Below are positions 1 to 64,000 of a stretch of 64,000 nt of DNA, piece after piece. Position 1 is the first letter of the stretch. Each line of letters begins with the position of its first letter. A program made the position numbers and the translations under genes. The stretch covers positions 53,779-117,778 of the forward strand of contig MFXH01000016.1 in NCBI GenBank assembly GCA_001788795.1, read 5' to 3'. Source of the stretch: Candidatus Peregrinibacteria bacterium RIFOXYA2_FULL_41_18 (GTDB lineage Bacteria; Patescibacteriota; Gracilibacteria; UBA1369; UBA12470). The notes under the pieces were generated by a model. That model was not told where the DNA came from, ran no database searches, and saw nothing but the letters and a program-made list of their open reading frames with translations.

Positions 1-345
1 AAGCTTTCCGGAAAAATAATATTTCTTACCAACCCTGAGCATCCCAGCAAGAAATCGTTGATTAAACCAAATAACCGGAACACTTCCGCTGTCATCGCTT
101 ATAATTCCTTCACTCACATACATTCCATTTCTACTTTTTCTGGAATGAAAAGCCGTAAGTCTGCCACAAACCACATTGTTAACATCAAGTTTCATATCGG
201 CAATACGAACACTCTCTCGTTCATCGGTATAAGCTCTGGGATAATATTCAAGTAAATCCCTAACAGTATTTATATTAAGAGAAGCCAACAAGCTCAAATG
301 CTTTTTGGTAGTTTTCAACGCCTTGCTTAACTTCATGTCCAACAT
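1..345 (-). CDS. recG: ATP-dependent DNA helicase RecG, N-terminal wedge/OB region (partial, runs off left edge)
   Basis: Manual minus-strand translation: MLDMKLSKALKTTKKHLSLLASLNINTVRDLLEYYPRAYTDERESVRIADMKLDVNNVVCGRLTAFHSRKSRNGMYVSEGIISDDSGSVPVIWFNQRFLAGMLRVGKKYYFSGKL; typical RecG N-terminus (LL..L.I.TV.DLL.Y.PR.Y.D and SG...V.WFNQ). Start could be 345 or 336. Confidence 0.85.
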   Translation of the reverse strand, partial: MLDMKLSKALKTTKKHLSLLASLNINTVRDLLEYYPRAYTDERESVRIADMKLDVNNVVCGRLTAFHSRKSRNGMYVSEGIISDDSGSVPVIWFNQRFLAGMLRVGKKYYFSGKL

Positions 346-379
346 ATCTAAATCGTATCACAACCAAGACATGAACACA

Positions 380-2152
380 TCATTTCCTCTCCGCTATCGC
401 CGAAAGTCCTATAACATTACCGTTATTATCTTTGATTGGAGACAATGTAAGAGACATATCAACTATTTTCCCATCATCTGCAACTCGCTTTGCACTAATG
501 TTTTTGACAACATCACCTGCCATAACACTTTTAACCAAATCAGATCTCTGCGTACGCCAGTTTCTAGGGATTACAGCAGAAACGTCTCGACCAATAACCT
601 CAGAAGACTTGTAACCGAATATATTTTCAGCTTCTTTGTTCCACAAGAATATATTCTTATTCGCATCAACACCTATAATCGCTTGTCCTGCAGACTCTAT
701 TAGATTCCCTACATACCTTCCATCTCGCTCAGATTCGATTCTCCTAGTAACATCTCTCAAAACACCTTCTATACCCTTAACCTTGCCATTTTCATCTTTA
801 AGCTCGTTAGCCGTAACGGAAACCGAGATAGTGGTACCATCTTTCTTCCTAAGATGCACAATATAATCTTGAACAAAACCGTTTTTAGAAACAGCATCCA
901 AGAAATCTATTCTTTCGCTCGGATCAATATAAAGACCAACTATATTTCTACCTATTACATCGGAAATATCATCGTATCCGAACATATTGAGAGCGGCTTT
1001 ATTAAACGCTCTAATAGTGCCCGTATTATCAACCATATAAACCCCCTCCCTCATCGAATCAAAAAGTTCTTTGTATTTTTCTTTCGCATCCCTCATTTGA
1101 GCCTCCATTTTGATCGAGTGATCTATATTGTGCAAGAACCCATCTATCTTTTGCAAATCACCATCCTGATCATATGTAGCATTACTGTTAAGTTCAAAAT
1201 AAACAGGATTTAGATTCTTAGACAAAATCCTGAATCTAAGCCCCTTAGTCTTAGCTTTCATTTTGCCTTTTAATTCCAAAAAAGAGTTGTTAACAATCTG
1301 CAAATCATCCTTATAAACAAATTCGGAAAAATGTTTACCAACAACATCTTCTTTGCTATATCCAATAGACTCCACGCAAGCATTAATATCAGTAAAAACA
1401 CCTGAAGAATCAACCGTATAAATTATATCGAGCGCATTATCAAAAATACTTCTATATCGCTCCTCCGATCTGCGAAGCTCATCCGTCTTTTTCATAATTT
1501 CTTTCTCCAGAAGCTCATTCAAATGCAAAGCTTCGGTAGCTTTGCTCTTTGCAAGTTGTCCGGAAACAGCAAGATTGGAGATAGTATTTGCAATAACACT
1601 AAGAAGCTCCATCGATGCATCAACTTTCTCCTCACTAAAAAGAGGAATAGCCAAAAACATTTCCAAATAAGTATCAAAATCCAACCCATAAGTATCAGCC
1701 AAAGTTTTGCATTTAACGATATCGGGATTAGACAATCTAATTTGCCCACCCTTAAAATAAGCAACAATCCTACCGCTAAGCATAATCGGAACGGTGAAGC
1801 CGTATAAACCGGCATGACATTCGAACACAGAAGCCTTATTTGCATTCAAACAAACCTGTCCACAATGAAGATCGTGTTTATTACACTCTCCTATAAAAGA
1901 TTCTATATTACGCATATGAGCACAGAAAATACTCATATTACTGCGTTTAGTAATGGGCTCTTTCGAGAAAGCGTCGATAATAACCAATGAAATACCAAGT
2001 GCCTGAGCAAAAGTATCCTGAATTCTTTGTAAAGTCTTCAAAGACACAAAATCGGACAGCAAAACTTTCTTATCTTTGCCGACAACATGAACAGTTGATA
2101 CTGTCATATATAGAAAGATGTTAGTCAAATGGGTACCTGAATTATCACACAA
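380..2152 (-). CDS. PocR-domain plus multi-PAS sensor protein without kinase/output domain
   Basis: N-terminal PocR-like Cys-rich segment (CGQVCLNANKASVFECHAGLYGFTVPIMLSGRIVAYFKGGQ) followed by at least three PAS repeats; ends at IGLSAIAERK. Confidence 0.8.
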   Translation of the reverse strand: MCDNSGTHLTNIFLYMTVSTVHVVGKDKKVLLSDFVSLKTLQRIQDTFAQALGISLVIIDAFSKEPITKRSNMSIFCAHMRNIESFIGECNKHDLHCGQVCLNANKASVFECHAGLYGFTVPIMLSGRIVAYFKGGQIRLSNPDIVKCKTLADTYGLDFDTYLEMFLAIPLFSEEKVDASMELLSVIANTISNLAVSGQLAKSKATEALHLNELLEKEIMKKTDELRRSEERYRSIFDNALDIIYTVDSSGVFTDINACVESIGYSKEDVVGKHFSEFVYKDDLQIVNNSFLELKGKMKAKTKGLRFRILSKNLNPVYFELNSNATYDQDGDLQKIDGFLHNIDHSIKMEAQMRDAKEKYKELFDSMREGVYMVDNTGTIRAFNKAALNMFGYDDISDVIGRNIVGLYIDPSERIDFLDAVSKNGFVQDYIVHLRKKDGTTISVSVTANELKDENGKVKGIEGVLRDVTRRIESERDGRYVGNLIESAGQAIIGVDANKNIFLWNKEAENIFGYKSSEVIGRDVSAVIPRNWRTQRSDLVKSVMAGDVVKNISAKRVADDGKIVDMSLTLSPIKDNNGNVIGLSAIAERK

Positions 2153-3349
2153 CTACTTCAGCTTAGCAAGAACGAATTTGCGTTTTCCGACTTGCACAAG
2201 CCTTCCTTCTTTATTCAACTCAATCGAATCTTCATGAGAAGAAATCTTCTCATTATCAACCTTAACTCCACCGCCCTGTATAAGCCTCCTAGCCTCCCCT
2301 TTCGAAGAAACCATTTTAGCTTCATTGATCAACTCAACTATATTCCAATCTTTTTTGTTAAATTTCACCTCTTCAATCTGATCGGGAGTCTGCTTATTTC
2401 TAAAAATATTTATAAACTCTTCTTCCGCTTCCTTCGCGGATTTCTCATCATGATATAAAGCAACTATATCTCGAGCCAATCTCATTTTCAAATCTCTCGG
2501 ATTTGCACCATCATCAAGCTGTTTTTTGATAGCAACAATCTCTTCCATGGACTCATCTGTAGCCAACTCGAAATACTTAACAATCAAGTTGTCCGGAATC
2601 GACATAGTCTTCCCATAAATCTCCTTCGGACTTTCGTTCACGCCAATATAATTGTTCTCCGATTTACCCATCTTCTTTTTCCCATCAAGCCCTTCAAGAA
2701 TCGGAACTGTCAAAATATTCTGCGGCTCTTGGCCATAAGCTTTTTGCAAAATTCTTCCAGCCAAAAGATTAAAAGTCTGATCGGTTCCGCCGATCTCAAC
2801 ATCAGCCTTAAGAGCAACCGAATCATAACCCTGCATAAGAGGATAAAAGAACTCATGCATCGAAATCGGCTGATTATTCGCAATCCTCTCCTGAAACATA
2901 TCTCGCTCAAGCATTTGAGCGACAGTAAAATGCGTAGCCAATTTAATAACATCTTGAAAAGTCATAGAAGCAAGCCAATCCGCATTCCACACAACTTCAA
3001 CCTTTTTAACATCAAGAATCTTACCAACCTGCTTCAAATAATGTTGCGCATTCTTCTCCAACTGTTCCTGAGTCTTGGGAGCACGAGTCTCCGACTTACC
3101 GGTCGGATCTCCTATTTGCCCTGTAAAATTGCCAAATAGAAGCAGAATATGATGTCCAAGATCCTGAAACTCCTTTAATTTCTTAATCACAACCATATGT
3201 CCTACATGCAAATCCGCCCCAGAAGGATCTATCCCCAGTTTTATCCTTAATTTTTTTCCACTCTTTAATTTTTTCTCCAAATCATCTTTAACAATGGCAT
3301 CAACAACACCTTTATTCAGCAGAGTTAATAACATGTTTGAATCTGACAT
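2153..3349 (-). CDS. tyrS: Tyrosyl-tRNA synthetase
   Basis: KLGIDPSGADLHVGHMVVIKKLKEFQDLGHHILLLFGNFTGQIGDPTGKSETR class I signature, KMGKSENN (KMSKS), C-terminal S4 domain. Confidence 0.95.
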   Translation of the reverse strand: MSDSNMLLTLLNKGVVDAIVKDDLEKKLKSGKKLRIKLGIDPSGADLHVGHMVVIKKLKEFQDLGHHILLLFGNFTGQIGDPTGKSETRAPKTQEQLEKNAQHYLKQVGKILDVKKVEVVWNADWLASMTFQDVIKLATHFTVAQMLERDMFQERIANNQPISMHEFFYPLMQGYDSVALKADVEIGGTDQTFNLLAGRILQKAYGQEPQNILTVPILEGLDGKKKMGKSENNYIGVNESPKEIYGKTMSIPDNLIVKYFELATDESMEEIVAIKKQLDDGANPRDLKMRLARDIVALYHDEKSAKEAEEEFINIFRNKQTPDQIEEVKFNKKDWNIVELINEAKMVSSKGEARRLIQGGGVKVDNEKISSHEDSIELNKEGRLVQVGKRKFVLAKLK

Positions 3350-3414
3350 AATATTTTGATTTTTAAATTATCGGATTAAATTCTATACTAAAAGCCACTA
3401 AAAACGAAATTCTA

Positions 3415-4326
3415 ATGAAAAAGACAATAAAAGCAAAAACAGACGGGCGACTAGATAAGATCTTAACCGAATCACTAGAAGGAATAACTCGCCAAAAAAT
3501 TCAACTGCTAATAAAAGACGGTCTGGTAAAGGTAAATCATGAAAAATCAACAAAGCCTAACAAACAGATCAAAGAAGGAGATTTCATAAATGTAGAGATA
3601 ATCAAGAAACCTCTCGAATGGGCCAAACCGCAAAAAATGGACATAGAAATAATTCACGAAGATGGAAACTATCTTGTTATAAATAAACCTGCGGGACTGG
3701 TCGTCCATCCTGCTCCGGGACATAAAGAAAACACACTTGTAAACGGCATCCTATATCACCTCAAGAACTCTATAAGTAAAAAAGAGGACTCGGTTCGCCC
3801 TGGAATAGTCCACAGATTAGACCAAGACACTTCCGGAATACTGGTAATAGCAAAAAATGATGAATCACATTACGACCTATCACGCCAAATAGAGAAACGT
3901 ATGGTCAAAAAAACCTATGTAGCACTAGTAAACGGCATTATAGACCACAAAGGCAGGATAGAAGCTCCAATCATGAGACATCCGATCAAGCGCGAAGAAA
4001 TGACGGTAGATTCAAGAGGAAAAGAAGCTATAACGGAATTCAAGCCTTTGAGAATCTTTAGAGATAAAAACTGCACTCTTATAGAAGTTGATCTGAAAAC
4101 CGGTCGAACTCACCAAATCAGAGTACATATGGCATCAATAGGCCATCATATAATCGGAGACCAGAAATACGGCGATAAAAAACGTAACGAAGAGTTCGAG
4201 AACTACGGACTGCACCGTCAATTTCTACACGCACAAACACTTACATTTAGAAATTTGCAAAAAAAACAGGTCTCCTATGAAGCTAAGCTTCCAAAAGACC
4301 TGCAATCTATAATATCAAGCCTATAA
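3415..4326 (+). CDS. rluD: RluA/RluD family 23S rRNA pseudouridine synthase
   Basis: S4 domain plus GIVHRLDQDTSGILVIAKND catalytic motif and LKTGRTHQIRVHMASIGHHIIGDQKYG. Confidence 0.93.
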   Translation: MKKTIKAKTDGRLDKILTESLEGITRQKIQLLIKDGLVKVNHEKSTKPNKQIKEGDFINVEIIKKPLEWAKPQKMDIEIIHEDGNYLVINKPAGLVVHPAPGHKENTLVNGILYHLKNSISKKEDSVRPGIVHRLDQDTSGILVIAKNDESHYDLSRQIEKRMVKKTYVALVNGIIDHKGRIEAPIMRHPIKREEMTVDSRGKEAITEFKPLRIFRDKNCTLIEVDLKTGRTHQIRVHMASIGHHIIGDQKYGDKKRNEEFENYGLHRQFLHAQTLTFRNLQKKQVSYEAKLPKDLQSIISSL

Positions 4327-4327
4327 T

Positions 4328-4747
4328 TTACTCCTTGCTCTTTACAGCTTTCTTAGCCGGAGCCTTCTTTGCCTTTGCCTTAACAGGTTCAGCAACCTCT
4401 TCAGATTTAACAGAAGCAGCAACCTTACCTGCGACCTTGGTTATCTTAAGAACTTTAACCTTAAAGTATTTCTGTACATGGCCTTGTCTTTTCTCATAAT
4501 GATCCTTCGCTTTCATCTTAAAAATCCTTACCTTATCTCCCCTAACCTCTTCAAGAACCTTCAATTCAACAGTAGCTCCTCCGACATAAGGCATCCCGAT
4601 CTCGACATCCGACTCATCTTTAGCCAAAAGAACAACAGTCTTAACTGTAACATTTTTGCCAATCTCAGAATCGAGTTTTTCAATAATAAACTCGTCTTTC
4701 TCAGCAACTTTAAACTGTCTACCGCCCAATTCAATTATTGCGAACAT
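4328..4747 (-). CDS. rplU: 50S ribosomal protein L21 with Lys/Ala-rich C-terminal tail
   Basis: MFAIIELGGRQFKVAEKDEFIIEKL start and KMKAKDHYEKRQGHVQKYFKVKVLKI core; tail PVKAKAKKAPAKKAVKSKE. Confidence 0.93.
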   Translation of the reverse strand: MFAIIELGGRQFKVAEKDEFIIEKLDSEIGKNVTVKTVVLLAKDESDVEIGMPYVGGATVELKVLEEVRGDKVRIFKMKAKDHYEKRQGHVQKYFKVKVLKITKVAGKVAASVKSEEVAEPVKAKAKKAPAKKAVKSKE

Positions 4748-4802
4748 TTTGTATCTGATTAAACCTTAAAAAAATAACGCGCTTAATTTACTGGCTTTCC
4801 CG

Positions 4803-5336
4803 TTAAATTGCAAGCGTATTTTTGATTTTCGCAACCGCATCTTGAATAGCAGGCTTTATTTTTTCCATATCCTCACCTGAAAAACGTCCCAAAACATAAG
4901 AACTCAAATCATCAACCTTAAAACCGTTATTTATACCTATTCTCAATCTTCGCACCTCCTCCGTACCAAGAATTTCCACGCAAGACTTCATACCATTATG
5001 AGTTCCTGCACTTCCATTTTCCCTGTAACGTATTTCACCCACAGGAAGGTCGTAATCATCATAAACAACCATTAAATCCTTCAAATCCACTTTGTAAAAA
5101 GTCTTAACTGCAAGAGCAGCCTCACCTGATTTATTCATAAACGTATCCGGCTTAACAAGAACAACCTTTTCTCCATCAAAAACACCTTCAGAGATATAAG
5201 ATTTAAGCTTAGATTTAGCCCCAAAATCATCAAATCCAAACTCCTCACGAATCTTATCAAGAACCATAAAACCGACATTGTGCCGTGTCTTAACATATTC
5301 GGGACCTGGATTTCCCAACCCTATTACAATTTTCAT
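4803..5336 (-). CDS. pth: Peptidyl-tRNA hydrolase
   Basis: MKIVIGLGNPGPEYVKTRHNVGFMVLD; KPDTFMNKSGEA; VVYDDYDLPVGEIRYRENGSAGTHNGMKS. Confidence 0.95.
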   Translation of the reverse strand: MKIVIGLGNPGPEYVKTRHNVGFMVLDKIREEFGFDDFGAKSKLKSYISEGVFDGEKVVLVKPDTFMNKSGEAALAVKTFYKVDLKDLMVVYDDYDLPVGEIRYRENGSAGTHNGMKSCVEILGTEEVRRLRIGINNGFKVDDLSSYVLGRFSGEDMEKIKPAIQDAVAKIKNTLAI

Positions 5337-6703
5337 CCTCTGAATTCAAAAAATACATTTGCGATATTAACATAATCACCCTTTTTAGCACCAAGTCTTT
5401 TTAATAATTTATTAACCGCAAATTTATCGAAAACATCATAAACCCTTCGTACAGCACCCTCATTGTATATATCAGTCATTTTAATAATCTGCTCGAGTCT
5501 TTTCCCTTTCACCTTGAAATATTGTCTGACAGGTTTCTCTTCAGGCATCATTATCTGTCCAACCAAATAATCGACACAACCGGCCTTCACCTCCCCTTCT
5601 AGAGTCGCTGTAATCGATCTTGGATCCAAATCAAGATGAGGCTGGTACAACTTAACTTCATCAGTAACGACAACGACATCTTTTTTGAGCTTTTTCCTGC
5701 TTTTCTCAAGCTCTTTCCATATCCTGAAAACTAACTGCTTAATCCCCTCTCCGGAAACCGCAGAAACAAACATAAGTTTGGTTTTCAACTTAGGATAAGC
5801 CTCAATAAAAAGATCTTTCAATATACTCCTAGTATCTTCATCCAAAACATCTATCTTATTTATAATAATTACATGAACCTTTTTTATAAGATTGGCATCA
5901 TAAAGTTCAAGTTCTTTCCTGATAACTCGATAATCATTTACCGGATCGCCGGAAGTACCATCAAGCATATGGATAAGAATTCCGGTTCTTGAAATATGCT
6001 TAAGAAAATCAACACCAAGGCCTTTTCCTTCGTGCGCACCTTCTATAAGTCCGGGAATATCAGCCATAAGGAAAGATTGACCCTTGTCGCCTCCAAACTT
6101 CTTCAAATCAACAACTCCGAGATTAGGGATTAAAGTAGTAAAAGGATAATCGGCTATCTTAGGCTTCGCATTTGAAACACGAGAGATAAGAGTCGATTTA
6201 CCGCAAGAAGGAAGTCCTACTATTCCAACATCTGCAACCATTCGGAGTTCAAGCCTTGCTTCAAGTTCCTCCCCAGGCTCTCCAAGTTCAGCAAACTCGG
6301 GGGTCTGTCTTACACTTGTGACGAAATGTGAATTACCAAATCCTCCCTTGCCTCCCATAGCTATAACGATTTTATCACCATTACCAACCAAATCAGCCAA
6401 AACTTCATTATCAACATGCACAATAGTCCCTACAGGCACTTTCAGCACCAAATCCTCACCATTTTTACCATAGCAGTTATTTAGACCACCCTTTTCACCA
6501 TCTGGAGCAAAAAATTGCTTCCTCGAAGCAAAATCAGAGAGAGTATTAAGATTTTCATCTGCAAGCAAAATAATATTTCCACCTTTTCCACCATTACCGC
6601 CATCAGCTCCTCCCCTAGGAACAAACTTCTCTCGATGATAGCTGATAGATCCATTACCACCATTTCCAGCCTTGAATTTCACTTTTACTTCATCGCAAAA
6701 CAT
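5333..6703 (-). CDS. obgE: GTPase Obg/CgtA
   Basis: Obg glycine-rich N-terminus (FVPRGGADGGNGGKGGNI), G1 GLPSCGKSTL, DIPGLIEGAHEGKGLG, C-terminal OCT-like domain. Confidence 0.95.
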   Translation of the reverse strand: MFCDEVKVKFKAGNGGNGSISYHREKFVPRGGADGGNGGKGGNIILLADENLNTLSDFASRKQFFAPDGEKGGLNNCYGKNGEDLVLKVPVGTIVHVDNEVLADLVGNGDKIVIAMGGKGGFGNSHFVTSVRQTPEFAELGEPGEELEARLELRMVADVGIVGLPSCGKSTLISRVSNAKPKIADYPFTTLIPNLGVVDLKKFGGDKGQSFLMADIPGLIEGAHEGKGLGVDFLKHISRTGILIHMLDGTSGDPVNDYRVIRKELELYDANLIKKVHVIIINKIDVLDEDTRSILKDLFIEAYPKLKTKLMFVSAVSGEGIKQLVFRIWKELEKSRKKLKKDVVVVTDEVKLYQPHLDLDPRSITATLEGEVKAGCVDYLVGQIMMPEEKPVRQYFKVKGKRLEQIIKMTDIYNEGAVRRVYDVFDKFAVNKLLKRLGAKKGDYVNIANVFFEFRG

Positions 6704-6719
6704 AAATTGAAATATATAA

Positions 6720-6756
6720 ATAAAAAGCGCGGAGAGATTTTAACAGCTCCGCGCCT
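6720..6756 (-). terminator. Rho-independent terminator downstream of DsbA-like gene
   Basis: Perfect 8-bp stem GCGCGGAG (6727-6734) / CTCCGCGC (6747-6754), followed on minus strand by TTTTTATTT. Confidence 0.75.
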
Positions 6757-6788
6757 TTAAGGAAAGAAATACTTAAGCCGTTCGCCCT

Positions 6789-6809
6789 GCCTACCGGACA
6801 GGCAGGTTC
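6789..6809. repeat. Short GC-rich hairpin CCTGCCTaccggacAGGCAGG
   Basis: Perfect 7-bp inverted repeat in the intergenic region just downstream of the DsbA-like gene; GC-rich against AT-rich background; coordinates approximate. Confidence 0.6.
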
Positions 6810-6821
6810 GCTTCCGACCTG

Positions 6822-7568
6822 CTACTCGCCAATCATTTGCATCAAAATAGTCTTGAATCCTTGCTTGGATTGACCATTTTGATCAACATAATCTTCATAA
6901 GGCATAACACCCATTATCTTTTCTCCGTTAACAAAGAACGAAGGAGTACCTTGTACACCGGCATCTCTTCCGTCACTCATATCAGCCTCAACTTCGTCAT
7001 AGTAAGTACCATTGTCCAAACAAGCCTTAAACGCAGTTGTATCAACACCTTCAAGAGTAGCGGCATAATCTGTCAACAACTGATTTACATCACCTGTATA
7101 AGTAGACCATTCATCATAATTCGCAATAATCAAATCTTGATATTCATAATACATACCATAATCATCGGCGCATTCGGCAGCTTCGCCTGTTATATGAGCC
7201 ATTGGATGCTTGGAAGTTAGAGGAAAATCTCTATAAATAAACTTAACCTTGCCGGTATCGATAAAATCAGCCTTTATAGAAGGGAATATCTCCGTCTCGA
7301 AGTAATAACAAGCAGGACATTCATAATCGCTGAACATAATCATCTCAATAGGAGCATTCTCATCTCCTAAAACGGCATCGTCATCTGCGTCAGGCAATAC
7401 ATAACTGGTAGTATCTTCAGTACCACCGGTTGAATCGGTAACATTTGTTGTAGTTGAAGATCCGTCCAAAGACGATATACCCAACCCTACAAGAACGCCT
7501 ATAAGCGCAAATGTACTTAACATCCAAACAATACCGCCACTTTTACTTGAGCCACCTGTGTTTTCCAT
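6822..7568 (-). CDS. DsbA/thioredoxin-fold disulfide oxidoreductase with N-terminal membrane anchor
   Basis: N-terminal TM, then APIEMIMFSDYECPACYYFETEIFPSI (CPAC active site) and GTPSFFVNGEKIMG. Confidence 0.88.
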   Translation of the reverse strand: MENTGGSSKSGGIVWMLSTFALIGVLVGLGISSLDGSSTTTNVTDSTGGTEDTTSYVLPDADDDAVLGDENAPIEMIMFSDYECPACYYFETEIFPSIKADFIDTGKVKFIYRDFPLTSKHPMAHITGEAAECADDYGMYYEYQDLIIANYDEWSTYTGDVNQLLTDYAATLEGVDTTAFKACLDNGTYYDEVEADMSDGRDAGVQGTPSFFVNGEKIMGVMPYEDYVDQNGQSKQGFKTILMQMIGE

Positions 7569-7600
7569 AAGAAATTTAGGTTAAATAATAAGGTCAATGA

Positions 7601-7687
7601 TGGTGCCGAAGGAGAGAATCGAACTCTCACTCCCTTGCGAGAACACGATTTTGAGTCGTGCGCGTCTACCAATTCCGCCACTTCGGC
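7601..7687 (-). tRNA. tRNA-Leu (CAA)
   Basis: Minus-strand GCCGAAGTGGCGGAATTGGTAGACGCGCACGACTCAAAATCGTG...GAGAGTTCGATTCTCTCCTTCGGCACCA; long variable arm; loop CTCAAAA; encoded CCA. Confidence 0.93.
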
Positions 7688-7801
7688 TAGTACAGAGATT
7701 CTACCTGAAATTTTTCTATTGCAAAGAGAAAATTTGTAATGTAAATTTGCGCACGCAAGCTACAGGAAGCATTATCGCTTTCCATAGCCACAAAAAATCG
7801 C

Positions 7802-7878
7802 GGAGCGGTAGTTCAGCTGGTTAGAACGCCACACTGTCACTGTGGAGGTCGCGGGTTCGAATCCCGTCCGTTCCGCCA
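7802..7878 (+). tRNA. tRNA-Asp (GTC)
   Basis: GGAGCGGTAGTTCAGCTGGTTAGAACGCCACACTGTCACTGTGGAGGTCGCGGGTTCGAATCCCGTCCGTTCCGCCA; loop CTGTCAC; encoded CCA. Confidence 0.95.
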
Positions 7879-7897
7879 AAAATCAGAGATAATATAG

Positions 7898-8791
7898 CTA
7901 CTCGAATATAGTGGAATAAGCCACTACGCTAATTTTCTTGTGTAAAACAGAAACTTCCAAGTCTTCCCCATCAAACAAATCTCCATCAATCTGATACCCT
8001 CGTTCACGCTCTGAATGGACTATAACGTGCTTCCCTTCGAAAAACTTAACCTTAGGGTGTTTCTTCGTTGTCCTTCTTATTACAAAAAACACAAGCATCT
8101 TAAACAAATCCCAAAAACTGGAAGGATTAACAGCGACAACCTCAAGCAATCCATCATCAGGCTTGAATCCAACTCCAAGTTTTTCAGAACTAAATCTCAG
8201 ATAATTAAAAACAAAAACAACTTTCGCCACCACTTGATGTGAAATACCATCTACAGTAACAACATACTCGCGCCTTGGATGAGCCAGATAAGTAGTCAAA
8301 AAACTCCAAACATAAGCAAAAAAACCAATTTTACGCTTCAGTTCTCGAGGAGCACCTCTCATAAAAACATTATCATAACCTTTACCGGCACCAATCAGCA
8401 TAATTTTTTTATCATTCACAAGTCCAACATCAACTTTTCTAACATCTCCATTCACAGCAAACTCGACCGCACTGCCAACATCAACAACCGGTACCAAAAA
8501 AGACCACGCGAACAAATTAGTCGATCCCAAACCGACAATTCCAATCGGTATATCAAGTTCGTTTTGAAACAAATATGTAGCGACCATAGAAACGGTCCCA
8601 TCGCCTCCACAAGCCAAAACCAAATCATATCCACCAGTCTTGAGCGCTGAAAAATCATTGCCGTTTTTTCGCGTCTCATACCAATCATAAGAACAACAAA
8701 GCTTATCAAGTCGCGCACGAATAACGCGCTCAACATTACGAAGTTTCTTTGCCCCCGAAACCGGATTGTAAACAACAAAAACCTTTTTCAT
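7898..8791 (-). CDS. Diacylglycerol kinase / YegS-type lipid kinase family protein
   Basis: VYNPVSGAKK, CGGDGTVSMVATYL, PIGIVGLGSTNLFAW motifs, C-terminal QIDGDLF. Confidence 0.85.
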   Translation of the reverse strand: MKKVFVVYNPVSGAKKLRNVERVIRARLDKLCCSYDWYETRKNGNDFSALKTGGYDLVLACGGDGTVSMVATYLFQNELDIPIGIVGLGSTNLFAWSFLVPVVDVGSAVEFAVNGDVRKVDVGLVNDKKIMLIGAGKGYDNVFMRGAPRELKRKIGFFAYVWSFLTTYLAHPRREYVVTVDGISHQVVAKVVFVFNYLRFSSEKLGVGFKPDDGLLEVVAVNPSSFWDLFKMLVFFVIRRTTKKHPKVKFFEGKHVIVHSERERGYQIDGDLFDGEDLEVSVLHKKISVVAYSTIFE

Positions 8792-8871
8792 AAGCGCAAG
8801 TACACGAAGTCGTAAATCATAAACATAAGTCCGTCCTAACTATGTCACTTCTTCTACTTCCCCAACTTCTT

Positions 8872-9324
8872 CTACTTCTGCAGCAACTCTTTCACCACTT
8901 TATTCACCAATCCACCATCAGCCTTCCCTTTCACCTTCCCCATCAACGCACCCATAACTTTTCCGATATCAGCCATTGAAGTTGCACCAACTTGCGCAAT
9001 AACTTGGATTGCAATCTCACGCACCTGCTCTTCACTCATCTGCTCAGGCATATAAACCTCAAGGATTTTCATTTCAGCCTGCTCTTTTTTCGCCAAATCC
9101 TCCCTGTTACCGGCCATAAACTGGTCATAAGAATCTTTGCGTGACTTAACCTCTTTTTTAATCATCGACATAACATCATCATCAGTTGCCTCTTTTTTTT
9201 CAGTACCAGAAACTTCAAATTTCATAACCGCCGCCTTAAGCATCCTAAGAGTAGAAACTCGAATTTCATCATGAGCAAGCATCGCCTCTTTTAAATCCGC
9301 AGTAATTTTTTCTTTTAGAGCCAT
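8872..9324 (-). CDS. GatB/YqeY domain protein
   Basis: MALKEKITADLKEAMLAHDEIRVSTLRMLKAAV... DIGKVMGALMGKVKGKADGGLVNKVVKELL. Confidence 0.92.
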   Translation of the reverse strand: MALKEKITADLKEAMLAHDEIRVSTLRMLKAAVMKFEVSGTEKKEATDDDVMSMIKKEVKSRKDSYDQFMAGNREDLAKKEQAEMKILEVYMPEQMSEEQVREIAIQVIAQVGATSMADIGKVMGALMGKVKGKADGGLVNKVVKELLQK

Positions 9325-9328
9325 TTGT

Positions 9329-11431
9329 TTATTTGGTTAAGAAGTTAATATGCTGCTTTTCACGCAAACCATTTGCAAACCTATGCGCTTCATCAATCAC
9401 CCTCATCAATAAATAAAAAACATTGGAATCAGCCTTAATATCTGTCTCTTTTATCTCGCCGTCAAACACAAAAACTTTTTTACCACTCTTATCTAGCGAT
9501 ATAAGAGGAATTTTTGAGTTAAAAGCTCCCCAAACTTTCGCAACAGATGACAACTGCCCCCTACCTCCATCTATCAAAACCAAATCGGGTCGAACAGAAA
9601 AAGATTTATCAACCTTTTTTTCATAAACAAAATAAGCCAAAACATTGCAACTTATCGTACAATTACTATCAAGTTCCTTAACAAAAGACGGAACTTCTCT
9701 AATAAGTCTGAAACCGAATTTTTCATAAAAACCTGCGTTTTTCGGATGACAACCGATATAAATTCTTTTAGCCTTGGACCTTTTAACCAAAGCATGCAGA
9801 ATGAGATGTCCCAATCCGGTACCTCTCATTTTTTTATCAACAAACAATGACGAAATAACATCCCTATTTCCAAAACGAATCAACCTGCCACATCCCACAA
9901 TCTTCTTCCCTGACTCGACAACAACAAAATCTCTCATCACCATATTAACTGAATTCAATCCTTCACGATCGAGCATTTTCTTAACAACCTTCTCGTCTTT
10001 CTTAAGCCCTTTTCTTGCAATCACACGCGAAACCGAGGGCGCATATAAATACTTAAGCCTCCTGCTCAAAACTTCAATCAAAGAAGCATAATCATCAATC
10101 TTTTTATCCTTCAGGCTTTTAATATTAAAACTCCTATAATCACCATTCTTAGGCTCGCCATTCTCCATCACAGCCATCGACCCGACAGTAAACTCTCCAT
10201 TCATATGAGAAATATCATATCCTTCTATTCTCTTAATCTTCCCGTTAATTTTCAACGCCTCAGCCATCTCGCCCAAAACCTCTTTCGGATCAAATTTATT
10301 CTCAGACTCCCACTTAACAGTCATCTTCTTGCAGAAATGTTCGGCATTCTTACAAGACATCTCAACGAGATCGCTCTTCTCTCCCCTCTTTGGTGCAACA
10401 ATTTTAACTCCGAGCCAATCTTCCAATTCGCTTTTGTCCTCCATTTCAAAAGGCACTAAAACAGAATTCGGCATACTCTCGCATTCACTGTAGTAATTTT
10501 TCAAGAATCCGGACAAGATCTCTCCAATATCATCATCAGACGCCTCCTTCGCATCCAAAATAAAATTCTCACTGTCGATCAATTTACCGTTTCTAATAAT
10601 AAACAAATTAACAAAAACCTTCCCAAGCCCGACATACAACCCAACAACATCCTGATTCGTATCCAAAACATTCGAAATCTTCTGCCTCTCCAAAATATCA
10701 TTCATTGCAGTAATCTTATCGCGAATTTTAGCCGCCTCTTCGAACTTCCTATCCTTAACAGCACTTTCAATCTTCTTCTTCAACATATCAACAATCCAAT
10801 CACTATCTCCATCCAAAAAACGCATGACACCTTCGACTAAAACCGCATAATCCTCTTTCTTGCATGTACCGGTACAAGGGCCAACACAAGCGTTAATGTG
10901 ATACTGCAAACACGGATATTTAATCGTTTTGCGATAAACCTCAACCCCATTATCGAGAGCCTTAATACCCAGATCACAATCACGAAACTTAAAAAAATCC
11001 TTCAAAACTTCAAGCGTATGCTTTACCTTCGACATCGAAGTCTTGGGCCCGTAATACTTAGAACCATCTTTCTCGATTTTCCTAGTAATATAAACACCGG
11101 GGAAATCCTCACCTGTGGTAATTTTTATATAACAAAAATTCTTATCATCCTTAAGCAAGATATTGTATTTCGGCCTCAGATCCTTGATTAAATTCAATTC
11201 GAGCATCATCGCCTCAAGTTCCGAATCCGTACAAATGTAATTCACATCAACAACTTTGGAAATCATCTTCGAGATTCTTATCGTCAATTTGGCACTGCGC
11301 CTGAAGTACGAACCAACCCTTTTCTTCAAATCCTTGGCTTTCCCAACGTATAAAACAGCCCCATCTTTATCGATCATTTTATAGATGCCCGGCCGCGAAG
11401 GTATTTTATTTAAAAAATTTTGTGTTACCAT
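9329..11431 (-). CDS. uvrC: Excinuclease ABC subunit C with GNAT-like domain inserted in nuclease domain
   Basis: GIY-YIG N-terminus (PSRPGIYKMIDKDGAVLYVGKAKDLKKRVGSYF), UVR segment, RNase H-like motif GYDISHMNGE and later PDLVLIDGGRGQL; between them a GNAT-like segment. ORF start 11488 trimmed to the Met at 11431. Confidence 0.92.
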   Translation of the reverse strand: MVTQNFLNKIPSRPGIYKMIDKDGAVLYVGKAKDLKKRVGSYFRRSAKLTIRISKMISKVVDVNYICTDSELEAMMLELNLIKDLRPKYNILLKDDKNFCYIKITTGEDFPGVYITRKIEKDGSKYYGPKTSMSKVKHTLEVLKDFFKFRDCDLGIKALDNGVEVYRKTIKYPCLQYHINACVGPCTGTCKKEDYAVLVEGVMRFLDGDSDWIVDMLKKKIESAVKDRKFEEAAKIRDKITAMNDILERQKISNVLDTNQDVVGLYVGLGKVFVNLFIIRNGKLIDSENFILDAKEASDDDIGEILSGFLKNYYSECESMPNSVLVPFEMEDKSELEDWLGVKIVAPKRGEKSDLVEMSCKNAEHFCKKMTVKWESENKFDPKEVLGEMAEALKINGKIKRIEGYDISHMNGEFTVGSMAVMENGEPKNGDYRSFNIKSLKDKKIDDYASLIEVLSRRLKYLYAPSVSRVIARKGLKKDEKVVKKMLDREGLNSVNMVMRDFVVVESGKKIVGCGRLIRFGNRDVISSLFVDKKMRGTGLGHLILHALVKRSKAKRIYIGCHPKNAGFYEKFGFRLIREVPSFVKELDSNCTISCNVLAYFVYEKKVDKSFSVRPDLVLIDGGRGQLSSVAKVWGAFNSKIPLISLDKSGKKVFVFDGEIKETDIKADSNVFYLLMRVIDEAHRFANGLREKQHINFLTK

Positions 11432-11455
11432 TTGTATGTCATTTGACCTAAACCC

Positions 11456-12388
11456 ATGGTAACGAATCCCAAGATAAATTTCAAACAAGCGATCTTGAGC
11501 ACTTTTGCATTTTTCGACATGTTCGACTACCCGTTAACAAAAGACGAGGTAGAAGAATATTTATATAAATTACCGCTAGATCAACATCAAATAGACATAT
11601 ATCTTCGAGAGAGTCCTCAAATCAGTTATTCAGATGGACTCTATTGCTTAAAAGGTCGCGAAGAAAATTTCGTCAAAACTCAGGAAAGAAAAGAGATAGC
11701 AAGAAAATTATGGAAAAAAATCAGTAGATTCAGAAAGATCTTCGACACAATTCCATTTGTAAGAATGATTGCGGTAGGAAACAATCTGTCTTACGACAAT
11801 CCGACAAAAAAATCAGACATAGATCTAATAGTGGTAACAAAACCCGGAAGGATGTTCATCGCAAGAACATTGTTAACTTTCTGGACTCATCTATTCGGAT
11901 CAAGAAGATATGCAAACAAAATCAAAAATAGGTTTTGCCTAAGCTTCTACATAACAGAAGATAATTTAAATATGGATAAAATAGCTCTGGACGACCATGA
12001 CATTTATCTTGCCTATTGGATAAAAAACCTCCAACCGATCTGCGGAGACTATCAAACTTATATAGACCTGATAGATATAAACAGGAAATACCTATCGGGA
12101 TTCTTTCAAACACCTGTTAATTACCAAAAAAGACATTACAGACCGAACAATGGAATGATTAAATCTCTAAGGATTTTCCAAGAAAACTTATTGTCCGGAA
12201 AACTCGGAGATAAAATCGAAAAACACCTGAAAAACTGGCAAATCTCGCGTATGCACAGAAAACTTGAAGCACTCGACAAAAAAGATGCCTCTATAATCAT
12301 AAGCGACCAAATTCTTAAATTCCATAACGTGGACCGAAGAGAGTATTACAGGAAGAGATGGGCGAAAAAGGTGGCAGAGGTGATATAG
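11456..12388 (+). CDS. Nucleotidyltransferase-like protein
   Basis: VGNNLSYDNPTKKSDIDLIVVTKPGRMFIARTLLTFW resembles an NTase-fold GS...DIDLIVV motif. Confidence 0.6.
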   Translation: MVTNPKINFKQAILSTFAFFDMFDYPLTKDEVEEYLYKLPLDQHQIDIYLRESPQISYSDGLYCLKGREENFVKTQERKEIARKLWKKISRFRKIFDTIPFVRMIAVGNNLSYDNPTKKSDIDLIVVTKPGRMFIARTLLTFWTHLFGSRRYANKIKNRFCLSFYITEDNLNMDKIALDDHDIYLAYWIKNLQPICGDYQTYIDLIDINRKYLSGFFQTPVNYQKRHYRPNNGMIKSLRIFQENLLSGKLGDKIEKHLKNWQISRMHRKLEALDKKDASIIISDQILKFHNVDRREYYRKRWAKKVAEVI

Positions 12389-12519
12389 AGAACAGAAGAC
12401 TTATAAAAGTTAATTATTGATTGAGGAAATATCTGCAACACTCATGTTTTCGAAAATCGTCCAAGCGGTAGCTGGACGGATGAAAAAACAGGAAGTGAAG
12501 CCATTTGCGAAAACAATAA

Positions 12520-13836
12520 TTACCTAAACCTTATCCTCACCGCCGTCCCATTGAACCCAAACCTTTCCCTTAGTCTGTTTTCAAGATATCTCTTGTAAGA
12601 GAAGTGAACACTATCGGGATATCTTGTTCTAATAGTGAAAGTAGGAGGTTTAATACCATCTTGTTTTATAGATAGAATTTTATTTTTTCTACCATGGTGA
12701 CTGCCTGCAGGTTCGTGCTTGGCAAGCGTTTCTTCAAGCCACAATTTAAGATCGCTAGCTCCGATTTTCTTCTCGCGCTCTTTATAACAACCGGCAATAA
12801 CATCAAGAAGATTTTTAATACCTTTTCTATTTTTAGCGGAAGTAAAAACAAGCGGAGCCCAAGACAAGAAGTCGAATTTATACAAAACAGTGCCTATAAA
12901 CCAATCTTCATTTTTCTTAGGGTCGTCCATAAGATCAGACTTGTTAACAACAAGAACAAGTCCATTTCCACGCTCGATAATTTCAGAAGATAGATGCATA
13001 TCTTGACTAATAATACCTTTCGAATAATCAAGCACTAAAACGGTAACATCGGAATCTTCAATGGCACGTAACGAACGAAGAACGCTGAATTTCTCAAGTC
13101 CTTTCTCTATTTTGCCACTTTTGCGAACTCCGGCAGTATCAACAAAAATAAATTTATGATCCTTATAAGTCATTTCAACCTCGACAGAATCACGAGTAGT
13201 ACCGGGAATATCGGAAACAATAACCTCTTTTTTACCCATAATCGCATTAACAATAGAAGACTTACCAACGTTCGGTACTCCCAAAAAACTTACCCTGATC
13301 GTCTTAAGATCATCAACAGGCACGCTTTTTTCGAACCCAAGGGTCTTAATCTCCTCTTCTATCGCACTCCTCAAATTATCCATACCCATCTTGTGAAGAG
13401 CCGAAACCGCAACGGCATGCCCAAAACCAAGTTCATACAAATTATATATACCATTCTCGATTTCTATATTATCGCACTTATTCGCAACAAGAATTATCGG
13501 CTTACCGGCTTTTCTCAGGATATCTACAACGTGAAAATCTTCCGAACTCAAATTCTTGGTCCCATCAACAACGAAAACAATCACATCAGCACCATCTATA
13601 GCAACCTTCGCCTGCTCACGTACATTTTCTTCTATATCATCACCATCTCCCGTGGTAATACCTCCTGTATCAACAAGATACGCATGATATTCATGCAGAA
13701 TAGTCTTAGACATCAACTTATCGCGAGTCGTTCCGGCAATCTCGGATTCAATAGCAACCCTTTTCCCAAGCAATTTATTGAATATCGTCGATTTCCCCGT
13801 ATTCGGCTTCCCTACAATGGCAACTATTGGCAACAT
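12520..13836 (-). CDS. der: Ribosome-associated GTPase Der/EngA
   Basis: Two tandem GTPase domains (GKPNTGKSTIFNKL; GVPNVGKSSIVNAIMG) plus KH-like C-terminus. Confidence 0.95.
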   Translation of the reverse strand: MLPIVAIVGKPNTGKSTIFNKLLGKRVAIESEIAGTTRDKLMSKTILHEYHAYLVDTGGITTGDGDDIEENVREQAKVAIDGADVIVFVVDGTKNLSSEDFHVVDILRKAGKPIILVANKCDNIEIENGIYNLYELGFGHAVAVSALHKMGMDNLRSAIEEEIKTLGFEKSVPVDDLKTIRVSFLGVPNVGKSSIVNAIMGKKEVIVSDIPGTTRDSVEVEMTYKDHKFIFVDTAGVRKSGKIEKGLEKFSVLRSLRAIEDSDVTVLVLDYSKGIISQDMHLSSEIIERGNGLVLVVNKSDLMDDPKKNEDWFIGTVLYKFDFLSWAPLVFTSAKNRKGIKNLLDVIAGCYKEREKKIGASDLKLWLEETLAKHEPAGSHHGRKNKILSIKQDGIKPPTFTIRTRYPDSVHFSYKRYLENRLRERFGFNGTAVRIRFR

Positions 13837-13876
13837 CTGAAAAATTCGTTATAAAAACATCTGGAATAATAACATT

Positions 13877-14512
13877 ATGAAACGCATAAAGCAAAATATA
13901 GACAGATTACGGTCAGAGATACCTGCCGAAATAAAAATTATGGCTGTCACAAAAGGGCAACCTCTCGAAGCAATAATTACAGCTATAGATAACGGAATAG
14001 ACCTTATAGGAGAAAACCGCATACAAGAGGCTCGCGAGAAATTTCCCCAACTACCAAAACACATTAAAAAGCATCTAATAGGCCACCTACAAAAAAACAA
14101 AGCGAAAGACGCGGTAGCGCTTTTCGACCTGATAGAAAGCGTTGATTCCGAAAAACTGGCTCATGAAATAGATAAGCAAGCGAGGAAAATTGGCAAAAAA
14201 ATGCAGATTTACATACAAGTGAACATAAGCCGAGAACATCAAAAAAGCGGAATACTCGAAGAAAACCTCGACAATCTGATAAAAGTCATAAATACACTTC
14301 CAAATCTTGAACTAAAAGGATTTATGGCAATTGCAGAAGACACCCCAGACGAGAAAAAACTTGAAAAACAATTCGCATCAATGCACAGGCTGAAAAACAA
14401 ATACAACCTCCCTGAACTATCTATAGGTATGAGCCAAGATTACAAGGAAGCGATAAAACACGGTTCGACCGAAGTTAGACTTGGTTCTGTAATTTTCGCG
14501 AGTCTGCTATAA
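13877..14512 (+). CDS. YggS/PROSC family PLP homeostasis protein
   Basis: KIMAVTKGQPLEAI..., IGENRIQEAREKFPQL, LIGHLQKNKAKDAVALFDLIESVDS, LSIGMSQDYKEAIKHGSTEVRLGS. Confidence 0.93.
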   Translation: MKRIKQNIDRLRSEIPAEIKIMAVTKGQPLEAIITAIDNGIDLIGENRIQEAREKFPQLPKHIKKHLIGHLQKNKAKDAVALFDLIESVDSEKLAHEIDKQARKIGKKMQIYIQVNISREHQKSGILEENLDNLIKVINTLPNLELKGFMAIAEDTPDEKKLEKQFASMHRLKNKYNLPELSIGMSQDYKEAIKHGSTEVRLGSVIFASLL

Positions 14513-14538
14513 TTGATCTCGCAAATAAAAAAACAAAT

Positions 14539-15006
14539 ATGAAAAAAACAATAATCGTCGCAACAATACTGTTATCGCTATTACCGCAGACAGTATTTGC
14601 AGCAACGACAAGCACATTGCTACCATCGGGAGCGGAACAAATGGATGACACGGATTGCGCAAAATACGTCGACAAAATAAATACATATAGTGAAGAGGCA
14701 AGAAAAGAACAAATGGCAAACGAATCAAGTCGCGAAATAATACTTTCTTGTGGCATCAAAAGTGGCAATATTCATCTTTGGATGATCCCTTTCTTCATCA
14801 CCAGACTAATTGAATTTCTCATCAATATCGCAGGTTTGATAAGCGTACTGTTTGTAATTCTTGGCGGCTACTTCTATGCATGGGGCGGTCTTACGGAAGA
14901 CAAAGAAAAAGGTAAAAAAACAATAATGTATGCATTAATAGGACTGGTACTTGCCACAATGGCATGGATAATTGTAAACATTGTCCAAACCACCTTATCC
15001 TCATAA
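14539..15006 (+). CDS. Small membrane protein, TrbC/VirB2-like pilin candidate
   Basis: Signal peptide plus two hydrophobic helices (IEFLINIAGLISVLFVILGGYFYAWGG ... YALIGLVLATMAWIIVNIV). Confidence 0.55.
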   Translation: MKKTIIVATILLSLLPQTVFAATTSTLLPSGAEQMDDTDCAKYVDKINTYSEEARKEQMANESSREIILSCGIKSGNIHLWMIPFFITRLIEFLINIAGLISVLFVILGGYFYAWGGLTEDKEKGKKTIMYALIGLVLATMAWIIVNIVQTTLSS

Positions 15007-15061
15007 CAACTATTATTCCCCATCCGCTATTCGAAATTCGGTATTCTTAATTCCTCTTCCC

Positions 15062-16285
15062 ATGCCAATCCACCATTTCAAAAAATTCATTTCAGGTTCA
15101 AAAAAGAAAATCCAAAAGATAAAAGAAAAAATCGGAGAACTCAGCAAAATGGAACAATATGAGGAAGATCATATAAAGAAAGTCCAAGCTGAAACAAAAG
15201 TAAAACAACCGGAAAAAATAACGGTTAATCTTTCACTCGCAAGCGTTACAAAAGCAACTCTCGTGATAATGCTTTTATATTTCGCAAGCAAATTTATTTA
15301 TGAAATAAAAAGCATACTGATCATATTATTCGTATCCATACTCTTTTACGCGGCAATTGAGCCAACAGTTAACAAGCTTCAAAACAAGAAAATACCTCGT
15401 GCAGTAAGCGTACTTGGGATCTACCTCTTAATGCTGGGCGTAATAGTGTTTTTCATATCAAGTCTCATACCAATAGTTGCAGATCAATTATTGGAAATAG
15501 CCAGATCGGCAGGACAACTGATAACAAATTTCACAGAAGGAAAAGGCCTTGAGAACCTGCCTTTTTCGGAAAAACTTACTCCAATTATACATGATGCTCT
15601 GGCAGGAATAGACCAACAAACAATCATAAGCAATATACAAAGCGCACTTGAAAAAATAGGCAGTCAATTGCAAAACATCGCCGGCAACACGTGGGGCGCC
15701 ATAAAAATCGTATTCAACGGGATTTTCAATGCAGTATTGGTATTAATCATCACATTCTTCCTAGTAACTGATAAAGGAAGTGTTGATGGATTTATAAAAT
15801 CCATTTTCCCAATCAAATATACCGATTACATAATAGAAAAATCGGAGAAAATAAAAGGTAAAATCGGCCAATGGCTCAGAGGGCAATTAATGCTTATGGG
15901 CTGCATGTTCGGTTTATATTTAATCGGATTCTCAATACTGGGAATAGACTACGCAATAACACTCGCAATGCTGGGAGGTCTGGCCGAATTATTTCCGGTA
16001 GTCGGTCCGATATTGGCAGGGTTCCCTGGAATTCTTATTGCATTTAATGAATCCCCATGGCTTGTTTTATGGGTACTTGGATTAATAGTCTTAGCTCAAC
16101 AAATAGAAGGCAACATATTGATACCGGTAATCATGAGAAAAGCTGTCGGATTAAAACCGGTAATAATAATAGTTTCAGTGCTTATCGGCTATCAACTGCT
16201 CGGCATACTTGGAATAATTCTTGCAGTGCCTGTAGCAACCACAGCCTCAATTTTTCTAGGAGACTACATCAGAAAAGACAAGTAA
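15062..16285 (+). CDS. AI-2E family transporter (PerM-like)
   Basis: Multi-TM protein with AELFPVVGPILAGFPGILIA and GNILIPVIMRKAVGLKPV; start trimmed from 14981. Confidence 0.88.
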   Translation: MPIHHFKKFISGSKKKIQKIKEKIGELSKMEQYEEDHIKKVQAETKVKQPEKITVNLSLASVTKATLVIMLLYFASKFIYEIKSILIILFVSILFYAAIEPTVNKLQNKKIPRAVSVLGIYLLMLGVIVFFISSLIPIVADQLLEIARSAGQLITNFTEGKGLENLPFSEKLTPIIHDALAGIDQQTIISNIQSALEKIGSQLQNIAGNTWGAIKIVFNGIFNAVLVLIITFFLVTDKGSVDGFIKSIFPIKYTDYIIEKSEKIKGKIGQWLRGQLMLMGCMFGLYLIGFSILGIDYAITLAMLGGLAELFPVVGPILAGFPGILIAFNESPWLVLWVLGLIVLAQQIEGNILIPVIMRKAVGLKPVIIIVSVLIGYQLLGILGIILAVPVATTASIFLGDYIRKDK

Positions 16286-17308
16286 AATCTCTCTAGCGGT
16301 CTTCTCCCATGTAAACTCATTCGCCTTCGCGATTAGTTTTTCACGATCTCCAGACCAAGAAACAATTTTCTTCATACCATTAGCAATGGAATCAACATCT
16401 CCAGAATCGGCATAAATCGCTAAACCATCAGTTATCTCCTCCATCGGACTACCTCGACTTGTAAGCACTTGGCATCCGCATTTAAAAGCCTCAAGTACAG
16501 GCAATCCAAACCCTTCATAAATGGACACATAAATAAACCCTGAAGCCTCCTTGTATAAAGATTCCTTATCAGTTTCAGAAACGTGCCCGATGAACCTAAC
16601 ATTTTTTACGCTGGGCAATTTCAATTTGGCAAAAACCTTACTATCGCCCTCTCCTGCCAAAACCAATTCATAACCAAATAAACCTGCCAAACCAAAAGCC
16701 TCAATTACACGCTTCAAGTTCTTCCTCGGCTCAAGAGTAGACAACGATAATAAATACTTTTTCCTAACAGAATCCGAACCGCTAACAACACTGGGTGCCT
16801 CATAAACAACCTCACTATCAACACCTATCAGCTGTTTGAGCTCGCGCGCTGTAAAATGAGAAACCGCAATAACCTTTGAAGCTTTTCGGAAATACTTCTT
16901 AGGCCTGTTAAAAAAATACCAAATACGACTTTTCAAGGAAAAAAACTGCGGAAACCTCATATACGAAAGGTCATGACAAACAACAATCTTTTTAACATTT
17001 TTAGGTAGATTAATAGGCCTCATATCTGGCATAAAAAACACATCAACTCCCAAGTCCACCTTCGGCAAAGCTGTAAAAAATTGTAAAAAATTAAAAATCC
17101 TATTGGGTATACGCCAGAAAACCTTCTTCACATTCGGCCCGTCAAACTCCTCCAAAATCTTTTTATACTCACGACTCCAACCCGTAATAAACAAAACAAA
17201 CTCATGATCACGCGAACGAATCATCTCACGCACAACCTCTCTCGTAAAAACAGGCACGCCACTAACCTTTCCGGATAAAAGAGCTCTTAAATCTATCCCA
17301 ATTTTCAT
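16256..17308 (-). CDS. Glycosyltransferase family 4
   Basis: LSTLEPRKNLKRVIEAFG, IYVSIYEGFGLPVLEAFKCGCQVLTSRGSPMEEI. Confidence 0.9.
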   Translation of the reverse strand: MKIGIDLRALLSGKVSGVPVFTREVVREMIRSRDHEFVLFITGWSREYKKILEEFDGPNVKKVFWRIPNRIFNFLQFFTALPKVDLGVDVFFMPDMRPINLPKNVKKIVVCHDLSYMRFPQFFSLKSRIWYFFNRPKKYFRKASKVIAVSHFTARELKQLIGVDSEVVYEAPSVVSGSDSVRKKYLLSLSTLEPRKNLKRVIEAFGLAGLFGYELVLAGEGDSKVFAKLKLPSVKNVRFIGHVSETDKESLYKEASGFIYVSIYEGFGLPVLEAFKCGCQVLTSRGSPMEEITDGLAIYADSGDVDSIANGMKKIVSWSGDREKLIAKANEFTWEKTAREILLVFSDVVS

Positions 17309-17341
17309 AAGAACTACCAGTTACTAACTACCAGTTACAAA

Positions 17342-18238
17342 CTAAACCTCAACCCACTCGAACGAATCAGCAAACCTCTTAATAAACTCAAGATCCTTCT
17401 CTTTCGCCGAACCAATTTTCACAAACAACAAGTAATCTCCTTTTTTAAATTCACCTTCAATCACATGCCCGTCAATAACCTCCTCAATTCCTCCTTTAAT
17501 TTGACCTAAATCCATACCTACACCAAAAACATGCACACCTTTATTTACAACGCCTGAAATAAATTTAAGCTTCTCCCCCATCTGTTTCTTGCAGCAAATA
17601 CGACATAGAGATTTTTTACCCAAAACCTCACTTGCTTGAAAACCGAAAGAAACAATTCCAACAGAATATTCATAAACCAAACAGAAACCGATAACCAACA
17701 AAATACCAATCAAGAAACCAACAACTCCATTAAACAAAACTCTCGGCTCATGAGTCCAAATCGTAACCTCTGGATTCGCAATCTTATAAGCGGTTTTCAT
17801 CGTCTCATTGTAAGAAGCCAATCTCTCCTGCAACTCTTGAACAGTCACATCAGCCGCAAACTCAGCAACATCAATATAAGGAGAAACAACACTGAAAATT
17901 ATATTCTGCCTCTCCTGTTGTCTTGCAGAAACAGAAACGGGCTCATCAGCATCTATAACCGCATTGACCTGCTCACTGAAAGACGGATCCATAGTCCAGC
18001 CTTGTACAGTCTGTGCGAAATAATAATCCGCCTCCGTAACTCCCCTAGCCCCAAAAGCCTCAGCCTGATCAGGATAAACACCTTGCTCCATTCCAACAGA
18101 CATAAAAACAACAGCTTCATAAGATGCAGCTGAAAAAACAAAAGTATAAACAAAAGCACTAACTCCGCACACAATTCCAACTGCAAGTGCTTTCCATTTA
18201 ATTCTCCATAAAAAAGATAAATAGTTTCTGATGTCCAT
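17342..18238 (-). CDS. Wzz-like polysaccharide chain-length/biosynthesis membrane protein
   Basis: N-terminal IRNYLSFLWRIKWKALAVGIVCGVSAFVYTFVF TM, second TM near VLFNGVVGFLIGILLVIGFCLVYEY; sits between two glycosyltransferases. Confidence 0.6.
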   Translation of the reverse strand: MDIRNYLSFLWRIKWKALAVGIVCGVSAFVYTFVFSAASYEAVVFMSVGMEQGVYPDQAEAFGARGVTEADYYFAQTVQGWTMDPSFSEQVNAVIDADEPVSVSARQQERQNIIFSVVSPYIDVAEFAADVTVQELQERLASYNETMKTAYKIANPEVTIWTHEPRVLFNGVVGFLIGILLVIGFCLVYEYSVGIVSFGFQASEVLGKKSLCRICCKKQMGEKLKFISGVVNKGVHVFGVGMDLGQIKGGIEEVIDGHVIEGEFKKGDYLLFVKIGSAKEKDLEFIKRFADSFEWVEV

Positions 18239-18242
18239 AAAA

Positions 18243-19346
18243 TTATTTTTTAAATTCTAACCATTTCTTTTTGATAAAACCTGTAAGTTCATTCTCAAAC
18301 CTCTCTTGCGAAAAATCTTTAACACTTTCTTTAATCTTAAAACTATCAAATTTTCGCTCTTTAAACTTCAATACAGCCTTGATAAGCGCCTCAGCAGATT
18401 GAGTCTTGAAAAACACTCCACTGACTCCATCTGAAACAGTTTCAAGCGCGCCACCTTCCGCATAAGCGATAACCGGCCTACCGGAAGCCATTGCCTCAAC
18501 AGGAGCAATCCCGAAATCCTCAATTTGCGGAAAAATAAACGCCTTGCACTTGGAATACAGTTCACGAAGCTCTTCATCTTTCACATAACCCAAGAATTCT
18601 ATATTATCCTTCGCAATTTTCTTCAGCCTACTCATTTCCGGCCCATTCCCAGCAATTTTCAGAGGAAATCCCAAATGATTAAAAGCTTCAACTATAATAT
18701 CAAACCTCTTATAAGGAATTAAACGTCCAACCGCCAAATAAAAACTCGAACCATCTTTCGAATCATAAAAACCCGTCGTATCAACAGGAGGATAAATAGT
18801 CTTGGACTCTTTTTTATAATACTTACGAATCCTCTCCCCTATATAATTCGAATTGGAAACGAAGAAGTCCACTCTCTCAGCAGCAAGCCTATCCCACAAA
18901 CGGATCTCGTGAAGCACATAAGGTGCAATCATTTTAACAGCCTTGGGCCACGGATATTCGCGAATATACCTATGACAATCATCCCAAACATATCTCATAG
19001 GGCTATGACAATAACAGATATGCATAGTCTCGGGCTTGGTAATAACACCCTTCGCGCAAGAATGAGAACTCGATAAAACAATATCGTATTCGCTAAGATC
19101 AAACTGCTCAAAAGCCATCGGCATCCATTTCAAATACCATTGATGTTTTTTCTTTGCCATCGGCCATTTTTGCAAAAAAGAAGTACGAACATCAGCATCC
19201 TTGAATTCAGGAAGATTTTTAGGGTTATAAATTGATGTGAAAATCGGAGCATCGGGAAACATCTTATGCATGGCTAAAACAACCTTTTCAGCGCCACCCG
19301 CATCAGTAAGCCAATCTGCAACTATCGCTATTTTTGCTCCGTCCAT
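18243..19346 (-). CDS. Glycosyltransferase family 4
   Basis: ADWLTDAGGAEKVVLAMHKMFPDAPIFTS, AVGRLIPYKRFDIIVEAFN, FIFPQIEDFGIAPVEAMASGRPVIAYAEGGALETV. Confidence 0.92.
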   Translation of the reverse strand: MDGAKIAIVADWLTDAGGAEKVVLAMHKMFPDAPIFTSIYNPKNLPEFKDADVRTSFLQKWPMAKKKHQWYLKWMPMAFEQFDLSEYDIVLSSSHSCAKGVITKPETMHICYCHSPMRYVWDDCHRYIREYPWPKAVKMIAPYVLHEIRLWDRLAAERVDFFVSNSNYIGERIRKYYKKESKTIYPPVDTTGFYDSKDGSSFYLAVGRLIPYKRFDIIVEAFNHLGFPLKIAGNGPEMSRLKKIAKDNIEFLGYVKDEELRELYSKCKAFIFPQIEDFGIAPVEAMASGRPVIAYAEGGALETVSDGVSGVFFKTQSAEALIKAVLKFKERKFDSFKIKESVKDFSQERFENELTGFIKKKWLEFKK

Positions 19347-19400
19347 TTATAGAAATTATGTACGGAGAAAATATAAATCAGGGCGACTGATTTAGCAAAC

Positions 19401-19457
19401 GGCATTCTGCATTCTGCATTCGGCATTCGGTATTCGGTATTCGGTATTCGGTATTCG
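19401..19457. repeat. 7-bp degenerate tandem repeat (ATTCTGC/ATTCGGC/ATTCGGT)
   Basis: ggcattctgcattctgcattcggcattcggtattcggtattcggtattcggtattcg, about 8 units. Confidence 0.9.
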
Positions 19458-19460
19458 TCC

Positions 19461-19826
19461 TTACACAACCGCCAGTTTCGCCTCTTCGACAGTAGGATAA
19501 GTCGTAATCAATTGAGTCAATCCGACAACCTGCAAGATATCAACGATATTGCTCTTAGCCTGCGCAATAACAACTTTTCCACCTCCTGCGGAAATCTTGC
19601 TATACCAATCAGTTAAATAACCGATTGATTTACTATTCATGTACTCAAGCCCGCTGAATTCGAATATCAAATTCAAACCAGCACCGCCTTGTTCTATAAC
19701 GGCATAGATTTTCTTCGCCTCTTCATCGACATTGCTTTCGTCGAGCTGTCCGGCGATTTTGATAAGTTTTACTTTCTTACCACCGTTCGTTTGAACGTCT
19801 TCGAACGTGATTGTTGCTTGAGCCAT
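19461..19826 (-). CDS. STAS domain anti-sigma factor antagonist-like protein
   Basis: KLIKIAGQLDESNVDEEAKKIYAVIEQ...LIFEFSGLEYMNSKSIGYLTDWY. Confidence 0.85.
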   Translation of the reverse strand: MAQATITFEDVQTNGGKKVKLIKIAGQLDESNVDEEAKKIYAVIEQGGAGLNLIFEFSGLEYMNSKSIGYLTDWYSKISAGGGKVVIAQAKSNIVDILQVVGLTQLITTYPTVEEAKLAVV

Positions 19827-19887
19827 AAATTTTATTTTTATATATTATTAGATTTTTCCATTCTTCTCTTCTTCTATAAGCTATAAT

Positions 19888-20415
19888 CTACACTAATTGC
19901 AAATGCGTCGCCTTATTTTGCGCTTCCAAGAGTACCTGATCCTCTTTCTCCCGTAAATACTTCTTAGCCTTAACCCTAAGACCACCATCAGGTTTATCTT
20001 CAAAAATCAATTCATCTGTCCACTCCGCAACGATCTTCGGCAATCCTCTTCCTCTAAGTCCAAGATATTGAGAATGCATCATCGCAATTCTTTCTTTAAG
20101 CAAATTTGTCATCTGCTGCGCATTGTATTTATTCGGTCCGGTTCCGGTATCTTCAACAACAATTTCAATACTCTTCTTTGGATCACTTATGAAAGTAATC
20201 ACAACATCCTTGCCTTTTGCAGATCCATGCTCAATCGCATTATTGCAAAGCTCATCAACAACGGTTTGGAATCTGTAAGCCCATTGATCTGAAAAGCCTG
20301 TCATATTCTTAGTTAGAGATAACGTAAAATCTCTTATACCCGACAAAAAATATGCATTCGTCGGAAGAATAATCGTTATCTTAACAGGTTCTGATGTTTG
20401 GTTTTCACCCGCCAT
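19888..20415 (-). CDS. RsbW-like HATPase (anti-sigma regulatory kinase family)
   Basis: FQTVVDELCNNAIEHGSAKGKDV (N box), IVVEDTGTGPNKYN, GLRGRGLPKIVAEWTDEL. Confidence 0.83.
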   Translation of the reverse strand: MAGENQTSEPVKITIILPTNAYFLSGIRDFTLSLTKNMTGFSDQWAYRFQTVVDELCNNAIEHGSAKGKDVVITFISDPKKSIEIVVEDTGTGPNKYNAQQMTNLLKERIAMMHSQYLGLRGRGLPKIVAEWTDELIFEDKPDGGLRVKAKKYLREKEDQVLLEAQNKATHLQLV

Positions 20416-20469
20416 GGCACAATATTTAGTTTTTAAATCATATTATTGTACCAAATTTTGAGACCTACG

Positions 20470-20727
20470 TCAACCCTGCCTTTTGCGAGACTCGACTAGA
20501 ATAATTTTATAAATCTTCTCAATTACTTTTTCGCCGATTCCAACTTTTTTCGCCAAACCTTCAACCGACTTCATAACATCACCTTCCCTTTTCTTGTCAA
20601 AAACCTTCACGCCTTCACGCTTCTTAATCACACCAATCTGCTCGCTAATATAAAATCTCTTGCCAATCAGCTCAACTAACTTGGCATCTATCTTGTCAAT
20701 TTTTTGCCTCAATAAATCAATTTTCAT
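20470..20727 (-). CDS. Chorismate mutase (AroQ-type)
   Basis: MKIDLLRQKIDKIDAKLVELIGKRFYISEQIGVIKKREGVKVFDKKREGDV; start trimmed to internal Met. Confidence 0.85.
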   Translation of the reverse strand: MKIDLLRQKIDKIDAKLVELIGKRFYISEQIGVIKKREGVKVFDKKREGDVMKSVEGLAKKVGIGEKVIEKIYKIILVESRKRQG

Positions 20728-20779
20728 GGAAAAATTATAACAGAATAACTTAGTACATTGAAACAAAAACCTCTTTCTC

Positions 20780-20808
20780 TTGCCCTTTTCTCGATATACG
20801 ACTAATAT
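20780..20808 (+). promoter_or_regulatory. Putative sigma70-type promoter of rpsB
   Basis: TTGCCC (20780-20785), 17-bp spacer, TAATAT (20803-20808). Confidence 0.45.
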
Positions 20809-20825
20809 ATCACCGCTTTAATTTT

Positions 20826-20910
20826 AGCTTGGTGTTCGATTCCGCAATCCTGCCCCGCCAATAACGGGGTTAAAGCGGAAGGAGACAACACTCAAGCGCT
20901 AACCCCAAGG
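20826..20910 (+). promoter_or_regulatory. Candidate structured 5' leader of rpsB
   Basis: P1 GCTTGGTGTT/AACAC(T)CAAGC; P2 TTCCGC/GCGGAA; P3 CCCCG/CGGGG; alternative pairing GGGGTTA (20866-20872) with TAACCCC (20900-20906) immediately before AAGG and the ATG at 20915. Confidence 0.6.
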
Positions 20911-20914
20911 ATCT

Positions 20915-21628
20915 ATGGAAAACCGACAAAAAGAGCTGAAAGAAATGCTCAAAAACGCAGTCCACTTCGGACATGCAACAGCAAAATGGAACCCATACAT
21001 GAAGAAATTCATATATGGAGAAAAACAAGGCATCCATGTTTTCGACCTAAACAAAACATTCGATGCTCTTTCTGCAGCTCTCGACTACTTACATCAGGCT
21101 GCAAAAGAAGGTAAGGTAATCCTTTTTGTAAACACGAAGCAACAAGCAACAGACCTCGTAAGAGATGCTGCTGTTGAATGCAAAATGCCTTACGTTACTC
21201 AAAAATGGGTACCGGGATTGATCACGAACTTCCAAACAATCAAGCAAAGAACAAGATATCTGAAAAGATTAAAAGACGAAGAAGTTACGGGAGAATTCGC
21301 TAAGTACACAAAAAAAGAGGCTCTGGATCTTAAGAAAACAATCAATAAACTCGAAACAGCACTCGGAGGTGTACAAGATCTCAATAGAGTTCCTGATGTA
21401 GTATTGATGTTCGATGTCAGCCGCGACCAGAACGCAGTAAAAGAGGCTAAAAGAACGGGTGTCACGATCGTTGGAATCACAGATTCAAACGCAGATCCGA
21501 AGAATGTTGACTTCCCTATCCCTGCAAATGATGACGCCATCAAATCTCTTACATATTTGACGAAAAAATTCACGGAAGCCATTAAGGATGGAAAGGCTGG
21601 CGCTTCCAACAGCCCCGCAACAAAGTGA
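20915..21628 (+). CDS. rpsB: 30S ribosomal protein S2
   Basis: LKNAVHFGHATAKWNPYMKKFIYGEKQGIHVFDLNKT; FVNTKQQATDLV; WVPGLITNFQTIKQR. Confidence 0.96.
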   Translation: MENRQKELKEMLKNAVHFGHATAKWNPYMKKFIYGEKQGIHVFDLNKTFDALSAALDYLHQAAKEGKVILFVNTKQQATDLVRDAAVECKMPYVTQKWVPGLITNFQTIKQRTRYLKRLKDEEVTGEFAKYTKKEALDLKKTINKLETALGGVQDLNRVPDVVLMFDVSRDQNAVKEAKRTGVTIVGITDSNADPKNVDFPIPANDDAIKSLTYLTKKFTEAIKDGKAGASNSPATK

Positions 21629-21631
21629 AGG

Positions 21632-21665
21632 GGCCTATATAAAAGCCGTTTTGCAAAAGCAAAAC
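21632..21665. repeat. Dispersed intergenic hairpin element, copy 1
   Basis: ggcctatataaaagccGTTTTGCaaaaGCAAAAC; matches the copy at 41205-41239. Confidence 0.75.
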
Positions 21666-21689
21666 ACCATACTTTAACACCACTATAAA

Positions 21690-22196
21690 ATGGTAGAAGA
21701 AAACAAAAATCAGGAAACAAAGCCGGTAGAACAGATACCGGCAATAGAACCAGCTCCTCAGCAACAAACTGCGCCTGAACAAACACAGCCGACTCAAGAA
21801 ACACCAACAGAAGAAAAACCGACAATAACTCAAGAAGAGAGAATCCTCTCCGCGCTTGCCTATATGAGTGTAGCTTTTATAATTCCACTAATTTTAAAGC
21901 CTGACAGCAAGGTATGCCAATTCCATGCGCGTCAAGGCGCCGGAATGTTCGCATTATGCATATTAGTGCTTATCATGCTTATAGCCATGCCTATACTTGG
22001 AACATTACTTTTTTTGGGATTTTTCGGACTATCGGTTTTAGCAATTTACAAAGCGTACATAGGAGACCAATGGAAGATCCCTGTAATTGGAGAATTTGCT
22101 GGAAAAGTCGATTTGAATAAATTCATCACACCAACCACCCCATCAGCAAGCAAAAAAACGGAGAAAGTTGAGAAAAAAGATGAACAAGCAAAGTAA
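21690..22196 (+). CDS. DUF4870/Tic20-like membrane protein with Gln/Pro/Glu-rich N-terminus
   Basis: EERILSALAYMSVAFIIPLILKPDSKVCQFHARQGAGMFALCILVLI...; charged/Pro-Gln N-terminal tail. Confidence 0.65.
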   Translation: MVEENKNQETKPVEQIPAIEPAPQQQTAPEQTQPTQETPTEEKPTITQEERILSALAYMSVAFIIPLILKPDSKVCQFHARQGAGMFALCILVLIMLIAMPILGTLLFLGFFGLSVLAIYKAYIGDQWKIPVIGEFAGKVDLNKFITPTTPSASKKTEKVEKKDEQAK

Positions 22197-22222
22197 AACA
22201 ATATAATAACCATTATAAAAAT

Positions 22223-22981
22223 ATGACAGTAACACTTGAACAGATTAAGAAACTTCGAGATGCAACAGGCGTATCGACAATGGCTTGCAAGAAAGCTCTT
22301 GAAGAAGCTAATGGAGATCAAGAAAAAGCCGTAGAAATCCTAAGAAAAAAAGGTGAAGCAAAATCTGAAGCGAGAGCGGAACGATCAACCTCTCAAGGTG
22401 TAATAGCAATTGTAGAAAAATCAGGTAAAGCTGCCATAATCAATTTGGCTTGCGAAACTGACTTCGTTGCAAGAAACGAAGATTTCATAGCTTCTGCAAA
22501 AAAAGTGGCAGAAGAAACCTTGAAAGATGAAAACTTTGATGCAAAACAAATCGTCGCAGACTTGAATTTTAAACTTGGAGAAAAAATCGAAGTAAAAGAG
22601 AAAAAAATCATTGAGGGTAAAGTGCTCGGTTCTTATATCCATTCAAACAACAAAATCGGTGTTGTAGTGGCACTATCCGGAGGAGAAGTTGAAATGGCAA
22701 AAGATATAGCAATGCACGCAGCAGCAATGAATCCTTCATATTTAAATCCTGAAGAAGTTCCAGAAGAGTCCGTTGCAAAAGAAAAGGAAATATGGAAAGA
22801 ACTGCTCAAAAAAGAGGGCAAACCCGAACAAATTTGGGACAAGATCATGATTGGCAAAGAAAAAAAATTCCGCGAAGAAAACGCATTGATCAAACAACCG
22901 TTCGTAAAAAATCCTGAAATAACTATAGAAAAACTTCTCGGAACAAATAAAGTCGAGAAATTCGTAAGATTGTCAGTTTAA
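22223..22981 (+). CDS. tsf: Translation elongation factor Ts
   Basis: [79 protein letters not shown]. Confidence 0.95.
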
Positions 22982-22982
22982 A

Positions 22983-24191
22983 ATGATTCAAACTAGGGAA
23001 AAAATAGAGAAAGCCATTGAGGATATAAAAGCCGGCAAAATGGTGATTATTGTTGATGACGAGGATCGTGAAAACGAGGGCGATCTTATGTTTGCTTCCG
23101 AACACGCAACACCTGAGAAAATCAACTTCATGATGCGCGAAGGACGCGGGCTTATTTGCATATCAATAACAAAAGAAATCGCAGATAAACTAGGACTCAA
23201 ACCAATGGTAGATTGCAACGAAGAAAGCAATAAATGCAATTTTACAATTTCTACAGATGCAAAAAAAGGAGTTGCAACTGGAATTTCGGCAAAAGACAGA
23301 TCAACTACAATCAAAACGATAATCGATACAAATTCGAAAGAAAGCGATCTGTCAAAACCCGGCCATATATTCCCTATTATATCTAAAGAAGGCGGTGTAT
23401 TGGTTCGCGCAGGCCACACGGAAGCCGCACACGATTTGGCTGCAATGGCAGGCCTAATACCGTCAGGAGTAATCTGCGAAATAGCAAAAGAAAACGGCGA
23501 GATGGCTAGAATGGAAGATTTGAAAAAATTCAGTCAAAAACATAATTTGTCGATAATTTCCATAAAAGATCTTATCGAATTCCGACAAAGCAATGAAAGT
23601 CTTATAAAAAAAGAGGTTGAAACAGAACTGGAAACGGAATATGGAAAGATGAAAATGATAGTATATAGAAGCTTAACAGATGGAAAAGAACACATTGCCC
23701 TCATAAAAGGCGACATAAAAGGCAAAAAAAACATATTAGTACGAGTACATTCTGAATGCATGACCGGAGATCTTTTCAAGTCAATTCAATGCGATTGCAG
23801 AAACCAACTGGACACAAGCTTAAAATTCATCAACCAAGAAAAAGAAGGTGTACTTCTCTATATGCGACAGGAAGGACGCGGCATCGGCCTTATAAATAAA
23901 CTAAAAGCTTACAACCTTCAAAAAGACGGATTAGATACGGTCGAAGCAAATAAAAAACTTGGATTCGGAGCGGACTTAAGGGATTATGGCATAGGAGCGC
24001 AAATACTTGCAGATCTTAGATTAAGTGAAATAAAACTTCTCACAAACAATCCGAAAAAAATTATAGGACTTGAAGGATACGGCTTGAAAATTACAAAAAG
24101 AGTGCCAATCGAAACAACTCCGACAAAAGTAAATCGAAAATACCTTGCCGCAAAGAAAACAAAACTCGGACATTTGCTCAAAAAAGTCTAA
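22983..24191 (+). CDS. ribBA: Bifunctional DHBP synthase / GTP cyclohydrolase II
   Basis: [85 protein letters not shown]. Confidence 0.96.
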
Positions 24192-24198
24192 CTGCCTA

Positions 24199-25224
24199 AT
24201 GCGAGAAACTTTCGCCCTCGCAAAAAAAGCAAAATCATTGACCTACCCTAACCCACTGGTCGGAGCTTTGCTAATAAAAGATTCGGAAATAATAGGAGAA
24301 GGCTACCATAAAAAATACGGAAGTGCGCACGCGGAAGTTGAAGCTATCAACGATTGTATTCACAAAGGCAATTCACCCAAAGAGAGCACTCTCTATGTAA
24401 GTCTGGAACCATGCTCTCATTACGGAAAAACTCCACCATGCACGGATCTCATAATAAAAAGCGGCATTAAAAAAGTCGTCTTCGCCATGACAGATCCGAA
24501 TCCAAAAGTAAACGGATTCGAAACGCTCAAAAAAGCCGGCGTGGAAGTGATACGCGGAATACTGGAAGAAGAAGCGGAGAATTTGAACAAAGCCTTTCTT
24601 AAATTTCAAAAAACAGGCCTCCCTTTCATTACACTGAAAATCGCATCAAGCATAGATTTCAAAATCTGGTCGCCAGAAGTCACAAACATAACAGGCGCAG
24701 AATCACAAAAGTTCGTACATGGATTACGTTCCAGATCAACAAGCGTACTGACAGGAATCGGAACAATTAAGAAAGATAACCCTTACCTCACGACAAGGCT
24801 TGTTAAAGGCAAAAACCCTACTCCAATCATACTGGACAGCAAGCTGGAAATATCACCAACAAGCAATGTTTTAAGACAAAAGAACGCAATCATCTGCACA
24901 ACTGTAGAGCACTCTTCAAAGAAAACTCAACTCGAAAAACTTGGGGCAAGAATTCTAACATTCAAAACCCTTTCAAACCTAAAACCAATACTCAAAAAAC
25001 TTGCATCAATTGGACACATAAACATCCTTGTTGAAGGAGGGCCGAAAATCACAGATTCATTCATCAAACAAAATATGACAGATACAATACTTCTGTTAAT
25101 ATCTAATATTAAACTTGGTGAATCAGGCCTTGCAGCAACCCTTCCAAATTCACTTCCAAATATAGAAATAATAAACACGAAAAAACTGGGGAGAGACATT
25201 ATGTTGGAACTACATCAAGTTTGA
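24199..25224 (+). CDS. ribD: Riboflavin deaminase/reductase RibD
   Basis: LTYPNPLVGALLIKDSEIIGEGYHKKYGSAHAEVEAIND, YVSLEPCSHYGKTPPCTDLII, reductase domain ILVEGGPKITDSFI; start trimmed from 24145. Confidence 0.94.
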   Translation: MRETFALAKKAKSLTYPNPLVGALLIKDSEIIGEGYHKKYGSAHAEVEAINDCIHKGNSPKESTLYVSLEPCSHYGKTPPCTDLIIKSGIKKVVFAMTDPNPKVNGFETLKKAGVEVIRGILEEEAENLNKAFLKFQKTGLPFITLKIASSIDFKIWSPEVTNITGAESQKFVHGLRSRSTSVLTGIGTIKKDNPYLTTRLVKGKNPTPIILDSKLEISPTSNVLRQKNAIICTTVEHSSKKTQLEKLGARILTFKTLSNLKPILKKLASIGHINILVEGGPKITDSFIKQNMTDTILLLISNIKLGESGLAATLPNSLPNIEIINTKKLGRDIMLELHQV

Positions 25225-25297
25225 GAGTCTCAATCTATTATCGCCCTAGACTCTTGCCATAAAAAATGGTATAATTTGCTGATATAACTGAAATTGA

Positions 25298-27748
25298 ATG
25301 CACAGCAGCTTCCTAGGAAAACTCCTGAATATCAGTGAACATGAGTGGCCGCGCGTCATAGTTGCATGGGTAATTACATTTTTTTTGAGAGTGGGGTTCA
25401 TAATCGGATGGACAGTGCTTATGTCTATGTTCATTAACAGAATGGGGATTGAACAATTACCGTTGCTTTTCATAGCAAATGCCATACTTGTCATAATAGG
25501 GACTGTTATTTTTTCAGGCTTTATAGAGAAAATACGAAAAGAGATACTAATAATTATAAATATATTACTTGCGGCAATTCTAATCATTTCCGCAACATTA
25601 TTCGTAATTTATTCAGGATGGATATTTTTCGGCTTAATCCTGATAGCACAGTCGATAATCATATCTCAACTTAACATATCCATATCGATATTGGTCGAGG
25701 ATTTATTTACACCATTGGAAAGCCAACGAACATTCCCGATAATAGAATCTTCCGAAACAATAGGAGCAATAATAGGAGGCATTATAATTTCAACACTCGC
25801 CTACTCAATACCTTCATATAAATTCTTCTACATATGGGTTTTATGCTTGATGCTGGTAATACCAATTATGTTGAGCTTCAAGAGCCTTGGAACCGACATC
25901 CCAACATTCGAACACAAGAAAGATGAAAATAACGAAGGAGGACTTAAAAAAATATCTCAAAGCTTCAAAAGAGCTCAGAAATCACCATTTTTAAAAGGTT
26001 TAATAGTAGTAATCTTGTTACAATGGATGGTAATCAATCTGGTTGAATTCCAATACATGAAAGCCGTCGAACAAGATGTTACAGGAACAGAAGAGGAAAC
26101 ATTGGCACTTGAAACACATGGAGAAAACCTACATGCAGACATATTAACAACAGAAGAAGCTCAATTTGCAACAGATGAGAAATCTCAAGAGTCAGAGACG
26201 TCAGGACACGGCAAATCAGAAGGAGCCCTTACCGAAAAACTAGGTATGTTGCAAATAATCTTCGGTATTGCAACTCTTGCCATGCAACTCTTCATATCAA
26301 GCAGAATCATAAAAGGACTCGGCATTATAAAAAGCATGGCTATCCATCCGATAGTTACGCTGGCAAACATGGTAAATATGCTTTTGAAATTCAATATCGT
26401 AACGGCGGCAACAACAAAAGCTTTCTCTGAAATGGGAGGAATATTGTTTTTGAATTCATACCATTCTTCATATTACGCATTTGAAGAAAACATAAGAGAA
26501 CAGATGAAAGAACTGCTTGAGGGAATAATAAAACCGAGCGGAGCGGTGCTCGGAATGGGATTGATAATTTTACTGGAAAACTTCACAAAAGGCTCAAATC
26601 TTACATTTACAACAAACCTTATATTAATAGTAATCGCCATATTGAGCGCGGCGTTAATTTCCAGCCTGCAGAACAAATACACAGAACAATCACAAAGAAA
26701 TATAGATAAGAATGCAAGCCACCATACTCGTATAAACGCAATAGAAATTTTGGCACAGAAAGGTCACAACATAGATCATAGGCAATTAATAAGAATTATA
26801 TTAAAAGAAAGCGAACCCGAAGATGTTCAATTAAAAGCAATCGAAACCATCAAACAAAGGAAAGATCCGCAAACTATTCCTGATCTTCTCACATGTTTAC
26901 GATCTGAAAATGCAAACATAAGACTTGCTGTTATAGAAACACTTGGAGAATTCAAGAATCTCGACAAGCATTTCTTCAAATCCGGATTCGGTCACTACAG
27001 AATACAAGAGGCATTAAAAAACATATTTGAACAAGAAGAACACGAAGAGATAAGATCATCAATAATAAAAGTTCTTGCAAAATTAGATCAGAGGGAACTC
27101 ATACCTTTTATACTTAAAAACTTAAATTCGGCTAAGGAGAAAATCGTCGCAGACTGCATATACATTTGCGGTCTATTCAAAGACCCAAACTCAATATATT
27201 ACTTGGAAAAATATCTTGATGATCCAAGCCCTAAAATTCGCGCAAATGCAATCATTGCATTATGGCAATTCCCCGAATTGAAGTCGAAACTAAACCATTA
27301 CTTGGACCAACTCATAAACAGTCCAAAAGAAGAACAAAAACTCATGGGAATTTACATAATAGGAGAACTTCAACTAAAAGAGAAAAAAAAGGCATTATTC
27401 AATCTGTTGAAAGAAGATAGTATCGAAGTCGTATTGGCACTTGCAAAACTATCTGAAACATCCGCTATAACACGACTGCTGGACTACATAATTAACAATA
27501 AAAAAGACTGGTCCAAAATCAAGAAACAACTCAATCAATTACCAAAAAAATTCGTTGAAAGACTTAAGCAATACCTGCACCAAGAGGTATCACACAAAAT
27601 ACACAAAATACTCGTTGCACACAGCCATATGAAACCGGAAGAATTCGATCGCGATACCCTTGAAGAATTGATGTATTTATACGGACTAATTCAGGAATCA
27701 AAAGCACAATCTCAAATAGAGAACATCCTCAAAGACAAAAATGATTAA
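25298..27748 (+). CDS. NTT/MFS-like membrane transporter fused to C-terminal HEAT repeats
   Basis: About 10-12 hydrophobic helices in first ~430 aa, then HEAT-like helical repeats (e.g. DVQLKAIETIKQRKDPQTIPDLLTCLRSENANIRLAVIETLGEFK). Confidence 0.78.
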   Translation: MHSSFLGKLLNISEHEWPRVIVAWVITFFLRVGFIIGWTVLMSMFINRMGIEQLPLLFIANAILVIIGTVIFSGFIEKIRKEILIIINILLAAILIISATLFVIYSGWIFFGLILIAQSIIISQLNISISILVEDLFTPLESQRTFPIIESSETIGAIIGGIIISTLAYSIPSYKFFYIWVLCLMLVIPIMLSFKSLGTDIPTFEHKKDENNEGGLKKISQSFKRAQKSPFLKGLIVVILLQWMVINLVEFQYMKAVEQDVTGTEEETLALETHGENLHADILTTEEAQFATDEKSQESETSGHGKSEGALTEKLGMLQIIFGIATLAMQLFISSRIIKGLGIIKSMAIHPIVTLANMVNMLLKFNIVTAATTKAFSEMGGILFLNSYHSSYYAFEENIREQMKELLEGIIKPSGAVLGMGLIILLENFTKGSNLTFTTNLILIVIAILSAALISSLQNKYTEQSQRNIDKNASHHTRINAIEILAQKGHNIDHRQLIRIILKESEPEDVQLKAIETIKQRKDPQTIPDLLTCLRSENANIRLAVIETLGEFKNLDKHFFKSGFGHYRIQEALKNIFEQEEHEEIRSSIIKVLAKLDQRELIPFILKNLNSAKEKIVADCIYICGLFKDPNSIYYLEKYLDDPSPKIRANAIIALWQFPELKSKLNHYLDQLINSPKEEQKLMGIYIIGELQLKEKKKALFNLLKEDSIEVVLALAKLSETSAITRLLDYIINNKKDWSKIKKQLNQLPKKFVERLKQYLHQEVSHKIHKILVAHSHMKPEEFDRDTLEELMYLYGLIQESKAQSQIENILKDKND

Positions 27749-28883
27749 AAACAGCTTAAAACTCAAAATACTAACGGCAAATATAGTCATAATATTCGCA
27801 ATATCGGGGCTGTATCTTCTTGCAAACAGAGTACTGGATTTACCATACAATCAATTCCACGCTTACATAGCGATGATACTGTTTCTTATAGTTGAAACTG
27901 TTTATTTAAACATAGCCATACACAAACCTCTGAAAAAGATTCTGGCCGAAATGAAAGCGCTTCTGGTCGGAAAAAACTTCAGAAAAATCTACACAACAAG
28001 AACTGATGAAATCGGAATAATCGGACATTTTTTCAACAAAATAACAGATAGCCTTGAAACCGTTTCAAACGACTTAAAAGAACATAAAAGAATAACTGGA
28101 GAATTAAACGTAGCCCAGAAAATACAACAAGACTTAATCCCGAAAGAAGCCCCTTACATACCAGGAATTGAAATAACTGCAAAAACAAAACCGGCAGCCG
28201 AAATCGGAGGCGACACGTTCGACTTCCTTCCTCAAGAGAATCAGACATATTTCTACATAGGAGACGTTTCCGGTCACGGACTACCATCAGGATTAGTTAT
28301 GATCATGGTGGATAGCCTTACAAAAGCGTTATCCACAGCCGCAAAAACAGCGAAAGAACTGGTTATAAGCATAAACAAATTGCTAAAGCCTCGATTGCGT
28401 ACAAACATGTTTATGACAATGGTAATGTTCAGATGGGAACACTCAACAAGAAAACTGTTCTATACCGGATCTGGTCACGAAAGAATAATTCATTACAAAA
28501 AATCCGAAGGCAAATGCAATGCAATGGTGTCGGGAGGAATAGCTCTTGGTATGCTGCCTGACATAAGCAAGGTTGCAAAAGATGAAGCGCAAATCGACTT
28601 CCAAGAAGGCGATTTCATAATCCTATATTCGGACGGCATTACGGAATGCAGAAATTCCAACGAAGAACAATTTACAATAAAAAGAGTTATCGAAACTGTT
28701 GAAGAAAAAGCACCTTCGGCCCAAACAACAAAAGAACTGTTCGATCATATAGCAAGACGCATAACCATTTTCGTGGAAAACGAAATACAAGCGGATGACA
28801 TGAGCTTAATTGTAATAAAAAACGTCGGAAACCAAGATACAAAATCAACACCGAAAGAAACAACAAATTGGAATAACGAATAA
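27741..28883 (+). CDS. HAMP plus SpoIIE/RsbU-type PP2C phosphatase
   Basis: N-terminal TMs, VAQKIQQDLIPKEAPYIPGIEITAKTKPAAEIGGDTFDF, FYIGDVSGHGLPSGLVM, FIILYSDGITECRNSNEEQF; overlaps upstream gene by 8 bp. Confidence 0.92.
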   Translation: MIKNSLKLKILTANIVIIFAISGLYLLANRVLDLPYNQFHAYIAMILFLIVETVYLNIAIHKPLKKILAEMKALLVGKNFRKIYTTRTDEIGIIGHFFNKITDSLETVSNDLKEHKRITGELNVAQKIQQDLIPKEAPYIPGIEITAKTKPAAEIGGDTFDFLPQENQTYFYIGDVSGHGLPSGLVMIMVDSLTKALSTAAKTAKELVISINKLLKPRLRTNMFMTMVMFRWEHSTRKLFYTGSGHERIIHYKKSEGKCNAMVSGGIALGMLPDISKVAKDEAQIDFQEGDFIILYSDGITECRNSNEEQFTIKRVIETVEEKAPSAQTTKELFDHIARRITIFVENEIQADDMSLIVIKNVGNQDTKSTPKETTNWNNE

Positions 28884-28951
28884 CGAATTCCGAATAACGG
28901 GATTCAGATATATACTATCCCTCGTTATTCTTAATTCTTAATTCGTACTTC
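28872..28951. repeat. Degenerate GAATAACG/ATTCTTA repeat with hairpin between phosphatase and queA
   Basis: gaataacgaataacgaattccgaataacgggat...atccctcgttattcttaattcttaattcg; stem GAATAACG(GGAT)/(ATCC)CGTTATTC. Confidence 0.65.
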
Positions 28952-29974
28952 GTGCAAGTATCCGACTTCAACTACAATTTGCCTCCCGAACTAATCGCAA
29001 AAGAACCGGTAACTCCTCGCGACTCCTCGCGCCTAATGGTTATTGATAGAAAAACCGGAAAAATTTCACATAAAAAATTTACAGATTTACCATCACTGAT
29101 ACCTCAAAACGCAGTATTGGTCTTCAATAATTCAAAAGTCCTAAAAGCGCGTCTATTCGGGAACATCGCTTCTTATCAAAAAGAAGTCGAGATTCTCCTA
29201 ACAAAAGAGATCGAAAAAAACATTTGGGAATGCCTTGCAAAACCGGGGAAAAAACTGAAAGAAAACACCCAAATAAATTTCAAAAACAAACTGAAAGGAT
29301 TAATTACAAAAGAGAACACTGATGGAAGTAAAATAATAAAATTCCCAGAAGTTAAAAATTTACACGATACAATAGATGAAATCGGAGAGACTCCCCTACC
29401 ACCTTATTTAAAAGGGTCAAAAGCAACTCCGGAACAATACCAAACGATTTATGCAAACCCATCAGGCAGCGTGGCTGCACCGACAGCGGGACTTCACTTC
29501 ACTCCCAACATTTTCTCAGAATTAAAAAAACGCGGAATAGAAACGCATTTCGTAACATTGCACGTTGGACGCGGAACATTCGAACCGGTAAAAACAGACA
29601 ATATCGAAGAACACAAAATGCATTCCGAATGGTTCACAATCAACGAAGAAACCGCAACCGCACTAAACAAAGCGAAATCCGAAGGCAAAGAAATAATTGC
29701 AGTCGGCACTACAAGTGTAAGAGTTCTCGAGTCCGCAACAGACATAAACGGCAAACTCAAGCCAAAATCCGGAGAAACGACTATATTCATTTATCCTAGT
29801 TACGACTGGAAATTTGTGGATCATATGCTCACGAATTTCCACCTGCCAAAAAGCACACTACTCATGCTAATAAGCTCATTCGCAAGCAAAGAACTGATCG
29901 AACGCGCCTACCAAGAAGCAATACGGGAAAAATACCGCTTCTTCAGCTTCGGAGATTCAATGCTTATCCTCTGA
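28952..29974 (+). CDS. queA: S-adenosylmethionine:tRNA ribosyltransferase-isomerase
   Basis: VSDFNYNLPPELIAKEPVTPRDSSRLMVIDR; AAPTAGLHFTPNI; HVGRGTFEPVKTDNIEEHKMHSEWF; MLTNFHLPKSTLLMLISSFA; GTG start. Confidence 0.95.
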   Translation: MQVSDFNYNLPPELIAKEPVTPRDSSRLMVIDRKTGKISHKKFTDLPSLIPQNAVLVFNNSKVLKARLFGNIASYQKEVEILLTKEIEKNIWECLAKPGKKLKENTQINFKNKLKGLITKENTDGSKIIKFPEVKNLHDTIDEIGETPLPPYLKGSKATPEQYQTIYANPSGSVAAPTAGLHFTPNIFSELKKRGIETHFVTLHVGRGTFEPVKTDNIEEHKMHSEWFTINEETATALNKAKSEGKEIIAVGTTSVRVLESATDINGKLKPKSGETTIFIYPSYDWKFVDHMLTNFHLPKSTLLMLISSFASKELIERAYQEAIREKYRFFSFGDSMLIL

Positions 29975-30080
29975 AATTTCACCTGAACTTTCATCAAAAT
30001 CATAATCACCATAAGCCGCAAGGTCGCATACTTTGCTATTTCCAATCTACCTCTGCTATCTGCTGTTTGCTGTCTACTGT

Positions 30081-32450
30081 CTACCCATTCATCCACTCCG
30101 GCAAATACTTCGCCTTAACCAAATTAGGAATTCCCTTAACAACGTCCAAATCTTTCAGATTGAATTTTCCAATATATAAATCTTTAACATCACCACCCGT
30201 ACTCTCAAATTCCTTCACAGCCTTAAACCCTTTGAAATAAAGATAATCCTTGGTAAACGCTCCTTTAATCGCGGTATCTTCAAGACCACGTTTCACTTTA
30301 ACCGCAACACGAAAAGCTCTATCAACCGAGAAGCCCATAGAACAAACGAAATCGAAAACTCCTCTGAAAGACATATTAAAAGCTTCATTCACCGCCAAAA
30401 CAGATAAAGCCGGCCAATAATTTTTTTCCATATCTTTATCACACAAAATACTCTGATTCCTAACCGCCAAGCCCTCTTGAGTCTCAAGATATCCGGCAAG
30501 ACCGCGACCAAAAATCTTATAAGGTTGTAAATTACCATTCTCGGCAGTCAAAACATGAGTCTCTATTTCATGCACAATCAACATATTCAATCTCTGCTCG
30601 GAAAACATTGCACCTTTCCTCACAAACAAAATATTCTCTTTCCCAGCCATGCAATCTGAAACCATAGATTCGCTAACCTTAACTTTCCAATCATTAAGAC
30701 CATATTTTTTCAAAACGCTCTCGAAAACACCAACCGCTTTTTCGTATCCAATATCCAGTTTCTCGTTTGCAAACTTAGCAGGTTTCCCTTCAAGATACTC
30801 TTTCGCAGAGAGAATGATTGCCTCATCGGGTCGACCAAAAAGCTCAACAGACTTATATGAAAAAGCATCCGTACCTATATGCTCAACCAAGCTCAATTTT
30901 CTCAAGATTTCATCTTTTTTAGCCTTGAAAATCATTCCCAAAGGCGAATCATCGCAAACAATTGACTTAAGCCTTTCCCTAAGCCTGAAAGGATCGAATT
31001 TCAAATCCGGATAGACGAATTGTGGATTGTATTTTTTATCGCGTAAAAAAGCTGCCTTCTCAGATTCAAGATTCAGAGGATTTAAATGATAAACAAGTCT
31101 TGCCTGCCTATCTATATCTGCAAGCTCATTATCTATAACGGAATAGTTAATCCCAGAACCAGAATCAAGAGGCGTAGAATCACTCTTCGCAGAAACAGAG
31201 ATTTTTTTCGTGCTATCCTTATATTTTCTTGCGGGATCTATCAAGAAATCCGATAAATCCCTTTTTCCTATCACAAGCTTGTATTGACGACCGGGTAAAT
31301 CTTCAACAAGCGCAACCGTCTGAACGCGAACATCAGACATGCTGAACTTCAATTTAACTTTATCAATAACTTCACCTTCATTAATAAGTCCTATAGATCT
31401 GGCAAAATCGGTATCAATAACACTTCTTTTAACAACAGGATTGATAGACGCAAGCGCCTTGAAAATCCCATCTTTCATAATCACATCAACCATCTCTTTA
31501 TCACCAATCACAGCCTTACCGGAAATATGCTGAATATCTTTCTCTATTTTATTTCCAAACATATCCTGCGCAATTCTTACACCTTTTTCAGGAGTATTAA
31601 CCTTAACACCTCGAATACGCTCAAGCCTTTTCCTAAGCGGCGCCAAATTCGCAATCTGCACACCAAGCCCTGCACGAGCATTCATTTCAAGTAACACAGG
31701 TCCGTTATTCTTATCAATTGCAATATCGGCAGCTAAATATCCGAGGTTCGTAAGTAACTGAACCTTGGAAGAGATAAGCAAAATTTCATCCCAATAAGGA
31801 ATTTCAAATCCTTTCAAGCCTTTAGGACCTTCTATAATCTTATTACTATGAACAACATAAGTTGTAACACCCTTAGCAATATCTATTCCGACAGCAATGG
31901 CGCCTTGATGAAGATTTGCGCGTCCTTTCGACTGCTCGGTCGGCAACCTAAGCATAGCCATAACCGGAATCAAATTATGCACAACCACTCTAATATCAGG
32001 CAATCCTCCATAAGAAAATCTGGAAATTCTATCATCGCAGAAAAGCATCTGTTCAAAAAAAGCTATATCACTCGAACCTGTTATAGAATAACGACCATCG
32101 ATTATATCACTGATATGATCTCGAATCTGCCTTATAGGGATCCTATCGTCAGAAACAGTAAGAAAATCAGACCCCTCCCTTCCAACAACAGGAATAATAC
32201 CTTCACCTCCATAACCAAGATTAGGCTTGATAACAAAAGCCTCAGGCAAAGAGTTGAAATCAAAATTCTGCAATTCATCACGATTCCTTATAACACCATA
32301 TAATTTCGGAACGGGAATACCGCGAGCAGACAAGAAATGCTTCGTCTTCAACTTGCTATCCGCCATCCTTATCGCCTTCTTAGAATTAAAAGGTCTGATA
32401 TAAAGCAGATTTCTCGCATTGATTCCTAGTATTCCTTTTGTGAGAGTCAT
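30081..32450 (-). CDS. ATP-grasp (alpha-L-glutamate ligase-like) fused to DUF1704/QEGLA-type metallopeptidase-like domain
   Basis: N-term ATP-grasp (FVIKPNLGYGGEGIIPVV..., VLLEMNARAGLGVQIANLAPL); C-term LIVHEIETHVLTAENGNLQPYKIFGRGLAGYLETQEGLAVRNQ (HExxTH, QEGLA). Confidence 0.87.
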   Translation of the reverse strand: MTLTKGILGINARNLLYIRPFNSKKAIRMADSKLKTKHFLSARGIPVPKLYGVIRNRDELQNFDFNSLPEAFVIKPNLGYGGEGIIPVVGREGSDFLTVSDDRIPIRQIRDHISDIIDGRYSITGSSDIAFFEQMLFCDDRISRFSYGGLPDIRVVVHNLIPVMAMLRLPTEQSKGRANLHQGAIAVGIDIAKGVTTYVVHSNKIIEGPKGLKGFEIPYWDEILLISSKVQLLTNLGYLAADIAIDKNNGPVLLEMNARAGLGVQIANLAPLRKRLERIRGVKVNTPEKGVRIAQDMFGNKIEKDIQHISGKAVIGDKEMVDVIMKDGIFKALASINPVVKRSVIDTDFARSIGLINEGEVIDKVKLKFSMSDVRVQTVALVEDLPGRQYKLVIGKRDLSDFLIDPARKYKDSTKKISVSAKSDSTPLDSGSGINYSVIDNELADIDRQARLVYHLNPLNLESEKAAFLRDKKYNPQFVYPDLKFDPFRLRERLKSIVCDDSPLGMIFKAKKDEILRKLSLVEHIGTDAFSYKSVELFGRPDEAIILSAKEYLEGKPAKFANEKLDIGYEKAVGVFESVLKKYGLNDWKVKVSESMVSDCMAGKENILFVRKGAMFSEQRLNMLIVHEIETHVLTAENGNLQPYKIFGRGLAGYLETQEGLAVRNQSILCDKDMEKNYWPALSVLAVNEAFNMSFRGVFDFVCSMGFSVDRAFRVAVKVKRGLEDTAIKGAFTKDYLYFKGFKAVKEFESTGGDVKDLYIGKFNLKDLDVVKGIPNLVKAKYLPEWMNG

Positions 32451-32500
32451 ATAGTTTATAACTGATAACTTGTAGTTTGAAGAGAAAATTTTTCTCCTTC

Positions 32501-32543
32501 ACTATGTCACTATGTCACTATGTCACTATGTCACTATGTCACT
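32501..32543. repeat. 8-bp tandem repeat (ACTATGTC), about 5.4 units
   Basis: actatgtc x5 + act, immediately followed by acttctaatacttcttcaacttcccctac. Confidence 0.95.
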
Positions 32544-32565
32544 TCTAATACTTCTTCAACTTCCC

Positions 32566-34140
32566 CTACTCTTCCTCCGAGTACTTAAATATCTCCCTAA
32601 ACCTCGCATATTCGGTAAATCTAAGTCCCGTCCATCTTCCCAAGAATATATTAATAGCCAAAAACACCAATATAAGCTCAGGATGACCAAGCATAAGGGT
32701 TTTCAGAACACTCCACTCGGCAACATAATAACAAGCGGTGGAAACAAAAATAACTTCTAACATTATAATTAACGCACTCCTAAACCCTTTACCGGTCTGA
32801 ATCGTAACAAAATTTTCCACCAACGTACTCATAATAAGCATCGGAAAAATCGAAATTGAAACAAGCTGCGATATATTCAAATAAGCACCGGCAAGCAATA
32901 TCGCCAAAATAGTAACACTCACAATCGTAAGCACTATCGCCATACGCGGAATGTAAAGAAGCCGGTATTTTTTAAGCAAAATTCTTGATAACGTGCCAAA
33001 AAGCAAAATCATAAGCAAAATAAACGCCCCAAACTCAATTCCAAGCGCAATAAACGATAAAGTTATAATTGTAGGAATATACACCCCAAGAGTTTCCAAT
33101 CCGACAACCTGCTTGAAAAAAGCAACAATAGTCACGATTATCGGAATCATCAATATGAGCTTAAGGGAACTGGAAGGAACACCTTTCTCCAACATGTAGT
33201 TCACGAAATAAGACATGAAATTGGTCACTCCGATACCGACAGAACTATTTACAACCTTATAAGTAACACCTCTCAAATCAAGATCCGCAATAAAATCCGC
33301 AATGGTACCGGCATCAACAAGCGGCCACAATGCCTCGGATCTGGTAAGAATTATTTGACTGGGCTGAATAGTACGAAAAGTACCTTGAGCGATATTCTGC
33401 AAAGTTCCAAGAGCTTGATCTGAAATCACTATAATATCATTACCTGAAAAAATACCACCTTGCTCAGATTCGGACACACCTTGAGCCAATGTAGATAAAA
33501 TCGTCAAACCGGTACTACCGCTCGTCCAAACAACAACCGTATCGTATTCCTTAATAGTACTCAAAGACTCCTGAAGTTTCTGAAGCAAAACCTCCTCGGA
33601 CAAGAACTCAGAAACACCATCAAAATCACCAACAAGATTCATATAAACACCCTGCTCTTTGGCATAAGAAGATAGAGTATCAAGTTTGTCAGCCTCTTCC
33701 GAACTATCGGTTATAAGCAGAAATGTCCTTTCGTAAACAAAAATAGAGGCGGTCGAAATATCTTGTTCTCCATCCTGATTCCTGACAACAAGAGTCACCT
33801 GATAATCTCCGGCTTCGTCATAAGAATGAACAGCTTCAACTCCATAATCACGAGATCCATCTCCAAAATGCCACTCGTAATTCAACTCGTCATCAATATT
33901 CTCGCTTGAAGACTCGGACGCATCAAAAATGATATTCCTACCTGTCATAACAACCGAATCGGAAATAACAACTGCGGAAATCGGTCCGGAAGATTCCTCT
34001 TCCGTAACTTCCGAAACAACTTCATCAACAGGAGCCTCATCGGCATAAGAAACGGAAAAACCCAAAAGAAAAAACGTAATAACCTGAAGAACAAGTAATG
34101 CGATAATTTTTCTCATAAGACTTTTATAAAAAACAACCAA
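32566..34140 (-). CDS. PKD-domain plus 7TM membrane protein (inactive-transglutaminase/7TM-like partner of ATP-grasp)
   Basis: Signal peptide, PKD core (IIFDASESSSENIDDELNYEWHFGDGSRDYGVEAVHSYDEAGDYQVTLVVRN), then about 7 TM helices in C-terminal half. Confidence 0.72.
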   Translation of the reverse strand: MVVFYKSLMRKIIALLVLQVITFFLLGFSVSYADEAPVDEVVSEVTEEESSGPISAVVISDSVVMTGRNIIFDASESSSENIDDELNYEWHFGDGSRDYGVEAVHSYDEAGDYQVTLVVRNQDGEQDISTASIFVYERTFLLITDSSEEADKLDTLSSYAKEQGVYMNLVGDFDGVSEFLSEEVLLQKLQESLSTIKEYDTVVVWTSGSTGLTILSTLAQGVSESEQGGIFSGNDIIVISDQALGTLQNIAQGTFRTIQPSQIILTRSEALWPLVDAGTIADFIADLDLRGVTYKVVNSSVGIGVTNFMSYFVNYMLEKGVPSSSLKLILMIPIIVTIVAFFKQVVGLETLGVYIPTIITLSFIALGIEFGAFILLMILLFGTLSRILLKKYRLLYIPRMAIVLTIVSVTILAILLAGAYLNISQLVSISIFPMLIMSTLVENFVTIQTGKGFRSALIIMLEVIFVSTACYYVAEWSVLKTLMLGHPELILVFLAINIFLGRWTGLRFTEYARFREIFKYSEEE

Positions 34141-34215
34141 AGAACTCTAGCAAAATCACCGAGAAACCTCAATCTAACCACAAAACAAAACCAAATCCTG
34201 CCAACGGATACGCAA

Positions 34216-34244
34216 TTGAGGAAATACGGGAAAAATGATATAAT
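34216..34244 (+). promoter_or_regulatory. Putative sigma70 promoter of the surface protein gene
   Basis: TTGAGG (34216-34221), 17-bp spacer, TGaTATAAT extended -10 (TATAAT 34239-34244). Confidence 0.65.
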
Positions 34245-34267
34245 TTATAGATTTAAAACAAACAAAA

Positions 34268-36481
34268 ATGAATAAAATCATAGTTAGATTCACAACAATC
34301 GCTCTATTGCTGTCAGCAATCGTGCCACAAGCAATCGCGAGCACGACCACATCAAGCACTCTGGAAGTAGAGGCATTTGATTCGATAGCCGGATATACGA
34401 CAATGGCACAAATAGAAGATGCCCTCCCGTATGAAGACATAGAAATAATGGTAAGCAAGCCAAATGGATCAGAAGTCGCCATAGAAACGGAGACCGATGA
34501 AAACGGCGAAGCAACCGTTGAAATCAACGGATATCATCTTAAGATAGCTGGAAACTATGAGATAAAAGCAAAATACACGAGCCTTAACGAAGATTATGGC
34601 CAAACAGATTCTTTCAAGGTTTATGAAGACTCTGTTTCAACAAATAAATCAACGCTTGAAGCAGAAAACACAACCGCCGAAGCGTCAGGAAGCGACCCTG
34701 TAAAACTAACGGTTTATCTCCAAGACAGATATGGGAATCCGATTAAGAATCATACAATAAGCATCATATCCAGCAGAAACGAAGATTACATAACCCCTTA
34801 CGAATCAACAAAAACATCAGAACAAGGCAAAGTTGTGTTTTATTCATATTCAAATGAAGCCGGCATATCAACATATACGGCATATGATCAAACAAGCGGA
34901 TTAACTCTTGATGCAAGAGCGAAAGTCGCATACATCAGCCCATCTTCTCTTCTTGAAGATATAGGTGGAGATAATTTGTTTACATCAGTATTTTTAGCTT
35001 CAGATGAAGATTCAAGCGAAGCAGGTCCAATAGACCACTTCAAAATAGAAGATTTATCAGAGGAAGTTACGGTAAACGAATTGTTAAATTTCACTGTAAC
35101 TGCATACGATGAAAACGAAATAGTTGTAACAAATTACACCGGAGAAATCCGATTTTCGTCTTCAGACGACAACGCAACACTCCCAACCGACTATACTTTC
35201 AAAGCGGAGGACCAAGGAAGCCATACATTCAGCTTGAGCTTAAGATTCGCAACAACGGGTACTCAAACAGTTACAGTAACAAACACAAGCAATAGAGATT
35301 TAAAAGGAGAATTGGAAGTGAATGTCGCATCAACAAGCGGCTCAAGCTCCAGCTCAACAACAAACGGATCATCAACAAGTTCAACATCCAATACGGCAAC
35401 ATCCGACGAGATCGCAATAACAAGTCCTCAATCAGGAACATATAGTTCCGGCTCAATAAACATAACCGGAACAGCATCATACGGATCTATCGTAAAAATC
35501 TTCGATAACGACACTGAAATCGAAGAAATACAAACACAACAAGACAATACATTCGAAACAGATATAGATCTTGCAAACGGATCACACTCTCTTTACATCA
35601 AAGCCTTTGACTCAAGCGAAACGGAACTCGGACAATCTGAGACAATAGAAATAACTATTGATACCGAGGCAGCTACAATAGATTACGTCGAAACCGGTAC
35701 TACAGGCGCCATAGAAGCGGGAAACACTTTTGACGTCACTCTATATTCGGAACCCGGATTAAGAGAAGTTGGACTTATTTTAGAAGATAAAATCTATGAA
35801 TTGACCGAATCAATAGATCAAGAAGGAACCTATACGGGGATTTTGGTGGCACCAACAACTGAAGGGATATATCAACTCGATGCCGTATTGGTTGATGAAC
35901 TCGGCAATGAAATTCAATATCCTAATCAATTGACGGTAAGCGTAATGGCAAAAACAACCGACTCGACAGAAATCATTGAAGAAGAAGTAGCAGAAGAAAT
36001 TAATCCATCTATGGTGGAAGGAGTGGAAACAATATCTGGCGATACAAAAATAACTCTAACTTGGGAATCCGCAGAAGCAGGATCAGATACAACCTCAATA
36101 GATCATTACAAAATTTATTACGGACCAGAAGAAGATCTAATCTATTCAACAGTCGAGACATTAGATTCAAGTACAACATGGTATGTACCGAATCTAACAA
36201 ACGGATCAACTTATTACTTCGCAATAACAGCGATCGACTCTGAAGGAAATGAAAGCCTTGAAAAAAGCGAAATCGTTTCCGGAACTCCACAGGGAACAAC
36301 GCCAACAACAGATTCGACAATGGGCGAACTTCACGAAAGCGCACCTGAAACATCAATTGCCCAACTTGGAACGCCTGACGAAACTGCAGAGACGGGCCCA
36401 GGATTGCTATGGGTCGCAATATTCACATTCGCATTTGCCGAAATCTATTTCAAAGCGAGGAAATTGCTAAAAATTTCATAA
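34268..36481 (+). CDS. Secreted/surface multidomain Ig-like plus fibronectin type III-like protein with C-terminal TM
   Basis: Signal peptide, repeated beta-sandwich-like segments, Ser/Thr linker SSSSSTTNGSSTSSTSNTATS, FN3-like ITLTWESAEAGSDTTSIDHYKIYYGPEED, C-terminal TM. Confidence 0.75.
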   Translation: MNKIIVRFTTIALLLSAIVPQAIASTTTSSTLEVEAFDSIAGYTTMAQIEDALPYEDIEIMVSKPNGSEVAIETETDENGEATVEINGYHLKIAGNYEIKAKYTSLNEDYGQTDSFKVYEDSVSTNKSTLEAENTTAEASGSDPVKLTVYLQDRYGNPIKNHTISIISSRNEDYITPYESTKTSEQGKVVFYSYSNEAGISTYTAYDQTSGLTLDARAKVAYISPSSLLEDIGGDNLFTSVFLASDEDSSEAGPIDHFKIEDLSEEVTVNELLNFTVTAYDENEIVVTNYTGEIRFSSSDDNATLPTDYTFKAEDQGSHTFSLSLRFATTGTQTVTVTNTSNRDLKGELEVNVASTSGSSSSSTTNGSSTSSTSNTATSDEIAITSPQSGTYSSGSINITGTASYGSIVKIFDNDTEIEEIQTQQDNTFETDIDLANGSHSLYIKAFDSSETELGQSETIEITIDTEAATIDYVETGTTGAIEAGNTFDVTLYSEPGLREVGLILEDKIYELTESIDQEGTYTGILVAPTTEGIYQLDAVLVDELGNEIQYPNQLTVSVMAKTTDSTEIIEEEVAEEINPSMVEGVETISGDTKITLTWESAEAGSDTTSIDHYKIYYGPEEDLIYSTVETLDSSTTWYVPNLTNGSTYYFAITAIDSEGNESLEKSEIVSGTPQGTTPTTDSTMGELHESAPETSIAQLGTPDETAETGPGLLWVAIFTFAFAEIYFKARKLLKIS

Positions 36482-36535
36482 AACAGTTAGCAAATGCTAA
36501 AATGCATCGCGTAAGTTTGTATAAAAACAAAACCG

Positions 36536-36796
36536 ATGTATTTCATAGCAACATTCGTAACATATTTAACACAAATCCTTATATTCTTGTTAATCGCAAG
36601 AGTGGTTTTAAGCTGGTTCAGGCCAGCTGAATCGAGCTGGATAAACAGATTTTTAACCGAATCAACCGAACCGATGATAAGAATCGCAAGAAAAATCACA
36701 CCAAAAACAGGAATGTTGGACTTTGCACCATTGATAGCTGTAGTCGGACTGGACCTGCTCAGAAGCGGAATACTATACCTCCTCTCTAATCTATAA
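36536..36796 (+). CDS. YggT family membrane protein
   Basis: LIARVVLSWFRPAESSWINRFLTESTEPMIRIARKITPKTGMLDFAPLIAVVGLDLLR. Confidence 0.88.
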   Translation: MYFIATFVTYLTQILIFLLIARVVLSWFRPAESSWINRFLTESTEPMIRIARKITPKTGMLDFAPLIAVVGLDLLRSGILYLLSNL

Positions 36797-36816
36797 TCTT
36801 TTATCTCTCATCATCC

Positions 36817-38205
36817 ATGACCTTAAAAGTAAAAAACACCCTAAGCGGTAAAAAAGAGGAATTTAAGCCGATAAAAGACAATCACGTCGGCATGTATGTT
36901 TGTGGCCCGACGGTTTATGATTTCGGGCATCTCGGCCACGGAAGATCGGCAGTAGTTTTCGACATAATAAGGAAATACTTGAAGTACAAAGGGTACGACG
37001 TGACATATGTCTCAAACTACACAGACATTGATGACAAGATGATAAACAGAGCCAACAAAGAAGGTATAACAGTCAAACAACTTGCAGAAAAAATAATCCC
37101 TGAATATCAAGAAGATTACGGACAATTAAAGATTGATAAGCCCGATACACAGCCGAAAGCGACGCAATATATCCCACAAATGATTGAGCTTATAAAGAAA
37201 CTTATAGAAAAAGGATATGCTTACGAACTGGAAGATGGTGTCTATTACGAAGTTGAAAAATTCGCACATTACGGAAAGCTAAGCGGACAAAACCAAGACG
37301 AATTGAAAGCGGGAGCAAGAATAGAAAAAGATGATAAAAAACGCCATCCGCATGACTTCGTCCTATGGAAAAAAGCGAAACCAGACGAACCGAGCTGGCC
37401 AAGCCCATGGGGAGAAGGTCGCCCGGGATGGCACATAGAATGCAGTGCCATGAGTATGGATTTGCTTGGAGAAACATTTGATATACATGGAGGCGGAATG
37501 GACTTGATATTCCCTCACCACGAAGACGAGATAGCACAATCTGAAGCTGCAACGGGAAAATCTTACGTCAAATATTGGCTTCACAATGGCTTCATAACAA
37601 TCAATAACGAGAAAATGAGCAAAAGCTTGGGAAATTTTTTCACGTTAAAAGAAATCTTCGCAAAATATAATCCAAACACAGTCAGATACATGATAATCGG
37701 CACTCATTATAGAAGTCCGATCAATTTTTCACATGAACTCCTCGACCAATCGGAAAACGCGCTTTCAAGAATAAAAGATTTTTTAATAAATCTTAAAAAC
37801 TATAAGAACGAAACTTCAAAATCATCGCCGGCACTGAAGAAAACATTGGAAAACGCAATAAAGGATTTTGAAAAAAGAATGGATGACGACTTCGATACAG
37901 CAGGAGGACTTGGAGCGTTATACAACCTGATAAAAGAAGTAAATATCTTAATGAAAAACGGAGATCTAGCCGAAACAGACAAGGAAAAAATCGAAACAAC
38001 TCTCAAAAAAATCGATTCTGTTTTATGCATATTACCGGAAGTCGAAACATCAGTTAATCCTGAAGTCGAAAACGCGATAAAAGCCCGCACAGATGCCAGA
38101 AAAAACAAGGATTTCGCACTTGCGGATAAGATAAGAAAAGACCTCGAGTCTCAAGGAATAATCCTTGAAGACACCCCTCAAGGAACAATCTGGAAGAAGG
38201 TTTAA
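36817..38205 (+). CDS. cysS: Cysteinyl-tRNA synthetase
   Basis: MYVCGPTVYDFGHLGHGRSAVVFDIIRKYL; WHIECSAMSMDLLGETFDIHGGGMDLIFPHHEDEIAQSEA; KMSKSLGNFFTLKEI. Confidence 0.97.
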   Translation: MTLKVKNTLSGKKEEFKPIKDNHVGMYVCGPTVYDFGHLGHGRSAVVFDIIRKYLKYKGYDVTYVSNYTDIDDKMINRANKEGITVKQLAEKIIPEYQEDYGQLKIDKPDTQPKATQYIPQMIELIKKLIEKGYAYELEDGVYYEVEKFAHYGKLSGQNQDELKAGARIEKDDKKRHPHDFVLWKKAKPDEPSWPSPWGEGRPGWHIECSAMSMDLLGETFDIHGGGMDLIFPHHEDEIAQSEAATGKSYVKYWLHNGFITINNEKMSKSLGNFFTLKEIFAKYNPNTVRYMIIGTHYRSPINFSHELLDQSENALSRIKDFLINLKNYKNETSKSSPALKKTLENAIKDFEKRMDDDFDTAGGLGALYNLIKEVNILMKNGDLAETDKEKIETTLKKIDSVLCILPEVETSVNPEVENAIKARTDARKNKDFALADKIRKDLESQGIILEDTPQGTIWKKV

Positions 38206-38223
38206 ACTAACTACTAGTTCTCC

Positions 38224-39093
38224 ATGTGGTTTCTATACGCCATAACTTCAGCATTCGGCCAAGCGACAAGATTTGCGACATCCAAAAAACTCACGAAAAA
38301 CTTCAGCTCCATTGTTGTAACTTGGCAAATGATTGCAATATCAATTCCTTTTGTATTGTTATTTACATGGCAATACGCAGGATCAATTCCTTTAAGAGAT
38401 CCTAAATTCATAATCATAACGTTGATAGCCTCGCTTTGCTTCACAATAGGCTCTCTATTAATGACAAAAGCTCTCGAGATATCTCCGATGTCCGCAACAG
38501 TTCCATTCTTGGCATTAACACCACTTCCGGCAATACTTATAGAATTTTTAATACTTGGAACTGTTCCAACAATATACGGCACAATAGGTATAATAATTGT
38601 CGTTATCGGAAGCTATATGCTTAACGAATCGGAAAGAAAATACGGGTTTTGGGAACCGATAAAAGCCATAAAAAAAGAAAAAGGCAGCATCTACGCAATA
38701 ATCACAGCTTTTATATTCGCACTAGGAGGAATTTTGGACAAATACATGATAAACATAGCGGGAGCAATGCCATATCTTTTAATGTGGACAATTTCATGCA
38801 CTCTCACAAGCACAATACTTTTAATTTTCGATAAGAAACCGATAAAAATTTTAGACCAGAAAAATCTAAAATGGATATTTCTACTCGGATTTCTATCGTT
38901 CGCAACAAACATCTCTTACAATCTCGCAGCCTCGCTCACAAATGCGTCATACGCACTTGCAATCAAGAGAACCTCCGCAATATTCAGCGTACTTATCGGA
39001 TGGTTGATATTCAAGGAACTCAAAATCCGCGATCGCATGCTCGGCGCGATAATAATGGTACTCGGCGTCACAATGATCGCACTATTGGGATAA
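38224..39093 (+). CDS. EamA/DMT-family transporter
   Basis: About 10 TM helices with internal duplication; ALTPLPAILIEFLILG; AIKRTSAIFSVLIGWLIFKE. Confidence 0.85.
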   Translation: MWFLYAITSAFGQATRFATSKKLTKNFSSIVVTWQMIAISIPFVLLFTWQYAGSIPLRDPKFIIITLIASLCFTIGSLLMTKALEISPMSATVPFLALTPLPAILIEFLILGTVPTIYGTIGIIIVVIGSYMLNESERKYGFWEPIKAIKKEKGSIYAIITAFIFALGGILDKYMINIAGAMPYLLMWTISCTLTSTILLIFDKKPIKILDQKNLKWIFLLGFLSFATNISYNLAASLTNASYALAIKRTSAIFSVLIGWLIFKELKIRDRMLGAIIMVLGVTMIALLG

Positions 39094-39110
39094 CCTTCCC
39101 CCTCTGTGTT

Positions 39111-40484
39111 CTACTCCACCAGCATCTTCGCCACCACGTTTATATCTCCGGTACCGGTCGTAAATATTACGCTATTTTCATCTGTAATTTCTTTAAGCAA
39201 TTTAACAGTATTCTCAAACCCTTTCCCGTCTATCGCCTTGCATCCGCTCCCCTTCTCGACAACATTACAAAACATCTGAACATTAACAGCAGACTTATCC
39301 TCAGCGGTATCGCGCGCTTCATAAATATTAGGCACAACGACGTAATCAGCCTTCTTAAAAGCAGTCGCATATCTATCAAGCAGTACCCAAGTACGATTGT
39401 ATTGATGAGGCTGAATTACCATGAAGATTTTTTTATCTGGGAAAGTCTCACGAGCGGCATCAAGGGTCGCCATAACGGCAGTTGGATGATGCGCGTAATC
39501 GTTATAAACTTTCGCTCCATTATTCATATCTCCAAGATAATCAAAACGCCTGTAAGTACCTGAAAACAACTCAAAAGTCCTAAACAAAACGCCCGACTCA
39601 ACACCAAACTCTCTGCAAACTGCAAAAGCCGCAGCAGCATTGTATTGATTATGCCTACCGGGCATACCGACTTTTAATTCACCCAAACACCTTCCATTCT
39701 CCCACAATTCATTTCCTTTAAGCCTATAATCCGCTTTCTCGTCTTGCCCGAATGTAACAACTCTGCAAACCGCATCTTTTATAACCTCACGAGTCCATTT
39801 ATCATCAATATTCGCAATAACCAATCCATTTTCAGGAATTCCTCTCACAAGCTGTTTAAAAGCCAAAACGAAATCTTCTTCGGTTTTATAATAATCCGTA
39901 TGATCCCAATCAACATTTGTAATAACGGCAACTTGAACCTTTAAATTCAGAAAAGCTCTTCTATATTCGCAAGCCTCGATAATCATATTTTTGCTCCCAC
40001 CAATAAGACAATTTTTTTTACCAAATTCCGGAACCGGCGCCCCCAAGACACAAGATGGATCTGTTTTCCCTTCCATCATTCCAAGTGCAGTCAAAAGAGT
40101 TGTAGTCGTCTTGCCGTGCGTACCTGTAATCGCAATCGTATTGTATTCGCGCGAAAGAACACCAAGACCTTCAGGATAAGTCAAAACCGGAACACCAAGT
40201 TCGCGAGCACGCTTCCATTCTGGATTTTCACTCGTAACAGCAAAAGTCACAACCATCAAATCTATATCATCGGGAACATACTCGGATTTATGCCCAACAA
40301 GACAAGTGAGCCCCTCTTTTCGAAGTTCTTTCATATAAGCGGAATCTTCTTTGTCAGATCCGATACATTCAACTCCCCTGCCGTGCAAAATACGCGCAAG
40401 CGCGCTAACTCCGCGCCCTCCTATACCAACGAAAAAGACCTTTTTAAGATCAGCGAATTTTATTTGGTCAACAAGCGTATTCAT
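39111..40484 (-). CDS. murC: UDP-N-acetylmuramate--L-alanine ligase
   Basis: VFFVGIGGRGVSALARILHGRGVECIGSDKE; AITGTHGKTTTTLLTA; VYNDYAHHPTAVMATLDAARE; start trimmed to internal Met. Confidence 0.93.
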   Translation of the reverse strand: MNTLVDQIKFADLKKVFFVGIGGRGVSALARILHGRGVECIGSDKEDSAYMKELRKEGLTCLVGHKSEYVPDDIDLMVVTFAVTSENPEWKRARELGVPVLTYPEGLGVLSREYNTIAITGTHGKTTTTLLTALGMMEGKTDPSCVLGAPVPEFGKKNCLIGGSKNMIIEACEYRRAFLNLKVQVAVITNVDWDHTDYYKTEEDFVLAFKQLVRGIPENGLVIANIDDKWTREVIKDAVCRVVTFGQDEKADYRLKGNELWENGRCLGELKVGMPGRHNQYNAAAAFAVCREFGVESGVLFRTFELFSGTYRRFDYLGDMNNGAKVYNDYAHHPTAVMATLDAARETFPDKKIFMVIQPHQYNRTWVLLDRYATAFKKADYVVVPNIYEARDTAEDKSAVNVQMFCNVVEKGSGCKAIDGKGFENTVKLLKEITDENSVIFTTGTGDINVVAKMLVE

Positions 40485-40537
40485 ACTGGCGCAAGGATAA
40501 TACATGTGGTAAATTTTTTACAGCAAAAATAAAAACA

Positions 40538-40957
40538 ATGCCAAATCCGCTCGAACAAAACTCTCCTTTCAATATAGCGCGAATAATAATTGTCGCAGGA
40601 TTCGTGATAGTCGCATATATGCTTTACAACCTTACAGTTTCTATTTACGAAAATTACCAAATCGATTCACACATAGCGGATTTTCAAGAGAAAAATTCCG
40701 AATTGGAAGAAGAGAATTTAGATAAAATCGAGAGCTATCAATATTATACTTCAGATAAATACATAGAAAAAATCGCCAAAGAAAACCTCGGGCTCGTTAA
40801 TCAAGGCGAAAAAGTTATAGTCATAACTGCGGACGGCGAAAATCAAGTTTCCGAAGAAGAATACAAAGAATCTCAAACCCTCGCCATGCGCAACTCATGG
40901 TCCAACCCGCATAAGTGGTGGGAATTCTTTTTCGGAGAAAATCCGTTTAAATACTAG
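40538..40957 (+). CDS. FtsB/DivIC-like septum formation initiator
   Basis: Single N-terminal TM, coiled coil (HIADFQEKNSELEEENLDKIESYQYYTSDKYIEKIAKENLGLVNQGEKVIVI). Confidence 0.75.
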   Translation: MPNPLEQNSPFNIARIIIVAGFVIVAYMLYNLTVSIYENYQIDSHIADFQEKNSELEEENLDKIESYQYYTSDKYIEKIAKENLGLVNQGEKVIVITADGENQVSEEEYKESQTLAMRNSWSNPHKWWEFFFGENPFKY

Positions 40958-41099
40958 ATTTGAGATAACAACTTAGGGATAAAAGAAAAAATCTATGCAT
41001 CTTATCTATTATCTTTTATCTATTACCCCCTCTTCCATTTGTCTTTGCTATAAACCGTCAATTATGTTAAATATAAACCCGCTACTTTGAAATTATCGT

Positions 41100-41174
41100 C
41101 GCGGGGTAGAGCAGTGGCAGCTCGTCGGGCTCATAACCCGGAGGTCGGTGGTTCGAATCCACCCCCCGCAACCA
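41100..41174 (+). tRNA. Initiator tRNA-fMet (CAT)
   Basis: CGCGGGGTAGAGCAGTGGCAGCTCGTCGGGCTCATAACCCGGAGGTCGGTGGTTCGAATCCACCCCCCGCAACCA; C1xA72 mismatch and GGG/CCC anticodon stem pairs. Confidence 0.93.
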
Positions 41175-41204
41175 AAGCCGGTAGTCCCGCAAAGCGGGAC
41201 GGAC

Positions 41205-41239
41205 GGCCTATACTATAAGCCGTTTTGCGTCAGCAAAAC
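41205..41239. repeat. Dispersed intergenic hairpin element, copy 2
   Basis: ggcctatactataagccGTTTTGCgtcaGCAAAAC; same stem as 21632-21665, different loop. Confidence 0.75.
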
Positions 41240-41291
41240 TCCTTATCCATATACTAGGCGCCTAAAGCCCTAAAAGCCTAATCCTCTATCA

Positions 41292-41516
41292 ATGCTCTTC
41301 TTCCACAAAAAAAACAAATTATCTATAAAACCGCCAAAACATTTCTTTATAGATCTAGTGATACTGGCAGGTGTCGTAATGACATGGAGAGGAATTTGGC
41401 ACTTAGCAGACTTGTACCTGTTCCCAAACAACGAAGTATTAAGTAGTATAATATCAATGGTAATAGGTATAATTCTACTTTATCTCCCCGAAGAAGAACT
41501 CAAAGACTTAATATAA
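41292..41516 (+). CDS. Small membrane protein
   Basis: 74 aa with two hydrophobic segments (FIDLVILAGVVMTWRGIWHLADLYLF; IISMVIGIILLYLPEEEL); fills the gap between two tRNAs. Confidence 0.6.
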   Translation: MLFFHKKNKLSIKPPKHFFIDLVILAGVVMTWRGIWHLADLYLFPNNEVLSSIISMVIGIILLYLPEEELKDLI

Positions 41517-41521
41517 ATCGT

Positions 41522-41598
41522 GGCAGGATAGCTCAGCTGGTTAGAGCGCGGGACTCATAAGCCCGAGGTCGGCGGTTCGATCCCGCCTCCTGCTACCA
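41522..41598 (+). tRNA. tRNA with CAT anticodon (elongator Met or Ile2)
   Basis: GGCAGGATAGCTCAGCTGGTTAGAGCGCGGGACTCATAAGCCCGAGGTCGGCGGTTCGATCCCGCCTCCTGCTACCA; loop CTCATAA; CCA encoded. Confidence 0.88.
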
Positions 41599-41645
41599 CA
41601 AACCAAATTGACAAGAGCACACACAGTTATACAATACGCACCGAT

Positions 41646-41763
41646 GAATACTTGTTCCACAAAAACCAACGTTCGCCGCACACTTCGCTCAAATTAGCGG
41701 AGAGGTTTTAAGTATTCAAAAACAACACAATCAAAACACTCCGCTAAAAAGCGGATTTTTTTA
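41646..41763 (+). ncRNA. Candidate structured RNA ending in a terminator upstream of argG
   Basis: GAATACTT (41646-41653)/AAGTATTC (41710-41717), AAAACC/GGTTTT, CCGC/GCGG stems, then TCCGCtaaaaaGCGGATTTTTTT. Confidence 0.35.
41740..41763 (+). terminator. Rho-independent terminator
   Basis: TCCGC taaaaa GCGGA TTTTTTT. Confidence 0.8.
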
Positions 41764-41844
41764 AAATGCTCATATTCCAATCAACAACTCGTCGTATCCG
41801 AAATACTCAAGAACGTCGCCAGAAGTTCCGTCGATAAGTTATAA

Positions 41845-43182
41845 ATGCAATCAACCGAACCCTGGCGAAAACTAGGAGTTTTTTCTAACCTTAAAAATCT
41901 TATGAATAAATCTTACAAAAAAATTGCAAGCCACGAAGCCTCAATCGAAGAAGCTAAGCACGTCCTATTATTATACTCTGGAGGCTTAGATACGTCTGTA
42001 ATGCTCAAATGGATAAAAGACGAATATCAAGCGGAAATAACAACTCTAACAGTAGATATAGGACAACAAGGAGATTTTGAATTAATAAAACAAAAAGCCA
42101 TAAATCTCGGTGTAAAAGAAGCAATCCTAATTGATGCAAAAGAAGAGTTCGCCAATTCTTACATAACAAAAGCAATAAAGGCGAATGCATCTTATCAAGG
42201 CGACTATCACCTGTTTTGCCCACTTGGAAGAGCTATAATAAGCCAAATCGCAGTAAAAATCGCACAAGAAAAAAACATTCCGGTAATCGCACATGGATGT
42301 ACAGGGAAAGGAAATGATCAGGTGAGATTCGAAGGATATATAACAACTCTCGATCCGACCCTGAAAACAATTGCACCCGTCAGAGAATGGGCAATGGGAA
42401 GAGACGAAGAAATTGCATACGCAATCAAAAACAACATCCCCATTCCTCAGACAAAAAAGAAACCATATTCTTATGACGACAACCTATGGGGATGCTCTGC
42501 CGAAGGTGGAGAAATAGAAGATTTCGACCAAGCTCCCCCGTTACACAACATACTAAAAATCTGCAAACAGCCTGAAGAATGCCCAAATATTCCGCTAAAC
42601 CTTAAAATCGGTTTCGAAAAAGGAATTCCTACGAAAATAAACGGAGAACCGTTTACTTTAAAAGATCTTATATCAACCCTAAACAAGCTGGGATCAGAAC
42701 ACGGAATTGGAATCACCTACCTTATAGAAGATAGACTTATAGGTCTAAAAGTAAGAGGGATTTATGAACAACCTGCAGCAGCAATAATAACGGAAGCGCA
42801 TAAAAATCTGGAGAAACTGGTCTCAACAAGAGATCAAAACGAATTCAAACAATTGATAGACCAAAAATGGTCATACTTCTGCTACGGCGCTAAATGGCAC
42901 GAGCCGCTTATGGAAGCCTTAAACAGCTCGATCGACAAGATAAACGAAAAAGTAACCGGCGAAGTATCGGTAAAACTTTATAAAGGAAAAGTTACGATCA
43001 CTGCAGTCTCATCTCCATTCTCATTAATAAACAAAAATCTCTCAACATTTATGAAAGATGATTTGTTTAACCAAAATGCATCAGCAGGATTCATCGAGCT
43101 ATATACATTACAACAGAGAATGGCAAAAAAAGTTAGCAAACAAGCTCATGACAAAATGGAGAAGCCGGACTTGAGGTTTTAA
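41845..43182 (+). CDS. argG: Argininosuccinate synthase
   Basis: VLLLYSGGLDTSVMLKWIKDEYQAEITTLTVDIGQQGDFE; IAHGCTGKGNDQVRFE; YSYDDNLWGCSAEGGEIED. Confidence 0.94.
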   Translation: MQSTEPWRKLGVFSNLKNLMNKSYKKIASHEASIEEAKHVLLLYSGGLDTSVMLKWIKDEYQAEITTLTVDIGQQGDFELIKQKAINLGVKEAILIDAKEEFANSYITKAIKANASYQGDYHLFCPLGRAIISQIAVKIAQEKNIPVIAHGCTGKGNDQVRFEGYITTLDPTLKTIAPVREWAMGRDEEIAYAIKNNIPIPQTKKKPYSYDDNLWGCSAEGGEIEDFDQAPPLHNILKICKQPEECPNIPLNLKIGFEKGIPTKINGEPFTLKDLISTLNKLGSEHGIGITYLIEDRLIGLKVRGIYEQPAAAIITEAHKNLEKLVSTRDQNEFKQLIDQKWSYFCYGAKWHEPLMEALNSSIDKINEKVTGEVSVKLYKGKVTITAVSSPFSLINKNLSTFMKDDLFNQNASAGFIELYTLQQRMAKKVSKQAHDKMEKPDLRF

Positions 43183-43190
43183 AAACGATA

Positions 43191-43231
43191 CAAAGGCCGT
43201 TTTCGAACTAAACTTCTTAGACGGCCTTTTA
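43191..43231. terminator. Bidirectional terminator between convergent genes
   Basis: AAAGGCCGT (43192-43200) / ACGGCCTTTT (43221-43230) just after argG stop. Confidence 0.75.
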
Positions 43232-43825
43232 ACACCTAAGAATCCATCTCGCAATCTTTCTTCTAAGCGCTCCGGGCATCGCATTCCATTTTGACTGAAA
43301 ACTTAAATCCATACTTTCTATTTGATATGGAGCAAAAACACCTCTCAAATGAGAAATCCAAAAATCACACTTCAAATGATCCCCTCCGCTCAAAGAAATA
43401 ACATGATATAACGCATTTCTATGATCATGATCCGGAAACATGAATAAAAAAGCATCCCTCGGTTGCATCTCAAGAGCTTGCGCGTACGCAACAGCCACCT
43501 CGCCACCACTTGTAAATAAACCCTTCCTTATTTCCTTCACAATCGCTCGTCTCTCTTCCAAGCTTATACGATTCCAAATCTCGGCAACGCGTGATTGAAG
43601 ATCAATGTTGCGCACAAAATCCAAACCTCTTAAATCATAAAAGGTCAGATCTTCGCTATTGATATGCTCATCAACCCCAAATCCAATCATAATTGAAATA
43701 GCATACCTCTCCGCATCAGCGGCAAAAACTCTATCAATAGCGGAATCAGAATTTGAAAGTGGAGCCTCCTCGTTGACCATAACTAAAATTAAAGGAGGAA
43801 AATATAAAAGAAAATCGTTAAGCAA
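43229..43825 (-). CDS. Hypothetical protein
   Basis: 198-aa ORF without recognised motif, overlaps the MntP-like ORF start side by 8 bp. Confidence 0.5.
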   Translation of the reverse strand: MLNDFLLYFPPLILVMVNEEAPLSNSDSAIDRVFAADAERYAISIMIGFGVDEHINSEDLTFYDLRGLDFVRNIDLQSRVAEIWNRISLEERRAIVKEIRKGLFTSGGEVAVAYAQALEMQPRDAFLFMFPDHDHRNALYHVISLSGGDHLKCDFWISHLRGVFAPYQIESMDLSFQSKWNAMPGALRRKIARWILRC

Positions 43826-44372
43826 TCAAGTGCTCAATAAGCACCTTCACTCCAATCCCAATCAAAACCAACCCTCCAAACACCTCAACCTTCCGCCCAA
43901 AAAACACACGCAACCTCTTGCCAAAAACAAAACCGCAAAATGCAACGAGAAGAGTTACAACTCCTATAGCCCCGAGCGGCCACACAACAGATTCATAAAA
44001 AAACGGCAGAGTAACTCCGACAATAAACGCATCAATACTTGTCGCTACTCCAAGCACAATAAGAGTCCACCACGAATCACTGCTCGAAACTTCAGCCTTT
44101 TCTTTTCCGAACGCTTCAAGAATCATCCTTATACCAACAATCAAAAGCAAAACAAAAGCTATAAAATGATCTACTGATTCAACAAATGATTTAACTGAAA
44201 CTCCCAAAAGAAATCCAAAAAAAGTTGTTCCAAACTGAACAACTCCAAACACAAAAGCGATTTTAACTGCCTCGGATAAAATCCTCCCTTTATTCAGAGC
44301 CCCTCTTGCAATCGAAACCGCAAACGAGTCAACACAAAGCGCCAAAGCTAGAATTAAGGAAGAAATAATCAT
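43818..44372 (-). CDS. MntP-like (DUF204) putative manganese efflux pump
   Basis: ILALALCVDSFAVSIARGALNKG ... GVATSIDAFIVGVTLPF; six TM-like segments with paired D motif. Confidence 0.83.
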   Translation of the reverse strand: MIISSLILALALCVDSFAVSIARGALNKGRILSEAVKIAFVFGVVQFGTTFFGFLLGVSVKSFVESVDHFIAFVLLLIVGIRMILEAFGKEKAEVSSSDSWWTLIVLGVATSIDAFIVGVTLPFFYESVVWPLGAIGVVTLLVAFCGFVFGKRLRVFFGRKVEVFGGLVLIGIGVKVLIEHLIA

Positions 44373-44469
44373 GCGCGAATTCTATCTTTAAAAATTGAAA
44401 AAACCAACCGAAATTGCTATCTTCACTATGTCACTACGCAACCATGTAACTTCTTCAAATTCTCCTCCT

Positions 44470-45366
44470 ATGCAAACAACATCTCACATCTGGAAAAACG
44501 GCAAACTTATAAAATGGTCAAAATGCCAAACCCATGTTTTAACACATACGCTTCATTATTCAGCAGGAGTATTTGAAGGAATAAGATTTTATAAAACAGA
44601 AAAAGGACCGGCGGTATTCCGACTAAAAGAACATATAAAAAGATTATTTTATTCGGCAGACTGCATAGGTATGCGTATCCCCTATTCCGAAACGGAAATT
44701 CGCAATGCAATAATTGAAACAATCAAAAAAAATAAAATCACATCCGGATACATCCGTCCAATCGCATACTACGGATACGGCAAAATGGGCCTCCACCCAA
44801 AAGGCGCCCCTATAGATATTGTAATAGCACTATGGGGATGGGGAGCTTACCTCGGAGGTGAAGCTGTAAAAGTAAAAATCAGCCCATATATGCGCATCCA
44901 CCCGAAATCTACGGTCGCTGACGCAAAAATATGCGGACATTACACCAATTCGATCCTTGCAAGTATAGACGCACATAACCATGGATACGACGAAGCAATT
45001 CTTCTCGATTATCAAGGCAACATAGCGGAAGGTCCGGGCGAGAATTTCTTCATGATAAAAGATGAAAAAATTTACACTCCGCGCACAGGCTCAATCCTAC
45101 CGGGAATAACAAGAGACGCCGTAATAACACTGGCGAAAGACCTTGGATTCACAGTAATCGAAAAAAGTATAAAACCATCCGATTTGAAAGGAGCGGATGA
45201 AGCTTTTTTCACTGGAACGGCAGCGGAAGTCTCACCTATCGCATCTATTGATAAAATCAAATTCCCAAAGAAAAATCCGATCTCAAAATTGCTCAAAGAA
45301 GAGTTTATAAAAATAGTCACAGGAAAAAACAAGAAATATACGAAATGGCTGACTCTCGCCTCTTAA
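44470..45366 (+). CDS. ilvE: Branched-chain amino acid aminotransferase (class IV)
   Basis: HTLHYSAGVFEGIRFYKTEKGPAVFRLKEHIKRL; GYDEAILLDYQGNIAEGPGENFFMIKDEKIYTP; FTGTAAEVSPI; start trimmed from 44395. Confidence 0.94.
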   Translation: MQTTSHIWKNGKLIKWSKCQTHVLTHTLHYSAGVFEGIRFYKTEKGPAVFRLKEHIKRLFYSADCIGMRIPYSETEIRNAIIETIKKNKITSGYIRPIAYYGYGKMGLHPKGAPIDIVIALWGWGAYLGGEAVKVKISPYMRIHPKSTVADAKICGHYTNSILASIDAHNHGYDEAILLDYQGNIAEGPGENFFMIKDEKIYTPRTGSILPGITRDAVITLAKDLGFTVIEKSIKPSDLKGADEAFFTGTAAEVSPIASIDKIKFPKKNPISKLLKEEFIKIVTGKNKKYTKWLTLAS

Positions 45367-45400
45367 CTACGTCACTTCTTCTACTTCCCCTACTTCCGCC

Positions 45401-46504
45401 TCACTTCTCCACTATCCCCCTCACCCACTCCTTCACCTCTTCGTAGTTCCCATCATTCGGCAATAATATATATTGCCCATAAGTATTGTACGTCGAATAC
45501 AAATAATTTGATGTAGTCAAAACATTACCGGTTTCAAGAGTGTAATCTTTATAATTGCCATAATAACCTATACCATCGAACAAACCGATATCACTATCGA
45601 GATTTTCGGAAATACTTTCGAAAATAGCCAAAACATCACCGGCCTGATCAGAAAAATCCATTCCAGCAAGCTTTTCCTTAACAGCAACTATAACCTTCTG
45701 CTGCCTGTTCGCTCTATCGAAATCATTGGTGCTATGCCTGCTGCGCGCATACTTAAGCGCGGTAGAGCCGTCCAAATGCTGCTGTCCGGCTCCAAGCGAG
45801 AAAACCATATAACCACCCTTGCCATTAGGATAAGCATTATCATAAATAGCTTTATCAACATAAACATCTATTCCGCCAATCGCATCAACGATATCTATAA
45901 ACGCCTGCAAATCGATAACCGCATATTTATCTATAGAAAGACCTGTAACTTCAGTAACAGCTTCTTTCAACTGCTCAACACCATATAAACCATAATGTTC
46001 ATTAATTTTTCGCCCTGAAACAAACATATCTCTTGGAATTGAAATCAAACTGACGGTTTCAAGCTCTTCATTAATACTCGCAACCATAATCGTATCGGTA
46101 AGAGTCCCATGCGTTCCGAGAATCAAGATATTAAAAGATTCATCATCCGCAACGGAAATATCTTCTGAAGGAATACCGACTTTTGCTTCAACAACGACAG
46201 GATTTTCAACCTTAAAAGAAACCTCATTAGTATCCTCACCTTGCAACAGACTCACATCTTGCTGAACATCAAGAACCTCCTGATAAAGATCAACCTTCTC
46301 TTGCTTCATATCACCTACTTCATCAATAAGAGCATTCACTTGCACATCCTTAAGACTCATATCCGTCATTACGGTAGAATACATATATAAGAACCCGAAA
46401 AAGACAGACATCATCGCTGAACACATTGATACCATCGCCATATGAAGCAATTTATGATGCTTCTTATGTGTATGATCTAATTGTGGAAAATTATTTTGTT
46501 CCAT
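45401..46504 (-). CDS. LytR-CpsA-Psr (LCP) family protein
   Basis: DTIMVASINEELETVSLISIPRDMFV; INEHYGLYGVEQLKEAVTEVTGLSIDKYAVIDLQAFIDIVDAIGGIDVYV; LDGSTALKYARSRHSTNDFDRANRQQKVI; start trimmed. Confidence 0.92.
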   Translation of the reverse strand: MEQNNFPQLDHTHKKHHKLLHMAMVSMCSAMMSVFFGFLYMYSTVMTDMSLKDVQVNALIDEVGDMKQEKVDLYQEVLDVQQDVSLLQGEDTNEVSFKVENPVVVEAKVGIPSEDISVADDESFNILILGTHGTLTDTIMVASINEELETVSLISIPRDMFVSGRKINEHYGLYGVEQLKEAVTEVTGLSIDKYAVIDLQAFIDIVDAIGGIDVYVDKAIYDNAYPNGKGGYMVFSLGAGQQHLDGSTALKYARSRHSTNDFDRANRQQKVIVAVKEKLAGMDFSDQAGDVLAIFESISENLDSDIGLFDGIGYYGNYKDYTLETGNVLTTSNYLYSTYNTYGQYILLPNDGNYEEVKEWVRGIVEK

Positions 46505-49298
46505 TCGTTTCTGTTTTCGGTTTAGATTCAGCGCTTCCCAAAGGAGGCGGTGGAGGTGGAACTGCGGGCTTTGCCGCAGGCGCTTTTTCAACCGGCTGAT
46601 TTAGGATTTTACCTATATCTTTTTCAGCCACAGGAGCTGCAACAGCGACTGCTGCATCGGCCTTATTTTCGCCTGACAATAAACCCTTATCCTTTAGTTT
46701 CTGTTCAAAACTTTTATCATCCTTAACAGCTCCGGCAGATATATCTATACCTATTCTTGATGTAATTTCCTGATCGACAAACACCCTCTTCCTACCATGT
46801 TTCATACGAGAGTATTGCTTAACGATTTCACGAATCTTAGGATTCATTTCGCTCGTATCATAAACAGTTTCAAGAGAGAAAGGCCTTGAAGTAGAACTCT
46901 CAATGTTCAACTTAATATAAGCTTTATAGTTCGCAATTCCGATAATATCTTGTTCGGTCAAAACCGGAGCGTACTCCTTCGCCAAATACTCCGCATCTTC
47001 CGCGCCAACCTTAAAAGACTGCAAAGTACCAACGTTACCAAACACCGCATCTCTAATCTGCGAGCTGGTTGAACCGCCTTTTGTAACAACAAGCTGGTTT
47101 ATATATTGGTGAGCCATAATAAGATTCAAGTGATACTTTCTGGCCTCTGACAAGATTGAACAGAAGCTGTCCGTCGCGAAGTTCTGGAACTCATCCACGT
47201 AGAGATAGAAGTTAGCGCGCTGATCTTCCGGTATATCGACACGACTCATAGCAGCCATCTGTATTTTCGCTACCATAACAAGACCGAGAAGCTGAGTGTT
47301 AAGCGCACCCAAACGACCTTTTGAAAGATTCACAAGCAATATCTTGCGTTCATCCATACACTTCCTAAAATCAAAAGCCGACTTGGTCTGACCAATCGTA
47401 TTTCTCATAATCGTGTTCGTAATAAACGGACCGAATTTAGCCGAGAAATACGGAATCATTTCCTGTCTCTCACGATCACCCGTATTTGCATACTCATGCT
47501 CCCAGAAAGACTTAACTATTGGATTGGTAACTTTGGAAACCTTATATTTCATGAACTCATCATCTGTAAATATTCTAGGTACATCTATAAGGGTCGCACC
47601 CTCATCTTTGTCTTCCATAAGAGTCAAACAGGCATTTCTGAAATAATGCTGAATTCTAGGACCGAATATTTCGTCACCGAATATTTTAATAAAAATTTCT
47701 GTCGCCTCACTCGAAGCCATATCCTGTTGATCCGGCGTATCAGCCTCGAGTAGGTTAAGACCCATCGGACGCTCCTGATCCGCAGGATTGAAATGAATTA
47801 CATCTCTAACGCGCTCTTTCGGTATATAAGCAAGAGTTTCCTCGATCAAATCTCCATGAGGATCAATTACACATACGCCATCACCATTCTTAATGTCCTG
47901 ACGAATCATCCAACTCAAAAACGCAGATTTACCTGTACCCGTTTGTCCTATTACATAATGATGTCTTTGCCTATCTTTCATCCTAAATCTTACTTCTCTC
48001 TTTGCTCCACGATAGACGTTATATCCGAGCAAAATACCTTCTCTCGGCAAATTAACAGGAGGAGGAAGAACTTTGTAAGCAAGCCATTTGATAATCGGTG
48101 CAACATTGTATCTGCTGTTCGGAAAGTGATACATGGATGCCAATTCTTCAGGCACTAAGGTTGAAGATTTTTCTCCAACTCGAAACATCCTATTCATAAA
48201 ATTCCACTTAATCCACGGAGTATTTATAGGGTTAAAAGGCAAAATTCTTCTGCCTTGAAACCAGTTTGAATTCGCATCTTTGAACACGTTAAAAGCAACA
48301 AACATATTGCCGATAACCTGTTCAGCCCTCACAGGATTTGACGAACTGGCAAAAACTCTAACAACAGTATCAAATCCAACCTGACCTGATTTCTCACCAA
48401 TCCTCTTTGCAGTTTCTTCCTCAGTTTGCAACATACGAACATAAGAAGAACCAGGAGAGCCGGGAGCTCCTGAACTTTGCCCTTCGGACTTTTTCGCCTG
48501 ATCATAACCAAAAACGAGGGAAACAAAAACCGTATTCAGATGCCCAATGATAGGAATTTTGCTCAAAAATCCTTTCTTTTTATTACCTTTGAAATACTCG
48601 GTACCGAAAGTAAGCGCCTTCTTCTGCCATTTGGCACTCTTAGGCTTAATCACGATCTGAATAAGAGCTTTTTCATTCTCCTCCAGTTTAGACATCACAT
48701 TCGTAAGATCATTAAGAGGATCGTTCTCAAGAGTTTTATATGTCTTTAAAGGGAACCAAAACTTATTGAATTGATGCATATAATAACCCAAAATCCTGTT
48801 CTTCTGTTTAGGATCTACATTATCAAGCGTGTAAGGCTTGTCAAAAATCTGAACATCGGCAGACGAATAAAAAGAAGTAATCTGTTTCTCAACTATATCA
48901 GAGTAATACTCATCGGTAACAACATAAAAAGACAACTCTTTCTTCTCAACAAAAAGCTCAAAAGAAACAATCGCATGATCAAACAACCAAACCCTAATTC
49001 TATTAGTTAGCGTCAATTCTCTTATTTCATGCAAGCCTCTGAATAACTGCTCCATATTGCCCATCTTCTCCTTGAAATCCTTCTCCGTAGCTTGTTCCTT
49101 ATCCTTCTGCGAATCTTCTCTCGGAAGAGTAATCTTCATGTATTTAAGATGTTTTCTTCTATGAAGCGCATACCAGAAACGAAGCAGCTTCCAAAACAAC
49201 TTCCATCCGATATAAAACCCAACCAAATACAATACGGCAGATACAGGATTTGCATAAATCCAATTCCAGATATTCGACATTTGCGCAGCCAAATCCAT
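46491..49298 (-). CDS. Type IV secretion/conjugation-like ATPase (DUF87/VirD4-TraG-like) with N-terminal TM
   Basis: HHYVIGQTGTGKSAFLSWMIRQDIKNGDGVCVIDPHGDLIEETLAYIPKERVRDVIHFNPAD; FYLYVDEFQNFATDSFCSILSEARKYHLNLIMAHQYINQL. Confidence 0.88.
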   Translation of the reverse strand: MDLAAQMSNIWNWIYANPVSAVLYLVGFYIGWKLFWKLLRFWYALHRRKHLKYMKITLPREDSQKDKEQATEKDFKEKMGNMEQLFRGLHEIRELTLTNRIRVWLFDHAIVSFELFVEKKELSFYVVTDEYYSDIVEKQITSFYSSADVQIFDKPYTLDNVDPKQKNRILGYYMHQFNKFWFPLKTYKTLENDPLNDLTNVMSKLEENEKALIQIVIKPKSAKWQKKALTFGTEYFKGNKKKGFLSKIPIIGHLNTVFVSLVFGYDQAKKSEGQSSGAPGSPGSSYVRMLQTEEETAKRIGEKSGQVGFDTVVRVFASSSNPVRAEQVIGNMFVAFNVFKDANSNWFQGRRILPFNPINTPWIKWNFMNRMFRVGEKSSTLVPEELASMYHFPNSRYNVAPIIKWLAYKVLPPPVNLPREGILLGYNVYRGAKREVRFRMKDRQRHHYVIGQTGTGKSAFLSWMIRQDIKNGDGVCVIDPHGDLIEETLAYIPKERVRDVIHFNPADQERPMGLNLLEADTPDQQDMASSEATEIFIKIFGDEIFGPRIQHYFRNACLTLMEDKDEGATLIDVPRIFTDDEFMKYKVSKVTNPIVKSFWEHEYANTGDRERQEMIPYFSAKFGPFITNTIMRNTIGQTKSAFDFRKCMDERKILLVNLSKGRLGALNTQLLGLVMVAKIQMAAMSRVDIPEDQRANFYLYVDEFQNFATDSFCSILSEARKYHLNLIMAHQYINQLVVTKGGSTSSQIRDAVFGNVGTLQSFKVGAEDAEYLAKEYAPVLTEQDIIGIANYKAYIKLNIESSTSRPFSLETVYDTSEMNPKIREIVKQYSRMKHGRKRVFVDQEITSRIGIDISAGAVKDDKSFEQKLKDKGLLSGENKADAAVAVAAPVAEKDIGKILNQPVEKAPAAKPAVPPPPPPLGSAESKPKTETNGTK

Positions 49299-49393
49299 TT
49301 ATTTTTTGTTTTTAAATCTAATAATTATAGCAGAAAAAGCCCTTCCGGTAAACGGATAGAGCTCATTCATAAGACAACCTTGTCTTGACTGGA

Positions 49394-50758
49394 TTAGAAT
49401 TTATTCTTCAAGTAGCCGGCAAGCTCCGCAATCTTAATCCTTTCCTGCTTCATCGTATCCCTATCCCTAACCGTAACAGAACCGTCATTAACAGATTCAA
49501 AATCAAAAGTCACACAATAAGGCGTACCAATTTCATCCTGACGTCTATATCTCTTACCGATAGAGCCTGAAACATCGAATTCAGTCGCAAACTCTTTCCT
49601 CAAATCATCATAAACTTTATACGCCTCATCTTTCAATTTATTCGACAAAGGCAAAACAGCAACCTTAACAGGAGCCAATTTTTTATCAAACTTCATAACA
49701 ACCCTAACTTCACCTTCAACCTCCTCCTCCTTATACGCATCGAGCAATATGACCAAGAGAGTCCTCTCGACACCAAAAGACGGCTCAATAACATGCGGAA
49801 TAAAAGGCTCCTCTCCTTCTTCGAAATAAGTTAATTTCTCCCCGCTAAACTCGCTATGCCTCTTGAGATCAAAATCCGTTCTGTAAGCCAAACCCATCAG
49901 CTCGCCCCACCCAAACGGAAACTTGTATTCGATATCCTTGGTTTTCTTGGAATAGTGCGATAACTCTTTCTTGTCATGATCCCTAAATCTTAAATTCTCT
50001 TTATCAATCCCCAAGCCCAAATAGAAATCCCAACAAGCCTTCTCCCAAGCATCAAAAACCTCTTCCCATCCCTTTTCACGAATAAAATACTCAATCTCCA
50101 TCTGTTCAAACTCACGCGTTCTGAACGTAAAATTCCCAGGAGTAATTTCATTTCTGAAAGATTTGCCGATTTGACCTATACCGAAAGGCAACTTCTTTCT
50201 TGAAGTAGTTAATACATTTTTGAAATTGGTAAAAATCCCCTGCGCGGTCTCGGGCCTAAGATATACAAGCGCAGCTGTCTCTTCGATTACACCCTGATAA
50301 GTCTTGAACATCAGATTGAATTTTCGCGATTCGGTCCAATTGCACTTGCCGCATTTCGGACACGCTATTTTATTGCCGTTAATAATCGTCGTAAGATCTT
50401 CCAAATTAAGCTTAGCCGCCGCCTCGATTCCAAGTTTTTCCTCAATCAACTTATCTCCTCTAAATCTCTCCTTACAGCTCTTGCAATCCACAAGCGGATC
50501 CGAAAAATTCTCAATATGCCCACTCGCCTCCCAAACCCGTGGATTCATCAATATCGCCGCATCAAGACCTACCATATCATCTCGACCCTGCACAAAAGTC
50601 TTCCACCACATCTGTTTCAAATTATTCTTAAGCTCAACACCGTAAGGCGCATAATCCCAAGTATTCGCAAGCCCACCATAAATTTCGCTTCCGGGGAAAA
50701 TAAAACCTCTCCTTTTGCAAAGAGAAATTACCTTATCCATTAGAGTCTGTTCAGCCAT
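49394..50758 (-). CDS. glyS: Glycyl-tRNA synthetase (single-chain, eukaryote/archaeal/Firmicute-like type)
   Basis: [97 protein letters not shown]; start trimmed. Confidence 0.95.
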
Positions 50759-50814
50759 AGATTGTAGATTGTAAGTTGTAAAAAATTCGCAACAAATATA
50801 CAGATTTCTATCCA

Positions 50815-51282
50815 CTATGTCACTATGTCACTTCCCATACTTCCTCTACTCTCTACCATTATCGTCACCGGTCCATCATTCACAAGTTCAACATCCATCA
50901 TCGCCCCAAAAACTCCTCTCTCAACCTTCACACCAAGTCCTGCAACAATCTCGCAAAACTCCTTATACAACTCATTTGCAATCACAGGCTCAGCCGCATC
51001 TGTAAAACCGGGACGATTCCCATGCCTTGTATCCGCATAAAGAGTAAATTGTGAAACTATCAAGCATTCGCCCTTAATATCTTTTAACGAAAGGTTAAAT
51101 TTCCCATCGCTGTCTGAAAAAACCCTCATGTTCACAATCTTATTCGCAATATAAGGAATTTGCTGGGAGGAATCGCCTTTCCCAACTCCCAACAAGACCA
51201 AAAATCCTTGACCGCACTTGCCGACAATCTTGCCATCAACAGATACAGAAGCCTTCTTAACTCTCTGAATTAAAGCCTTCAT
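50815..51282 (-). CDS. dtd: D-aminoacyl-tRNA deacylase
   Basis: [83 protein letters not shown]. Confidence 0.95.
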
Positions 51283-51318
51283 AAAATTTTCTTAATTTTC
51301 ACTCATGCCTTCTGCCTT

Positions 51319-51591
51319 TTATGCCTTCCCCGCTTCCTTCTGCTTATTTCTGAAATCCAAAACAGCATTTTGGAAAACTTTCAAGAAAGATTCTGCAGTT
51401 CTGTGGGTCATATTAACTCTCTGCATTATCTTAACAACCTTCTCCTGTCCACCGGGCATCAAATATCCGAAATCAAGAACAATTTCATTAGGAGAAACAT
51501 TTACAGAAACTGCGTTAGAATAAATTCCTCCCTGAACATCTTCAGCAATTGAAACTCTGATTTTCTTTGGATCAACTTTTGCGTCAGCCAT
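51319..51591 (-). CDS. DUF3467 protein
   Basis: MADAKVDPKKIRVSIAEDVQGGIYSNAVSVNVSPNEIVLDFGYLMPGGQEKVVKIMQRVNMTHRTAESFLKVFQNAVLDF; start trimmed. Confidence 0.75.
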   Translation of the reverse strand: MADAKVDPKKIRVSIAEDVQGGIYSNAVSVNVSPNEIVLDFGYLMPGGQEKVVKIMQRVNMTHRTAESFLKVFQNAVLDFRNKQKEAGKA

Positions 51592-51768
51592 ATTGATACA
51601 ATTTAAGGATAAAAAACTACTTATATTTAAGCACATATCGAACGATATTGCTACTAAACAAAGCAACAGATTAGAATCCTCCGCCGGCAGAACTCACAGC
51701 TCTTTTTTCAAACAGGTCAACCACTCGGCAAGACAAAAAAACAGAAAGCGAAGCCATTTGTTCGCTAA

Positions 51769-52791
51769 TTACACTTTTCCGCCCGCTAACTGCCCACACG
51801 CCGCATCAATATCTTGTCCGAGACTAACCCTGATAGTCGTAGGGACCCTATAAGTCTCAAGAATTTTTACAAAATCATCCATCTTTCTATTAAGAGATCT
51901 CTTGAACTTATTCCCATCAGTCAAATTATAAGGAATCAAATTCACATGACACAATTGGCCTTCAATCAAATTCCCTAATTGATGCGCAAGAGACAAATCA
52001 TCATTCACACCGGCAATCATCACGTACTCATAAGAAACACGCCTATGCGTCTTATTCGTATACTTGGTAACCGCATCCATCAGTTCATCAAGACCGTATT
52101 TTTTCGCAACAGGCATCATGCTTTCACGCAATTCCTGATTCGGCGCATGAAGCGAAATCGCCAAATTAACCTGCAACCCGTCATCCATAAGCTTAAGAAT
52201 CCCCGGAACAACACCGGAAGTCGATAACGTAATATTGCGAGCACCTATATTAAGACCACGAGCATCATTAAGAAACCTAACGGCACGCATAACATTATCA
52301 TAATTGTTAAAAGGCTCCCCCATCCCCATAAAAACAACATTACTGATAGTTTCACCATAACTCCTAATATCGGAAGCGAAATAGAGTACCTGATCGGAAA
52401 TTTCTTCATAAGTTAAATTTCTCTTGAAACCCATCTTTCCGGTCGCACAAAACGAACACCCCATCGCACATCCTACTTGAGACGAAACGCAAACAGTCCT
52501 CCTTCCGTCCTTAAACCTCATTAGGACAGCCTCGATTTTCTTGCCATCTTTTTTGCACCTGAATAAAACCTTGCGGACAGAACCGTCTACAGCAACCGAA
52601 GACTGTTTCTCCTCAATAGATAATATCGGCAAGTTTTCATTCAAATAATCTCTAAGGGTAACAGGCAAATTACTCATGTCTTTATAATCGGCAACACCTC
52701 TTTGACAAACATCATGAAGAAGCTGATTTGCTCGAAAAGACGGATGCCCCTGCGCCTCAAAAATCGCCTTCAATTCAGAAAAATCTTTCAT
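51769..52791 (-). CDS. rlmN: 23S rRNA/tRNA adenine-C2 methyltransferase RlmN (radical SAM)
   Basis: VCVSSQVGCAMGCSFCATGKMGFKRNLTYEEISDQV; VFMGMGEPFNNYDNV; ITLSTSGVVPGI; LAISLHAPNQELRESMMP. Confidence 0.95.
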   Translation of the reverse strand: MKDFSELKAIFEAQGHPSFRANQLLHDVCQRGVADYKDMSNLPVTLRDYLNENLPILSIEEKQSSVAVDGSVRKVLFRCKKDGKKIEAVLMRFKDGRRTVCVSSQVGCAMGCSFCATGKMGFKRNLTYEEISDQVLYFASDIRSYGETISNVVFMGMGEPFNNYDNVMRAVRFLNDARGLNIGARNITLSTSGVVPGILKLMDDGLQVNLAISLHAPNQELRESMMPVAKKYGLDELMDAVTKYTNKTHRRVSYEYVMIAGVNDDLSLAHQLGNLIEGQLCHVNLIPYNLTDGNKFKRSLNRKMDDFVKILETYRVPTTIRVSLGQDIDAACGQLAGGKV

Positions 52792-52804
52792 ATTCGCAAA
52801 TTTA

Positions 52805-52824
52805 CTGTCACAAATTTATAACAG
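52805..52824. promoter_or_regulatory. Putative operator 1 (CTGT-N12-ACAG)
   Basis: CTGTCACAAATTTATAACAG; overlaps a minus-strand extended -10 (TGtTATAAA) 14 bp from rlmN ATG. Confidence 0.5.
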
Positions 52825-52856
52825 ATAAATTATTTTTTCAATCCGTTATTTCTTGA

Positions 52857-52876
52857 CTGTCAAAAATTCGTGACAG
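52857..52876. promoter_or_regulatory. Putative operator 2 (CTGT-N12-ACAG)
   Basis: CTGTCAAAAATTCGTGACAG; 52 bp from operator 1; overlaps TTGACT -35-like sequence of the plus-strand gene. Confidence 0.5.
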
Positions 52877-52961
52877 ATTTTGGCTTACCGCACTTGCAAA
52901 ACACACTTTATAAGCAAAAAATGGTCAACCTACCATAAAACACCAAATAACCACTCTACAC

Positions 52962-53600
52962 ATGCTTAACGTTTTAATTATTACTAAAACGCCGAGAGCA
53001 ACAGGAGATGTCAAACAAGCTCTAAGAAACGTAAACATCAATTCGTTCATGAGCCATCCGGAAGATTTTGAAAAAATCTGGCTCACTCAATTCCATTTGG
53101 TTTATATCGAACCACCGATGGATGAATTCGAATACGAACAATGTATAAAAAAAGTAAGAGGGTCAAACTGGCAAATACCAATTCTACTGCACCACAAGCC
53201 TGAAAAAACAATTCACAACTCATGCATTCTTCCGCAATCAACAAAACCAAAAGAACTCGCCCTTCTAATGAGATCGATCGCACGACCAAAAACCATAACT
53301 CCAAAAATAAGAATCAAATATAAAGATCTGGTATTGGACATCGATAAAAGAACTGTAAAACGAGGCGAAAAAACACTGGAACTGCGCAATAAAGAATTCT
53401 GCATGCTCGAACTGCTCATGGAAAAAAAAGGCCGCACAGTCACCAAACGAGAATTGACGGAAATATTATGGGATAGCCAAACAACATTGCTCAGCAACAC
53501 TCTCGAATCCCACATGTCGAAATTGCGTAAAAAAATCGACCGAGAATTCAAAAGAAAACTAATTCATACAGTGCCATTTGTCGGATATAGATTGGAGTGA
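52962..53600 (+). CDS. OmpR-family winged-helix response regulator with degenerate receiver domain
   Basis: C-terminal Trans_reg_C (LELRNKEFCMLELLMEKKGRTVTKRELTEILWDSQTTLLSNTLESHMSKLRKKIDREFKRKLIHTVPFVGYRLE); N-term REC-like fold lacks acidic pair and has E at expected phospho-Asp. Confidence 0.87.
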   Translation: MLNVLIITKTPRATGDVKQALRNVNINSFMSHPEDFEKIWLTQFHLVYIEPPMDEFEYEQCIKKVRGSNWQIPILLHHKPEKTIHNSCILPQSTKPKELALLMRSIARPKTITPKIRIKYKDLVLDIDKRTVKRGEKTLELRNKEFCMLELLMEKKGRTVTKRELTEILWDSQTTLLSNTLESHMSKLRKKIDREFKRKLIHTVPFVGYRLE

Positions 53601-53793
53601 GAAACACAGAATCTGACATTTCTAGCTCTGCAACTCTATTTTCTGTAATTCTGCAATTCTATTCCACAACAATTCGACCATTTACGCTTGTGAACTAGAC
53701 TCCACTATTCCAATGGCACAAGCTCTTTACTAATTAAAAACATGATGCTAAAGTGCGAATACCCTTTGATCATTTAACATAAAATACAAAAAT

Positions 53794-54867
53794 ATGACCA
53801 CACCAAATTTCACAGTAAGCACTACTGCAACGGCAAACGATATAAAGCTTAAGGATCTTGTTGAAAATCTCCTTATCGTATTGAACGAAAAAGAGAAAGA
53901 TATTATCGAAAAAAGATTCGCGCTTCACAATCAGCCGAAACAAACTCTCGAACAAATCGGCAAGAAATTTTCTGTAACACGCGAACGCATCAGACAAATA
54001 GAAAAAAATGCACTTAAGAAGCTCACGCGAAACGCGCAAAACACAAATCTTAAGATTTTGAACGCATATGCAAAAGAAATTATAAAGAAAAATGCCGGAA
54101 TAATGACGGAAGAATCAATCACCGCAGCAGTAATAAACACTCTTCCAAACATTTCCACAACAGAGATAAACGAGCTTAAACTTGCTCTTGCTTTGGATGC
54201 AGACTTAGACAAGATTCCAAACACAATCAATTACGAACCAAATTGGAGACTCAAAACAATTCCATTCCAATTAATAAAAGAGATTACTCAGGTTGGCATC
54301 AAGGTTCTAAATGAAAACAATGACATCATGGAACCAATTGGCTTGGCAACAAAAGTCCTAGAGAAGCTTTCTCAAAAGACAGATCCGGAACTTATCACGA
54401 ACACGCTAAGAATCGACAAAAGAATAAAATTCACCGAGAACAATTCAATAGGACTAAAAACATGGAGGCACATCAACCCAAGAACACTCCGTGATAAAAT
54501 AAATTTCATTCTTGCAAAAGAAAACAAACCTTTGCATTTCGTGGAAATTTCAAACCTTATTACTGAATATCAATTCGACAATAAGACCGTAAACACACAA
54601 GCTGTTCACAACGAACTTATCAGAAACAAAGATTTCGTCTTAATCGGCCGAGGAATTTACGCATTATCGAAATGGGGATATTCGGAAGGAACAGTATCGG
54701 AAATTATCGAGAAGATATTGGCAGGAGGCCGCGTACTTACTCGTGAAGAGATAATCAGCGAAGTGCTCAAACAAAGACAAGTTAAAACTATCACAATCTA
54801 CTTGAACCTCAAGAACAAACCTTACTTCAAAAAAGTCGGAAAAGATTCATACACTCTGGTAAAATAA
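53794..54867 (+). CDS. Sigma-70 region 4-like HTH fused to HARE-HTH-type C-terminal domain
   Basis: LNEKEKDIIEKRFALHNQPKQTLEQIGKKFSVTRERIRQIEKNALKKL (sigma region 4.2); C-term PLHFVEISNLITEYQFDNKTVNTQAVHNELIRNKDFVLIGRGIYALSKWGY. Confidence 0.8.
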   Translation: MTTPNFTVSTTATANDIKLKDLVENLLIVLNEKEKDIIEKRFALHNQPKQTLEQIGKKFSVTRERIRQIEKNALKKLTRNAQNTNLKILNAYAKEIIKKNAGIMTEESITAAVINTLPNISTTEINELKLALALDADLDKIPNTINYEPNWRLKTIPFQLIKEITQVGIKVLNENNDIMEPIGLATKVLEKLSQKTDPELITNTLRIDKRIKFTENNSIGLKTWRHINPRTLRDKINFILAKENKPLHFVEISNLITEYQFDNKTVNTQAVHNELIRNKDFVLIGRGIYALSKWGYSEGTVSEIIEKILAGGRVLTREEIISEVLKQRQVKTITIYLNLKNKPYFKKVGKDSYTLVK

Positions 54868-54870
54868 CAT

Positions 54871-55596
54871 CTACAATTCCTTAGCTCTTTCATAGGCCGC
54901 GCAAGCGGCCTTTTTTATAACTTCTTTAAACTTACCATCATCGAGAACTTTCAAAGCCGCTTCGGTGGTCCCACCTTTTGAAGCAACTTTTTTTATCATC
55001 TCGTTATAATCGTCGCCATTCGCAGCCTGCAATGCTCCATAAACAAGCTGATTCAAAACCCTTCGTGAAGTTTCCGCATCAAATCCAAACTCATTGGCGC
55101 ACTCATTAAGAGCCTGCAAAAAAGCATACAAATAAGCCGGCCCAGAACCGCTTAGAGCTGTCATTTTATCTATTTCATCATCACTCAAAACTTCAATCGC
55201 AATACCGAATTTTTCAAGTAAATTTTCAACAAAAATCTTGTCTTCCTCACTCACGCGACCACACACAAAAGAACTCACACTTTTCCCAACTTTGGCACCA
55301 AGATTTGGCATCACACGAACAGATCTCTTCGGCAAATCGGCCAACTTAACACCCGCCATAATCGAAACCACCAATTTATCCTTAAAATCAACTTTCATCT
55401 CACGAAAAGTCTGCGGTTTAACGGCAAGCAAAATACAATCAGCCTCTCTTACAAGAGCTTCAACGGAATCTACAACTCTTATCCCAAGCGCTTCAACTTT
55501 TTCATAATTCGTATCATAACCAATCAACTCTTCACCATGAAGAAATCCCGCAATCGCACCACCCATAACTCCACAACCTATAATTCCAATTTTCAT
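54871..55596 (-). CDS. proC: Pyrroline-5-carboxylate reductase
   Basis: KIGIIGCGVMGGAIAGFL; CILLAVKPQTFREM; VRVMPNLGAKVGKSVS; ALSGSGPAYLYAFLQAL; TEAALKVLDDGKFKEV. Confidence 0.95.
   Translation of the reverse strand: MKIGIIGCGVMGGAIAGFLHGEELIGYDTNYEKVEALGIRVVDSVEALVREADCILLAVKPQTFREMKVDFKDKLVVSIMAGVKLADLPKRSVRVMPNLGAKVGKSVSSFVCGRVSEEDKIFVENLLEKFGIAIEVLSDDEIDKMTALSGSGPAYLYAFLQALNECANEFGFDAETSRRVLNQLVYGALQAANGDDYNEMIKKVASKGGTTEAALKVLDDGKFKEVIKKAACAAYERAKEL
54894..54917 (+). terminator. Rho-independent terminator inside the 3' end of proC
   Basis: aGGCCGC GCAA GCGGCCt TTTTT; GNRA tetraloop then U-tract on plus strand 27 bp after stop of the sigma4-HARE gene. Confidence 0.8.
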
Positions 55597-55597
55597 A

Positions 55598-56767
55598 TTA
55601 TCTTATTAAATAATCAGAAGAAACTTGCCACTTGTAAGTCGTCAATTCGCGTATTCCCATCGGCCCTCTGGCATGCAACTTCTGCGTGCTTATTCCGATT
55701 TCCGCACCCAGTCCGAACATACCGCCGTCGGTAAAACGCGTTGAAGTATTCACGTAAACAACCGCTGCATCAACTCTCTCGGAAAACTCTCTCGCATGAG
55801 ACTTATTTGAAGTCAAAATCGCCTCCGAATGCTTGGAAGAATATTTGGAAATATGATCTATTGCCTCATCGATATTACGAACTATTTTTACAGACATTTT
55901 TAAAGATAGGAACTCCTTGCCATATTCGTTACAAACTTCAACTCCGACTTCCTTCAGTTTTGGCAATAATTCTTTTAAAAATCTATCTGCAACCTTCTTA
56001 TGAACCAATAAGGTATCAAGCGCATTGCAAACCGATGGACGTGAAACTTTTGCATTAAAAACGACAGAAGCGGCTTTCTTAATATCAACCTCGTTATCAA
56101 CATAAGTATGCACAACTCCAGCACCGGTTTCTATCACTGGGATTCTGGAGTTTTCACGCACCATATCTATAAGACCTCTGCCACCTCGCGGAATAACAAC
56201 ATCAATATATTTATTCGCCTTAAGCATCTCTTTAACAATCGCACGATCCGTTCCAAGAAGCACAACACAATCACGTGGCAAACCGGCGTCTACAAGCGCG
56301 GAAACGATAATCGAAACAAGAACCTTATTTGTTTGATAAGCTTCGCTACCACCTCTTAAAACGGCACAATTACCAGATTTAACACATAGAGCCGCGACAT
56401 CCACAGTAACATTCGGCCTAGATTCATAGATCACACCAACAACACCAAAAGGAACAGAAACTTTTTTCAAATGCAGACCATTCACTTCACGTTTATCAAG
56501 CACACGACCAAGAGGATCTTCCATCTCAACAATCTCTTTCAGACTATCCGCCATAGCAAAAATTCTAACTTCATCAAGCATCAAACGATCTCTCATAAGA
56601 TCATCCGCACACATTTTCGCGATATCTTTTTTATTCGCATTTATGATTTTATTCGCATTTTTCTTGAGATTTTTCGCCAAAACTCGCAAGAACTTATTGC
56701 GCTTTGCAACAGATTCGTTCGCAAGTTCCCTCCCCGCCTCTACAACTTTTTGTAACATTTTTTCCAT
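55598..56767 (-). CDS. proA: Gamma-glutamyl phosphate reductase
   Basis: VSVPFGVVGVIYESRPNVTVDVAALCVKSGNCAVLRGGSEAYQTN; IPRGGRGLIDMV; STRFTDGGMFGLGAEIGISTQKLHARGPMGIRELTTYKW. Confidence 0.96.
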   Translation of the reverse strand: MEKMLQKVVEAGRELANESVAKRNKFLRVLAKNLKKNANKIINANKKDIAKMCADDLMRDRLMLDEVRIFAMADSLKEIVEMEDPLGRVLDKREVNGLHLKKVSVPFGVVGVIYESRPNVTVDVAALCVKSGNCAVLRGGSEAYQTNKVLVSIIVSALVDAGLPRDCVVLLGTDRAIVKEMLKANKYIDVVIPRGGRGLIDMVRENSRIPVIETGAGVVHTYVDNEVDIKKAASVVFNAKVSRPSVCNALDTLLVHKKVADRFLKELLPKLKEVGVEVCNEYGKEFLSLKMSVKIVRNIDEAIDHISKYSSKHSEAILTSNKSHAREFSERVDAAVVYVNTSTRFTDGGMFGLGAEIGISTQKLHARGPMGIRELTTYKWQVSSDYLIR

Positions 56768-56784
56768 AACTTACGACTTACGAT

Positions 56785-58029
56785 CTACAACATAACAACA
56801 TTGTCCGCATGAATCACCTCTTTTTTATTTCTCTTATCTTCCAATTTCAAAGCTTCGCTCAATTCATCAGAAGAATAATTCACAATCCCAACCGCTAAAT
56901 TTTCTCCACGTTCATTATACACATCGACCGTATCGCGTTTCTCAAACTCGCCTTCAAGACCTTTAACACCAACCAAAAGCAAACTCTTTTTACTCAAAAG
57001 AGCTTCCGCGGCACCATCATCAACAACAATTCGCGAAAACGAAAGCGCACCTGCAGTAAGCCATCTTTGGAACCCCTTAAGACCTTGTTCTTGGGCAAAA
57101 AACTTCGTCCCTTCAAACGCTCGATCCATCACCGTATCAACCAAATTCTTTTTCTTCTTTCCATTTATAACAAAAGTCTCAATTCCGGCTTTCGTCGCCA
57201 ACTTGGCCGAATTTATTTTACTCACCATACCACCAAGCCCATTTGAACTAACTGATTTACCACACATCTCATAAGTTGCTTCTGTTATAATATCAACCTC
57301 CTTTATAACTTTGGCATCTTTATTAAGAGTAGGATCGCAATCGCACAAGCCATGTATTGAAGAGCAAATCACAAGCTTCTTCGCTCCCAACATTACTGCA
57401 AGAAGAGTCGCAAGTTCATCATTATCACCAAACCGCAACTCTTTATCGGCAATCACATCATTTTCATTAACAATTGGCACAATACCGCTACTAAGAAGCT
57501 CGGACATGACATTTCTAACAGATAAAAACCTCTTTCTGTCCGAAAAATTTTCCCTTTCAAGCAAAATCTGCGCCACCTTAACGCCCTCATTGCCAAAAAA
57601 CTCAGAATAATAATGCATAAGCCTAGCCTGTCCGATTGAGGCAAGAACTTGTTTTTGTAAAATCTTATCTTTTATAAGCGCCCCATCAAAAACCTCACGA
57701 CCGGACCCAACAGCACCTGAGCTCACAAGCACAATATGCCATCCTTCACGCCTGAGAAGAGCGATTTCACTTGAAAGCATTCTTAAAACATTTAAATCAA
57801 GTTCATTATCGGAATCCAGCAAAACTTGAGTACCAACCTTAACAACCAGTATACCTTTTGAGCGGTTTTGTGATAAGTATTCAAAAAAATCTTCTTTCAG
57901 AATCTTAAAAGATTTACCGACTTTTCGAGCCGGAATCTTGCCCGACCTAACATACAAATAGACAGTTCTAACCTGCACACCAAGCATTTTCGCAACATCT
58001 TCCGTACTGAAAAATTCAAAATCAGACAT
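56785..58029 (-). CDS. proB: Glutamate 5-kinase with N-terminal excisionase/MerR-like HTH
   Basis: N-term FFSTEDVAKMLGVQVRTVYLYVRSGKIPARKVGKSFKILKEDFFEYL; then LVVKVGTQVLLD...VLVSSGAVGSGREVF, PIVNENDVIADKELRFGDNDELATLLAVMLGAKKLVICS; C-term PUA-like. Confidence 0.93.
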   Translation of the reverse strand: MSDFEFFSTEDVAKMLGVQVRTVYLYVRSGKIPARKVGKSFKILKEDFFEYLSQNRSKGILVVKVGTQVLLDSDNELDLNVLRMLSSEIALLRREGWHIVLVSSGAVGSGREVFDGALIKDKILQKQVLASIGQARLMHYYSEFFGNEGVKVAQILLERENFSDRKRFLSVRNVMSELLSSGIVPIVNENDVIADKELRFGDNDELATLLAVMLGAKKLVICSSIHGLCDCDPTLNKDAKVIKEVDIITEATYEMCGKSVSSNGLGGMVSKINSAKLATKAGIETFVINGKKKKNLVDTVMDRAFEGTKFFAQEQGLKGFQRWLTAGALSFSRIVVDDGAAEALLSKKSLLLVGVKGLEGEFEKRDTVDVYNERGENLAVGIVNYSSDELSEALKLEDKRNKKEVIHADNVVML

Positions 58030-58057
58030 GTGAGTGAATTAAGTGCTCGCCTACATG

Positions 58058-58077
58058 ATAGTGATAAATAGTGACAA
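58058..58077. promoter_or_regulatory. Tandem decamer direct repeat upstream of proB
   Basis: ATAGTGATAA ATAGTGACAA (58058-58067, 58068-58077), 9/10 identical, 10-bp phase. Confidence 0.5.
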
Positions 58078-58087
58078 AAGCAACTTT

Positions 58088-58651
58088 TTAGATTTTCATT
58101 CCTGCAAAAAGTTGCCTAACTGTATGCAGCAACCCTTCATATTCCTCTTGCCACAAATGCTCTTTTCCATTCTCTATCACAACCTCTCCACCCAAAATCT
58201 CTTGGTATTTATAAGCATGTTCGAGCGGAACATAAGGATCGTTATCTGAAGCAAAAATTTTCACAACTCCAACCTTCTCAACGACATTCGCCCCAACAAC
58301 TCCCTTCTTAAAAAACGGCCTCAAAGTCGGCCATCCCAAATCTGTAAATGGAGCTGCAACCAGAAACGCAGCCTTAAACTTCTCCCCTTTCCATCCACTC
58401 AAAACTCTCGGAATAAGAGCACCTCCAAGGCTATGCCCTATCAAAACGGTTTCCGAAGGATCCACTTTTTGCAAAACCGCCTCCAATGCAGAAGCCCACT
58501 TATCAAACATCGGCACCTCATCTTGCCCGAAATTTGGCACAAAAACTTTCAATCCATCATGCTTCAATTCATTCTCAAGCCACGGGAACCAATGCGAACT
58601 CGGCTCGCAGCCGTAACAATGCGCTATAACAACATTTTTTATTTTTGCCAT
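58088..58651 (-). CDS. Alpha/beta hydrolase, RBBP9/YdeN-like
   Basis: VVIAHCYGCEPSSHWFPWLENELKHDGLKVFVPNF; VLIGHSLGGALIPRVL; FASDNDPYVPLEHA. Confidence 0.87.
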   Translation of the reverse strand: MAKIKNVVIAHCYGCEPSSHWFPWLENELKHDGLKVFVPNFGQDEVPMFDKWASALEAVLQKVDPSETVLIGHSLGGALIPRVLSGWKGEKFKAAFLVAAPFTDLGWPTLRPFFKKGVVGANVVEKVGVVKIFASDNDPYVPLEHAYKYQEILGGEVVIENGKEHLWQEEYEGLLHTVRQLFAGMKI

Positions 58652-59226
58652 TTCTGAATTTTATTGAAATCTCTATCCGGATCCCCATCCATCTGATCGC
58701 TATATCCAAAAACCATCCCAAACATTAACTCCTGCGACTCCTTCATCCCAACTCGAATCAACTCCTCACGCGAAGCATGACGCGCGTAACCGATAATACA
58801 ACTCGCAATCCCCTGCTCGCGTGCATATAAACACATATTTTCAGCCGCCATTCCGCAATCTATCGGTCCATACTCAAGATTCGCTTTATCGACAACCACC
58901 ATCACAACACAAGGCGCCCCATAAAAAACCGTATCCTCCTTCAACTCAAGCCTTTTCTTCACCCTATCAACACGCTCCTGCGAACCAAAATAGGAAATAG
59001 CATCGGAAGCGGACAATTTATCTCCAAGGTATCCCTGAACAGACATACTTAATCTGTTTATAGCATCTCTATTTGTAATAACGATAAAATTCCACGGCTG
59101 ATGATTGTGAGCCGACGGCGCCAACATTCCTGCATGCAAAATCGCCTTTATCTGATCCTCAGTCAAAGGGTCCGGCTTATAAGAACGAACCGATCTGCGG
59201 GAGCGAATGATATCGATGATAGCCAT
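58639..59226 (-). CDS. Nitroreductase family protein
   Basis: IIDIIRSRRSVRSYKPDPLTEDQIKAILHAGMLAPSAHNHQPWNFIVITN; GPIDCGMAAENMCLYAREQGIASCIIG; start trimmed. Confidence 0.93.
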   Translation of the reverse strand: MAIIDIIRSRRSVRSYKPDPLTEDQIKAILHAGMLAPSAHNHQPWNFIVITNRDAINRLSMSVQGYLGDKLSASDAISYFGSQERVDRVKKRLELKEDTVFYGAPCVVMVVVDKANLEYGPIDCGMAAENMCLYAREQGIASCIIGYARHASREELIRVGMKESQELMFGMVFGYSDQMDGDPDRDFNKIQKWQK

Positions 59227-59295
59227 AAAAAAAGGTTGCATTAAAACACAATCTTAATAACCCTTATAACACAATATTGTCAAAACCAAATTGCA

Positions 59296-59787
59296 TTAAA
59301 TATTACGCCTACCTTCACTTGTTCTACCACATGACCTACTCACAGCAACTCTCGGTTCAGATAAAGGAACACGTCTTTCACGTACAGACTGAACTACTGG
59401 TTCTCGAACCTCGACATCTATTGCATTAGCAGGACTAACTACAGCAGGTTCAACTGCCCTAGTAGTAGCAACTTCTGCGACGGAAGAAGGGAACCTTTGC
59501 ACCGGCCTTGACCCAATTTGCCCAGAAACATCGGATGCAGCTTTTCTCGTTGCCAAAACCTGTTTTAACAAATCCAACACTTCTGATCCAAATTCTTGCG
59601 ACCAACCACCTTGATCAAGGAATTCACTAAGTCTGATAACTTCAGTACTTGTTAAAAGCCTTACTCTTGCAGAAACTTCTCTTTCCTGTGGACGTCCTTT
59701 TCGCAACGCATCCAGCAAAGACGTTCTATGTTCATCTGTTAACGCAGCACGAATACCTGTCCTCGGTCTATCTAAGCGGTTTGTCAT
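59296..59787 (-). CDS. Hypothetical protein, Arg/Val/Ser-rich C-terminal half
   Basis: 163-aa ORF, low-complexity C-terminus (VATTRAVEPAVVSPANAIDVEVREPVVQSVRERRVPLSEPRVAVSRSC); divergent to 917-aa gene. Confidence 0.5.
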   Translation of the reverse strand: MTNRLDRPRTGIRAALTDEHRTSLLDALRKGRPQEREVSARVRLLTSTEVIRLSEFLDQGGWSQEFGSEVLDLLKQVLATRKAASDVSGQIGSRPVQRFPSSVAEVATTRAVEPAVVSPANAIDVEVREPVVQSVRERRVPLSEPRVAVSRSCGRTSEGRRNI

Positions 59788-59883
59788 AACATTGTTTGTT
59801 AATTTTAAGCGTGGATATCAACCTAACTTGACAGATTTATTTTGTCAATATAGACTCGATTTCTTTTAATAAGATAGGAAAAA

Positions 59884-62637
59884 ATGGCTTTACGTTTTGA
59901 TGGATCAAATGACGGAAGACCGGAAGACAAACTTGATGATGAAGAACTTCATAATTGGCCACTTATACCATCTTCTGTCCCCGGAAAACGCCTTAATCCT
60001 TTTGAATTGTTGATGAGAACAGGTGTCGTTGAAGATATTATCACATATATTCGATCTCAAGTTGATAGATTAGGCAAAGAATTAGATGTAGATCCGGATT
60101 GCGCAGACCCTGAAAAAAGCGTCCCGTTTAGATTTTTGGTCGATGTTATGCTTCCAAACGCACAAACTCCTCGTCAAATGGAAACTACTGCATACGGTTA
60201 TTTAACATACTGCATGAGAGAATGCTTGAAAGGAGAGCGCAGACACTCTGTTTTAGATAGACTGAGAGAAACAGATTATTATGATAGAGTACATGTCATT
60301 GATATGTCGTGTTTCTGGCCTAAGAAAAAGAGAATTTTGGAGGAAAAATTCGGACCACAAAAATGGAAATCTTTAACCGAACATTCTCGACATCCTATAG
60401 TAGAAACCGTTAGCCACGGTTTTTCAGAAGATTCCATTAATAGATACGGCGGAGAACCTTTTTACGACGGTCTGTACTTCTTATTGGCGGATCCGACTGC
60501 AATTCATCACGATGGTATGCCGGAAGATGACAATTTAGTTGAACGAAAAACACCACAATCCAAACGAATGACAGGTGAAAAACTTGCAAGATTCCTACAA
60601 TTACCGGGATTAGATGAATTCGTTCGCGCAGATTGGTGTATGGCAGGACCTGCTATCGGTTCAAGTCTCGCTATCATTGCCGAATATTTTTGTGAAAATG
60701 ACAGTGCAATTCACGTTAATTCCATAGATACAAAAATGGTTGAGAAATGGATTAGAGAGAAATTTGAAAGATATTCACCACGCTTGGAAGTTGCATATTA
60801 TGTCTGGGCTAGATTCCAACAGACTGAATTTGAAAGTACAGCTACATTCATTGAAGATTACATATGTAAATGGTTAGCCGATCACGAACCATGGGTTTTC
60901 GAAGTGGCAGGATCCACCGGAGGAGTTGTTGCAGCGAAACCCGGACATACTTTTAAAATGTTTGTCGATGCAATACAACATTTCAAGGAAGGAGATCCAG
61001 ATGCACCTCAGTACCAAAGATTACTCCAGATAATTCCGGGACGTGAAATTGTTCAGATTTTTACTAAAAGTAAAACCGCAGAATACAGGGAAGCCGCAGA
61101 CTACTATTTGAAAAACACAACAATTCATCCATTACATTTTTGTCGAGATTACAATCAAGAAGGTTTCCGCCAAGATGCAGATGGCTGGATGATCTCTCTT
61201 TTTAACGATAGAGGATTTGAATTAAACGGATGGACTGCCAATGAAGGATTCGAGTTGCTGGATCCGCTTGCGATTAGAGGACTGAGCAGTTCTTGGCGAG
61301 CTTGGGGCCTTAACTGCTTGAAAGATAGAATACTTAAACAAATAGACAAACTTCCAATCGACGCACTTTTCCTGTTTAGAAACAAAGTTATTTCACAAAT
61401 AAGAGACCCCAGAGTCCGTAAAGGGCTAGAAGAATTTATTCAACCTCTTATCGACAAAGCTTACATTGCTTCTGTCGCCGCTGTTACGTCTAGAGAAACT
61501 CTTATTGAAATTGCAAGAGGAAAAGATTTTGATGCTGGAGTTTTAATACCTGAAGTCGGTAACTTACCTCCGGAAATGCGCAGAGCTCCTAACAGAAGAG
61601 AATTAGCTGATATGGCAGAAGAGGCTCTCATCGTTAAGGAATTCAAAGGTGTTAGAGGTGAAGATGCAATTATTAAATTCTTATTGGCACATCGCCACAG
61701 TATGCGTGTTGCGGATTTAATATCACCTTTCCCAGATGCCCCTAATTTAGAAATTAAAAAAAGATTCGCAGAATCACCAAATTTATTGCTGTTTTTAGCT
61801 ATGTCTACCATTATGATGTACCTCGGTTATTCCTATGACGAGATATTATTAAAAATCACACAACTAGCTGAACAGTCGGCAAGTGAAGAAAGAGATGAAT
61901 GTGTTACTGTTGGCTTAGAATGGGAACAGGTTGCAGGACAAAAAGAAAGGCCGATATTAACTGATAATTTCAGCGAATTATTTAATGTTCTGCCTCAAGG
62001 CAATGATATCAGTTGCAATGAAATTTTAACTCATCCTTCAACTGGCATTACAGCCCAAAAAGCACTTATAGATCTAATTACAAATCCACGACATGGATAT
62101 TTACAAGCAGGTGAAATGTGGAATCAACAAGCAGGTGTAGGACAGCCATTATCTTCTCTTCATGTAAATATGGGGATTCAAGACGATATTAGACTTCCCA
62201 CTACGCAAATCAGAGGATATACAGCCCCTCTCATGCGCATTGCTAACATGATTCACGGCGGTTCATATACCGACAGCGGAAATGAAGGCTTTCTAGGAGG
62301 TGGACGCGTACGCGAATGGGCACACCATTCATTCCTTGATACAATAGGAGATAAACGTGGTGATATTAAACTTGAATGTAGGACTACCGCCCTAGAACCA
62401 AACGGTAGTCATAATGATGAGATAGAACAATTATTGTTGATAGCTTCAGCCTGTATGCAATATGCCAAAGATGCCAACGGTATTGGAACTACAACTAGAG
62501 GAAAGGTTATGGCACAAATCTTTGACGAATTTTCTCGCGAAGTAGAACTACTACGTTTAACCGTAAATCCAACCGTTGAAGCACGCAGATTAATTGCTAC
62601 TTATGCTGGTAAAGTTAAGGAAGAGTTAGGTTTATAA
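59884..62637 (+). CDS. Large uncharacterised protein (917 aa)
   Basis: Long uninterrupted ORF, no family confidently recognised; C-terminal SLHVNMGIQ ... GGGRVREWAHHSFLDTIGDKRGDIKLECRTTAL segment. Confidence 0.8.
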   Translation: MALRFDGSNDGRPEDKLDDEELHNWPLIPSSVPGKRLNPFELLMRTGVVEDIITYIRSQVDRLGKELDVDPDCADPEKSVPFRFLVDVMLPNAQTPRQMETTAYGYLTYCMRECLKGERRHSVLDRLRETDYYDRVHVIDMSCFWPKKKRILEEKFGPQKWKSLTEHSRHPIVETVSHGFSEDSINRYGGEPFYDGLYFLLADPTAIHHDGMPEDDNLVERKTPQSKRMTGEKLARFLQLPGLDEFVRADWCMAGPAIGSSLAIIAEYFCENDSAIHVNSIDTKMVEKWIREKFERYSPRLEVAYYVWARFQQTEFESTATFIEDYICKWLADHEPWVFEVAGSTGGVVAAKPGHTFKMFVDAIQHFKEGDPDAPQYQRLLQIIPGREIVQIFTKSKTAEYREAADYYLKNTTIHPLHFCRDYNQEGFRQDADGWMISLFNDRGFELNGWTANEGFELLDPLAIRGLSSSWRAWGLNCLKDRILKQIDKLPIDALFLFRNKVISQIRDPRVRKGLEEFIQPLIDKAYIASVAAVTSRETLIEIARGKDFDAGVLIPEVGNLPPEMRRAPNRRELADMAEEALIVKEFKGVRGEDAIIKFLLAHRHSMRVADLISPFPDAPNLEIKKRFAESPNLLLFLAMSTIMMYLGYSYDEILLKITQLAEQSASEERDECVTVGLEWEQVAGQKERPILTDNFSELFNVLPQGNDISCNEILTHPSTGITAQKALIDLITNPRHGYLQAGEMWNQQAGVGQPLSSLHVNMGIQDDIRLPTTQIRGYTAPLMRIANMIHGGSYTDSGNEGFLGGGRVREWAHHSFLDTIGDKRGDIKLECRTTALEPNGSHNDEIEQLLLIASACMQYAKDANGIGTTTRGKVMAQIFDEFSREVELLRLTVNPTVEARRLIATYAGKVKEELGL

Positions 62638-62740
62638 GAAAAACCGTCCGTTCGACTCCGTCTCGATACACAATGGTAACACGCATGTTTCTACTTATTT
62701 TTCCGTTCTTTTTCGAATTTTTGCAGTGATGGAAGCGGAA

Positions 62741-63121
62741 TTACAAATCCAATTCCTCATATTTTCCTTTTTGCAAGTCATCCAAGATAATATCTAGATT
62801 TTTGTCGAGAGCTTTTACAAAGTTTGGATTTTGCACAGTCATGTTTGCGCCAATCTTCTTATCCTGTTTCTGTCTTATCATTACCAACACCGACTTCCCG
62901 CTATTTAGTTTAAGTAAAAATATTACTCTTCCAGCTCCGGAAGAACTTGTTAAGTAAACCTTTTTCAAACATGTGCTGGGAATTTTATTTGAACTTTTTA
63001 CAGTATCGCCTAACCCTTCCAAAGATTTTTTTGCCGCAGTTTTAATAATGTCCAGATCAAAAATGCTTTTCGCGGGCTCAAATTCGACTTTCTTAATTGA
63101 TGCGGTAATTATAAGTTTCAT
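62741..63121 (-). CDS. Putative toxin partner of RHH antitoxin (uncharacterised)
   Basis: 126 aa; GAGRVIFLLKLNSGKSVLVMIRQKQDKKIGANMTVQNPNFVKALDKNLDIILDDL; 1-bp gap to the RHH gene. Confidence 0.5.
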   Translation of the reverse strand: MKLIITASIKKVEFEPAKSIFDLDIIKTAAKKSLEGLGDTVKSSNKIPSTCLKKVYLTSSSGAGRVIFLLKLNSGKSVLVMIRQKQDKKIGANMTVQNPNFVKALDKNLDIILDDLQKGKYEELDL

Positions 63122-63122
63122 T

Positions 63123-63335
63123 TCAAGATAATAATTCCCCTATTTTATCCATTTTCGACTGAAGATCGGATGTAACAATTACATTCTGAGGCTCCCCTAT
63201 TACAATTTTCGGAGATTCGATGAAATTAATAAGAGCGCTTTTTATAATAAAAGTAAGAGGCACTCCAAGTTTATCGGCTTGATCAGAAGCTTTCATTTTG
63301 AGGGCTTCGTCTATACGAATGGTTAAAGTTGTCAT
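63123..63335 (-). CDS. Ribbon-helix-helix antitoxin (RelB/DinJ-like)
   Basis: MTTLTIRIDEALKMKASDQADKLGVPLTFIIKSALINFIESPKI: RHH fold signature. Confidence 0.75.
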   Translation of the reverse strand: MTTLTIRIDEALKMKASDQADKLGVPLTFIIKSALINFIESPKIVIGEPQNVIVTSDLQSKMDKIGELLS

Positions 63336-63370
63336 TTCGGTTATAGTTAGGTATGTTCGATTACATCAAA

Positions 63371-63399
63371 ATTATAACGCACTAACGGCGTTAGTGCAA
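63371..63399 (-). promoter_or_regulatory. Promoter with operator palindrome in spacer for the RHH operon
   Basis: Minus strand TTGCAC (63399-63394), 17-bp spacer, TATAAT (63376-63371); palindrome GCACTAACGGCGTTAGTGC at 63379-63397. Confidence 0.75.
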
Positions 63400-63620
63400 G
63401 AGGTTTTTATCCTGTATTTTACCGAAAGAATATTTCATAAACAAAGGCTTGATGCTATTTTGCGTGTTTTCACCCTCAAGACTTCTATCTTTGGTACCTT
63501 TACACCCTTCAATTTTAGATAAATTATATTGTATTTTTTGCTTTCGGCAATGAAAATTTCGCAATTTTAAATCTCATTGTTTGTTGTTTTTTTACGGCTT
63601 AAGTTTAACAAAAAAAGAGT

Positions 63621-64000
63621 TTATTTGTCGTATTCATTCGCCTTTTCCCACGCAAGTTCAAACAAACTTCTCAATACTTGCGCCATATCTTTGTTGTAAA
63701 TTTTTGTACCTGTTGGCTGTTCGCCATGTGATGTAAAGAGCGCAATCATGTCTCCGATAATATTCAATTCGCAATGTGCAGGAAATTTTTTATTCGGAAC
63801 AAGTTTTGTTTTTCTTAATTCAGCCTTATCTCTCTTTTTATATTCTCTCGCTGGCTTCGTATCAGGCTGAATACTTCTAACATTCATCCCTATCGATGCT
63901 CTCTTTTTGGTATAAGCTTTCCATTCGTCCCAAAGATTATCCGTATGATATTTGTTTAGACCGAAACACAATTGCTCTTTTGGTCCTTCTTCAAGCGTTT
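63621..64000 (-). CDS. TrmB-like transcriptional regulator, C-terminal part (runs off right edge)
   Basis: Frame is open to the window edge (LEEGPKEQLCFGLNKYHTDNLWDEWKAYTKKRASIGMNVRSIQPDT...LRKTKLVPNKKFPAHCELNIIGDMIALFT...AQVLRSLFELAWEKA); resembles TrmB-family C-terminal regions. The TTG start at 63971 is an artefact of truncation. Confidence 0.6.
   Translation of the reverse strand, partial: TLEEGPKEQLCFGLNKYHTDNLWDEWKAYTKKRASIGMNVRSIQPDTKPAREYKKRDKAELRKTKLVPNKKFPAHCELNIIGDMIALFTSHGEQPTGTKIYNKDMAQVLRSLFELAWEKANEYDK

Follow-up and report, generated by a model that had tools for sequence, protein, structure and literature searches.

A glutamate 5-kinase fused to an excisionase-type DNA-binding domain in a family of Peregrinibacteria: a probable trigger enzyme with a candidate operator in its own promoter

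The proB gene located in the analyzed stretch of 64,000 nucleotides from Candidatus Peregrinibacteria bacterium RIFOXYA2_FULL_41_18 (referred to as the window) encodes a glutamate 5-kinase extended at its N-terminus by a winged helix-turn-helix (HTH) domain of the HTH_17/excisionase type (HTH-ProB), and the full fusion was detected in all three genomes of the family examined, representing three genera of Peregrinibacteria. In each of these genomes, the proB promoter features a two-copy 10-bp direct repeat (TTRTCACTAT x2), representing a candidate operator. This conserved direct-repeat element in the proB promoter is new here. As a single polypeptide that joins a metabolic enzyme to a DNA-binding domain, HTH-ProB is built like a trigger enzyme. 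We consider it probable that the protein indeed acts as one, namely as a glutamate 5-kinase that keeps its active site intact and would repress proBAC from these repeats by its own HTH, in a ligand-modulated manner. The features concerned are listed in Table 1.

Table 1. Features of the proBAC region, with positions referring to the window.
Feature	Position	Strand	Basis or detail
HTH-ProB fusion gene	56785..58029	(-)	single ORF, domain profiles, full length kept in three genera
N-terminal HTH_17/excisionase-type winged HTH, codons 1-56	57862..58029	(-)	PF12728, TIGR01764
Domain junction, codons 57-59 (S/T-K-G)	57853..57861	(-)	alignment
Amino-acid kinase (glutamate 5-kinase) domain, residues 60-289	57163..57852	(-)	PF00696, TIGR01027
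PUA domain, residues 333-403	56821..57033	(-)	PF01472, 72.1 bits
proA, glutamate-5-semialdehyde dehydrogenase	55598..56767	(-)	NF001221, 514.6 bits (cut-off 289)
proC, pyrroline-5-carboxylate reductase	54871..55596	(-)	TIGR00112, 183.7 bits; P5CR_dimer PF14748, 97 bits
Candidate operator, tandem direct repeat TTGTCACTAT followed by TTATCACTAT, 10-bp period	58058..58077	(-)	
Candidate -35 hexamer TTGCTT, 17-bp spacer	58078..58083	(-)	
Candidate -10 hexamer TATCAT, overlapped by second repeat	58055..58060	(-)	

The open reading frame starts with ATG and encodes 414 amino acids without an internal stop. By the equivalog test, its product is a glutamate 5-kinase, since TIGR01027 matched residues 61–412 with 336.8 bits (cut-off 186, E 1.6e-100), and the catalytic and substrate positions K64, S104, D191, N203, and K271 were found to be conserved in an alignment to the E. 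coli G5K structures 8zpj and 2j5t and to the relatives. Together with the AA_kinase and PUA domains, this bears out the complete ProB, comprising a kinase and a PUA-like region, claimed in an earlier note on this DNA. Judged by its profile matches, the protein also carries a bona fide HTH_17 domain: Pfam HTH_17 (PF12728) covered residues ~6–56 (52.6 bits, E 5.4e-14, above the cut-off of 27), and the NCBIfam family TIGR01764 ('excise') covered residues 6–54 (43 bits versus a cut-off of 28.8). The same note had described the N-terminus as excisionase/MerR-like, of which the excisionase/HTH_17 part stood for residues 6–56 and the MerR part did not, the match to MerR (PF00376) being weak (22.2 bits) and under the cut-off of 28.2. 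Furthermore, a MerR effector/dimerization domain is absent, the remainder of the protein being assigned by Pfam to the kinase and PUA domains. With a sub-cut-off score and no such domain, HTH-ProB is not a MerR regulator as far as its domain profiles tell.

Only a few residues link the two domains, as the HTH extends to about residue 56 and the kinase opens with its first strand at about residue 60, and at this junction LSQNR (residues 52–56), K58, and G59 are invariant in the three genera. AlphaFold models of two sequences reached pLDDT values of 35 and 53, too poor for the domain arrangement. HTH-ProB resembles E. coli-type ProB in having complete AA_kinase and PUA domains and in retaining the active-site residues, but differs from it by the 59-residue N-terminal HTH extension. 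The substitution D107N (with E143A) has been used to relieve proline inhibition of E. coli ProB (PMC10534643); all three fused proteins carry an asparagine (Asn161) at the corresponding position, where Asn, His, or Ser is also present in some of the unfused relatives. The interpretation of N161 as a sign of transcription replacing allostery was dropped because of the occurrence of Asn, His, and Ser in these unfused proteins.

A search for the fusion in close relatives, as proposed in the earlier note, recovered it at full length in two more genera of this family, namely in Candidatus Peregrinibacteria bacterium GW2011_GWF2_43_17, which was the sole return of an exact peptide-word scan of genome contigs, and in a further genome (G001). 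The HTH-ProB proteins of the two relatives are 85% and 64% identical to that of the window. Within the class, 117 out of 359 genomes yielded a ProB match with an E value of 1e-20 or lower. Nearly all ProB matches of these 359 genomes that lie outside the family begin near residue 60, the few beginning earlier being weak or running through stop codons. Among 384 genomes sampled from the phylum, only two (G000 and G002) matched from residue 1. No match from another family of this class, or from the phylum sample, credibly extends into the HTH, and the unfused ProBs whose DNA was inspected feature short or unrelated sequence ahead of the kinase. The matches listed for plasmids, phages, and viral contigs included none with the fusion; two apparent N-terminal extensions in phage contigs (from query residues 19 and 29) contained no HTH when translated. 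As far as sampled (359 class genomes and the phylum sample of 384), the fusion is a family-level innovation. The closest unfused ProB (46% identity; L037:1504-3296, genome G295) originates from another family of the order and is directly followed by a proC-like gene, with proA not in between.

The earlier reading of the start at 58029 as that of one polypeptide is supported by the uninterrupted ATG-initiated frame and by the length of 414 residues, which is identical in the three genera and aligned without a gap. No ATG, GTG, or TTG occurs from codon 25 to codon 70 of the window's gene, in which the kinase begins at about codon 60 and only ATA60 and CTG61 are found near that point; a separate intact kinase therefore cannot start at a usual codon. 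Possible internal starts in the relatives (GTG at 61–62 in GWF2_43_17 and TTG at 52 in G001) are not shared. Production of a separate kinase from an internal start, which the note had raised against its own reading, was rejected as far as sequence tells, since no internal start codon is common to the three genes, and an assembly artefact was ruled out by the presence of the fusion in three genera.

On the same strand, proB is followed by proA and then by proC, and proBAC together with two genes upstream is syntenic in the two other genera. The TIGR00112 score of proC is slightly under the cut-off of 196.75. Two plus-strand regulator genes convergent to proBAC (52962–54867), also syntenic in the three genera, encode a response-regulator C-terminal domain protein and a sigma-70 region 4 protein with a long C-terminal part. 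On the other side, an ORF of 163 amino acids (59296–59787, minus strand) without a Pfam match lies upstream of a nitroreductase gene.

The suggestion that the enzyme regulates its own operon gained support from the conserved direct repeat, which was found in the proB promoter of every fused genome and in no other class genome searched, while the regulation itself we infer. The repeat reads TTATCACTAT followed by TTGTCACTAT in GWF2_43_17 and TTATCACTAT followed by TTAGCACTAA in G001. In all three genomes, the repeat block is conserved against diverged surroundings, starts at -47 or -48 from the proB ATG, takes up the spacer of a promoter resembling the sigma-70 type, and reaches into its -10 box. 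The candidate -35 hexamers of the relatives are TTGCCT with a 17-bp spacer (GWF2_43_17) and TTGACT with an 18-bp spacer (G001, read from the sequence), and the candidate -10 hexamers are TATCAT and TAAGAT, respectively. In two of the three promoters the -35 box is weak, and because of its weak -35 box the proB promoter fell below the threshold of a generic promoter scan and was not listed.

Over a 26-bp promoter element, 21 of the 26 columns are identical in the three genera, compared to 12 for the best of 40 dinucleotide shuffles and 13–16 for non-coding sequence upstream of four other syntenic genes. Control upstream regions overlapping upstream genes reached up to 21 identical columns because they are coding. 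Allowing up to three mismatches, the element was detected in three of the 359 class genomes, these being exactly the fused ones with one site each, immediately ahead of the proB ATG, and in none of the other 356. The repeat also has a single site in the organism's own 1.24-Mb genome at up to 3 mismatches, by which a dispersed repeat family was ruled out. Half-site-like 9-mers are common in the AT-rich window (27 found versus 15.7 expected), so that single repeats mean nothing. A perfect 8-bp tandem array, (TCACTATG) x 5.6, is located at 32499–32543; its letters resemble the half-site, but it was rejected as a related operator because its period differs and nothing links it to proB. A 7-bp tandem repeat (CGGCATT, 8.3 copies) is located at 19400–19457.

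The HTH_17 proteins BldC, Xis, and RdfS align head to tail on DNA, and BldC binds 9-bp direct repeats as well as longer arrays in which each protomer takes up one turn of the DNA (PMC5859096, PMC11963761). As HTH_17 proteins act on direct repeats, a site such as the 10-bp repeat in two copies would be expected for this domain. The sole excisionase-type PDB sequence match of the HTH was Gp37 (4j2n), which has been named Pukovnik Xis (PMC11963761). BldC, Pukovnik Xis, and RdfS share the HTH_17 profile with HTH-ProB, and the direct repeats bound by BldC are spaced by about one helical turn, but these three are small stand-alone DNA-binding proteins without an enzyme. In our own gap-free alignment, Lys26, Thr27, Trp31, and Lys33 of BldC correspond to Arg21, Thr22, Tyr26, and Arg28 of HTH-ProB, all of them invariant, and the base-reading Arg30 of BldC corresponds to Leu25, so that the specificity of base recognition must differ from that of BldC.

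In the mechanism proposed, the HTH_17 domain of ProB would bind the 10-bp tandem repeats located between the -35 and -10 boxes of the proB promoter. A single ProB oligomer would place two of its HTH domains head to tail on the two repeats, in a BldC-like manner. Bound HTH-ProB would block RNA polymerase, and proBAC would be repressed by its own first enzyme. The ligand state of the enzyme, most likely with the end product proline and possibly with glutamate or ATP, would alter its fit to the DNA. The binding of this particular repeat, the repression, and the ligand we infer, proline being the most plausible signal by the logic of the pathway. Against self-repression it has to be considered that the fusion and the candidate operator occur in three genomes of one family, so that their co-occurrence may simply reflect shared descent. 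Also to be weighed against it are Leu25 at the position of BldC Arg30, the frequent half-site-like 9-mers, the poor AlphaFold models, and the two weak -35 boxes. We conclude that HTH-ProB most likely represses its own operon.

It is unlikely that another regulator binds the repeat, for example the 56-residue HTH_17 protein encoded on contig C18, with the HTH of ProB acting elsewhere or as an assembly module. The genome does encode three other HTH_17 matches, one of them being this stand-alone protein of 56 amino acids; however, within the genome the element is confined to the proB promoter, within the class it is found solely together with the fusion, and ProB is the only one of the four HTH_17 proteins that can be recognised as a proline-pathway enzyme.

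Quite improbable, in our opinion, is activation of the promoter in the fashion of MerR, in which the fusion would bend the spacer DNA to aid RNA polymerase, for example at plentiful glutamate. The position of the site between the -35 and -10 boxes indeed matches that in MerR promoters, and the HTH fold is related to MerR, as reflected by the weak Pfam match. MerR promoters have spacers of 19–20 bp. Classical MerR sites are palindromes (PMC5859096), whereas the proB promoters feature direct repeats in spacers of 17–18 bp. Overlap of the site with the -10 box and near-optimal spacers (17, 17, and 18 bp) point to occlusion of RNA polymerase and not to MerR-type activation.

The HTH is maintained by strong purifying selection, as strong as that on the kinase: between the window's gene and that of GWF2_43_17, dN/dS was 0.055 for the HTH and 0.075 for the kinase, with dS being about 1. 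Residues expected to face the DNA (Q19, R21, T22, Y24, Y26, R28, K36, G38, K39, and S40) are invariant in the three genera at an identity of 61–64%. A structural or vestigial extension without a regulatory role, with the repeat conserved otherwise, for example for promoter strength, would fit the restriction of the HTH to three genomes and the ProBs without it elsewhere in the class, but is very improbable given purifying selection at a synonymous distance near 1, invariant residues at DNA-facing positions, and a non-random repeat.

Trigger enzymes are few and originate mostly from model bacteria, and a description of one in proline biosynthesis was not found in the open-access papers searched. 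PutA is catabolic, namely a proline dehydrogenase/P5C dehydrogenase with an N-terminal DNA-binding domain of the ribbon-helix-helix type, and BirA and NadR differ from HTH-ProB in the enzyme, the HTH type, and the form of the operator. PutA has been described as a trigger enzyme and single-target regulator, and BirA and NadR are also listed as trigger enzymes (PMC8249747). HTH-ProB resembles PutA as a proline-pathway enzyme with a DNA-binding domain and, as proposed here, a single target in its own operon, whereas it is the first biosynthetic enzyme and carries an HTH_17 domain. With BirA (biotin ligase) and NadR (NMN adenylyltransferase), it shares the fusion of a biosynthetic enzyme to a DNA-binding domain and, as proposed here, regulation of the own pathway.

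A further-reaching interpretation is offered tentatively, as a real possibility: the committed enzyme of proline biosynthesis may be a proline-responsive repressor of proBAC, uniting kinetic and gene-level feedback in one allosteric protein, and may, by capturing an excisionase-type HTH in a lineage with small genomes, have become the counterpart of PutA on the biosynthetic side. As the candidate operator is explicit, a single purified protein and a short DNA fragment would suffice to test the hypothesis. If it is true, direct-repeat binding by HTH_17 would no longer be confined to small stand-alone proteins but include a fused enzyme, HTH-ProB would be a biosynthetic mirror of PutA, and a streamlined genome would have merged feedback by allostery and feedback by transcription within one protein.
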